A stretch of DNA of 36,625 nucleotides from a virus. Below the pieces are notes generated by a model that had not been told where the DNA came from, did not search any database, and saw nothing but the letters and a program-made list of their open reading frames with translations. Location: IMG/VR virus record IMGVR_UViG_3300030333_001165, positions 2,125-38,749 of that record; one strand, 5' to 3'. This document shows positions 1 to 36,625 of this stretch, one piece after another (the first letter of the stretch is position 1; each line of letters begins with the position of its first letter). The position numbers and the translations under genes were made by a program.

Positions 1-175
1 AACAGGAAGTGATTTAGCACATAGCACAATGTTAGCTTTTAATATTTTAGATACACCTTCTTCTACATCTAGCTTGGTATATAAAAGCCAAATGAAACCA
101 GAATCAAGTTCAACAGTTAAATCACAACAAAATGGTAATCAATCAAATATAATTTTGATGGAGGTTGCAGCATGA
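1..175 (+). CDS. Tail fibre/tip protein, C-terminal part (continues from 36366 if circular)
   Basis: An open frame enters at the left edge (codons in phase with base 2) and stops with TGA at 173-175. The visible end, about 57 residues, reads as a C1q/TNF-like or tail-tip C-terminus: DLAHSTMLAFNILDTP in the middle and a hydrophobic last strand ending ILMEVAA. The stop overlaps the ATG of the next gene (ATGA at 172-175), as is usual in this cluster. Codon 36624-36625 plus base 1 is AAA, so the gene starting at 36366 reads straight through the junction to give a protein of 144 residues. Role: receptor-contacting tail appendage, inferred from family style and position. Confidence 0.7.
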   Translation, partial: TGSDLAHSTMLAFNILDTPSSTSSLVYKSQMKPESSSTVKSQQNGNQSNIILMEVAA

Positions 176-477
176 TAACTATTATAGAAGCAATTTTAAA
201 AATTGATGAAAAAGCACAAGTATCAGTTGTTGGAGAAGATATTGATACGGCTGTGTTAACTTGGAGTTCTTCAGAAATATCAAGAGCAGATATAAAAACA
301 AAAATGGCAGAATTACAAACAGCATATGATAACAATAAATATCAAAGAGACAGAGCAGAAGCATACCCTTCAATACAAGAACAATTAGATATGCAATATT
401 GGGATAATGTGAATGGTACAACAAATTGGAAAGATGCTATTGCTAAAGTAAAATCAGATATACCAAAGGAAGCATAA
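172..477 (+). CDS. Small tail-fibre accessory / tail-assembly-chaperone-like protein
   Basis: A 101-residue soluble, charged protein. The middle (residues about 60-101) carries RAEAYPSIQEQLDMQYWD followed by NWKDAIAKVKSDIPK. This pattern is common in small proteins encoded next to phage fibre genes and in XkdW-like or tail-chaperone-like families. It starts in the ATGA overlap with the preceding fibre gene and stops one base before the next fibre gene. Its place between two fibre genes suggests a fibre-folding or attachment helper. The family is recognised by motif only, so the function is an inference. Confidence 0.75.
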   Translation: MITIIEAILKIDEKAQVSVVGEDIDTAVLTWSSSEISRADIKTKMAELQTAYDNNKYQRDRAEAYPSIQEQLDMQYWDNVNGTTNWKDAIAKVKSDIPKEA

Positions 478-478
478 C

Positions 479-946
479 ATGGCATTAACAACAGTAAAAA
501 ACGCAGGTCTAGCAGGGAGTATTGATTTAACAGCTAAAGTTACAGGCACTTTACCAGTAGCTAATGGTGGCACAGCTTTAACATCTGGTTTTAATAATGC
601 AGAAACAGCTACAACATTTACTAATATAACTTTTGATAATAGTTATTCTGCTCAAGGAACTGGTAATACTAGAAACATAGTTTGGAAAATGCAAAATGTA
701 GTTTATGTTATGTGCCATTGTTCAAGAAGTTCTACACCAGATAACAATATGGTAGTTGGAACTTTACCTAGTGGTTATAGACCAGCATCAACAAAATATG
801 TTGCAAGTAGTATTGGTTATCAAGCAGATTCAACTGATGTAATATATGTAGAAAGTAATGGGAATATAAAAGTTGGAAGTCCAAGTAATAGTGGGGATGG
901 TGCCTACTATTTAAGATTATCTTTCTTTTTTCCTTTAACAGACTAA
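479..946 (+). CDS. Tail fibre tip protein with 'VANGGT' linker
   Basis: A 155-residue protein. Residues about 27-40 contain LPVANGGTALTSGF, the short linker that joins phage fibre shafts to distal domains. The rest is Ser/Thr/Asn/Gly-rich beta structure ending in LRLSFFFPLTD. A near-identical linker (LGVANGGTGLTSGF) occurs in the fibre gene at 35176-35733, so the two are probably paralogous modules. The gene starts directly after the small accessory gene and its stop codon TAA overlaps the ATG of a cysteine-rich peptide (TAATG). Probably a virion surface protein; the binding target is unknown. Confidence 0.75.
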   Translation: MALTTVKNAGLAGSIDLTAKVTGTLPVANGGTALTSGFNNAETATTFTNITFDNSYSAQGTGNTRNIVWKMQNVVYVMCHCSRSSTPDNNMVVGTLPSGYRPASTKYVASSIGYQADSTDVIYVESNGNIKVGSPSNSGDGAYYLRLSFFFPLTD

Positions 947-1029
947 TGATTAATCCTTGTCCTGATTGTGGTGCTGAAACAAAAGCAGATTGTAAGTGTC
1001 CTGATGAATGTGAGAACTGTGGGGCATAG
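946..1029 (+). CDS. 27-residue cysteine-rich (zinc-knuckle-like) peptide
   Basis: Reads M-I-N-P-C-P-D-C-G-A-E-T-K-A-D-C-K-C-P-D-E-C-E-N-C-G-A, with six cysteines in CPxC, CxC and CxxC spacing, consistent with a small zinc-binding ribbon. The start ATG overlaps the stop of the upstream fibre gene (TAATG) and the stop TAG overlaps the GTG start of the next gene (TAGTG). These perfect junctions on both sides argue for real, coupled translation despite the tiny size. No function can be assigned. A disulfide or metal role in tail or lysis is only a guess. Confidence 0.6.
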   Translation: MINPCPDCGAETKADCKCPDECENCGA

Positions 1030-1427
1030 TGCCAAGTGTCTCTGATAAAACAGAAATAGGACTACCTCTTAAAAATCTTATTGGTTTATTAGGAGCAACA
1101 GCTACAGCTGTATGGGCCTACTTCGGAATTATTGAACGCCTAAATAATATTGAGACTCAAGGTAAGTTAATGGTAGCTGATGTAGAAAAAAATACTGAGT
1201 TTAGAATTAAATGGCCTAGAGGTGAAATGGGTTCACTTCCTGCTGATAATGAACAGTTTATGTTAATAGAACATATTGCTGGACAGGTAGAAAAGCATAC
1301 ACAGCAGCTTGAAGGAGGTATGCATAATAAAGTGAATATCGATTTTTTAAAAGATCAGGTAATGAAGTTACAATCAGATGTTGAAAAATTAAAAGATAAA
1401 GTGAGGGAGAACGGAAATGGTCATTGA
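1029..1427 (+). CDS. Membrane-anchored coiled-coil protein, lysis-cassette candidate
   Basis: A 132-residue protein starting at a GTG inside TAGTG. Residues about 14-36 form one hydrophobic segment (LKNLIGLLGATATAVWAYF). Next comes a soluble part with IKWPRGEMGSLPADNEQFML around residues 60-80, then a heptad-like charged C-terminus (about 105-128) that looks like a coiled coil. One N-terminal anchor plus a periplasmic coiled coil is the layout of i-spanins, and the gene sits upstream of a holin. No spanin partner with a lipobox is visible, so this is inference. It overlaps the next gene by 11 bases. Confidence 0.7.
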   Translation: MPSVSDKTEIGLPLKNLIGLLGATATAVWAYFGIIERLNNIETQGKLMVADVEKNTEFRIKWPRGEMGSLPADNEQFMLIEHIAGQVEKHTQQLEGGMHNKVNIDFLKDQVMKLQSDVEKLKDKVRENGNGH

Positions 1428-1656
1428 GTATGTGTTTAGTTTATGTATGTTTGTTAATGGGTCGCTTGACGGCCATATGATGACAGACGGATTATCAGAG
1501 TGCCTAAAAGCTAAAAGGCAGGCAGAGAGGAATTTGGCAGAGAACAGAACAAATCGTATTCGTTATGAATGTGGTAAGGTTAAAGCTGAACTTAGAGAAG
1601 ATTCAGAAGGTAATTTAAAAATCTACAAAATTATAGAAGATAAGTATTCTAAATGA
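1417..1656 (+). CDS. Small secreted or membrane-associated protein, unknown function
   Basis: A 79-residue protein. The N-terminus (MVIEYVFSLCMFVNGSLDG) is hydrophobic and could be a signal or anchor. The remainder is charged with cysteines near 29 and 52 (ECLKAKRQAE, RYECGKVKAE). It overlaps both neighbours, by 11 bases upstream and 4 bases downstream (ATGA). The general plan (hydrophobic start, then one conserved-looking Cys in each half) is shared with the next gene, so the two may be diverged relatives. Its place between a coiled-coil membrane protein and the holin suggests an envelope role, which is inferred. Confidence 0.65.
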   Translation: MVIEYVFSLCMFVNGSLDGHMMTDGLSECLKAKRQAERNLAENRTNRIRYECGKVKAELREDSEGNLKIYKIIEDKYSK

Positions 1657-1898
1657 TGGAGGGTTTTAAAGTTTGGCTTTTAATTGCCTTTCTTCATACA
1701 CCATCTATGCCTAGTGTTAAATATGAAGCAACAATATTTAAAACAGAACATGAATGTTATGAGCAATTAGCTGAATTTATGAATATCTACGAAAGTAAAC
1801 CAGAATCATATAAAAGGTTTACAAGAGTAGATGCTCATTGTTTACCTTTTGAGTCATTTCCTATTCCAAAGCTAATGGTATATAAAACTAAATTCTAG
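1653..1898 (+). CDS. Small protein with hydrophobic N-terminus and paired cysteines, unknown function
   Basis: An 81-residue protein. It begins MMEGFKVWLLIAFLHTPSMP, a plausible short signal or anchor, followed by TIFKTEHECYEQLAEFMN and a second cysteine in RVDAHCLPF. The start overlaps the previous stop (ATGA). ATG at 1656 is an alternative start one codon later. The layout resembles the preceding gene. The spaced cysteines in a probably exported peptide suggest a disulfide, but nothing in the sequence names the function. Confidence 0.65.
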   Translation: MMEGFKVWLLIAFLHTPSMPSVKYEATIFKTEHECYEQLAEFMNIYESKPESYKRFTRVDAHCLPFESFPIPKLMVYKTKF

Positions 1899-1930
1899 AC
1901 AAGGTTGAATATGATAGCTTATAAATAGCT

Positions 1931-2695
1931 ATGAAGTTTTCAGGACACAAAGTCCTAGTAATAGGGGATACTCATGATAGTCCTCATATACCACAGGATC
2001 GATTTAAGTGGATCGCTAAACATATTAAAAAAACTAAACCTGATTATATAATACACATAGGCGATTTCGGAAGTTTCGATAGTCTTTCTTTCTTTCAAGC
2101 TAATGATACACAACAAGGCAAGTTAAAAGATGCCTTTATGATAGATATAAACTCTATGCGAGTAGCGTTAGATATACTTAATGATGCTGTTGCAGAAATA
2201 CCACATCACATTTGTTTAGGTAATCACGAATTAAGAGTACATAAATTTGAAGAAAAGATACCTGAAATACAGGGTATGATGAAGAAAGAACTATATGATT
2301 CTTTTTACAATTATGGCTGGACTGTGTCAGAATATGGTGAGTTTAAATATGTAGGTGGTGTTGCTTTTGTCCATGCTCCCTTAAATATTATGGGTAGAGA
2401 ATATGGTGGCAAAAATGCAGAAGTACAGATTGCTAATGACTCCTTGCATGACCTTGTTTTTGGCCATACCCATAAAGCTAGGGATTGGAAAGCTCCTAAA
2501 ATTGGGAATAAAAAGTGGGTAAGGATAATAAATGTCGGTTGCAGTTTACCCTATGGTCATATAGAGGAATACGCAAAACTGAATATGAATGGTTGGTCAT
2601 GGAATATAACAGAGCTTGGTATCTGGGATAACCATATCCAAGAAAATACATTTATATCTATGGACAGATTGGAGAGAGAATATGGAAACTATTAA
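1931..2695 (+). CDS. Calcineurin-like metallophosphoesterase
   Basis: A 254-residue protein with the ordered metal-binding motifs of the calcineurin-like phosphoesterase superfamily: GDTHD (D13, H15), IGDFGSFD (D45), LGNHE (about 97-100), a histidine in AFVHAP, and FGHTHK near residue 180. Members hydrolyse phosphomono- or diesters with two metal ions. The substrate here (nucleotide, cyclic nucleotide, RNA end or protein phosphate) cannot be read from the sequence. Its position between small membrane genes and the holin is unusual for a replication enzyme and may simply reflect late transcription. A 32-base gap separates it from the previous gene. It overlaps the start of the following small membrane peptide by 14 bases. 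Confidence 0.9.
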   Translation: MKFSGHKVLVIGDTHDSPHIPQDRFKWIAKHIKKTKPDYIIHIGDFGSFDSLSFFQANDTQQGKLKDAFMIDINSMRVALDILNDAVAEIPHHICLGNHELRVHKFEEKIPEIQGMMKKELYDSFYNYGWTVSEYGEFKYVGGVAFVHAPLNIMGREYGGKNAEVQIANDSLHDLVFGHTHKARDWKAPKIGNKKWVRIINVGCSLPYGHIEEYAKLNMNGWSWNITELGIWDNHIQENTFISMDRLEREYGNY

Positions 2696-2789
2696 AAGTC
2701 TATGGAAAGGTCTTTCTAAAAGAGGAAAGATTTTCTTTGGTGGTGTAACTGTTATACTGGCTTTAGTTATCATTAACTATTTCGTATAA
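2682..2789 (+). CDS. 35-residue single-helix membrane peptide
   Basis: M-E-T-I-K-S-L-W-K-G-L-S-K-R-G-K followed by a hydrophobic stretch from about residue 17 to 35, giving a basic N-terminus and one transmembrane helix. It is preceded by GGAGAGAGAAT, a good ribosome binding site lying inside the phosphoesterase gene, and its TAA overlaps the ATG of the holin (TAATG). Short basic-then-hydrophobic peptides next to holins can act as holin partners, antiholins or pinholins. That role is an inference from position. Confidence 0.65.
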   Translation: METIKSLWKGLSKRGKIFFGGVTVILALVIINYFV

Positions 2790-3199
2790 TGTTACCAGCA
2801 CTAGGAGCAATAGGCCCTATCGCTAAAATGATAGGAGGAATAGTTGATAAAGCTGTTCCTGATAAAGACCTAAAAGAAAAGCTAAAACATGAGCTTAACA
2901 CTCAACTTATTAATGGTGACCACGAAGAACTTATTGCCAAGTCAGAAATAATTAAAGCTGAAGCTAATTCAAAACATTGGCTAACTGCTACTTGGCGACC
3001 AGCTCTGATGTGGATTTGTATTATTGTTATTGCTAACAATCATATAATAGCACCATTTTGTAATGCTTTTTTAGGAACAAGTATCGAATTATCTATACCT
3101 GATCCTATGTGGAATCTACTTACTATCGGTGTCGGAGGTTATATAGCTGGTAGAAGTGGTGAAAAAATAGCTCAAAATTGGCAACAGAAGCCTAAATAA
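2789..3199 (+). CDS. Holin, three-transmembrane (GTA-holin-3TM-like)
   Basis: A 136-residue protein. The soluble helical N-terminal half (residues 10-65, rich in K, E, D) is followed by NSKHWLTATWRPALMWICII, the signature region of the 3TM holin family first described in gene transfer agents. Hydrophobic helices lie at about 68-92 and 105-125. The C-terminus RSGEKIAQNWQQKPK is basic. Holins form holes in the inner membrane at the end of infection and release the endolysin, which here is encoded convergently just downstream. Translation is probably coupled to the 35-residue peptide through TAATG. Confidence 0.8.
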   Translation: MLPALGAIGPIAKMIGGIVDKAVPDKDLKEKLKHELNTQLINGDHEELIAKSEIIKAEANSKHWLTATWRPALMWICIIVIANNHIIAPFCNAFLGTSIELSIPDPMWNLLTIGVGGYIAGRSGEKIAQNWQQKPK

Positions 3200-3206
3200 C
3201 ACTATC

Positions 3207-3227
3207 CTAGGGGTCTAGTACCCCTAG
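3207..3227. terminator. Hairpin between convergent holin and endolysin genes
   Basis: CTAGGGG (3207-3213) pairs perfectly with CCCCTAG (3221-3227) around a 7-base loop. It lies exactly between the convergent ends of the holin and endolysin and overlaps the endolysin stop codon. The following T-run on the plus strand is short (ATTTT after five bases) and there is none on the minus strand, so it is a weak or bidirectional terminator, or an RNA-stabilising hairpin. Confidence 0.5.
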
Positions 3228-3679
3228 ACTATTTTAGCCATCTCAGAGGCCAAATTTTCAGCCCTTTTGGGTGTCTGTTTAGCCCAACGACTATCCAACA
3301 TTTGCTTACTCGCCTCTAAATAGTCCTTCATAGCAATAGCTTTGAGCATTTTTTTGAACTTTCCTACACCAGCTGGGCCTAATTGGAACACCATTTCTGT
3401 CAAAATAGACAGAACTCTAGGGTTCATTCCACTAATATCATGCTCGTATAGTTTTTCAGCTGCTCTTGCTGCTGCATTAAAATCTACTTTAAACTGTTTT
3501 TCTAATACTTCTTTAGGGTATTTCTTATCATCTACCCAACCTTCATCCTCAAAACATCTATGGCCATAGCCAATGGTACGAAATCCTTCACTACATTTGT
3601 ATACGGTATTTCGGTATCCTTCGTGTTTTTTAATACGTTCTTGTGTTTTTTCAATTAAGTTTGTTTCCATGAGTAACAT
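3224..3679 (-). CDS. Endolysin, T4-type lysozyme (GH24)
   Basis: A 151-residue muramidase that cuts the glycan backbone of peptidoglycan. The active site is near the N-terminus: HEGYR with catalytic Glu20, then YKCSEGFRTIGYGH with Cys29 where T4 lysozyme has Asp20, and Thr35. The spacing Glu-8-Cys-5-Thr matches the Asp/Cys variant of this family. The C-terminal lobe has LTEMVFQLGPAGVGKF and SRWAKQTPKRAENLASEM, typical of the fold. There is no signal peptide, consistent with holin-dependent release. ATG at 3670 (residue 4) is an alternative start; 3679 is preferred because GGAG lies about 10 bases upstream. It overlaps the upstream gene by 29 bases. Confidence 0.93.
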   Translation of the reverse strand: MLLMETNLIEKTQERIKKHEGYRNTVYKCSEGFRTIGYGHRCFEDEGWVDDKKYPKEVLEKQFKVDFNAAARAAEKLYEHDISGMNPRVLSILTEMVFQLGPAGVGKFKKMLKAIAMKDYLEASKQMLDSRWAKQTPKRAENLASEMAKIV

Positions 3680-3923
3680 ACCTGTCTTTCTCCAATTCAG
3701 CTAATGCATATTGCAGTATTTTTTCTGTCAATATAGCTTGATTAAACTCAGTTGACAAGTTTATTGCAGCTGAAATGAGAGCTATTTGTGTTTGTGTTAT
3801 ACCATTTAACAAGATGAACTCTCCATTAATGAAGTCATGTACTCTTGTCATGGTACGCTCTACATCCTGTATTGTTACTCCTGTGCCTTTTAATTCATCA
3901 TCAAACATAAGAGAACTATACAA
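3651..3923 (-). CDS. Hypothetical protein upstream of the endolysin
   Basis: A 90-residue protein, mostly helical in character, with no cysteine, no membrane segment and no motif I recognise. The central ITQTQIALISAAINLSTEFN is amphipathic. The final 29 bases overlap the endolysin start, so the two are likely co-translated and expressed late. Upstream lies the hairpin cluster at 3945-4069, which separates it from the SSB gene, so it may have its own transcript or a processed 5' end. Function unknown. Confidence 0.7.
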   Translation of the reverse strand: MYSSLMFDDELKGTGVTIQDVERTMTRVHDFINGEFILLNGITQTQIALISAAINLSTEFNQAILTEKILQYALAELEKDRYVTHGNKLN

Positions 3924-3944
3924 TAAGAATTAAAATTTCATATT

Positions 3945-4069
3945 CACATAAGGAGTGGTTAGAGCCTGTGGCCACCCCACTCCCTATGCTTACTAGCAAG
4001 GAGATAAGGTCATGGAGGTAACCTTATCTTCTATAAACCTAGACTCCAGAGAAAGGAGTAAGCCAGAGC
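3945..4069. other. Non-coding hairpin cluster between SSB and the endolysin unit
   Basis: Three hairpins fill this gap. (a) GGAGTGG 3952-3958 pairs with CCACTCC 3977-3983, with an inner GCC 3964-3966 / GGC 3970-3972. On the minus strand the outer stem extends to 9 bp using one G-U pair. (b) A perfect 9-bp stem AGATAAGGT 4002-4010 / ACCTTATCT 4021-4029 with a 10-base loop. (c) ACTCC 4043-4047 / GGAGT 4055-4059. None has a U-run, so these are not ordinary terminators. Hairpin (a) belongs to the GGGAGTA family seen again at 8221, 8549 and 8678. Confidence 0.65.
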
Positions 4070-4471
4070 CTAGAATGGCACATCAATATTCTGGGAGGAA
4101 GCTGATGCGCCTGCTGCACTAGACTGAGGTTGTTTAGAATCATTCTTAACAATACGAATAATTCCCTCATATCCAGCACAAACTATTTCTGTACGAAATC
4201 TTTTTTGTCCTTCGACTTCGTACTCTCGGTATTCTAAAGCACCTTGTACAAATAGTGTTGTACCTTTCTTAGCATATTTTTCTAATGATTCAACTAACGC
4301 TGGTTGAAACACGACAATATTATGCCATTGAGTTTTTTCTTGGTACTCGTCACCGACTTTAACTTTTTTATTGGTAGCTAATCCAAGATTACAAAACTTA
4401 TTTCCTGTTTTTGTTACTCTTACTTCTGGGTCGCTTCCCAGTCTTCCTATTAATATTACTTGATTTATCAT
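4070..4471 (-). CDS. ssb: Single-stranded DNA-binding protein (SSB)
   Basis: A 133-residue protein. It opens with MINQVILIGRLGSDPEVRVTKTGNKFCNLGLATN, the OB-fold start of bacterial-type SSBs. Strands around TQWHNIVVFQPALVESLEKYAKKGTTLFVQGAL and the Tyr/Glu-rich REYEVEGQKRFRTEI follow. A disordered Ser/Ala/Gln linker leads to the C-terminal tip NIDVPF, the acidic-hydrophobic tail that recruits partner proteins. It protects single strands during recombination-dependent replication, working with the annealing protein and exonuclease encoded just upstream in the same operon. Confidence 0.96.
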   Translation of the reverse strand: MINQVILIGRLGSDPEVRVTKTGNKFCNLGLATNKKVKVGDEYQEKTQWHNIVVFQPALVESLEKYAKKGTTLFVQGALEYREYEVEGQKRFRTEIVCAGYEGIIRIVKNDSKQPQSSAAGASASSQNIDVPF

Positions 4472-4601
4472 CTTTACACTCCGTGTCTTGTAATATTGTT
4501 TCTATGTCTACCCTCATGGTAGGCCATAAATAATCTAGCTCGTAGCATAGATTAATCCATCTTTCATACGTTTTTTGTTTTTCTTTTTCCTTTTCTTCCA
4601 T
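4398..4601 (-). CDS. Small charged hypothetical protein overlapping the SSB start
   Basis: 67 residues from ATG at 4601 (a TTG at 4613 is possible). The N-terminus MEEKEKEKQKTYERW is highly charged, then INLCYELDYLWPTMRVDIET looks like a folded helical core, and the tail is Lys/Arg-rich. The last 74 bases overlap the SSB gene in another frame, and the first 67 overlap the preceding small ORF. The core reads like protein, but the basic tail inside ssb may be a by-product of frame. Function unknown, moderate doubt that the full length is real. Confidence 0.45.
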   Translation of the reverse strand: MEEKEKEKQKTYERWINLCYELDYLWPTMRVDIETILQDTECKDDKSSNINRKTGKRPRSKSNKNRK

Positions 4602-4699
4602 GGTTTCATCCAATCTAGTTTTGGGCCATGATAAATAGCTTTATACTTATTACCTTTGTAATCATAATCCCAATACCACTGCCAGATATATTTACTCAT
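4535..4699 (-). CDS. 54-residue aromatic/basic small protein
   Basis: Starts M-S-K-Y-I-W-Q-W-Y-W-D-Y-D-Y-K-G and ends in a Lys/Arg-rich tail. The ATG overlaps the stop of the annealing-protein gene (ATGAGTAA), a typical coupling junction for this genome. The aromatic N-terminal half looks like a real small protein. The basic half overlaps the next ORF in a second frame. Nothing indicates function. Confidence 0.45.
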   Translation of the reverse strand: MSKYIWQWYWDYDYKGNKYKAIYHGPKLDWMKPWKKRKKKNKKRMKDGLIYATS

Positions 4700-5189
4700 T
4701 TCTATCGACAACTTTAAGTTTAGATTTATTTGCTAGACCTTCAGCAATTTCTTTCTTCAGGTTCTCAACATACTTACTGTTATCATGCATACCCAGAAAG
4801 ACATCTGCACTTAATCCTAAATGACTGAACGCTTTTGTCATAGCATCTGTCATAGCTTTCTTTGGAGCCTCATCATCTAATGCTCCTGTTTTTCTATACA
4901 GTTTTTGAACTGAACATACTGGGCCATAATAATCCCAATCATGATTTTTTTCTACTGCTACTGATACTTCAGCAGTTACTAAAGCAGTTTGGGTATTTTC
5001 AGTACCATGATATTTATAATTAACTACATAACTCCAACCTATACCTACTGGCCCAAACACTTCAGTCATCTTCATTATTTGCGACATAGGATCAATCGTT
5101 GTTATCTCACCAAAACCTTTATTAATTTTTTTGGTAAAGCGTGGATCAGTTTTTTTAACTTGATCCCAAATATATTTTTTATCTTTCAT
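4692..5189 (-). CDS. ERF/Rad52-type single-strand annealing protein
   Basis: 165 residues from ATG at 5189. This start is chosen over the one at 5201 because GGAGG lies 6 bases before it. The N-terminal half, with MTEVFGPVGIGWSYVVNYKY, and the central strand TALVTAEVSVAVE match the Rad52/Sak/ERF annealing fold. The segment DEAPKKAMTDAMTKAFSHLG followed by LSADVFLGMHDNSKY is the characteristic helical end of these proteins. It would load on single strands made by the YqaJ-type exonuclease encoded upstream and pair them with homologous DNA, with SSB encoded downstream. It overlaps the winged-helix gene by 4 bases. Confidence 0.85.
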   Translation of the reverse strand: MKDKKYIWDQVKKTDPRFTKKINKGFGEITTIDPMSQIMKMTEVFGPVGIGWSYVVNYKYHGTENTQTALVTAEVSVAVEKNHDWDYYGPVCSVQKLYRKTGALDDEAPKKAMTDAMTKAFSHLGLSADVFLGMHDNSKYVENLKKEIAEGLANKSKLKVVDRNE

Positions 5190-5488
5190 ACAATCCTCCA
5201 AACGGTTGCTAGTCTACCACTAGAATTTTTTCTTTTTAAATCTGTTTCGACTATTTTTTTCATTAATTTTAATTCAGTAAATCTTGGTCTTACACTCAAG
5301 ATACTGAGGTTTAATAGATCAGCTACTTCATCAGTAGTTGCTCCATAATCTTTTTTATTTTTTATAATTCCTAATGCTCTATTTCTAATAGTTTCAGCTT
5401 TAGGTTTTATTGCTATAGCAGCATCTTTACTCGTTCCCTGTTTTTTCCAACTCGGAGAGTACGGATATTGTGACGTTGCCTTTGCCAT
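5186..5488 (-). CDS. Winged-helix DNA-binding protein
   Basis: 100 residues. A flexible N-terminus is followed by GATTDEVADLLNLSILSVRPRF (about residues 48-70, helix-turn-helix) and a wing with KRKNSSGRLATVWRIV at the end. This pattern of a recognition helix followed by 'R.NSSGR.ATVW' is common in small phage proteins encoded in recombination operons. It may act as a regulator or replication accessory. Its first 62 bases overlap the end of the exonuclease gene. Confidence 0.8.
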   Translation of the reverse strand: MAKATSQYPYSPSWKKQGTSKDAAIAIKPKAETIRNRALGIIKNKKDYGATTDEVADLLNLSILSVRPRFTELKLMKKIVETDLKRKNSSGRLATVWRIV

Positions 5489-6119
5489 TGTATTGCTCCT
5501 TTCTAAAGTTATCCCAATCCATATGATCAGGTGGTTCTGTATTATTTTCTAGCATATGTAAGAACATCAATTCTGCTTTTAACAAGCTCCATTGAAAATC
5601 TTTATCTTCTGCTATATGCAATTCTTCCCATTTCATGTTGCCATAAAACACTGATAATATTGCATTATTTAATTCAGTAACTAACATATAATGCTGCATT
5701 TGCGGATAATATTTTTCAAATAATTTATCTGCTTTCATAAATGCGTTTGTATGTTTAGCATCCCAAATACTTAATTGATCAGCTTTGGAATCGTAAGCTA
5801 ATCCATCCAAACTACCTACTAAATTTTCATGACTTTTTGATTGAACATAAACTGGGTCAGTAACTTCTAAATCAGTTTGTTTTTTATACCACTCTCTATT
5901 AAAGGCTTCGGTATATATTCCCATCTGTACTGGTAATACACCAGATAAATCTTCTCTGTCTTTAATACCTTTTTTCTCGTAGTATAAATCTTTCCAATCA
6001 CCAGCAACTAATCGTGCTGCATCAGTTCCACTTAGTGTCGTTTCACTTGAATGTTTTGTTTCTCTTATATGAAAATACGTTTCCTTTAGAGCTGAGTTTA
6101 TATTTTTCTTTTTTGGCAT
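5427..6119 (-). CDS. YqaJ-like PD-(D/E)XK exonuclease
   Basis: 230 residues. Nuclease motifs appear in order: MGIYTEAFNREW (Glu71), LVGSLDGLAYD (Asp105), IWDAKH (Asp120-x-Lys122) and KYYPQMQHYML (Gln motif), as in YqaJ/lambda-exonuclease-type recombinases. Such enzymes resect duplex ends 5' to 3' and hand the strand to an annealing protein, here the ERF/Rad52-type protein two genes downstream. The start is fixed by AGGAGGAAA immediately before ATG. It is somewhat shorter than lambda-type enzymes in general layout but all catalytic positions are present. Confidence 0.88.
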   Translation of the reverse strand: MPKKKNINSALKETYFHIRETKHSSETTLSGTDAARLVAGDWKDLYYEKKGIKDREDLSGVLPVQMGIYTEAFNREWYKKQTDLEVTDPVYVQSKSHENLVGSLDGLAYDSKADQLSIWDAKHTNAFMKADKLFEKYYPQMQHYMLVTELNNAILSVFYGNMKWEELHIAEDKDFQWSLLKAELMFLHMLENNTEPPDHMDWDNFRKEQYNGKGNVTISVLSELEKTGNE

Positions 6120-6330
6120 TTTCCTCCTTGCGCATAGCTTTGGTTATTTCGTTTAATTGTTCATAGGGAATTTCATTCTTTTGAAGTTGTTCATAAAAAA
6201 TTTTTCTGTGTTCAGGATTAGAAAATTTATTATGCATGAACATATAGATTTTATCTCTATACCATTGTTTTCTTTTAATGGGATCAGATAAATCAGGTTT
6301 AATTGTTTTTCTTCGGTATATACTATTCAT
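6043..6330 (-). CDS. Hypothetical basic protein
   Basis: 95 residues rich in Lys, Arg and aromatic residues. A helical middle part reads KQWYRDKIYMFMHNKFSN then KIFYEQLQKNEIPYEQLNEI. The last 77 bases overlap the exonuclease gene in another frame and its start overlaps the DUF3310 gene by 8 bases. No motif is recognised. A DNA- or RNA-binding role would fit the charge, but this is only a guess. Confidence 0.65.
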   Translation of the reverse strand: MNSIYRRKTIKPDLSDPIKRKQWYRDKIYMFMHNKFSNPEHRKIFYEQLQKNEIPYEQLNEITKAMRKEENAKKEKYKLSSKGNVFSYKRNKTFK

Positions 6331-6553
6331 AATGTTTACTCATTAAGAGGTCTACATAATGAACTATTTTATCTAAATCTTGTTCTTTACCTTTATCTTT
6401 ATATCGACATATATATTTAATTATATTTCCTTCGCAAAATCCTAAATTATTTTCTAGTATAAATGTTATAGGTTGTATCTTAAAATTTTTATAATGATCT
6501 CCTCCGACTTGTCTTTCGGTAGGATCAGGATGTTTGTTTAAATGATGTGTCAT
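6323..6553 (-). CDS. DUF3310-family protein (nucleotide-kinase-associated domain)
   Basis: 76 residues. Carries the family signature VGGDHYKNFKIQPITFILEN then GFCEGNIIKYICRYKDKGKEQDLDKI. DUF3310 domains occur alone in many phages and as part of the T7 gp1.7 nucleotide kinase, so a link to nucleotide metabolism is established knowledge for relatives. A kinase activity for this short stand-alone form is not. It sits among recombination genes and overlaps both neighbours by a few bases. Confidence 0.88.
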   Translation of the reverse strand: MTHHLNKHPDPTERQVGGDHYKNFKIQPITFILENNLGFCEGNIIKYICRYKDKGKEQDLDKIVHYVDLLMSKHYE

Positions 6554-6741
6554 TTTATCTCCTTACATTTACCACAGTACCAATATAATCCGTTGCTTAA
6601 TATTAAATCATTAGCAACGCAGTTACACTTTGCTGGTCTGTTTTTTTCTTTGTATTTTTCTTTTTCTGGTGGAGTTAAGGAATCGAAATATGTTCCTACT
6701 TTTATTCTTGGCTGTCTTTTTCTTCTAGTTTTATTGTGCAT
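6550..6741 (-). CDS. Small zinc-ribbon protein
   Basis: 63 residues. The basic N-terminus is followed by CNC (about residues 39-41) and CGKC (56-59), making four cysteines in two knuckles (CxC...CxxC) around GLYWY, the usual form of a tiny zinc ribbon. It probably binds nucleic acid or a protein partner. The ATGA overlap with the DUF3310 start and the overlap with the XRE gene upstream place it inside the same transcript as the repressor. Confidence 0.75.
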   Translation of the reverse strand: MHNKTRRKRQPRIKVGTYFDSLTPPEKEKYKEKNRPAKCNCVANDLILSNGLYWYCGKCKEIK

Positions 6742-6935
6742 CCTAAACTATCTGCCCAACAACAAAATAAAAATCCACTTGGCCTCCTTATACCAGCTTC
6801 CCATTTAGACACTAAACCTTTAGCTACACCCAATATATCATCCATATCTATTTGAGTATACCCAAGTTTGTGTCTTTTTTCGACAAACTGTGTAATGATT
6901 TCGGTATGAAATTTTTCACCTAATGCTTTAGCCAT
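6702..6935 (-). CDS. XRE/Cro-type helix-turn-helix regulator
   Basis: 77 residues. LGYTQIDMDDILGVAKGLVSKWEAGIRRPSG (about 24-54) is a classical XRE helix-turn-helix, with the recognition helix at KGLVSKWEAG. It has its own sigma70-type promoter whose -10 is only about 6 bases before the ATG, and two inverted repeats lie across that promoter (6933-6976). It is therefore probably an autorepressor controlling itself and the downstream recombination operon. There is no integrase in the window, so a lysogeny function is not indicated. Confidence 0.85.
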   Translation of the reverse strand: MAKALGEKFHTEIITQFVEKRHKLGYTQIDMDDILGVAKGLVSKWEAGIRRPSGFLFCCWADSLGCTIKLEEKDSQE

Positions 6936-6976
6936 ACATTATTGTATGACTAAAATATCGTAACTGTCAAGTTACG
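6933..6976 (-). promoter_or_regulatory. Promoter and twin operators of the XRE regulator
   Basis: On the minus strand TTGACA (6970-6965) and TACAAT (6946-6941) are separated by 18 bases, a near-consensus sigma70 promoter. Two perfect inverted repeats overlap it. CGTAACT-gtca-AGTTACG (6959-6976, 7-bp arms) covers the -35. CATACA-ttat-TGTATG (6933-6948, 6-bp arms) covers the -10 and the start codon. Centres are 27 bp apart. The predicted start site falls on or next to the ATG at 6935, so the mRNA may be leaderless, as for lambda cI from PRM. Confidence 0.75.
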
Positions 6977-7724
6977 CCTTTGGTTTATCTTTCACAAACA
7001 TCACCTTATTATGTTCTCCCCAGTTATAGATAGATTCAATAACTTCTACATAATCTGAGGCATTAGTACAATGTACCAGCTTCCTGCTGTTCATTTTGAG
7101 CTTTCTTAACCATTTAGTTTTGTTAAATTGTTTTTGATACATTACTCTTAACATAGCGAATAAGAATGTTCTTCTATTCCATCCTTCATAGTAATCTTTC
7201 ATTTTTCTAAGATATGTAGCAGTTGCTTTTGAATGTTCTAAATCAATTATTTCTAATCTACCTTCTTTGAAGGATTCTGTTGCAGCTTTTGAGTAGCCAC
7301 CATAGATTAGCTCTAATGTAACGAAGTTTGGCATTTGAAAGCTGCGTTTAAACCAATCAAATACATGATAGGGTTTTGTATGATAGTCTTTAGGATGATT
7401 TAATTTCTCTACTTCCATATGAGAATGTAGATAATCAGCGAAATCCCAATTCTTAGCATTTCTATTTATCTGTCTGACATCACCCAGAGTAACATCACCA
7501 TCAGCTGTCACATAGTACAGAGGCAGTCCTAACTCCTTAAGGACATGGTATCTGTGTTGTCCGTCAATGATTTCATTCTTCTCATTGACTATGATAGGTG
7601 TTGGAACGTACTTCTCCTCAATAGATTTTCTCAATGCAAGCATATGATTTCTATTGATGGGTCTATTTCCATCAAGAAATTTGAATTGAGAGTAGTCCTT
7701 TGTTACTTTAACCTGTTTTTTCAT
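6972..7724 (-). CDS. ParB/sulfiredoxin-fold (ParB-N-like) protein
   Basis: 250 residues. The N-terminal 85 residues form the ParB nuclease-type domain: FKFLDGNRPINRNHMLALRK, VPTPIIVNEKNEIIDGQHR and YHVLKELGLPLYYV, where IIDGQHR is the nucleotide-binding motif. The C-terminal 160 residues are helical with YEGWNRRTFLFAMLRVMYQK and no motif I know. Phage proteins of this type are annotated as ParB-like nucleases or DNA-binding factors. Partitioning is unlikely without a ParA. It lies upstream of the repressor, and its stop codon is inside the repressor operator. Confidence 0.85.
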   Translation of the reverse strand: MKKQVKVTKDYSQFKFLDGNRPINRNHMLALRKSIEEKYVPTPIIVNEKNEIIDGQHRYHVLKELGLPLYYVTADGDVTLGDVRQINRNAKNWDFADYLHSHMEVEKLNHPKDYHTKPYHVFDWFKRSFQMPNFVTLELIYGGYSKAATESFKEGRLEIIDLEHSKATATYLRKMKDYYEGWNRRTFLFAMLRVMYQKQFNKTKWLRKLKMNSRKLVHCTNASDYVEVIESIYNWGEHNKVMFVKDKPKA

Positions 7725-7978
7725 TGTCTGTCCTCTATTTTATGTTCTAGATCAGTTATTTGACTTTTTAATGTACTAATAGACGTTTTTAAGTCTAAAT
7801 TGACATCATTCCTGATCTGTTTGCAAAATGCTCTTATAAGATGGAATACATCCATATCTCTTACGTTTATATATTCAGCTTTGCTGTTAGAATAATATGT
7901 TTCTTCGATATTCCACATATCTGTTGGAACATTTATTCCTAATCTGTGTAGTCCACTTAATAATTCATGTGTTTGCAT
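7721..7978 (-). CDS. Hypothetical protein with C-terminal coiled coil
   Basis: 85 residues. Residues 1-45 appear folded (LLSGLHRLGINVPTDMWNIE). Residues 55-85, SISTLKSQITDLEHKIEDRQ at the end, show heptad spacing suggesting a dimeric coiled coil. The start is supported by GGAG 5-6 bases upstream (AATGGAGTAATT before ATG). It overlaps the ParB-like gene by 4 bases, so the two are probably co-translated. Upstream is the long structured gene-free region 7985-8370, which would form its 5' leader. Confidence 0.7.
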   Translation of the reverse strand: MQTHELLSGLHRLGINVPTDMWNIEETYYSNSKAEYINVRDMDVFHLIRAFCKQIRNDVNLDLKTSISTLKSQITDLEHKIEDRQ

Positions 7979-7984
7979 AATTAC

Positions 7985-8370
7985 TCCATTAAATTAAAAT
8001 CTTGCGAGGGATACCCTACCGTCTATCCCCTCAGTTCTGTATCTTACGTTGGGAGAGCAAGATTATATTGTTTCTTCACTTGCAATATATATTAGTGCTA
8101 GCATTGAAGAAAATGAGGGAGGCGTGAGCTGAGCTGACTAGCCTCCCCAAAGTAAATAGAGCTACTAATATATACAGGTGCAAACACCCAGCGTTTCACA
8201 GCTATTTACTTAACCATTGGGGGAGTAGTTAGGGCTTTGCCCATAATATACCTACTCCCTGAAGTGGATAAACCATTAGTATCTTTTTACAAAGACGTTT
8301 CCTATTCAATATATTTGGAAACTCAATCACACTTCCCTATGATACTTTGCATAGCTACTCAAATTGGGAA
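7985..8370. ncRNA. Candidate structured RNA region with interlocking helices
   Basis: No convincing ORF, but dense complementarity. Helices: 7999-8006/8058-8065 (8 bp) enclosing 8007-8013/8026-8033; 8072-8079/8106-8113 (8 bp); 8087-8100/8161-8175 (14 bp, one bulge); 8118-8124/8142-8148 (7 bp); 8151-8160/8203-8212 (10 bp); 8078-8081-type GNRA-like hairpin actually at 8178-8181/8186-8189; 8221-8228/8252-8259 with inner 8232-8235/8239-8242. Further left-over stems GTTTCC/GGAAAC and CTATG/CATAG lie in 8296-8355. Three helices cross each other, so they form pseudoknots or alternative states. Likely strand is minus, by neighbouring genes; no wobble evidence settles it. Confidence 0.6.
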
Positions 8371-8526
8371 TTATTTTTTACCCACTTCTTCTATACTTAA
8401 GTCATCAATCTCGTAATCTAAATCTTCTAACCATGTAATGATTTCAGATTTGATATGTGTTGTGTCAAACCAACTATCATCATCTTCTTTTTTTCTTTTA
8501 AGTTTAAAATTAACATTCCATTCCAT
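8371..8526 (-). CDS. 51-residue acidic hypothetical protein
   Basis: Starts MEWNVNFKLKRKKEDDDSWF and continues with a helical, acidic part containing HIKSEIITWLEDLDYEIDDL. GAGG stands 5 bases before the ATG. It lies alone between two structured gaps, giving it a clear protein-like composition against non-coding surroundings. Small proteins of the same plan (strand, Lys-rich turn, then WLEDL helix) are what one expects in marine phage early regions, but I cannot name a family. Function unknown. Confidence 0.65.
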   Translation of the reverse strand: MEWNVNFKLKRKKEDDDSWFDTTHIKSEIITWLEDLDYEIDDLSIEEVGKK

Positions 8527-8544
8527 AGTTACCTCATCAATCCA

Positions 8545-8820
8545 TTGGGGGAGTAAATTTCCCTCATCAAAAGGTCATACTTACTCCCTAATTCTACTAT
8601 ATAATTTATGTTAGTCGCCATTATATGGGCTTGTGAGGAGCTACCTTCGTTTTTAGTAGAATGTTCTTTAAAACTGTAATGGGAAGTAATGGGTAGTATC
8701 CTGTTCCATATGCTTTGACCTATTGCCATTACTCCCCCATTGAAGATGGATTTGTTTCTAAGATTTTCCACCATCTTCTATTCAGAAGGTATTTATGTGA
8801 CGCTTGACCACACTTCTGAA
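8545..8820. other. Non-coding array of three hairpins downstream of the DUF932-like gene
   Basis: Stem 1: GGGAGTAA 8549-8556 / TTACTCCC 8581-8588. Stem 2: AATGGG 8678-8683 + AGTAATGG 8685-8692 pair with CCATTACT 8726-8733 + CCCATT 8736-8741. Stem 3: TTCAGAAG 8781-8788 / CTTCTGAA 8813-8820, with inner TGTG 8796-8799 / CACA 8809-8812, right after the DUF932-like stop codon. An open frame (8529-8774, minus) crosses the first two, but its ends are dictated by the hairpins and it looks unlike protein. No U-runs follow, so terminator function is unlikely. Confidence 0.6.
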
Positions 8821-8822
8821 AC

Positions 8823-9722
8823 TCAAAAATTAGATGCTATTGCAGCTGGTGCAAAGCCTCTTAAATTAGTTTTTGGTTTGTTAATCAAATTCAACCAATA
8901 TTCTGATTCAACCATCTTACTTATCTTAGTTGATCTATCTCTAATTTTATTCATCTTATAACCTCTACCTTTTGGGTGTGATGCCCAATCTGTAGCTGTT
9001 TGATAAACTGAATATAAATTACTTCCTAATCTTGATTGATATTTATTCCATAATTCACCAAGCTGCTTCATATATAAATCAGAGTATCCATTGGTATATA
9101 ATTTCTTAGGTTTCTTTGCTATTGTTCTTCTGAATAATGTTTGAACATCATCATCATTAACACTAACTCCTGCAACCTGTTCTAGAAATTCAGGATATTC
9201 TTGAAAGTTTTGAATAGCTGTTGTTATATCTGTACCAGTCATTTGTGATTTTCGTATCCAGTTCTTTTTACTTAATGCTTGTATTTTCCATGCAGAAGTA
9301 AATTGTCCATTCATACAAATGATACATAGTGGCCCAAATATCCATTGTTCCGCCCAACCTAAATCATAGCTTGACCAAGACCACATGGTTAATTGGTATT
9401 TTTCATTTCTATTATTAATTTTAAAATCATATGTTTCTTCAGGAAATCTCATAATCCTAGAGAATCTTTTACCTTGCAAATGCAACTTATCTTCTACGAT
9501 AATTTGTTTTCCATATTGGCTCACTCCTTCGCCAATCATATTTGCAAATTCTTCATATGTTCTCATATTATCAGCACTCTTTTTACTTACTACTGATAAA
9601 TAATTACCTTCTGTATCATACAATGCTACTCTATCAGGTATTTCCCAACTGGTATTATCAAAGTATGTAATCATTGGTCTTATATCTAACTGAACATTAC
9701 AGCTTGGACTTATTTGATACAT
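8823..9722 (-). CDS. DUF932-like phage protein
   Basis: 299 residues. The overall plan (an N-terminal beta domain, FGPLCIICMNGQFTSAW in the middle, and a C-terminal NLYSVYQTATDWASHPKGRG followed by RDRSTKISKMVESEYWLNLI) matches the DUF932 or 'phage/plasmid-like' family, whose members are abundant and often early-expressed. Biochemical function is unknown; an antirestriction or DNA-metabolism role is sometimes assumed. The start has GGAG 8 bases upstream (AAGGAGAAAAAAA before ATG). It is the largest gene of the minus-strand arm and is followed by hairpins rather than another gene. Confidence 0.75.
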   Translation of the reverse strand: MYQISPSCNVQLDIRPMITYFDNTSWEIPDRVALYDTEGNYLSVVSKKSADNMRTYEEFANMIGEGVSQYGKQIIVEDKLHLQGKRFSRIMRFPEETYDFKINNRNEKYQLTMWSWSSYDLGWAEQWIFGPLCIICMNGQFTSAWKIQALSKKNWIRKSQMTGTDITTAIQNFQEYPEFLEQVAGVSVNDDDVQTLFRRTIAKKPKKLYTNGYSDLYMKQLGELWNKYQSRLGSNLYSVYQTATDWASHPKGRGYKMNKIRDRSTKISKMVESEYWLNLINKPKTNLRGFAPAAIASNF

Positions 9723-9825
9723 TTTTTTTCTCCTTATCTAGTTTTAAATCAGGTTTATAAACATTAACTTTACGCTTATGTTTCTTATAAACAGCTTTGA
9801 ATCGTCTTTTCTTTTCTTCATTCAT
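9697..9825 (-). CDS. 42-residue lysine-rich peptide
   Basis: MNEEKKRRFKAVYKKHKRKV followed by a short tail. It is strongly basic and likely binds nucleic acid or is disordered. The ATG lies in an ATGAATGA overlap with the preceding small gene, giving coupled translation. The last 26 bases overlap the DUF932-like gene start, and that gene's ribosome binding site lies inside this ORF. Too short for a family assignment. Confidence 0.5.
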   Translation of the reverse strand: MNEEKKRRFKAVYKKHKRKVNVYKPDLKLDKEKKNVSNKSKL

Positions 9826-9979
9826 ATCTGTTATACCTTTGTTTTAATATTTTTGATAAACGTTCCCAAATAATTCTATTGAGAATGTCTTGTGGTTTAT
9901 ATGGTTCTCTTAGAGTAATTTTATCTAGTTTCATTTTACAAGATAATATTCTCGCCAACCAACTTAACTTATGAACCAT
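9818..9979 (-). CDS. 53-residue basic hypothetical protein
   Basis: MVHKLSWLARILSCKMKLDK then PYKPQDILNRIIWERLSKIL and a basic tail. Two amphipathic helices are plausible. Its stop overlaps the next start (ATGAATGA) and its start overlaps the possible 22-residue peptide upstream. No clear ribosome binding site is seen, so it may depend on translational coupling. Function unknown. Confidence 0.5.
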   Translation of the reverse strand: MVHKLSWLARILSCKMKLDKITLREPYKPQDILNRIIWERLSKILKQRYNRYE

Positions 9980-10037
9980 AGTATAATACCATGGTTATTC
10001 CTATTAAGATTATAATTGGTACTATTGCCCAATACAT
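9969..10037 (-). CDS. Possible 22-residue hydrophobic membrane peptide
   Basis: M-Y-W-A-I-V-P-I-I-I-L-I-G-I-T-M-V-L-Y-Y-G-S: almost entirely hydrophobic, one transmembrane helix. It overlaps the end of the upstream 66-residue gene by 16 bases and the start of the downstream gene by 11. There is no strong ribosome binding site, so support rests on composition and on its place within a run of similar micro-genes. Tentative. Confidence 0.3.
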   Translation of the reverse strand: MYWAIVPIIILIGITMVLYYGS

Positions 10038-10222
10038 TTTACATTTTCCATGAGTTTATTATCATCTACATAGTCGTCTGGTGGACTTGGATATTCTTGA
10101 GGGTTATTTACTTCTTCCCACATATCTTCATAATGTTCACCATGTCTTTTAAGAAAATCTGCTTTAGTCATTGTTGCAGCATCTTCTTCTAATTCCATTA
10201 ACCAGTCTTTTGTTTTGCTCAT
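10022..10222 (-). CDS. Small acidic hypothetical protein
   Basis: 66 residues, acidic: MSKTKDWLMELEEDAATMTK, a helical FLKRHGEHYEDMWEEVNNP, then a Pro/Asp-rich tail. It shares one base with the preceding gene at 10222. The composition suggests a soluble protein, possibly a DNA mimic or a protein-binding inhibitor such as small early T7 proteins, but that is guesswork from charge alone. Confidence 0.65.
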   Translation of the reverse strand: MSKTKDWLMELEEDAATMTKADFLKRHGEHYEDMWEEVNNPQEYPSPPDDYVDDNKLMENVKCIGQ

Positions 10223-10431
10223 TATTCCACCTCAATGATTACTTCGTTACTTTTACCCTTAGTGGTATTATATTTAATTTTAATAGAGGTAATTTTTGAA
10301 AAATCCTCTGAGCGTATCTCGGACTCCTCTAATCCGCTTGGTCTCCATGTTTTTGCCTTAATGACAATTTTACTATTAGGGGATATAATAGATAACTTAT
10401 TTAAGGTGTCGGTTAATTGATTAATATTCAT
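10222..10431 (-). CDS. Small hypothetical protein
   Basis: 69 residues. MNINQLTDTLNKLSIISPNS, a central KIVIKAKTWRPSG strand, and a second strand pair KITSIKIKYN...EVIIEVE, suggesting a compact alpha/beta fold. The start lies in an ATGA overlap with the 26-residue membrane peptide upstream, and it abuts the next gene. No known motif. Confidence 0.65.
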   Translation of the reverse strand: MNINQLTDTLNKLSIISPNSKIVIKAKTWRPSGLEESEIRSEDFSKITSIKIKYNTTKGKSNEVIIEVE

Positions 10432-10508
10432 AATGCTGCTCCTATTAAGGTTATGGTGGTGAAACAGATACTAAAAGATATAATAAATCCTAGTACGAAT
10501 GATTTCAT
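10428..10508 (-). CDS. 26-residue membrane peptide
   Basis: M-K-S-F-V-L-G-F-I-I-S-F-S-I-C-F-T-T-I-T-L-I-G-A-A-L, a single hydrophobic helix after one lysine. It is well supported for its size: a consensus AGGAGG site stands 6 bases before the ATG (within the previous gene), and both ends are 4-base ATGA overlaps with flanking genes. Could act on the inner membrane during early infection; no function is known. Confidence 0.55.
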   Translation of the reverse strand: MKSFVLGFIISFSICFTTITLIGAAL

Positions 10509-10720
10509 TTTTTCCTCCTTGGTTTTTTATTAATTTTCCTACTAATACCTTGTGATAAGAAGATTATTCCTATCCATATTGGTGCTGATACTACACTTAT
10601 AACTAATGTTGGGTTTAATCCTAATGTTAGTAATGATAGTACTACCATGCTCCCTAATATGAGATAAATGATGATAAAACTTCCTATACTTTGAGCTTTC
10701 TCTTGGTATGCTTTTCTCAT
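10505..10720 (-). CDS. Small two-helix membrane protein
   Basis: 71 residues. Basic N-terminus, then transmembrane segments at about 12-34 (GSFIIIYLILGSMVVLSLLT) and 39-60 (TLVISVVSAPIWIGIIFLSQ), and a very basic C-terminus (RKINKKPRRKK), giving both ends in the cytoplasm by the positive-inside rule. AAAGGAG before the ATG supports the start. It is the first gene after the terminator at 10798-10829, so it probably has its own promoter or a leader in 10734-10771. Confidence 0.75.
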   Translation of the reverse strand: MRKAYQEKAQSIGSFIIIYLILGSMVVLSLLTLGLNPTLVISVVSAPIWIGIIFLSQGISRKINKKPRRKK

Positions 10721-10733
10721 TATTTACTCCTTT

Positions 10734-10771
10734 GCATTCGGTATCGTGGCATCCTCACGCCTTCGGTATGC
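10734..10771 (-). promoter_or_regulatory. Hairpin/direct-repeat leader of the two-helix membrane gene
   Basis: Outer GCAT 10734-10737 / ATGC 10768-10771 and inner CGTG 10745-10748 / CACG 10756-10759 pair around a 7-base loop. The octamer TTCGGTAT occurs twice (10737-10744 and 10762-10769). It sits between the terminator and the ribosome binding site of the next minus-strand gene, a logical place for an operator or a folded 5' leader. GC is clearly higher than in flanking DNA. Confidence 0.35.
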
Positions 10772-10797
10772 TCACTTTTCCTGATGCGTTTTTTTTT

Positions 10798-10829
10798 AAA
10801 AAAGGGCAGTTATTTTTTAACCACCCTTT
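10798..10829 (-). terminator. Intrinsic terminator after the 168-residue gene
   Basis: Minus strand: AAAGGGTGGTTA (10829-10818) pairs with TAACTGCCCTTT (10812-10801), 12 bp including two G-U pairs, with a 5-base A loop. The stem runs directly into TTTTTT on the minus strand. The G-U pairs exist only in the minus-strand transcript, which matches the direction of the gene ending at 10846. Confidence 0.8.
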
Positions 10830-10845
10830 AGTTTTAATGAATATT

Positions 10846-11352
10846 CTAAACTCTAGTTTCCAGAGTTTTTTCAAGATTAAGAATATAATCTGACATATCT
10901 TTGTCAAAAGTTTTCTTCTTAACCACACTTGAATTTGCGTCACCAGTATCTTTACTAAATGAAACCCATGTAGATTTCGTGTGATTATAATATTCTTCTG
11001 ATAACGAATTGATTATTGGATTAACAAAGTTAATTACTATCATATTAGAAATCTTTTTATCTAATTCTTTAAGCATATCCACTTTGTTTAAATCTGTTTC
11101 AGGCATTCTATCAAGATTCTTTAATTTACTCTGAATACCCATATTCCATTTTTTTCTATTTTCTTTTTGATAATGGAATGTTTGTGTTAAACCAGATAAT
11201 ATATAATCAAATGATTTTTCTATATCGTCATCTTGATTAGTGACTTCCTTGATTATATTTTTAACTGCTTTTCTCATAATATCTGCAACTTTTTCGCCTA
11301 ATACATGAGAATTTGATATTCTACTTTGTTGTTCTGGTGTTAGCTTTGTCAT
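10846..11352 (-). CDS. Hypothetical helical protein
   Basis: 168 residues, mostly alpha-helical and charged. It starts MTKLTPEQQSRISNSHVLGE and contains FDYILSGLTQTFHYQKENRK and KVDMLKELDKKISNMIVINF. No catalytic motif or membrane segment. It ends a transcription unit that runs from 12158, being followed by a good terminator. Its start overlaps the preceding gene by 32 bases. Function unknown; a role in early takeover is possible from position only. Confidence 0.7.
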   Translation of the reverse strand: MTKLTPEQQSRISNSHVLGEKVADIMRKAVKNIIKEVTNQDDDIEKSFDYILSGLTQTFHYQKENRKKWNMGIQSKLKNLDRMPETDLNKVDMLKELDKKISNMIVINFVNPIINSLSEEYYNHTKSTWVSFSKDTGDANSSVVKKKTFDKDMSDYILNLEKTLETRV

Positions 11353-11500
11353 TTTTATTTCCTTTCTTTTTTCTACTTATTTTTATATCGTAAGGCGATT
11401 TTTTGACTACTGTATCAACTATCTTTCCTCCATTTTCTTTTAACCACTCTATATCATCTGATAAGATATTAGAGATTAATTTTATCGATTTCACAATCAT
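11321..11500 (-). CDS. 59-residue basic hypothetical protein
   Basis: MIVKSIKLISNILSDDIEWL continues through KENGGKIVDTVVKKSPYDIK to a Lys-rich tail. GGAAGG lies about 7 bases before the ATG, supporting the start at 11500. The last 32 bases overlap the next gene in another frame. The segment EWLKENGGKIVDTVV looks like a real folded core. No family recognised. Confidence 0.55.
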   Translation of the reverse strand: MIVKSIKLISNILSDDIEWLKENGGKIVDTVVKKSPYDIKISRKKKGNKNDKANTRTTK

Positions 11501-11630
11501 GTTTTACCTTCCTTTCTATCAGTTCATAATGATTAATTCTATATTCAGACCATAAATACAGAGTCCATGTACCTAGAAACGATAAAATTAATACTAGATA
11601 CATAAATGCTATAACAATTAATGTTTTCAT
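11469..11630 (-). CDS. 53-residue single-pass membrane protein
   Basis: MKTLIVIAFMYLVLILSFLG begins a hydrophobic helix to about residue 29, followed by a charged tail (EYRINHYELIERKVKHDCEI). The start is an ATGA overlap with the gene upstream, and the tail overlaps the next gene by 32 bases. It could be a small inner-membrane anchored factor; function unknown. Confidence 0.55.
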   Translation of the reverse strand: MKTLIVIAFMYLVLILSFLGTWTLYLWSEYRINHYELIERKVKHDCEIDKINL

Positions 11631-11818
11631 CTTAAATCCTCCATTATATCTATGTTAAATTCTAATAATATATTACTTGCTAAAGCTGATACCATTTCAG
11701 TATTTCCAACACTTTGAGCTTGTTCTACATTAACCATAATATCTCTAAATCTATTATTATTATTATAAAGATATTCATATGTCGTATATGACTTATCAAT
11801 CGGTTTTTTATTTTCCAT
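11627..11818 (-). CDS. Small hypothetical protein
   Basis: 63 residues. MENKKPIDKSYTTYEYLYNN then a helical FRDIMVNVEQAQSVGNTEMV and an acidic end. A ribosome binding site AAGGAG is present before the ATG (AAAGGAGTATAAT). It is the second gene of the leftward unit beginning at 12158. No motif recognised. Confidence 0.65.
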   Translation of the reverse strand: MENKKPIDKSYTTYEYLYNNNNRFRDIMVNVEQAQSVGNTEMVSALASNILLEFNIDIMEDLR

Positions 11819-11819
11819 A

Positions 11820-12158
11820 TTATACTCCTTTATTTAAATAGTTTTCCATATCACATTCACATTCGATAAGATAGCAAGCCTCACAATATACATCAGGATT
11901 ACTATAAAACTCGATTTGGTCAGTGAATCTATTTATTTCTTTAAATATGAATAATCTTAATTCAGGGTCAGATTCGTTTTTTAATCTATCCTTTAATACT
12001 CTGATTACATTCTCTAATCTTTGAATTTTAAACCAGTTTTCATATTTATATTTCTTTAATTCTAAACTGCAATCTAATATCCATTTAGTTCTATTAAAGA
12101 TTTTCTTAATAAATAATTCTATTTTATATATTAATATTATTAAATTAACTTTATACAT
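11820..12158 (-). CDS. Hypothetical protein, first gene of the leftward unit
   Basis: 112 residues from ATG at 12158. This start is preferred to 12173 because AAAGGA stands 6 bases before it. The N-terminus MYKVNLIILIYKIELFIKKI is hydrophobic and may associate with the membrane. The middle is Lys/Arg-rich and helical (RLENVIRVLKDRLKNESD). The C-terminus has three cysteines in YCEACYLIECECDMENY, a possible metal site. It is the gene nearest the divergent non-coding region, so likely the first expressed on the minus strand. Confidence 0.65.
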   Translation of the reverse strand: MYKVNLIILIYKIELFIKKIFNRTKWILDCSLELKKYKYENWFKIQRLENVIRVLKDRLKNESDPELRLFIFKEINRFTDQIEFYSNPDVYCEACYLIECECDMENYLNKGV

Positions 12159-12186
12159 TGTATATCCTTTCATTTATCCATCAGAA

Positions 12187-12642
12187 CATCATGTTTTGAT
12201 TTATATTACGCAACGATTTGCAAAAGCGATAATAATTCATGTCAACCGAAATCGGCCGTCACGGAGTTCCAAAACTTGTTTTGGTACGGAGTAGGGATTC
12301 CTTTAGGAATCGAAACCGATTGGCAGGTTTACTTGGATTATCGTCTTTTGCTAAAATCGGCGGAATAAAAAACATGATGATGATGATTTTCCTGAGAGTG
12401 TTGGCTTAAGCGATCCTTCCTGTGTTCGCCATTTATGGTGAGTTTATGACAAACTGTCGCAGTCTTGGGTTCTGACTACAAGGATTAACGAATAAGTGTC
12501 AGGTTCCTAAGACGAGCAGAACACAGGATATGGTGAGCCTTAAGCCATGCTAATACCATATATTGATGTGCGGCAATCCGTTCACATTAGGTCTTGACAA
12601 CGATATTTGAGAGTCTATTCGTAAGTAGCTGTTAGGAATAGA
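12187..12642 (+). ncRNA. Candidate large structured RNA, three domains
   Basis: No ORF fits, and GC jumps from 8/60 (12121-12180) to 30/60 (12241-12300) by hand count. Domain 1: 12187-12197/12369-12379 (11 bp); 12214-12233 with 12337-12343, 12345-12351 and 12354-12359 (20 bp, two bulges); 12250-12255/12316-12321; hairpins 12269-12284 and 12296-12311. Domain 2: 12403-12410/12539-12546; 12418-12427/12519-12528 (10 bp) closing hairpins at 12428-12439, 12448-12458 and 12462-12513. Domain 3: 12564-12589 and 12614-12642. G-U pairs in three hairpins (12428-12439, 12462-12513, 12564-12589) would be A-C mismatches on the other strand, so the plus strand is favoured. Confidence 0.7.
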
Positions 12643-12647
12643 ATATT

Positions 12648-13016
12648 ATGAGTTCAAAAGGATTGACGCATAAACAAAAAGCATTAGTTGATACACTCGT
12701 AACCACAGGTTGCAGTATTAAAGAAGCGTCACAAAAGGCAGGATATGCAAAGGGTGAAGCAGGTAGAGTAGTAGCATCTAGAACGCTACGATTACCACAG
12801 GTACAGAGGTACATGATGGAACAGGTAGCTACCGTTATGGGAACTGGAGCTATTAAGGCTACACAAAAGCTCATCCAGTTAAGCGATAACGCTAGAAGTG
12901 AGTACGTTCAACTAGAGGCAAGCAAAGACATACTAGATAGGGTAGGACTACGAACACCAGAGAAGGTAAGCACTGAAGTAGTAGGTGATATAAAAGTTAG
13001 TATCGATTTGGGTTAG
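12648..13016 (+). CDS. terS: Terminase small subunit (TerS)
   Basis: 122 residues. Opens KGLTHKQKALVDTLVTTGCS then IKEASQKAGYAKGEAGRVVA, the helix-turn-helix that recognises the packaging start in Terminase_2-type small subunits. LRLPQVQRYMMEQVATVMG and a helical oligomerisation part follow, and the protein ends in beta strands (EVVGDIKVSIDLG). It is the first rightward gene, starting a few bases after the structured RNA. TerL is encoded about 0.9 kb downstream, separated by four small genes. It would form a ring that delivers concatemer DNA to TerL. Confidence 0.8.
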   Translation: MSSKGLTHKQKALVDTLVTTGCSIKEASQKAGYAKGEAGRVVASRTLRLPQVQRYMMEQVATVMGTGAIKATQKLIQLSDNARSEYVQLEASKDILDRVGLRTPEKVSTEVVGDIKVSIDLG

Positions 13017-13048
13017 AACGATTGCACTCGTTATTTCAAGGGGGGAGG

Positions 13049-13068
13049 CAAAAACTGTAAAGTTTTTG
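13049..13068 (+). terminator. Hairpin after terS
   Basis: CAAAAAC 13049-13055 and GTTTTTG 13062-13068 pair perfectly around a 6-base loop, shortly after the terS stop. The T-run lies inside the 3' arm, not after it, so termination would be weak. The 180-base gap 13017-13195 also holds a GGGGGG run at 13040-13045 and could contain a packaging site; nothing decisive is visible. Confidence 0.4.
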
Positions 13069-13195
13069 TAATTATCTCCTACCGCCCACACATTATAGGC
13101 TTAAAAAGGTTCGCTTGTGAGTATCATAAATATATTTTTACCTTATAATAGCTCTATCGTTTAGTATCCTCTAAGCGTCTTACAACAGGGATAAT

Positions 13196-13336
13196 ATGGA
13201 AGAAGAAATTGACAACACGACAGATATGACTAAACAGAAAATGAAAGACTATGAATCTTTATGGTATAGTATGGTAAAGATAGCAGAGGAAAATAGACGG
13301 AAGGATAACGAGGATGCCGAAAGTAGGAAAGACTAA
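13196..13336 (+). CDS. 46-residue acidic hypothetical protein
   Basis: MEEEIDNTTDMTKQKMKDYE followed by a charged helical part ending ENRRKDNEDAESRKD. AGGGA stands about 5 bases before the ATG. The end overlaps the next small gene by 23 bases. It is likely helical and soluble. Its place between TerS and TerL suggests a packaging or head role, unproven. Confidence 0.6.
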   Translation: MEEEIDNTTDMTKQKMKDYESLWYSMVKIAEENRRKDNEDAESRKD

Positions 13337-13418
13337 GTACCCATATACAAAGGCTGGGAAAGCAGCTGCAAAGAAAGCGAAGGCCAATGCCAAGAAGCCA
13401 AAAGCAAAAGGGAAGTAG
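13314..13418 (+). CDS. 34-residue Lys/Ala-rich peptide
   Basis: MPKVGKTKYPYTKAGKAAAK then alternating Lys and Ala to the stop. The 'PKVGK.KYPYT.AGK' opening recurs, to my knowledge, as a tiny conserved protein next to head genes in many phages. Strong positive charge suggests DNA contact in the capsid. GAGG stands directly before the ATG. It overlaps the next gene by 32 bases. Confidence 0.6.
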   Translation: MPKVGKTKYPYTKAGKAAAKKAKANAKKPKAKGK

Positions 13419-13719
13419 AGTTGAGAGGGAGATTGTTAAATTATTTACAGAGCTAGGATACCGAGCTAGAAGGCAGCCACTATCAGGTGCGCTGCAACAA
13501 TTTCCCCATGATGTCTATATTGCTGATTTACTCGGTGGTACAACAGCCGAAGTAAAGGCGAGGAAGGATGGCAAAGGCTTTACCCAGTTGGAGAACTGGA
13601 AAGGTACTGCTGAATTATTGATCTTGAAAAGAAATAATGCTACACCTTTTGTATGTATGGATTGGAAATATTTTAAGGAACTTATAGGTGACAGAGAAGA
13701 AGATCATAACAAATCCTGA
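13387..13719 (+). CDS. Holliday-junction-resolvase-like PD-(D/E)XK nuclease
   Basis: 110 residues. Motifs in order: KGSRVEREIVKLFTELGYRA (Glu13), RRQPLSGALQQFPHDVYIAD (Asp42) and TAEVKARK (Glu55-x-Lys57). This is the arrangement of the Hjc/RecU-type archaeal-like resolvases and related small phage endonucleases. It would cut branched recombination intermediates before packaging, which suits a genome with exonuclease and annealing proteins and a position next to the terminase genes. The start overlaps the Lys/Ala-rich peptide. Confidence 0.8.
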   Translation: MPRSQKQKGSRVEREIVKLFTELGYRARRQPLSGALQQFPHDVYIADLLGGTTAEVKARKDGKGFTQLENWKGTAELLILKRNNATPFVCMDWKYFKELIGDREEDHNKS

Positions 13720-13921
13720 TGCTGAAGTAGATTTAGAGAATAGAAAAATATTTGATATATCGTTGAAGGACAGGAGGAGGCTGCGACAAATTGTCAAGAA
13801 GGTACATATGAAACATTTCCCAGCTCATTTTATTACCGATAAGGAAGCCGATAAACTTATCGAATCTATTGGGCCAGCCACACAAGAAAAGCTCATTAAA
13901 CAATATATAGATAAGCTGTAG
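13688..13921 (+). CDS. Hypothetical basic protein before TerL
   Basis: 77 residues from a GTG start that overlaps the nuclease gene by 32 bases. LKDRRRLRQIVKKVHMKHFP is a strongly basic helix, then AHFITDKEADKLIESIGPAT. Its stop TAG shares one base with the GTG of TerL. Proteins of this plan commonly precede TerL in T7-like marine phages; the role is unknown, with packaging the natural guess. Confidence 0.7.
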   Translation: MTEKKIITNPDAEVDLENRKIFDISLKDRRRLRQIVKKVHMKHFPAHFITDKEADKLIESIGPATQEKLIKQYIDKL

Positions 13922-15450
13922 TGCCTGAATTATCGTATAAACCTGATGGGTCAACGCTAAAAAATTTTTTAAAATCCGACCATTTTTTCAGAGGAATAAG
14001 GGGGCCTGTTGGCTCTGGAAAATCTGTTGCTTGTTGTATAGAAATTTTTAGAAGAGCTTTGCAGCAACAAAAGAATCAAAATGGCGTAAGGAAAAGCAGA
14101 TGGGCGGTCATTAGAAACACGAACCCACAGTTAAAGACCACCACTATTAAGACATGGTTAGATTGGTTTCCTGAACAGGAATGGGGTCACTTTAGATGGT
14201 CAGTTCCCTATACGCATTATATTAAAAAAGGGGATATAGATTGTGAGGTCATCTTTTTAGCACTTGATAGACCAGAAGATATTAAAAAGCTGTTATCCCT
14301 AGAATTAACAGGGGTATGGGTTAATGAAGCAAGGGAAGTTCCTAAAAGTATTATAGATGCGTGTACCATGCGTGTAGGAAGATTTCCTAGCATGAGGGAT
14401 GGTGGAGCATCTTGGTATGGGGTTTTTTGTGATACCAACGCTCCTGAAGAAGATCATTGGTGGCCAATTATGGCTGGTGATGTACCTGTACCAGACCATA
14501 TTAGCCGAGAAGAAGCCTTGATGTTGGTTAAACCTGATAACTGGAGTTTCTATACCCAACCATCAGGGATGGATGAGAAAAGAGAAAAGGATGGTACGTT
14601 AACAGGATATACCGATTCCAAAAATGCCGAGAATAAAAACAATCTTACGCCTAAATATTATAATAATATTATTAAGGGTAAAACAAAAGGATGGATAGAT
14701 GTCTATGTTTTAAATAAATTAGGTTCTATAGAAGAAGGCAAACCAGTATACCCTAGTTTCAAACAAGAAGTCCATATCGCTAAAGAGAACTTAATGCCAA
14801 TCAACCACTTGCCTATTTATGTTGGAATTGATTTTGGATTAACACCAGCAGCAGTCTTTGGTCAAAAGAATGTGTTAGGAAAATGGCACATCCTTCATGA
14901 GCTGGTGTGCTTTGATATGGGGGCAGTACGATTTGCTGAATTATTAAAATCAGACATTACAAGATTATTTAGAGGTATAGATGTTGAGATATATGGTGAC
15001 CCAGCTGGAGATTTTCGTGCTCAGACTGATGAAAAAACGCCATTCCAAATATTACGCAATTCTGGCTTACGAGCATCTCCAGCTCCGTCAAATGATATTT
15101 CACTACGAATTGAGTCCGTTGAAAACGCACTTAACAGGATGGTGGATGGACAAGCAGCGTTTTTGTTGGATAACAGGTGTTTAAATCTTAAAAAAGGATT
15201 TAATGGCGGTTATCACTATAGACGAATACAGACATCAGGTGATAGATATGATGAGAAACCTTTTAAAAACAGATACTCTCATGTTCATGATGCGTTGCAA
15301 TATATGATGATGGGTGCTGGAGAAGGTAGAGCATTAACCTATGGGAAAGGAAATGCTAAACCCACAGTGGTCAATACCAAATGGAATATATTTGACCAGC
15401 AGAAACCACGAAAGAGGAAGTCATGGAATATATTCAATATCAATGGATAG
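13921..15450 (+). CDS. terL: Terminase large subunit (TerL)
   Basis: 509 residues, GTG start. ATPase domain: Walker A GPVGSGKS (28-35), adenine/coupling region WAVIRNTNP, Walker B-like GVWVNEARE (131-139). Nuclease domain of RNase H fold: VGIDFGLTPAA (Asp304), VEIYGDPAGDF (Asp360) and SHVHDALQYMMM (Asp457). The motor pumps DNA into the prohead through the portal and cuts the concatemer. Length and motif order are complete. Its 3' end overlaps the next gene by 28 bases. Confidence 0.97.
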   Translation: MPELSYKPDGSTLKNFLKSDHFFRGIRGPVGSGKSVACCIEIFRRALQQQKNQNGVRKSRWAVIRNTNPQLKTTTIKTWLDWFPEQEWGHFRWSVPYTHYIKKGDIDCEVIFLALDRPEDIKKLLSLELTGVWVNEAREVPKSIIDACTMRVGRFPSMRDGGASWYGVFCDTNAPEEDHWWPIMAGDVPVPDHISREEALMLVKPDNWSFYTQPSGMDEKREKDGTLTGYTDSKNAENKNNLTPKYYNNIIKGKTKGWIDVYVLNKLGSIEEGKPVYPSFKQEVHIAKENLMPINHLPIYVGIDFGLTPAAVFGQKNVLGKWHILHELVCFDMGAVRFAELLKSDITRLFRGIDVEIYGDPAGDFRAQTDEKTPFQILRNSGLRASPAPSNDISLRIESVENALNRMVDGQAAFLLDNRCLNLKKGFNGGYHYRRIQTSGDRYDEKPFKNRYSHVHDALQYMMMGAGEGRALTYGKGNAKPTVVNTKWNIFDQQKPRKRKSWNIFNING

Positions 15451-15815
15451 TCTATTTTTACAGTCCACAAAAAGTAAAATGGTTTCAAAAATGGCGAAAA
15501 AAAGGCTTTCATCATTGTGGAGCAATTCGCTATGATCCTGAGAAAAAAACATGGATTAATTTGGAAGTAATAAATTCGCAAGTATTATTAGAAAATCTAG
15601 ATAGGGAAGAAGTAGAAAAAATGATAAAAGGAATAAAACGATTAAATGGAACAACAGTTCAACTGACAAGAAGAATACTGACTAAAAACCCATCTATATT
15701 TGAATGGTGGATTAAAGAGCATAGCTGTGTTAGTTTTGTGCAAAGATTGATAGGAATGAAAAGATGGTTTATATTTACTCCTTATCAGTTATATTGTGCG
15801 TTGAAAAAATTATAA
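15423..15815 (+). CDS. Hypothetical protein, possible permuted papain-fold (NlpC/P60-like) enzyme
   Basis: 130 residues with no membrane segment. The N-terminal half has KKGFHHCGAIRYDPEKKTW (histidines about 29-30). The C-terminal part has IKEHSCVSFVQRLIGMKRWF followed by TPYQLYCALKKL. A histidine first and then a cysteine in 'C(V)xFV..L', ending with 'TP..L', resembles circularly permuted papain-like peptidases or amidases. I cannot confirm the fold by eye. It lies between TerL and the portal, where a virion or lysis hydrolase would be unexpected but possible. Confidence 0.6.
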   Translation: MEYIQYQWIVYFYSPQKVKWFQKWRKKGFHHCGAIRYDPEKKTWINLEVINSQVLLENLDREEVEKMIKGIKRLNGTTVQLTRRILTKNPSIFEWWIKEHSCVSFVQRLIGMKRWFIFTPYQLYCALKKL

Positions 15816-15838
15816 ATAAAGGATTAGTGGAATAATTT

Positions 15839-16042
15839 ATGAGTTCTGTATTTGGAAGTAAGCCAAAGAAAACTGCATCAGATATATGGGCAGAGCAACA
15901 ATTAAAAAAAGAAAAAGAAGCACAGGCCCAATTAGAAAAAGACGAAGCAGCGTGGAAATTAAAATTTGGAAAAGGGTTAGTTGGCCCTCGTTCTATGTTT
16001 ACTAAAGCTGGTGGTGCTGGCTTTTACGATCCAGAGGATTAA
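15839..16042 (+). CDS. Small hypothetical protein
   Basis: 67 residues. SSVFGSKPKKTASDIWAEQQ, then a long charged helix LKKEKEAQAQLEKDEAAWKL, then a Gly-rich end GPRSMFTKAGGAGFYDPED. Extended helix plus flexible ends suggests a structural or scaffolding helper. It is located between TerL and the portal with only two bases to the next gene. Family unknown. Confidence 0.65.
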   Translation: MSSVFGSKPKKTASDIWAEQQLKKEKEAQAQLEKDEAAWKLKFGKGLVGPRSMFTKAGGAGFYDPED

Positions 16043-16044
16043 TT

Positions 16045-16872
16045 ATGCCTTGGGGTCAATCTAGTTATTTACAACAACAAGCCGCTGCTAGTGCAGCAGC
16101 ATCAAAAAAGAAAAAAGAAAAACAAGCTCCATCAAGTTATAGTGGGCCAACAACATTTACAAGTTCTGCCGCTGCTGGAGGACAAGGGTCACAAGTACAA
16201 GCTGGGGCCGCTTGGGTTAAAGAAAAATTAGGTATAAAAGAACAAGTACAAACACCAGTAGATTCTGCACCAATTACAACAGATACAACTGCTACAGCTT
16301 TAACAGGTAAAGATAAAAAGTTTTATGGTCAAGAAGCAAGTCAGCTTACTAATGAATATTTAGTATCTATTGGCGAAGCTACTCAAGGTAATCCTTATTA
16401 TGATGCGCAAGGAAATATAACTGGTTATTCTTATTTCTTAACAAAAAAGGGAAAAGAAATGAAATATGGACAATCAGGTTCTGCTATGGGTCAAGGTGAT
16501 CCAACTGGTATTATGACATCTATACAAATTTCAGAAGCTATGATGCAACAACAAAATTTAATTCAAGCATTAGCTCTTGGTGCATTATCCTTTGCAGCTC
16601 CTCCACTTGCTGGAACGGTATTAAAAATGGGAGCAGCAAAAGCATATGGACAAACCTATCAAGATTATCAGTCACAGTTTACAGGTTATCAAAGTGGTGA
16701 TAAAACAATACAACCAGCAACAATTTCTGAACAAGGAACATCCGTTGATATGGCAGCTGTAGGTGGTACAGGTGTTATGGGTGATACAGAAATAACAACA
16801 ACTAAAAAAAATAAAAATTTAGCTGGAATGTACGCTGGTAAAGCAGTTAAACTTAGAAAGATATTAGCATAA
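16045..16872 (+). CDS. Hypothetical virion-associated protein
   Basis: 275 residues. The N-terminus is low-complexity (Gln/Ala/Lys, about 1-60). A middle domain has KKFYGQEASQLTNEYLVSIG and NPYYDAQGNITGYSYFLTKK. The hydrophobic/Ala-rich segment LIQALALGALSFAAPPLAGT near 180-200 could cross a membrane. Such a mix of disordered start and membrane-active segment is typical of ejected head proteins, though that is inference. It overlaps the portal ATG by one base. Confidence 0.65.
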   Translation: MPWGQSSYLQQQAAASAAASKKKKEKQAPSSYSGPTTFTSSAAAGGQGSQVQAGAAWVKEKLGIKEQVQTPVDSAPITTDTTATALTGKDKKFYGQEASQLTNEYLVSIGEATQGNPYYDAQGNITGYSYFLTKKGKEMKYGQSGSAMGQGDPTGIMTSIQISEAMMQQQNLIQALALGALSFAAPPLAGTVLKMGAAKAYGQTYQDYQSQFTGYQSGDKTIQPATISEQGTSVDMAAVGGTGVMGDTEITTTKKNKNLAGMYAGKAVKLRKILA

Positions 16873-18434
16873 TGGCATACGTTGAATTAGCAGAAGTACC
16901 TAAGTCTGAGGGTAATAAAAAAGCAGATTACGTTTTAAAAAAATATAAAGAAGCAGAGATTTTAAAAGATCAATGGAAACCTAAATATGAAGAAGCATAT
17001 GAATATACTATGCCTCAAAGAGAATCATTCTATGATGAAACTCCAGCTGATAGAAGAACAGATAAAATATTTGATGAGACAGCTGTTGTAGGTATTCAAG
17101 AATTTGCAAGTAGATTACAAGCTGGTATTGTACCTACCTTTGCTAGATGGGCAAACTTAGAAGCTGGTGTGGAAATACCTGATGAAAATGCTCCTGAGAT
17201 TAATGAACAATTAGATGGTATTACAAAATATATATTTGAAATATTAGGTAGCTCTAACTTTAACCAAGAAGTACATGAAACATTTATGGACTTAGGAGTA
17301 GGTACTGGTGTGTTAATGGTGGAAGAAGGTGATGCAGTTAATCCTATAAACTTTACAGCAGTTCCTTTAAATCAAATATCTTTATTAAATGGCCCTAACA
17401 ATAGAGTAGATACTATCTTTAGAAAAAGAAGGGTTAAATTTGGTCATATCCCTGTTTTATATCCTGACGCAAAGATTGCTCAAGATACAATGCAGATGAT
17501 GGATGAAGATAAGAAATGCACTATCATTGATGGTGTTTATAGAGATTATTCTGACATGAACGAAGAAAAGTATCAACGTTGTGTCATGTTATTAGAAAGA
17601 AAAGAAATTATATTTGAACAAACCTACGAAGGTATTGGCTCTAATCCATATATTGTATTTAGATGGAATAAAGCATCAGGAGAAGTTTATGGTAGAGGCC
17701 CTGTATTTAATGCTATGGCTGCAATTAAAACAACTAACCTGACTGTTCAATTAATTTTAGAAAATGCTCAACTAGCAGTATCAGGAATTTATCAAATTGA
17801 AGATGATGGTGTTGTCAATCCTGATAATATTTCTTTAGTACCTGGCACTCTTATTCCAATCGCACCAGCAAGTAGAGGCTTAATGCCGATTGAAGCTAGT
17901 GGAAGATTTGATGTAGCTCAATTAGTCTTAGAAGATATGCGTCAGAATATTAAAAAAGCATTATACATGGAAACATTAGGTAGACCTGAAGGTACTCCTA
18001 TGACAGCTACTGAAGTATCTGAAAGAATGGCAGAACTATCAAGACAAATTGGTTCTTCATTCGGTAGACTTCAAGCCGAATTTGTATTACCTGTACTAAA
18101 AAGAGTTATTCGAATACTAACAAAACAAGGAAGAATTAATATTCCTCAAATAAATGGTAGAGATATTAAGGTTCAAGCAGTATCTCCGCTTTCAAGAGCT
18201 CAATTTAATCAAGATATTACAGATATTAATAGATTTAATGAGATAATTGGTGTAACATTTGGCCCACAAATGCTAAATCTTATAGTTAATCAGGATGAGT
18301 TGGCTAAACATATAGCTAAATTAATGAATATTCCTGAAAAACTACTACGAGATAAAGCAGAGCAACAACAGATGGCTAATCAGATTAGTCAAATGGCTCA
18401 ACAAGGACAAGCACCAAATGTCGCTCCTCAATAA
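16872..18434 (+). CDS. Portal protein (T7 gp8-type head-to-tail connector)
   Basis: 520 residues. KYKEAEILKDQWKPKYEEAY, MPQRESFYDE, GIQEFASRLQAGIVPTFARW, NQEVHETFMDLGVGTGVLMV and, near residue 360, MRQNIKKALYMETL with PMTATEVSERMAEL are hallmarks of the T7-type Head-tail connector family. It ends in a Gln-rich tail. Twelve copies form the ring at one capsid vertex through which TerL pumps DNA and to which the tail binds. It overlaps the next gene by 17 bases. Confidence 0.95.
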   Translation: MAYVELAEVPKSEGNKKADYVLKKYKEAEILKDQWKPKYEEAYEYTMPQRESFYDETPADRRTDKIFDETAVVGIQEFASRLQAGIVPTFARWANLEAGVEIPDENAPEINEQLDGITKYIFEILGSSNFNQEVHETFMDLGVGTGVLMVEEGDAVNPINFTAVPLNQISLLNGPNNRVDTIFRKRRVKFGHIPVLYPDAKIAQDTMQMMDEDKKCTIIDGVYRDYSDMNEEKYQRCVMLLERKEIIFEQTYEGIGSNPYIVFRWNKASGEVYGRGPVFNAMAAIKTTNLTVQLILENAQLAVSGIYQIEDDGVVNPDNISLVPGTLIPIAPASRGLMPIEASGRFDVAQLVLEDMRQNIKKALYMETLGRPEGTPMTATEVSERMAELSRQIGSSFGRLQAEFVLPVLKRVIRILTKQGRINIPQINGRDIKVQAVSPLSRAQFNQDITDINRFNEIIGVTFGPQMLNLIVNQDELAKHIAKLMNIPEKLLRDKAEQQQMANQISQMAQQGQAPNVAPQ

Positions 18435-18693
18435 AGAAAAGAAATACACTTCCATTGATGGAATGGTACGGACTATTGAACAAGAGAGGGATATTAATGC
18501 GTGTATCGCTTCTGCATTTTCAGATGATGCTGGTAAACAAGCGTTAGCTTATTTAAAAAGCATATCTATTAATGCTGTGAGTGGCCCTGAAATATCAGAA
18601 AACGCTCTATTTCATAAAGAAGGTATGAGATATATCGTTGCTGTTATCGAGGCTAGGATAACCAAACACAACAAGGAGAATAAAAATGGCTGA
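18418..18693 (+). CDS. Bbp19-like small head protein
   Basis: 91 residues. FSDDAGKQALAYLKSISINA followed by a loop and FHKEGMRYIVAVIEARITKH matches the Bbp19 pattern found between portal and scaffold or coat genes in podoviruses. It starts inside the portal gene and overlaps the scaffold start by 8 bases. The function of this family is not established; a head-assembly role follows from context. Confidence 0.7.
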   Translation: MSLLNKEKKYTSIDGMVRTIEQERDINACIASAFSDDAGKQALAYLKSISINAVSGPEISENALFHKEGMRYIVAVIEARITKHNKENKNG

Positions 18694-19417
18694 CGAAGAA
18701 GTTGTTTCACATGAAAACAACGAACAACAGGTAACAAGACCTGAATACATCCCTGAAAAGTTTTGGGATGCAGAAAATAAAACGACTAATATTGAGGCTA
18801 TGGCCTCATCTTATAATGCTTTAGAAAAAAAGTTAGGAGCAAGAACAGAAGATTTAGCAAAGTCTGTTAGAGAAGATATTGCTAATGAAATTAAAGCTAA
18901 TGCGCCTGAAAATTATGAAGTCAAAGCACCAGATGATATGCCAGAAGGGGTGGATTTTCAAGTATCTGAAGATCAACCTATTCTTGAATGGTGGAAAGGC
19001 TTTGCTAAAGAGAGAGGATTAAATCAAGATGAGTTTAATTCAGGTATTAGCGCTTTTGTTAAGAACGAGCTCAGTAATACGCCTGATCCAAATGAGGAAA
19101 TGCGTAAACTGGGGGATAATTCTAAAGAAAGAGTTGAAGCAGCAAATGCTTGGTCAAAGAAATACCTTTCCCAAGATGCTTATAACGCAATTAGATCAGT
19201 TGCCCAAACATCAGAAGGTATCAAAGCGATTGAAGAAATAATGAATCTAAATAAGGATGCACCTCTACCAAAAGAATCAGTGATAGAAGCTGCACCTGAT
19301 GCTTTAGATTTACGTTCTATGATGGCAGACCCTCGATATTGGAAAGATGGGGCGAAAGACCCAGCTTACATTAAGAGAGTAACTGAACTCTATGAAAAAA
19401 CCTTCAACAAACAATAA
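18686..19417 (+). CDS. Capsid scaffolding/assembly protein (T7 gp9-like)
   Basis: 243 residues, acidic and helical. RPEYIPEKFWDAENKTTNIE (about 19-38) followed by MASSYNALEKKLG is the N-terminal signature of marine T7-like scaffolds. The C-terminus, DPRYWKDGAKDPAYIKRVTE, is the coat-binding helix type. It guides coat assembly into the prohead and is then released. Preceded by AAGGAG. The last 26 bases overlap a small metallopeptidase gene that could act on it. Confidence 0.85.
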   Translation: MADEEVVSHENNEQQVTRPEYIPEKFWDAENKTTNIEAMASSYNALEKKLGARTEDLAKSVREDIANEIKANAPENYEVKAPDDMPEGVDFQVSEDQPILEWWKGFAKERGLNQDEFNSGISAFVKNELSNTPDPNEEMRKLGDNSKERVEAANAWSKKYLSQDAYNAIRSVAQTSEGIKAIEEIMNLNKDAPLPKESVIEAAPDALDLRSMMADPRYWKDGAKDPAYIKRVTELYEKTFNKQ

Positions 19418-19748
19418 AATAAAAATAGGATACCAAGAACTCACGCTTGGTATCCAACAATCTAATTTTCAAAATGAAATTGATTCCTATGGCGAATTTG
19501 ATCATAGGAAGAATAGTATAGTTATAACAGATAATCTTTCTAATTTAGATTATAGCTGTACGCTTATCCATGAAATAATCCATGCTATTGCTTATTATTA
19601 TGGATTAACACAATCAGGACAACCGCTTGATTCTGATTCAAAAGAAGAAATAGTGGTTAATAATATTGCTAATGGATTAACTGCTGCTTTTAGAGATAAT
19701 CCTTTTCTTTTAAAAGAATTAACGCAAAGACTACATAATGTGCGTTGA
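19392..19748 (+). CDS. Small zinc metallopeptidase-like protein (HExxH)
   Basis: 118 residues. TLIHEIIHAIAYYYGL holds H60-E61-x-x-H64, and KEEIVVNNIANGL (Glu85/86) supplies a likely third zinc ligand, as in SprT-like or ImmA-like minimal peptidases. A beta region with IVITDNLSNLDYS precedes the helix, the usual edge strand. It overlaps the scaffold 3' end and is followed by the coat gene, a position where prohead proteases are often found. The substrate is unknown; scaffold cleavage is a hypothesis. Confidence 0.75.
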   Translation: MKKPSTNNKIKIGYQELTLGIQQSNFQNEIDSYGEFDHRKNSIVITDNLSNLDYSCTLIHEIIHAIAYYYGLTQSGQPLDSDSKEEIVVNNIANGLTAAFRDNPFLLKELTQRLHNVR

Positions 19749-19876
19749 GAAAAATTAATAACTATATTTATACCTGTATCCTGAAGGCCTTTATTGAAAC
19801 ACATTAAGCCCATAAGGGATAACTTAAACGATTCTCTAAAGATAACTGGTAACGTACTTAAAAATAGGAGATTTTT

Positions 19877-20722
19877 ATGAGTGCAAGTATTACTAATGCT
19901 TTTATTACTCAGTTCGAAGCTGAAGTACATATGGCATATCAAAGAATGGGTTCTAAGCTAAAGAATCTTGTTCGTGTAGTAAATGGTGTATCAGGAGAAT
20001 CAGTTAAGTTCCAAAAAGTAGGTACGGGAGAAGCAACTTCTAAAGCGAGACACGCTGAAGTAGTAGCTATGAATATCTCTCATACTAATGTTACTGCAAC
20101 TCTAGCTGACTTCTATGCGTCTGACTATGTAGACAAATTAGATGAGCTTAAAACTAATATTGACGAAAGAGCTGTTATTGCGAATAACGCAGCATATGCT
20201 CTTGGTCGTAAAACAGATTCAATCATCACAGATGCTATGAGTTCTGCTACTACACTAGCTAACAACGCTGGTGCTCAAGGCGGTACTGTATCAACTGATA
20301 TGAACATTGACAAGTTCAAAGAAATGCAAGCGCTTTTCGGAACTAATGATGTTCCTGATGATGGTCAAAGATACTGGGCAATCGGCCCTAATCAATGGGC
20401 AGACTTATTAGCTGACGATCAATGGACTAGACTTGAGTACATTGGTTCTGGCGAATTACCTTTTGGTGGTATGAACTATACTGCTAAGAAATTCGTTGGA
20501 TTCCTTACTTTTGTTCATTCTGGTCTTGATTCTTCAGGTTCAACTGACAGACACACTGTAGCATGGCACAAATCATCTATGGGTCTAGGTGTTGGATCAG
20601 AAGTTAGAACAGAAGCTAACTATATCCCTGAGAAAGTATCTCACTTATTAACTTCGTACTTATCTATGGGTTCGATTCTTATCGATACTAATGGTATAAG
20701 AGTACAGAAATGTGCAGAGTAG
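19877..20722 (+). CDS. Major capsid protein
   Basis: 281 residues. SASITNAFITQFEAEVHMAY, the central ALGRKTDSIITDAMSSATTL, and a C-terminus with RTEANYIPEKVSHLLTSYLS match marine podovirus coat proteins of the HK97 fold, short for the family. It stands after a 128-base gap that holds a possible weak promoter (TTGAAA 19794-19799) and starts after an AGGAG site. Codons use more C-ending forms than neighbouring genes, as for a highly expressed protein. The gp9-type scaffold and portal upstream fix its role. Confidence 0.92.
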   Translation: MSASITNAFITQFEAEVHMAYQRMGSKLKNLVRVVNGVSGESVKFQKVGTGEATSKARHAEVVAMNISHTNVTATLADFYASDYVDKLDELKTNIDERAVIANNAAYALGRKTDSIITDAMSSATTLANNAGAQGGTVSTDMNIDKFKEMQALFGTNDVPDDGQRYWAIGPNQWADLLADDQWTRLEYIGSGELPFGGMNYTAKKFVGFLTFVHSGLDSSGSTDRHTVAWHKSSMGLGVGSEVRTEANYIPEKVSHLLTSYLSMGSILIDTNGIRVQKCAE

Positions 20723-20732
20723 GAGGTAGATA

Positions 20733-20987
20733 ATGGCATACGCATCAGCAAATCCGATTAAAAAAATCGCTGGAATGGGAGCTGGAAACGCACTATGGTT
20801 TTATACTGATGGTGACGCAAAAGCTGCTGTTGTAGCGTCAGGCTATTTCAATTCAGCTTACAAAGAATTAAGCAAAGGTGATGTTATCCTTTGTTCAATC
20901 GGTGTAGGTGGAACACATGAAATGGATGTGATTACAGTTACTTCTGAAACAGGAGCAACTACTGTTACTACAGTAGCTCTTGCATAG
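20733..20987 (+). CDS. Head decoration/stabilisation protein candidate
   Basis: 84 residues. ANPIKKIAGMGAGNALWFYT, ASGYFNSAYKELSKGDVILC, then a Thr/Val-rich beta end ITVTSETGATTVTTVALA. This 'W.Y...D........YF......+.GD.I' plan is common in small proteins encoded directly after phage coat genes and suggests a beta-rich trimeric decoration protein. AGGAGGT precedes the ATG, an unusually strong site. The following hairpin could set its expression level with the coat. Confidence 0.7.
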   Translation: MAYASANPIKKIAGMGAGNALWFYTDGDAKAAVVASGYFNSAYKELSKGDVILCSIGVGGTHEMDVITVTSETGATTVTTVALA

Positions 20988-21000
20988 GAAAAACAACTAT

Positions 21001-21020
21001 GAGGGGGATTATTCCCCCTC
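21001..21020 (+). terminator. GC-rich hairpin after the head genes
   Basis: GAGGGGGA 21001-21008 pairs with TCCCCCTC 21013-21020, 8 bp with a TTAT loop, between decoration and tail tubular A genes. No U-run follows, so it is more likely an attenuator, a processing site or a 3' stabiliser that keeps coat mRNA abundant relative to tail mRNA. Confidence 0.55.
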
Positions 21021-21036
21021 TAGCTAAATATAAATT

Positions 21037-21636
21037 ATGGCAGTTACAAAAGTAGATATAGCAACTAGAGCTTTAATTATGATTGGTGCAAAACCAATAT
21101 CTTCTTTTACAGACGACAGCACAGAAGCAGAAGTTACCAATAATATTTATGAAGAAATTGTAGAGTCTAGCTTAACTAGACATAGATGGAGATTTGCAAC
21201 AGGACAAAAACAACTATCTTTATTAGCAGATACTCCAGCTGGTAGATATTCTTACGCATATCAAATACCAGCTAATCCACAGGTTTTAAATATAATAGCT
21301 GTTACAGTTAATGATTATAATATAAACTTTAACAGATACGAAGATAAGATATATGTAAATGATTATGGTAGTGGTTCGACCTTAATTATGGATTATATCT
21401 ACAGGCAAGACGAAAGTGAATTTCCTCCTTACTTTCGTCTTGCCCTTGAATATCATTTAGCATCTATATATGCTGGAGCAATAGCAAGAGATTCAGGAAT
21501 GATTAGAGAGTTTTCAGATAAAGCTGAAAGACAGTATTTGATTGCAAAGAATATAGATTCACAGCAACAAACTACGAAAAAATTAGATACTAATAGATAT
21601 ATTAACTTAAGACAATCAACTAGATCGGCAGTCTAA
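21037..21636 (+). CDS. Tail tubular protein A (T7 gp11-like)
   Basis: 199 residues. TKVDIATRALIMIGAKPISS, EIVESSLTRHRWRFATGQKQ, SYAYQIPANPQVLNIIAV and YRQDESEFPPYFRLALEYHL are the ordered signatures of the gp11 adaptor family. It forms the ring between portal and nozzle. The next gene (nozzle) starts two bases after its stop. Confidence 0.93.
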   Translation: MAVTKVDIATRALIMIGAKPISSFTDDSTEAEVTNNIYEEIVESSLTRHRWRFATGQKQLSLLADTPAGRYSYAYQIPANPQVLNIIAVTVNDYNINFNRYEDKIYVNDYGSGSTLIMDYIYRQDESEFPPYFRLALEYHLASIYAGAIARDSGMIREFSDKAERQYLIAKNIDSQQQTTKKLDTNRYINLRQSTRSAV

Positions 21637-21637
21637 A

Positions 21638-23854
21638 ATGGCTAGAACACTTCGTACTGTTCTTACACATTATTCTGCTGGAGAACTTGATCCTATATTA
21701 TCATCAAGAACAGATACTAAGGCTTATTTTGAAGGAGCTAAACAATGTCGAAACTGGTTAATTATGAATACTGGTGGGGTAATGAGGAGACCCGGAACTG
21801 AATATAAAGCAACACTTCCAGCAGAATGTAGAATAATTCCTTTCATTTTTTCTGAAGATGAGGTAGCAATATTTGCGCTTTCTAACAATCGGTTAGATGT
21901 TTATTCAAGTGCTGGAGCTGTAATCCAGAGCAATATTACTGCTAATTGTAACTGGACTACAGCTCAATTATTTCAGTTAAACTTTGCACAATTTGGTGAC
22001 ACCGTATTTATTACACATAGAGATAATCCTATAAGACAATTAAAAAGAACAAGTGCTACTTCATTTAGTGTATCTGCATTTGAGTTTGAAGAAGATGATT
22101 CAGTAACAGTAGGAGGTGTAAATAAAAGCAACCAGCCATTTTATAAATATGCTGATTCTTCTATAACTTTAACACCAGCTGCAACATCAGGTACAGGAGT
22201 AACTGTAACTGCAAGTGCAAACGCATTTGAGTCTGCTCATAATGGCACATACATTCGTATTGGTGGTAAACAATGTAAAATAACTGGATATACAAGTGCC
22301 ACAGAAGTAGCAGTTACAATATTAGAAACATTAGCTGGTACAAGCGCTGATACAGATTGGGATGAACAATTAATATCTGCTGTTAGAGGCTATCCACAAG
22401 CAGTTACTTTTCATGATAATAGATTGTGGTTTGGTGGAGTAAAACAAAAACCAGCAGCAATTTTAGCTTCTAAAGTAGGAGAGTATTTTAATTTTGATGT
22501 AGGAACAGGAAGTCCTACAGATTCAATTAATGTAGCTATTGCTGGTGATAAAGTAAACGAAGTAAGACATCTATATTCAGGAAGAAACTTACAAATATTT
22601 ACAGATGGTGGTGAATGGTTTGTACCTACTTCATCTGATACAGCTGCTATACTTCCTACAAACATAGTCTTTAGACGACAAAGCCTATACGGATGTAATA
22701 GAACTAGACCTTCTCTCTTTGATGGAGGTACATTGTTTGTTCAAAAGAACGGACAATCAATTAGAGAATTTATTTATACAGAAGTAGAAGGTGGATATAG
22801 GTCTACTAACCTTTCGGTAATGTCATCACACCTTATTGATACTCCTAAAGATTTAGCACAAATAGAAGGAACTGCAAGTAGACCAGAAAACTATGCTTTG
22901 TTTCTTAATAGTGGTTCTACTTATAATGGTTCTATTGCTGTATTTCACAGTATTCGTGATGAAGAAATACAAGGGTGGTCATTGTGGCAAACAAAAAGTG
23001 GAGATTATTTTCATTCTATTGCTGCTGCCAATGAAAACTTATTTACTGTTGCAAAAAGAGATATAGGTGGAAGTACACAATATTTATTAGAAAAATTTGG
23101 AGAAGATGATTCTACTCATATGGATTGTCAATCAACTACTACTGTATATCAAAAAGGTACACCTTTGGTTAATGGGGGTAGTCAAAGTGGTAATACATTA
23201 TCTGTAGATGGATTTAGTACAGCTCCTCAAGTACAAGAAACATTCAGTATTGCTGGTAATGCAACTATATACGCTATAACAGCAGTTACAGCTACAGCAT
23301 CAGGATATGATTTACAATTAGACCAGAATCTTGCCGCAACACCAGCTGATAATGCAGCGATTACTATTGTTAAAGGATTTGTTCATACAGTTAATGCTAT
23401 TTACGGAAATAGTACATCAGTCAATGCAGTCTATGGAAACAGTTCACTTGGAAGCTATACAGTAGATTCAAATGATAGAATTACTCTAATTAACCTACCA
23501 CAACCTACTGGAGTAAAAGTAGGATTTAACTTTTCTCCTACTTTAGAAACTATGCCTGTCGATAAGGAATTAGATACTGGCCCATTGTCAGGTGAATTTA
23601 GAAGAATAGTGCGTTGCGTAGCTGATATATCAGGTGCATTAGATTTAAGGATAAAATCGCCTAGTACTGGCACGGAGCATGAATTAGTGATACAACAAGT
23701 GAATTTGAATGTCGATGAAGATTTACAACCAGTTACAGATAGAAAAGAATTTTTCTTCCTTGGGTACGATAGAGCACCCACAGTTACAATCACCCAAAAC
23801 GATCCATTACCGCTTAAAGTGTTGGGTATGGCGTTGGAGTTACAATTTAAATAA
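21638..23854 (+). CDS. Tail tubular protein B (T7 gp12-like nozzle)
   Basis: 738 residues. The start RTVLTHYSAGELDPILSSRT and CRNWLIMNTGGVMRRPGTEY, the central RLWFGGVKQKPAAILASKVG, and the C-terminal PPxxxF-like end FFLGYDRAPTVTITQNDPLP match gp12-type nozzle proteins. Six copies make the tail tube tip. The size is close to T7 gp12. It abuts the next gene exactly (stop 23854, start 23855). Confidence 0.93.
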   Translation: MARTLRTVLTHYSAGELDPILSSRTDTKAYFEGAKQCRNWLIMNTGGVMRRPGTEYKATLPAECRIIPFIFSEDEVAIFALSNNRLDVYSSAGAVIQSNITANCNWTTAQLFQLNFAQFGDTVFITHRDNPIRQLKRTSATSFSVSAFEFEEDDSVTVGGVNKSNQPFYKYADSSITLTPAATSGTGVTVTASANAFESAHNGTYIRIGGKQCKITGYTSATEVAVTILETLAGTSADTDWDEQLISAVRGYPQAVTFHDNRLWFGGVKQKPAAILASKVGEYFNFDVGTGSPTDSINVAIAGDKVNEVRHLYSGRNLQIFTDGGEWFVPTSSDTAAILPTNIVFRRQSLYGCNRTRPSLFDGGTLFVQKNGQSIREFIYTEVEGGYRSTNLSVMSSHLIDTPKDLAQIEGTASRPENYALFLNSGSTYNGSIAVFHSIRDEEIQGWSLWQTKSGDYFHSIAAANENLFTVAKRDIGGSTQYLLEKFGEDDSTHMDCQSTTTVYQKGTPLVNGGSQSGNTLSVDGFSTAPQVQETFSIAGNATIYAITAVTATASGYDLQLDQNLAATPADNAAITIVKGFVHTVNAIYGNSTSVNAVYGNSSLGSYTVDSNDRITLINLPQPTGVKVGFNFSPTLETMPVDKELDTGPLSGEFRRIVRCVADISGALDLRIKSPSTGTEHELVIQQVNLNVDEDLQPVTDRKEFFFLGYDRAPTVTITQNDPLPLKVLGMALELQFK

Positions 23855-24475
23855 ATGGCAGACCCTTATAGTATATATACTGTTGTAGCAGCTGGATTAA
23901 ATATAGGCAGTACTTTCTTTGGCGGTAAGGCTTATAGAGCTTCTTTACGTTCTCAACGTTTAATGAATGAGCTTAAGGGAGCTAAAGATTATAATAATAC
24001 ATGGAGAGATTGGATAGAAACTGAAAAGTTAAACTATGCAGTATATTCTTCTTCAGGAGCTATGCCTGAATATTCAGGTACTTTTAGAGCTATTCAACAA
24101 GAAGTAGGTAGAAAAAAAGAAAGCGATTTAGATGATATTAAATTAATGACTATGAGCATGACAGATGAATTTAATTCTAGAATAGCTAGTAGTAGACAAG
24201 CTGATATGTGGAATATTCTATCAACTGCTGTTCAAACAAAAATATCTTTACATCAAATAGCTTTAAATAAACAACATAAAGATATTGTTAAAGCTGGTAT
24301 TGAAAGAGAAACTAAATTTAAAACAGGATTTAGTATGAATAGAAAAGGACATTTTACTTCTCGTAGAGATTTATTTAATTATGATCCTGATATTAGACCT
24401 AAAAGTCTTTCTGTTTATAAAAATGCTTATGACAGATATTGGTTAAAAACTAGAGAATTTGGTGGAGATTATTAA
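23855..24475 (+). CDS. Internal virion protein candidate (gp14 position)
   Basis: 206 residues. A hydrophobic start YSIYTVVAAGLNIGSTFFGG could cross a membrane, and the rest is helical and basic (YNNTWRDWIETEKLNYAVYS; KQADMWNILSTAV-like stretch). By position after gp12-like and before two very large proteins it corresponds to T7 gp14, which enters the outer membrane during ejection. Sequence similarity to gp14 is not visible. It shares a TAATG junction with the next gene. Confidence 0.7.
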   Translation: MADPYSIYTVVAAGLNIGSTFFGGKAYRASLRSQRLMNELKGAKDYNNTWRDWIETEKLNYAVYSSSGAMPEYSGTFRAIQQEVGRKKESDLDDIKLMTMSMTDEFNSRIASSRQADMWNILSTAVQTKISLHQIALNKQHKDIVKAGIERETKFKTGFSMNRKGHFTSRRDLFNYDPDIRPKSLSVYKNAYDRYWLKTREFGGDY

Positions 24476-27400
24476 TGGCTTTAACTAGAGGCGATAAAAA
24501 AGTACAACTGCCTATCAGTCAGGATTTTTCTCGTATGGGAAAACAACCTAGAGGAACAGATTTCTTTGGTGCTGCATTAGATGTTGTTCAACCTTTAGCA
24601 GAGTTAGAAGCACATAAACAAGATTTAGAATTAGAACAGTTACAATTATCTTCTACAGAAAAAATTACAAATTACAAATATCAGTTAGATAAAGATAGAT
24701 TTAATAGAAAAACTTTAGAAACTTTATCTGCTGCACAAAAAAAAGAAGCTGAAAGAATAGCTAAAGAAAAATTAAAAAAACAGCAAGCAATAGAAGATGC
24801 TAATAACAAAAATTATGTTCATAGCATGAAAGCAATTATTAATCTTGATATTAATAGTAAGATAGAGCAACTAGCATTAAAACATATTGCTGATCCAGCT
24901 GCATTAGCAGAAGAATGGGAAGCATGGAAAAAAGGATACACAAGTGGAAAAGAATTTCCTAAACAACTTAAAGATCGTGATGGAGTATTAATAGGTGATT
25001 TTTTATTAGAATTTGAAACTAAATCTAGTGCAGCCTTTCTTCCAAATTATGTTTCGGCTGCTAAAGAAGCAAGAAAAATTCATTCGGCTGAAAGCTGGGG
25101 CAAACAAACAGAGTCATGGGAATCAGGTTTAAGTAATGCAGTACAATTAATTAATCAATTAGGTGATGGATTAAATATTCCTACAGACGAAGTAGATGTA
25201 ATGCTGCAAGGTTTATGGGGAACAGAAGAATTTGATAAAGAACATTTAAGTAAAAGAGCTGTTGCTGGAGATATAATTGGTCAAATGGAACTTGTAATGG
25301 GGCCTCTTTATAAACAGTTTGAAGAATACCAAGCAAGTTTACTTAATTTAACTCAAATGTATCCTGATATTTATAATGAAACTGATGTTCTTGCTGAATT
25401 AAATAAACAACGCACAACATTAGATTCTCATATTCTAGGAGCTTTTGCTAAGTTTATTATTTCTGGTGATCCAGCAAATAGAGAAGCAGAAAAAGCTACT
25501 GCTATGGAATTTATTAATGATTGGTGGAATGGAGAATTTGCTAATTCAAAAACAGGAATAGGTGCTGCATTAAATGCTTGGACAAGTGATGAGCATTCTC
25601 AAGCTGAAAGAGATCAAATAAGAAGTTTTGCTGAATCACAAGTTAATGCAAAATATAATCGTTCTAAATTAGGATGGTCACAAGTTATAGATCAGAAAAA
25701 TTTAACTAATAGTTTAAAAACAGCTATGTGGGAGAGTGATGGTTTAGGTTCATTTAATGATATGAGTGCATCCTTTATTGCTCCTAGTAGAGATGAAATA
25801 GAATTTTCTTATACAAAATTTAATGGGGATGGAACATCTGACCCTAATCCAGTTAAAGTTGAACAAGCAATTAATAAACTAGCTCTTAGAGATCAGTTAA
25901 TTGACGACTTTGATGCATTAAGAGAAAACAAATTTTCTTGGCATGATATTGTTGGAAGAAATCAAGAGTTTGGAACAGAGCAAGATATAGTAGATGCTTT
26001 TTACTTTAATACTTTACAAGCAGAAATTAGTGGTTCTGAAATTATAGAAAGAATGTCTACTGCTGTTGAAAGTGGTAGAGCTTTTAATGTTGATCCTGTT
26101 TTAAATAATTTTCAATTAGCTTTTCAAAAGACAAGACAGTATCCAACAAACTTTATTAAAACGGTACAAGCTATGGGTAAAGTAAATGCTGAAAGTGCTG
26201 ATCAAGTTAATAAATTTAAAGGACTAATTACTTTAAGTAATACTCTTGGATTTGGTGTTGGATTAGATGGTGATACTTATATGGCATTAAAAGATGCAGC
26301 AGAAGTATTAGAAACTGGAAATTTAACTGATGCTATTGATAGGTTTAACAGATACTTTGAACCAAATGAATTAGAAGAAGATAAGATTATTGATATGATA
26401 GCTACTTGGGATGCAGACAATCAATGGTTAGATTCTCGTATTGCAGAAATAAACGATCATATTACAGATCAAAAAGACTGGGTATGGTCAATGGAAGCAT
26501 GGAAAAAAATATTACTTCCTAAATCATTAGAAAGTTGGAAGTATGAATTAACAAATGAAAATATACAAAAGTTTGGAGAAGAACAAGCGACATGGTGGAC
26601 ATGGACAGCTAGTACTATTCGTGATGCTTTAGATAATAATAAAGATGTATTAAACACCATGATTCGTAATGAAATGGAAACTATGCTGATGCGTAGAGAT
26701 AAAGGTGGTATATTTGATCAAGAAGGAATGGAACAATTAGCAGAAGCTGCTACTTATAATGTGTATTCAAGATTAAACTCAGGAGATATGCAATTTGAAA
26801 ATTATATGTTTGATCCTCATAAGTTTAATCAAAGAGGTGTGGTCTTAACAGATAATGGAATACAAAAACATACTGGATGGAATAATGAAACATTAAGAGC
26901 AAATGTTATTATAGAAACTATGGCTATGACAAATGCTATGGATTTTGAAGCAGCAGAAGATTTTTGGGGTACTGCTGATTATGGAGAAAAATTAGATAAT
27001 TTAAATACTTTATTTGAAGAAGGGGGAATAAGATTTAAGTTTGACGAAAGATCAAGATTTACTGATACTCCTCAATGGCATATTATGATTGATGTATCAG
27101 GAGAAGGTGATTGGAAAGAATTACGCAATCCTGAAAACTATGGTTATTCTTGGTCACCTACTGGAAACTTATTAACCAATACAAATCAAGCTAGTGTAGA
27201 ATCTATTAAAAGAAAAATTGTTGCTGATAATACTATGGAACAATTATCTAGCTTATATCAAACTAGAATTACAGATGATGGAACAAAAGAGTTATGGACT
27301 TATATTGGTAAAAGTAGAGGTACTGCTGGATTTGCTGGTAAAATGGATAAGGATGGATGGGTTAAAGTAGAGAGTGGAAAGATAGGTGAAAACGACCATC

Positions 27401-28125
27401 AAATGATTAGTGCTATTAATGGATTTATTGCTACTATTGGAAACAATATAGAAAGATTTAAAGATGTATTTTCTGATTGGGAAGATATTGATACATGGGT
27501 AGAAATAGCAACTAAGAATCAAAAAAAGGTAGCATTAGAAATTAATAAAAAGAAAAACGAAATAGAAAATCCTCAACCATTATTAGCTAAAACTAAATTT
27601 AAAAGTGTGGCTCAAGCATTTGATGTTCCTTTTCAAAATAGAGTGGGTGATAATTTTTATGTGTATGAACAAAAATATATAGATAATTTAAAAAATATAA
27701 ATAGCTATAAAGCTATTGGGCCTAATCTACAATTAGATGAAGCTGGTATTAATAAATTAAAAAGTATGGATTACACAGATAGTGATATAGAAAAATTAAT
27801 GAATGGTGAAATAGGTATCCCTGTTCATCATTATGATCAATTATTAGATGAGAAATATGATTTAGCAACTACACAATATGACGACTTATATGGTGATGTT
27901 ATTATTACTCCTTTACAGAGAGAAGTAATGGTAGACTTAATTGCTAATCTAGGTTTAGAACACGCTGGATTAGATAGTCCTATTTATAATTATATCCAAG
28001 AAGGAAATACTTATGGAGTTTATAATGAGCTTAAAAGATTAGAACCTTTCTATGTTAATAAAGCTCGTCATGCTTATCATGTTAATATGTGGGGTGCGAC
28101 AAGCAAAGGTAAATATAATTTCTAA
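24475..28125 (+). CDS. Large internal virion protein with C-terminal lysozyme-like domain
   Basis: 1216 residues. A long helical, charged N-terminus (coiled-coil tendency at 40-120, LELEQLQLSSTEKITNYKYQ) precedes mostly helical sequence. The last 160 residues (about 1055-1216) resemble lysozyme-like modules of phage internal proteins: YKAIGPNLQLDEAGINKLKS, ITPLQREVMVDLIANLG, then GNTYGVYNELKRLEPFYVNK and a final RHAYHVNMWG. The expected catalytic Glu is not in the standard position (only YEQKYID nearby), so activity is uncertain. By order it matches T7 gp15. The lysozyme-type module is on this protein rather than the next. Confidence 0.8.
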   Translation: MALTRGDKKVQLPISQDFSRMGKQPRGTDFFGAALDVVQPLAELEAHKQDLELEQLQLSSTEKITNYKYQLDKDRFNRKTLETLSAAQKKEAERIAKEKLKKQQAIEDANNKNYVHSMKAIINLDINSKIEQLALKHIADPAALAEEWEAWKKGYTSGKEFPKQLKDRDGVLIGDFLLEFETKSSAAFLPNYVSAAKEARKIHSAESWGKQTESWESGLSNAVQLINQLGDGLNIPTDEVDVMLQGLWGTEEFDKEHLSKRAVAGDIIGQMELVMGPLYKQFEEYQASLLNLTQMYPDIYNETDVLAELNKQRTTLDSHILGAFAKFIISGDPANREAEKATAMEFINDWWNGEFANSKTGIGAALNAWTSDEHSQAERDQIRSFAESQVNAKYNRSKLGWSQVIDQKNLTNSLKTAMWESDGLGSFNDMSASFIAPSRDEIEFSYTKFNGDGTSDPNPVKVEQAINKLALRDQLIDDFDALRENKFSWHDIVGRNQEFGTEQDIVDAFYFNTLQAEISGSEIIERMSTAVESGRAFNVDPVLNNFQLAFQKTRQYPTNFIKTVQAMGKVNAESADQVNKFKGLITLSNTLGFGVGLDGDTYMALKDAAEVLETGNLTDAIDRFNRYFEPNELEEDKIIDMIATWDADNQWLDSRIAEINDHITDQKDWVWSMEAWKKILLPKSLESWKYELTNENIQKFGEEQATWWTWTASTIRDALDNNKDVLNTMIRNEMETMLMRRDKGGIFDQEGMEQLAEAATYNVYSRLNSGDMQFENYMFDPHKFNQRGVVLTDNGIQKHTGWNNETLRANVIIETMAMTNAMDFEAAEDFWGTADYGEKLDNLNTLFEEGGIRFKFDERSRFTDTPQWHIMIDVSGEGDWKELRNPENYGYSWSPTGNLLTNTNQASVESIKRKIVADNTMEQLSSLYQTRITDDGTKELWTYIGKSRGTAGFAGKMDKDGWVKVESGKIGENDHQMISAINGFIATIGNNIERFKDVFSDWEDIDTWVEIATKNQKKVALEINKKKNEIENPQPLLAKTKFKSVAQAFDVPFQNRVGDNFYVYEQKYIDNLKNINSYKAIGPNLQLDEAGINKLKSMDYTDSDIEKLMNGEIGIPVHHYDQLLDEKYDLATTQYDDLYGDVIITPLQREVMVDLIANLGLEHAGLDSPIYNYIQEGNTYGVYNELKRLEPFYVNKARHAYHVNMWGATSKGKYNF

Positions 28126-31100
28126 TGGGCCAATGGCGTAATCCATCTGTAGCTGAAACAGAATTTCCTGATCCGTATGAAAATATTGTAGGGTTTGAAA
28201 AAGAACAAGAAACCCTAAAACAAGACGGATTAAAATTTAATATTTTACAAGATTCTATTTTTGACCATCCATCATGGGAATCTTTTACAGAAGGTTTTAA
28301 AGATGAAAATTTAGGAGCTATGTTATACTCTGCAAGTATAGCAACAGAAGCTCCTCAAGCTCCAACCTTTGATGCGAGTTATAACTATATGGATGATCCA
28401 TCCTTAGAACCTTATTCACAGTATATAGATTATTTTAAATACTCAACAAGCAAAGAACAATCACAAGCTCTTATAAGAAAGTTTCATAGTGAGGCTCAAC
28501 ATGAAGCTCAAGGGCCTGCCTATTGGATGGGAAGAATACTTGGTGGATTAACAGACCCTACAGCTTTGTTATGGTTTACTAGAGCTGGTAAATATGTGTT
28601 TACTGGAGGTAGATGGAGTACAGCTAAAAGAGCTGCTGGATTAGAAGCTGGACAAGAAGTTATAAAACACGGACTTAATCCTGATAGAACATTAGAAGAA
28701 AGTGCATACATAACTGGTGGTGCTTTTCTATTTCCTCTTATTCTTGGTAATGGATTTAAAAATAAATTAACTTGGCAAGATAAAAAAAGATTAGCAGATG
28801 ATTTAGAAGATGGTGCTGCAATAGCAGATTTTAAAGGAAGTCTTAATGGTAAAACTTTTACCTATAAAGATGGCCCAACAGATAAATGGAGAAATATACA
28901 AACAGGAGAAGTTGTTACTATTAGTAATAAAGCTATTAAAGCTGAAATGAAAAATAAAGATGGTAGCATTAATTACAAAAATGGAACATGGAAACCAACT
29001 GCCGCTAAACAATCATATGATGAATCTGGTGCTGGTGTTGTTACATTTAATAATCATGTTATTAAACAGTTATGGAAAGATAAAACATCTTGGTTAGTTA
29101 AAGGAAAAAAATGGACAAGTTTTGAACAATTTAAAGAATATATCATTAATCATGAATTGGTTCATTTGTATGTAAGACCTAATGCTATTGAAAGAAAAAA
29201 TTGGAAAAAAGGTGGCAAGGAGGCTTATGAAGTAAGAGTTAGTAAGATTGCTTGGAAGCATACAACTAAAAAAGGAGATATGTGGACTCAAGCAAATCAT
29301 TTACAAACAATAAAAAATAAAAAAGCATTATTAGAAAATATTGCTGATGAAAGATTTAAACCTACAATTATTTCTAAAATAGGAGAAGGTAGTAATTGGA
29401 ATCCAGTTGCTCGAATAGTTAATTCAGGAAACTTGGCTGCTATTAAAGTAATGAACCAAGTATTACATTTACCTTTTATTAGAAATAAAAATATTAAAGG
29501 TATTGCTACTGAATTTGCTATCGAAGAAAAGATGGCATTAGATAGATATTTCTTAGGAACAGCTATGTCAGAAGTTGTTCGTCAACAAAAGAAATGGAAT
29601 AAAATGCAGAAAAATAAAACTGACAGAATTTCTTTAACTGATTTTAGAAGAAGGGTATCTCTTGCGGTAATGGATGATACAATAGAAGATAATGCTCAGG
29701 TAATGGCTGCTGCTCAAAAGGTAAGAGAGTTTTATAAAATATGGGCAGATAGAATCCAAGAATCTAAAATTATGGAAAGGGGTGTTGAAAGAAATATTAA
29801 CTTCTTGAAAGAAAAATTATTAGGACTTCGTAAAGCAGATAAGACTATTATGACTTGGGAAGAATTAAAAACATATAAAGGCCCTTTATTAAAAAAAGAA
29901 ATTGAAATTCGTGGAAAATATTATGAAGTTGCAAAACTTAGAAAGATGGTTTTAGAGCAAGAAGAATATTTAGAAGCTCTTAAAAAAAATGTTAGACGAA
30001 AAAACTATCTAAATGTTTTTGTTAAAAAGGATAGAATCTTAGCAGAAGAAGCTGCATTTGATGAGTATGCTAAAGCATCTATTAGAAAATCTCATGGAGA
30101 TAAATTAACAGAAAAAGAAATAGATGAAATTGTAGAAAGTTTTAAAGGTGAAACAGCATGGGAACCAATGCGTAGAACCGAAGTAGATTTAAAAAAGAAT
30201 TATGATGATTACAATTTAGAAGTTGTTTTAAATCCAGTTGGTCTATCAGGTCATTTAAAAGCAAGAAAACTTAATCTTGATTATAAACAATGGATGATAG
30301 ATGGTTGGATAGAAGATGATATTATGGCTTTAATGCAAGTCTATAATAGAAGTGTCGGCCCTGATGTTCACCTAGCAAATGTATTTGGTGATCAAACTAT
30401 GTGGGGTGGATACATGGGTAAGAATATTGGAATAGGAGAAGTATTAGCTGAATATAAATTAAAATATACTAGAGCTAAAACAAAAAAGAAAAAGTTAGAA
30501 ATTCAAAAAGAAGCTGAAGCTGTTGTTAGAGATTTAGAAAATGCTAGAGATTTAATTAGAGGAACATATGGTATTCCTGCTAATCCTAGTAGAGTATTTA
30601 GTAAAGCAGTAAGAACAGCTAAAAACTTTAATGCTGTTACACAATTAACTGGTGCTTTAGCTGCTTTACCAGATATGGCAAGATTAGTAATGACAAGTGG
30701 ATTTAGAAGAACGCTTGGTAATTTTTATGAACAGTATTCCAATAAACAATGGAAACAAATTCAAAGTATGGCAATCAATGAATCAAGATTAGCTGGAGAG
30801 TCATGGGATATATTACTCGGTACGAGAGCTATGGCTTATGCTGATTTAGAAAATGTTTATGGTGTTTTTAATAAATTCGAAAAAGGATTCCAAAAGTTTA
30901 CTGCTGCTTCCTTTGTTATAAATTTAATGAGTCCATGGAACCAATGGGCAAAAGCTCAAGCTGCATTAGCTATTCAATCTCGTATTATTCAAGAATCTCA
31001 AAATTGGGCAAAAGGAATAATTAGTGATCAAAACAAAATGAAATTAGCTGCTTCAGGTATTGATGAAAAGATGGCTAGAAAAATAGCTGATCAATTTGAA

Positions 31101-31805
31101 CAACATGGTCAAGGTAAAACAGGTAAATACAATGATTTAGAATTAGATGAATTACGATTATCTCAATCTGATTTATGGACAGATATTGATGCTCAAAGAG
31201 CTTTACGACTAGCTACTCAAAGGGATGTTAATATAACTATTGTTACACCACAGAAAGGTGATACGCCTTTATGGATGAGTACAGAAATGGGTTCACTTAT
31301 TGCCCAGTATAAGAAGTTCGGTATGGGAGCATATAACAGAATGTTTGTTAGAGGCTTACAAGAGAATGATGCAAGTTTTTATGGTGGTGTAGCTATGCTG
31401 ATAGCTATGGGTATGATAGTCGATATGGTTCGTCATAAAGCATTTAATAGAGATTATAGCAAAACTAAGATGCCTGAGAAGTTAATGAATGGTGTAGATC
31501 GTTCAGGAGTATTAGGTATATTTATGGATGTTAATAATTCTATAGAAAGACTAACAAATAATAAAATTGGATTAAGGGCCACTATAGGAGCAAATAGACC
31601 ATATGGTACAGATTCCTTTGATAAAGCTGGAGCTGTATTAGGGCCAACTGTAGGGCAATTAGAGAAATTATATAATATTACGACTGATTGGGTAAGTGGC
31701 GAACATAATCATCACACAGCTAGAAATGTGCGTAGATTAATACCTTTACAGAATATATTTTACCTAGACGGAATTTTTGACAGCTTTGAAAAAGGTATAA
31801 AATAA
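28125..31805 (+). CDS. Very large internal virion protein with embedded HExxH motif (gp16 position)
   Basis: 1226 residues, the largest protein. Near residue 340 stands IINHELVHLYVRPNAIERKN with H343-E344-x-x-H347, then GGKEAYEVRVSKIAWKH (Glu366/369), a complete metallopeptidase-type site. A coiled-coil-rich region spans about 470-700. Hydrophobic segments near 1085-1105 (YGGVAMLIAMGMIVDMV) and 860-885 could enter membrane. T7 gp16 is the ejected protein that spans the inner membrane, and this gene takes its position. The usual lytic transglycosylase motif is not seen here. Confidence 0.8.
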   Translation: MGQWRNPSVAETEFPDPYENIVGFEKEQETLKQDGLKFNILQDSIFDHPSWESFTEGFKDENLGAMLYSASIATEAPQAPTFDASYNYMDDPSLEPYSQYIDYFKYSTSKEQSQALIRKFHSEAQHEAQGPAYWMGRILGGLTDPTALLWFTRAGKYVFTGGRWSTAKRAAGLEAGQEVIKHGLNPDRTLEESAYITGGAFLFPLILGNGFKNKLTWQDKKRLADDLEDGAAIADFKGSLNGKTFTYKDGPTDKWRNIQTGEVVTISNKAIKAEMKNKDGSINYKNGTWKPTAAKQSYDESGAGVVTFNNHVIKQLWKDKTSWLVKGKKWTSFEQFKEYIINHELVHLYVRPNAIERKNWKKGGKEAYEVRVSKIAWKHTTKKGDMWTQANHLQTIKNKKALLENIADERFKPTIISKIGEGSNWNPVARIVNSGNLAAIKVMNQVLHLPFIRNKNIKGIATEFAIEEKMALDRYFLGTAMSEVVRQQKKWNKMQKNKTDRISLTDFRRRVSLAVMDDTIEDNAQVMAAAQKVREFYKIWADRIQESKIMERGVERNINFLKEKLLGLRKADKTIMTWEELKTYKGPLLKKEIEIRGKYYEVAKLRKMVLEQEEYLEALKKNVRRKNYLNVFVKKDRILAEEAAFDEYAKASIRKSHGDKLTEKEIDEIVESFKGETAWEPMRRTEVDLKKNYDDYNLEVVLNPVGLSGHLKARKLNLDYKQWMIDGWIEDDIMALMQVYNRSVGPDVHLANVFGDQTMWGGYMGKNIGIGEVLAEYKLKYTRAKTKKKKLEIQKEAEAVVRDLENARDLIRGTYGIPANPSRVFSKAVRTAKNFNAVTQLTGALAALPDMARLVMTSGFRRTLGNFYEQYSNKQWKQIQSMAINESRLAGESWDILLGTRAMAYADLENVYGVFNKFEKGFQKFTAASFVINLMSPWNQWAKAQAALAIQSRIIQESQNWAKGIISDQNKMKLAASGIDEKMARKIADQFEQHGQGKTGKYNDLELDELRLSQSDLWTDIDAQRALRLATQRDVNITIVTPQKGDTPLWMSTEMGSLIAQYKKFGMGAYNRMFVRGLQENDASFYGGVAMLIAMGMIVDMVRHKAFNRDYSKTKMPEKLMNGVDRSGVLGIFMDVNNSIERLTNNKIGLRATIGANRPYGTDSFDKAGAVLGPTVGQLEKLYNITTDWVSGEHNHHTARNVRRLIPLQNIFYLDGIFDSFEKGIK

Positions 31806-33205
31806 TGGCATCTATTACAATATCAGATACTTCTCCTAGAGTACAATATACTGCTACAGCTTCGCAAACTTCTTTTACAGTTCCTTTTGAGTTTTTTAAT
31901 GCCACAGATATTAAGGTAATTAATACTAATGCTGGTGGTGTAGATACTACATTAACCTATGCTTCTAGTCCTAGTGGCGTTACTCAATACTCTGTATCTG
32001 GTGCTGGAGAAACTGGTGGAGGTTCTATAACCCTTGGTTCTGGTGCTACTGTAAATGACAAATATACAATTTACAGAGATTTACCTATAGCTAGAAGTAC
32101 TGACTTTCCAGCTTCAGGTCAATTCCCAATAGAAACACTTAATACAGAATTAGATAAAATTGTTGCTATGATGCAACAGAATGAAAGAGATTTCAATTAT
32201 ACAGTAAAATCTAAATCATCAACAAGTACAGCTTATGGTTTAACATTTCCAGAGTTGGTCGCAAATAAGCTACTAACGGTAAACAGTGCTGGAAATGGAT
32301 TAGAATTTTCACAAGAAATAGGTAACTACAGAGGTAACTGGGCAACAAGTACTGCATATGTTCAGAGGGATATTATCAAAGATACTTCCAATAATAATAT
32401 ATATCTTTGTAATACCAATCATACCTCAAGTGGATCGCAACCAATTTCATCAAACACAGATGTAGCTAAATGGGATTTATTAGTAGATGCGGCAGCAGCA
32501 GCGACTTCAGCAAGTGCGGCAGCGTCTAGTGCTTCAGCGGCAGCATCATCAGCAACAGCGGCAGCTAGTTCTGCTACAGCGGCAGCAAGTTCAGAAACTG
32601 CTGCGGCAAGTTCAGCTACTACTGCTTCTACTCAAGCAACTAATGCTGCAAGTTCGGCAACTTCAGCCGCTAGCTCTGCAACTACTGCAACGACTAAAGC
32701 ATCTGAGGCTAGTACTTCTGCAACAAATGCAGCGGCTTCTGCTACTACAGCTACTACCAAAGCAAGTGAAGCAAGTACCTCGGCAACGAATGCCGCTTCT
32801 AGTGCTACTGCGGCAGCTAGTTCTGCGACTACTGCTTCTGGTCATGCAACGACAGCAACAACGAAAGCTAGTGAGGCTGCAACTTCAGCAACCAATGCGG
32901 CTTCATCCGCAACAACAGCTAGTACACAAGCTACCAATGCAGCAACATCTGCAACTGCGGCTCAAACTGCTCAAGCAGCAGCAGAGGCAGCAGCCGATAA
33001 TTTTGATGATACATACTTAGGTGCTAAATCATCTGATCCTAGTGCAGACAATGATGGTGATGCATTGACAACTGGTGATTTGTATTTTAACACTTCAGCT
33101 AACGAATTAAAAGTTTACAATGGCAGTTCATGGCAAACTGCCGCAGTAGATGCAAGTAGTTTTGCTTCTGCTGGTTTTGCAATCGCCATGAGTGTAGCTT
33201 TATAA
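31805..33205 (+). CDS. Tail fibre protein with T7-type N-terminus
   Basis: 466 residues. N-terminal 150: VQYTATASQTSFTVPFEFFN, TIYRDLPIARSTDFPASGQF, PIETLNTELDKIVAMMQQNE, the T7-fibre attachment domain. About 195-222 (NIYLCNTNHTSSGSQP) is a short beta module. About 228-398 is an Ala/Ser/Thr repeat rod. The C-terminal DTYLGAKSSDPSADNDGDAL followed by TTGDLYFNTSANELKVYNGS is a known fibre cap module. It links the tail to the following host-recognition proteins. Confidence 0.9.
   Translation: MASITISDTSPRVQYTATASQTSFTVPFEFFNATDIKVINTNAGGVDTTLTYASSPSGVTQYSVSGAGETGGGSITLGSGATVNDKYTIYRDLPIARSTDFPASGQFPIETLNTELDKIVAMMQQNERDFNYTVKSKSSTSTAYGLTFPELVANKLLTVNSAGNGLEFSQEIGNYRGNWATSTAYVQRDIIKDTSNNNIYLCNTNHTSSGSQPISSNTDVAKWDLLVDAAAAATSASAAASSASAAASSATAAASSATAAASSETAAASSATTASTQATNAASSATSAASSATTATTKASEASTSATNAAASATTATTKASEASTSATNAASSATAAASSATTASGHATTATTKASEAATSATNAASSATTASTQATNAATSATAAQTAQAAAEAAADNFDDTYLGAKSSDPSADNDGDALTTGDLYFNTSANELKVYNGSSWQTAAVDASSFASAGFAIAMSVAL
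32487..33000 (+). repeat. Ala/Ser/Thr heptad repeat rod within the tail fibre
   Basis: Encodes about 170 residues of 7-residue units (such as ATAAASS and ATNAASS) including two nearly identical 21-residue copies beginning SATTATTKASEASTSATNAA. GC is much higher than in the rest of the genome. The heptad period and Ala core suggest a trimeric coiled coil whose length can change by slippage. Confidence 0.85.
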
Positions 33206-33214
33206 GGAGATATA

Positions 33215-33538
33215 ATGGCACAGAATTTTAGACGATTTACCTCTAACAATGTAGGTACAAGTGCGGCTACTGTGTTCACTGCTAATTCCTATGATACTGT
33301 GGTAGGTATTCATGTTACTAATGTTCATACAGCAGCTATTAATGTTGATGTATATATTAATGATGGATCAAATGATATTTACCTAGTTAAAGGAGCTCCA
33401 ATAGCAACTGGCGGAGCTTTACAAGTATTAGGAACAGGAAAAGTAGTAGTGCAAAACAGTGACGCATTAAAAGTAAAATCTGACACAGCTTCAAGTGTAG
33501 ACGCTTGGGTTTCTGTCGTAGACGCAATAAGTTCATAA
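33215..33538 (+). CDS. Small virion structural protein candidate
   Basis: 107 residues, beta-rich: NNVGTSAATVFTANSYDTVV, GIHVTNVHTAAINVDVYIND, GAPIATGGALQVLGTGKVVV, then DAWVSVVDAISS. This all-beta plan with 'N...A..V.VYINDGS' is common in small proteins next to phage fibre genes. AGGAGAT precedes the ATG. It follows the main fibre by 9 bases and may be a fibre-attached adhesin or a collar component. Confidence 0.7.
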   Translation: MAQNFRRFTSNNVGTSAATVFTANSYDTVVGIHVTNVHTAAINVDVYINDGSNDIYLVKGAPIATGGALQVLGTGKVVVQNSDALKVKSDTASSVDAWVSVVDAISS

Positions 33539-33539
33539 G

Positions 33540-34991
33540 ATGAGTTATATTGGAGTAAAACCTAAAACTGCTTATGACAGCGTAAGGAAAGATAGATTTA
33601 CCAGTACGACTGGTACGACTGTTACTCTTTCTTATGCTGTTAGTTCAGTTAATGATATTTTAGTTTGGGTAAATGGGGTCAAACAGGATTATACAAATTA
33701 TTCTGTTTCCAGTACTACCTTAACTTTAGGAGGTACTCTAGTATCTAGTGATATAGTAGAAGTAGCTTATCTTGGAAGAACATATGGTTCAGTAGTTCCT
33801 AATGATGCAAGTGTTGGAACAAGTGCTTTACAAGATGATGCAGTAACCACAGCTAAAATAAATGATGGTGCTGTAACCTCTGGTAAAATTGCTAGTGGTG
33901 TAGTTCCAAGTTTAAGACCTAATGCAAAGCCATTAATTATAAATGGAAATTGTGCCGTATCACAAAGAGGTACTTCAGCAACAGATGAAAGTAGTGGTGG
34001 TTATTACAGAGTTGATAGAATGTATTTTGCAATTTCTTCTATGGGAGAAGGTAGACTACAACAAGAAAGTTTAACGAGTGGTAATGCTTTTGATAATGGT
34101 TTTAGAAACGCATGGAGAGTAGATTGTGCAGTAGCTGATGCTTCTCCTGCCGCAAGCGATTATATGTATTTACAATACAATTTAGAAGGTCAAGATTTAC
34201 AAGTATTTAAAAAAGGTACATCTAATGCAGAAAAGTTTACTTTAGCTTTTTGGGTTAAATCAAGTAAAACAGGTACTGGAAATATTCAACTCAAAGATAA
34301 AGATAATTCAAATAGACAATGCACACAATCCTATACAATTTCTAGTGCAAATACATGGGAACATAAGGTTTGTGTATTTGGTGCAGATACGACAGGTGCT
34401 TTTGATGATGATAACGGAAAAAGTTTAAATATAAATTGGTGGTTAGATAGTGGTAGTAACTATGATAGTGGTACAGCAAATCATGGTACTTGGGAAGCAC
34501 AAGATAATACTAAAGTAAATGCTGGTGGTACTTTAAATATTCAAGATAACACAGCGAATGACTGGGCAATTACAGGAATACAATTAGAAGTAGGCGAATA
34601 TACTTCTTCTACTTTACCACCTTTCCAACATGAAAGTTATGGAGATAATTTAGCTAGGTGTCAGAGATATTATTTAAATTATGTAGAAGGTAGTAATAAA
34701 ATGCTAGGCATAGCAGCTTCCTATAATTCAAATGAAGTTGTAGTGATGCACAATTTTCCAACAACAATGAGAACAGCACCTACTTTAGAAATAAATACTG
34801 GAAGTAATTATTATAGTCATGGAGAAGATGGTAATGTAGAAAGTGTAACAGGAAGTAATGTATCTATTGATAGAGCAATGCTTAATGGTACTCAATTACT
34901 ATTTACCTCTATGAGTTCAAATTCAGGTGATGGAGGAATTATGTATACAAATAATTCTTCATCTAAAATATCTTATACAGCGGAGTTATAA
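33540..34991 (+). CDS. Modular tail fibre/adhesin
   Basis: 483 residues. N-terminal module MSYIGVKPKTAYDSVRKDRF with DILVWVNGVKQDYTNYSV and DIVEVAYLGRTYG. Then the linker DDAVTTAKINDGAVTSGKIA. Then a large carbohydrate-binding-like beta domain with AKPLIINGNCAVSQRGTSAT, LAFWVKSSKTGTGNIQLK and QLEVGEYTSSTLPPFQHESY, familiar from phage and prophage fibres. Probably the main host receptor binder. The stop overlaps the next start (TAATG). Confidence 0.85.
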   Translation: MSYIGVKPKTAYDSVRKDRFTSTTGTTVTLSYAVSSVNDILVWVNGVKQDYTNYSVSSTTLTLGGTLVSSDIVEVAYLGRTYGSVVPNDASVGTSALQDDAVTTAKINDGAVTSGKIASGVVPSLRPNAKPLIINGNCAVSQRGTSATDESSGGYYRVDRMYFAISSMGEGRLQQESLTSGNAFDNGFRNAWRVDCAVADASPAASDYMYLQYNLEGQDLQVFKKGTSNAEKFTLAFWVKSSKTGTGNIQLKDKDNSNRQCTQSYTISSANTWEHKVCVFGADTTGAFDDDNGKSLNINWWLDSGSNYDSGTANHGTWEAQDNTKVNAGGTLNIQDNTANDWAITGIQLEVGEYTSSTLPPFQHESYGDNLARCQRYYLNYVEGSNKMLGIAASYNSNEVVVMHNFPTTMRTAPTLEINTGSNYYSHGEDGNVESVTGSNVSIDRAMLNGTQLLFTSMSSNSGDGGIMYTNNSSSKISYTAEL

Positions 34992-35176
34992 TGTTTGAAA
35001 ATTGTACTTTAAAATATATTGCAAGGGATGGTGTTAATATTTCAGTAAAAGTTACTTATCCAAGTGAAGGTAACACAACTAAAATTTTATCAGTTCCAAT
35101 AGATAATGAAAACACAGACTATCAAAATATTCTTCAATGGGTAGCAGATGGTAATACAATACAGGAGAGTGAATAA
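34991..35176 (+). CDS. Small fibre-associated protein
   Basis: 61 residues. VNISVKVTYPSEGNTTKILS then VPIDNENTDYQNILQWVADG. The 'P.D..N.DYQ..L.W...GN' end is typical of small proteins that follow phage fibre genes and is often described as a fibre-assembly helper. TAATG junctions at both ends indicate coupled translation with the flanking fibre genes. Confidence 0.75.
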   Translation: MFENCTLKYIARDGVNISVKVTYPSEGNTTKILSVPIDNENTDYQNILQWVADGNTIQESE

Positions 35177-35733
35177 TGCCTTTTACAACTTTGGATTTAT
35201 CAAAACAATCAGGTACACTTGGAGTAGCTAATGGTGGAACAGGTTTAACTTCTGGTTTTGTTAATGGAGGTAGTCTTACCGAAGTTGACACATGGAGAGT
35301 AACAAGTAACTTTCAAGGAAATACTACACCTATTGCGTCTAACTGGGAAAGAGACGATACAGATTTAAATGGTTATATTGGTACTGGTATGAGTCAATCT
35401 AGTGGTATATTTACTTTTCCTTCTACTGGATATTATTTAGTAACTTTTAATATGCAATTTAGTTCAGGTGCGGCTGATAATGATTATATTTTAGCACAAA
35501 TTCAATACACAACAAATAATAGTGATTATAATAATGCTGCTTTTGCTTATGCCAGTATTAAAAATAATGCTACTTATCAAATGTGTAGTGTTAAAAAATT
35601 ATTTGATATTACTGATACAAGTAATCAAAAAGTTCGTTTTAATACTACGAGTCAAGACAACAATCATTATGTTCAAACTGACTCAAATCAAAATGGCACA
35701 TACGCTATGTTTATGAAATTAGGAGCAACGTAA
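35176..35733 (+). CDS. Tail fibre tip with C1q-like domain
   Basis: 185 residues. LGVANGGTGLTSGF linker at about 15-28. Residues 50-185 have the beta pattern of C1q-like domains, SGIFTFPSTGYYLVTFNMQF being the clearest. It ends YAMFMKLGAT, a typical last strand. Trimeric receptor-binding heads of this type are widespread in phage fibres. Shares its linker with the gene at 479-946. Confidence 0.8.
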   Translation: MPFTTLDLSKQSGTLGVANGGTGLTSGFVNGGSLTEVDTWRVTSNFQGNTTPIASNWERDDTDLNGYIGTGMSQSSGIFTFPSTGYYLVTFNMQFSSGAADNDYILAQIQYTTNNSDYNNAAFAYASIKNNATYQMCSVKKLFDITDTSNQKVRFNTTSQDNNHYVQTDSNQNGTYAMFMKLGAT

Positions 35734-35734
35734 A

Positions 35735-35923
35735 ATGAGACCAGAACATATAGAAGATTATTTAGTAAATGTTAGAAAAGGTCAATGGTTTGGTTGGTCA
35801 GACAGTAAAAATAAAATTTATGCTAACTTAATAGTACATGATGGTGGAAGTAAACCTACTGAGAAAGAATGTACTGATGGATTAAAAGCATTACAAGACG
35901 CTTGGGATAGCGATAATACATGA
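35735..35923 (+). CDS. Small fibre-associated protein
   Basis: 62 residues. IEDYLVNVRKGQWFGWSDSK, YANLIVHDGGSKPTEKECTD, then GLKALQDAWDSDNT. It has the same position (directly after a fibre tip gene) and size as the 61-residue protein at 34991, but no clear sequence likeness. Likely a fibre accessory or assembly factor. Overlaps the next gene by 4 bases (ATGA). Confidence 0.7.
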   Translation: MRPEHIEDYLVNVRKGQWFGWSDSKNKIYANLIVHDGGSKPTEKECTDGLKALQDAWDSDNT

Positions 35924-36369
35924 GTTATATAGGCCGAGATTTAAATATAGGTGACAGAAAAATCCTATCAGTATCAGGAAGTACACCTGCGACAAGTTAT
36001 ACATTACAACACAATTCAGCTAACTATGATCCTAGTGCTGCACAAAATTTAATGGTGTCTATTAATGGTGTTATTCAAGAGCCAGTAACCGCATATACGG
36101 TTTCAGGGTCTACCATTGATTTTAATGGCGTCAGTGTTGCAAGTGGGGATATAGATTTTATTATAGCTATGGGTGAAAGCGTAGATACAGGTACACCTTC
36201 AGATGGAACAGTAGCTGCTAGTAAACTATCTAGTACCTATTATATGGAAAATCCTACTAGCTATGCTGATATAACAATAACAAGTGGTCGTAATGCTTTA
36301 GTGGCTGGGCCTATAACTGTAACTGGTACTTTGACAATACCAGCTTCTTCAACTATGGTTATATTATGA
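35920..36369 (+). CDS. Tail fibre module, paralogue of the 33540 N-terminus
   Basis: 149 residues. MSYIGRDLNIGDRKILSVSG, NLMVSINGVIQEPVTAYTVS, GDIDFIIAMG and the linker DGTVAASKLSSTYYM repeat the plan of the N-terminal 120 residues of the gene at 33540. It then ends with a short beta part (ITVTGTLTIPASSTMVIL) instead of a large adhesin. Probably a separate or exchangeable fibre tip. Stop overlaps the next start (ATGA). Confidence 0.8.
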   Translation: MSYIGRDLNIGDRKILSVSGSTPATSYTLQHNSANYDPSAAQNLMVSINGVIQEPVTAYTVSGSTIDFNGVSVASGDIDFIIAMGESVDTGTPSDGTVAASKLSSTYYMENPTSYADITITSGRNALVAGPITVTGTLTIPASSTMVIL

Positions 36370-36625
36370 GTGAAATACAAGCAAATAAATTAAGTCCGAG
36401 TTCTGGCACAGCTTTACAAGTTGGAGACTCTGGCGATACGATTACAATTCCTAGTGGAGCAACAATAACAAATTCTGGTACTGCAACAGGTTTTGGTGCA
36501 GTTTCAGATGTTTTATGGTTTGCTTGTTTAAATGGAAATCAAAGTTTAAGCCATGAAGTTATGACAAAATTAGAATTTGATAAAGAGGTTTATGATATTG
36601 GAAGTTGTTATGATCCTTCAACAAA
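36366..36625 (+). CDS. Tail fibre/tip protein, N-terminal part (runs off the window)
   Basis: Starts in the ATGA overlap: MSEIQANKLSPSSGTALQVG, then DTITIPSGATITNSGTATGF, a common phage fibre linker, then DVLWFACLNGNQSLSHEVMT. The first 86 residues are visible. The reading frame continues at base 1 of the window, where the C-terminal part ends at 175, giving a single 144-residue protein if the genome is circular. Confidence 0.8.
   Translation, partial: MSEIQANKLSPSSGTALQVGDSGDTITIPSGATITNSGTATGFGAVSDVLWFACLNGNQSLSHEVMTKLEFDKEVYDIGSCYDPST

Follow-up and report, generated by a model that had tools for sequence, protein, structure and literature searches.

The window, by which we mean the whole 36,625-nucleotide stretch of DNA analysed here, derives from a 38,749-base IMG/VR virus record and encodes a terminase, a head-tail adaptor, a major capsid protein, a T7-like internal virion protein, a holin and an endolysin. 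Its closest isolate is Pelagibacter phage EXVC031P Hodr, accession OQ414635 (TerS 56%, TerL 66%, MCP 56%). Among the window proteins scanned, none was recognised as a DNA or RNA polymerase, a helicase or a primase. Neither of the two large virion proteins (1216 and 1226 aa) matched a polymerase: one is an internal virion protein of T7 type, and the other had no match. The genes form two divergent arms, with the region 12187-12642 between them, and the features on which our analysis draws are the following:

3224..12173, minus strand: leftward early genes, transcribed into mRNA complementary to the folded plus strand
4070-4471, minus strand: SSB gene, leftward early operon
5427-6119, minus strand: YqaJ (YqaJ/RecE-like) exonuclease gene, leftward early operon
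6972-7724, minus strand: ParB-like gene, leftward early operon
8823-9722, minus strand: DUF932 gene, leftward early operon
12187..12379, plus strand: domain I, a long imperfect hairpin with a branched apex (from DNA fold and recurrence), the proposed single-strand promoter/initiation hairpin
12187..12247, plus strand: 5' arm of domain I, pairing with 12326-12379, the proposed template for leftward RNA
12250..12318, plus strand: branched apex, with hairpins 12266-12287 (loop CTTG) and 12295-12312 (loop TTTA), closed by AATCGG/CCGATT
12326..12379, plus strand: 3' arm of domain I (from the fold), bearing the promoter P_R
12328..12333, plus strand: -35 element of P_R, TTTACT (sigma-70 promoter scoring)
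12352..12357, plus strand: -10 element of P_R, TAAAAT, extended (TGC before it), spacer 18 (sigma-70 promoter scoring)
12402..12547, plus strand: domain II, with a TGGCTTAAG/CTTAAGCCA closing stem and a branched interior (from the fold; further relatives are structured at this place as well)
12577-12548, minus strand: candidate leftward double-strand promoter, TTGCCG-18-TAGCAT
12594..12621, plus strand: late promoter of terS, TTGACA-N16-TATTCG, its -10 weak in the window (TTGACA-N16-TAYNNT at the same position in the larger cluster)
12648..13016, plus strand: terS, terminase small subunit (PHROG 2538/51, Pfam Terminase_2), the first rightward gene

The candidate leftward promoter scores highest among minus-strand promoters over the 900 nt preceding terS and could drive the early operon without any single-stranded DNA (ssDNA); it is not recurrent in relatives. 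No transcription terminator was found. In the terS-upstream regions of relatives, a motif like ATACAGTGATGTG or CATATTGATGT recurs upstream of TTGACA and is possibly a binding site; its counterpart in the window is CATATATTGATGTG, at about 12557-12570. Inside the leftward operon, a further 550 nt (7979-8528) are without an ORF of 60 aa and hold strong local hairpins (GGGGGAGTAG...CTACTCCC plus CCTCCC arms; minus-strand RNA z -1.9).

An earlier note on this DNA had described 12187-12642 as a gene-free region that folds into a three-domain plus-strand RNA of no recognised family. The region contains 0 ORFs of at least 60 aa (a minus-strand ORF, 12632-12874, overlaps its last 11 bases), and the pairings that the note had named are all present: 11 bp between 12187-12197 and 12369-12379 (100%), the bulged stem of 12214-12233 with 12337-12359, and 10 bp between 12418-12427 and 12519-12528. 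Its hand-counted GC contents were exact (50.0% in 12241-12300 and 13.3% in 12121-12180). A tRNA/tmRNA search was empty, and Rfam covariance models, including GOLLD, ROOL and IMES, gave 0 matches at both gathering and relaxed thresholds in the window and in ten relatives. The 456 nt of 12187-12642 outfolded each of their 100 dinucleotide-shuffled versions (plus-strand RNA z -5.5, minus-strand -6.0), and because both strands outfold all shuffles, the RNA z-score alone cannot choose the strand. In a phage-wide scan with RNA parameters the region ranked second of 81 scanned segments, and in a cruder scan, with four mononucleotide shuffles per segment, it lay outside the top 12. By DNA fold excess, domain I ranked first of 190 segments (-27.2 kcal/mol; mean -2.6, sd 4.6), and its z-scores were -7.6 (plus strand) and -6.3 (minus strand). 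By a simple inverted-repeat score, the hairpin ranked only eighth within the window. The third domain, at about 12566-12642, has only small hairpins, which overlap the terS promoter region.

The hairpin of domain I measures 193-221 nt, and its 3' arm carries P_R. In the DNA fold of the window, T12352 and A12353 (T-12 and A-11 of the promoter) form an unpaired bulge with paired neighbours, and this opening is one of the two bulges in the 20-bp stem of the earlier note. Read as double-stranded DNA, P_R is an ordinary promoter pointing right, toward domain II and terS. Since it points outward, its transcript would start near 12364 and omit domain I. A strong rightward promoter left of the hairpin was not found in the window or in most relatives. 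The structure and the strand of the proposed RNA are supported, whereas its unity as one single RNA is not the best-supported reading, given the outward promoter inside the stem of domain I. Domain II on its own has a z of -3.9, weaker than domain I, and could be part of a rightward RNA. Its counterparts between P_R and terS in L105, L112, L117 and L146 are elaborately branched, as in the L105 group, and conserved blocks (CCCATAGCAATAACGAG / TTGCGTATGGG and GCGACAAGGATCGTTACCCGAAGGG) follow P_R in one group. In the window and its relatives alike, the structure after P_R may represent either a leader RNA or further folded DNA.

For comparison with relatives, we fetched some 300 loci surrounding terS or terL genes related to those of the window and applied a strand-symmetric inverted-repeat score to 49 mutually dissimilar terS-upstream regions and to 214 control stretches from the same loci. 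The median score was 30.4 in the terS-upstream regions and 19.1 in the controls (p 8e-19), and 30 of the 49 regions exceeded the 95th percentile of the controls. Between groups, the pairing is kept and the sequence is not. Close DNA homologues of the element were absent from the phages and plasmids searched, with weak or partial ones only among the fetched loci. Giant hairpins, with near-continuous arms of about 100-120 bp round an apex, were present in L050, L059, L060, L062, L070, L072 and Hodr; hairpin length in the relatives and Hodr was 320-360 nt, and the Hodr hairpin had a DNA z of -15. No giant hairpin was present in the examined intergenic stretch upstream of the terminase genes of Methylophilales phage MEP301 (TerL 40%). 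In several relatives the ribosome-binding site and beginning of the leftward gene fall within the 5' arm, and the 3' arm mimics them. In Hodr (L082:3555-3915) the 3' arm is an inverted near copy of the ribosome-binding site and first codons of the leftward gene, which suggests a recent renewal of the inverted repeat. A good P_R in the 3' arm is mostly missing from the giant-hairpin class, so that this class may differ from that of the window and be a variant or something else. Separately, the starts of contigs L007, L017 and L063 coincide with the expected hairpin apex or fall close to it, as though assemblies were broken by long palindromes, and the completeness of such genomes may be underestimated.

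The position of P_R within the hairpin was examined in 22 loci, in each of which the best sigma-70 promoter of the 3' arm was picked blind to pairing. In 17 of the 22 relatives, the distance between the apex and the first base of P_R is 0-31 nt (expected 26%, p 7e-7). Across 30 hairpins folded with DNA parameters, the -35 and the spacer are mostly paired and the -10 is more open (p 0.0008 versus the -35 and 0.003 versus the spacer), with an openness that is no different from the average of the remaining arm (p 0.55, same 30 hairpins). Openness peaks from -12 to -9 and is highest at A-11, the base that sigma-70 flips out at promoter melting. Of 46 stem columns in the L103/L105 group, 33 have changed on both sides, and two apex hairpins covary. 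Covariation was taken from per-sequence folds, since a MAFFT alignment of the group put the arms one base off; pair counts from such folds lean toward pairing, and a shuffled null was therefore added. A-11 is unpaired in 11 of 14 sequences of this group, and it forms an isolated bulge in 9 of 13 (window sequence left out), versus 3% in a null with a shuffled 5' side, although the 13 sequences are mutually related and hence not independent events. The isolated bulge is confined to this one group of related sequences, and the window has a two-base opening instead.

Mismatches identify the plus strand as the folding strand. In the nine strongest hairpins, read on the plus strand, A.G outnumbers C.T (50 versus 10), G.G outnumbers C.C (12 versus 1) and G.T outnumbers A.C (50 versus 36); the last difference alone is too weak, so the other mismatch types and the loops were also used. 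C-GNA-G triloops (14/85 versus 5/129 in control regions, p 0.0019) and TTTA/TTTG loops (13/83 versus 5/141, p 0.0018) are enriched, and both kinds of loop are stable in DNA. Among 83 tetraloops there were one GNRA and one UNCG, compared with 6/17 in E. coli rRNA at a shorter stem cut-off. Drawn from a few hundred hairpins, these loop types favour DNA over RNA in a way that is suggestive rather than conclusive. A further argument for the arm acting as DNA is the promoter that it contains, and a bulge at A-11 is intelligible if RNA polymerase binds the DNA, but not if the molecule is an RNA. Domain I is thus best read as folded DNA and not as a new RNA. The earlier view of a plus-strand structure between the divergent arms is borne out, and we regard this structure as real and selected.

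This arrangement resembles a known class of elements in conjugative plasmids, for which the original Frpo work is reportedly that of Masai and Arai from 1997, cited by later papers. Passages of PMC7690428, PMC9849209 and PMC11541004 describe Frpo1 and Frpo2 of plasmid F as single-strand promoters, with a 328-bp stem-loop and -35 and -10 elements in duplex, which host RNA polymerase uses for early leading genes and for primers. We found that the F stretches ahead of ssb and DUF932 have inverted-repeat scores of 52 and 49 and form hairpins of ~317 nt on the transferred strand. In plasmid F and the phages alike, the genes that lie 5' of the hairpin have the folded strand as their template. F has an imperfect hairpin of ~320 nt with the promoter boxes within the stem, and a long stable stem-loop is likewise found in the relatives, in Hodr and in the window. 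The fold restores -35 and -10 in duplex with the -10 partly open, though not in all giant hairpins, and position -11 is also open in the best F box pair, as located by scoring. Gene content is alike as well: DUF932, ParB-family and SSB in F, and DUF932, ParB-like and SSB in the window. In Hodr, an ArdC antirestriction protein, a DnaT-domain protein and SSB lie behind the hairpin, in an operon of ArdC, DnaT-like, YqaJ and SSB genes; two of its proteins that are annotated as hypothetical (L317:13573-14457 and 15431-15955) are this ArdC protein and a protein with HTH and DnaT domains. The differences are that the phage P_R sits in the 3' arm and reads outward, whereas the best F box pair (again located by scoring) is in the 5' arm, that the window hairpin is shorter and branched at its apex, and that the carrier, which encodes terminase, capsid, holin and endolysin, is a tailed phage rather than a conjugative element that enters as ssDNA. 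A blastn search of 12187-12642 against 72,556 PLSDB plasmids gave nothing at E 0.01. Given the lack of sequence similarity, the phage carrier and the promoter in the 3' arm, our claim is that the two work alike, not that domain I is a member of the Frpo family.

Other known systems share parts of this design. The sso of rolling-circle plasmids and the complementary-strand origin of M13 are imperfect ssDNA hairpins where host sigma-70 RNA polymerase starts RNA, and an imperfect hairpin as a start for RNA polymerase on ssDNA is what we propose here. Small hairpin promoters with C-GNA-G type loops serve the virion RNA polymerase of N4, a double-stranded DNA podovirus. The likeness to the window phage lies in the hairpin promoter in a double-stranded DNA phage and in the loop type; N4 hairpins, however, are small and served by a phage polymerase, and a cognate virion polymerase was not found in the window phage. 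An N4-type hairpin promoter was accordingly rejected, as the 1216- and 1226-aa virion proteins have no polymerase match. GOLLD, ROOL and OLE RNAs are large, branched and gene-free, as is the region studied here, and GOLLD and ROOL come from phages or prophages; the region differs from them in having no Rfam match and in the evidence of domain I, which favours DNA. The comparison with sso and ssi is given in PMC7690428.

By analogy with these elements, we consider it the likeliest reading, with about an even chance, that domain I is an Frpo/ssi-like ssDNA element, at which host RNA polymerase would start the early operon, a replication primer or both. The plus strand would become single-stranded through resection by the phage exonuclease, strand displacement or rolling-circle replication, and domain I would then fold into its long hairpin. 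All three routes are assumed, as is any source of plus-strand ssDNA in a tailed phage, since tailed phages inject double-stranded DNA; we know of no ssDNA stage for these phages. In the folded strand, the 3' arm would supply the non-template strand of a sigma-70 promoter, with the -35 near the apex and the -10 toward the base, and the 5' arm would supply the template. Host RNA polymerase would bind the duplex -35 and spacer together with a pre-opened -10, and melting should be eased because the -10 is held partly open at T-12/A-11. Transcription would then proceed outward along the 5' arm and leftward into the operon of DUF932, ParB-like, recombination nuclease and SSB genes. Alternatively or in addition, the RNA may be left as a primer for complementary-strand synthesis in a phage without a recognised polymerase or primase. 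What our analysis shows directly is the hairpin and its recurrence, the covariation, the place of the promoter, the open -10, the strand asymmetry and the gene context. Plus-strand ssDNA in infection and use of the hairpin by RNA polymerase are what we infer, and with them which outcome, early mRNA or primer, would matter. A replication element was one option in the earlier note, which counts in the note's favour.

The same region may instead be an ordinary double-strand control region, in which P_R drives a rightward transcript from near 12364, domain II forms a structured leader ahead of terS or a short non-coding RNA there, and the arms are alike through binding sites common to leftward and rightward promoters. 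This explanation agrees with the presence of a good P_R in many loci, with the mirror promoters of the L103/L105 group and with the structured, partly conserved stretch after P_R, including the fold of domain II, and yet we think it unlikely. The complementarity far exceeds the length of a promoter and extends, in Hodr among others, into the beginning of the leftward gene, the spacer and the apex covary although a double-strand promoter needs neither, and the conserved A-11 bulge is left unexplained. A leftward double-strand promoter mirroring P_R was itself rejected, being weak in most loci.

A large plus-strand non-coding RNA over domains I and II, in the style of GOLLD or ROOL as the earlier note had it, appears quite improbable. 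The RNA fold score speaks for it, and the plus-strand mismatch asymmetry and the covariation are equally compatible with it; set against these are the lack of a recurrent strong rightward promoter left of the hairpin, the near absence of GNRA and UNCG loops, the missing Rfam match in the window and ten relatives, the 5' arm covering the start codon of the leftward gene in several relatives, and the open base sitting at promoter A-11. Very improbable, in our assessment, is a packaging (cos/pac) or replication-terminus DNA structure for terminase or a host nuclease, to which the promoter resemblance would be incidental. The hairpin does adjoin terS, and some contigs end near it, but the contig ends are scattered, as fits assembly breaks at a long palindrome, and near-complete contigs often run through the hairpin. 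A cos or pac site inferred from contig ends was rejected on account of this scatter, and a packaging structure explains neither the position of the promoter nor its open -10.

Returning to domain I as an ssDNA promoter, the broader proposition is that an ssDNA promoter unrelated in sequence to Frpo serves a widespread lineage of SAR11-type double-stranded DNA phages to launch the early programme or to prime replication, and this we advance tentatively, with somewhat less than even confidence. To our knowledge, ssDNA promoters of this design are not known from tailed phages, and we found no reports of such elements in pelagiphages in the open-access literature. Hodr is in culture and its element measures about 350 bp, which makes it a ready test bed. 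Moreover, the signature of a hairpin with a promoter in one arm and an open -10 could find further elements where sequence similarity fails. In conjugative plasmids, such promoters have a known role in letting the newcomer express protective genes before it becomes double-stranded. If our reading is true, the genome of these phages would have an undescribed single-stranded stage, and phages related to a cultured SAR11 phage would pass through, and exploit, a single-stranded state, which would bear on how a phage without a recognised polymerase or primase starts up.
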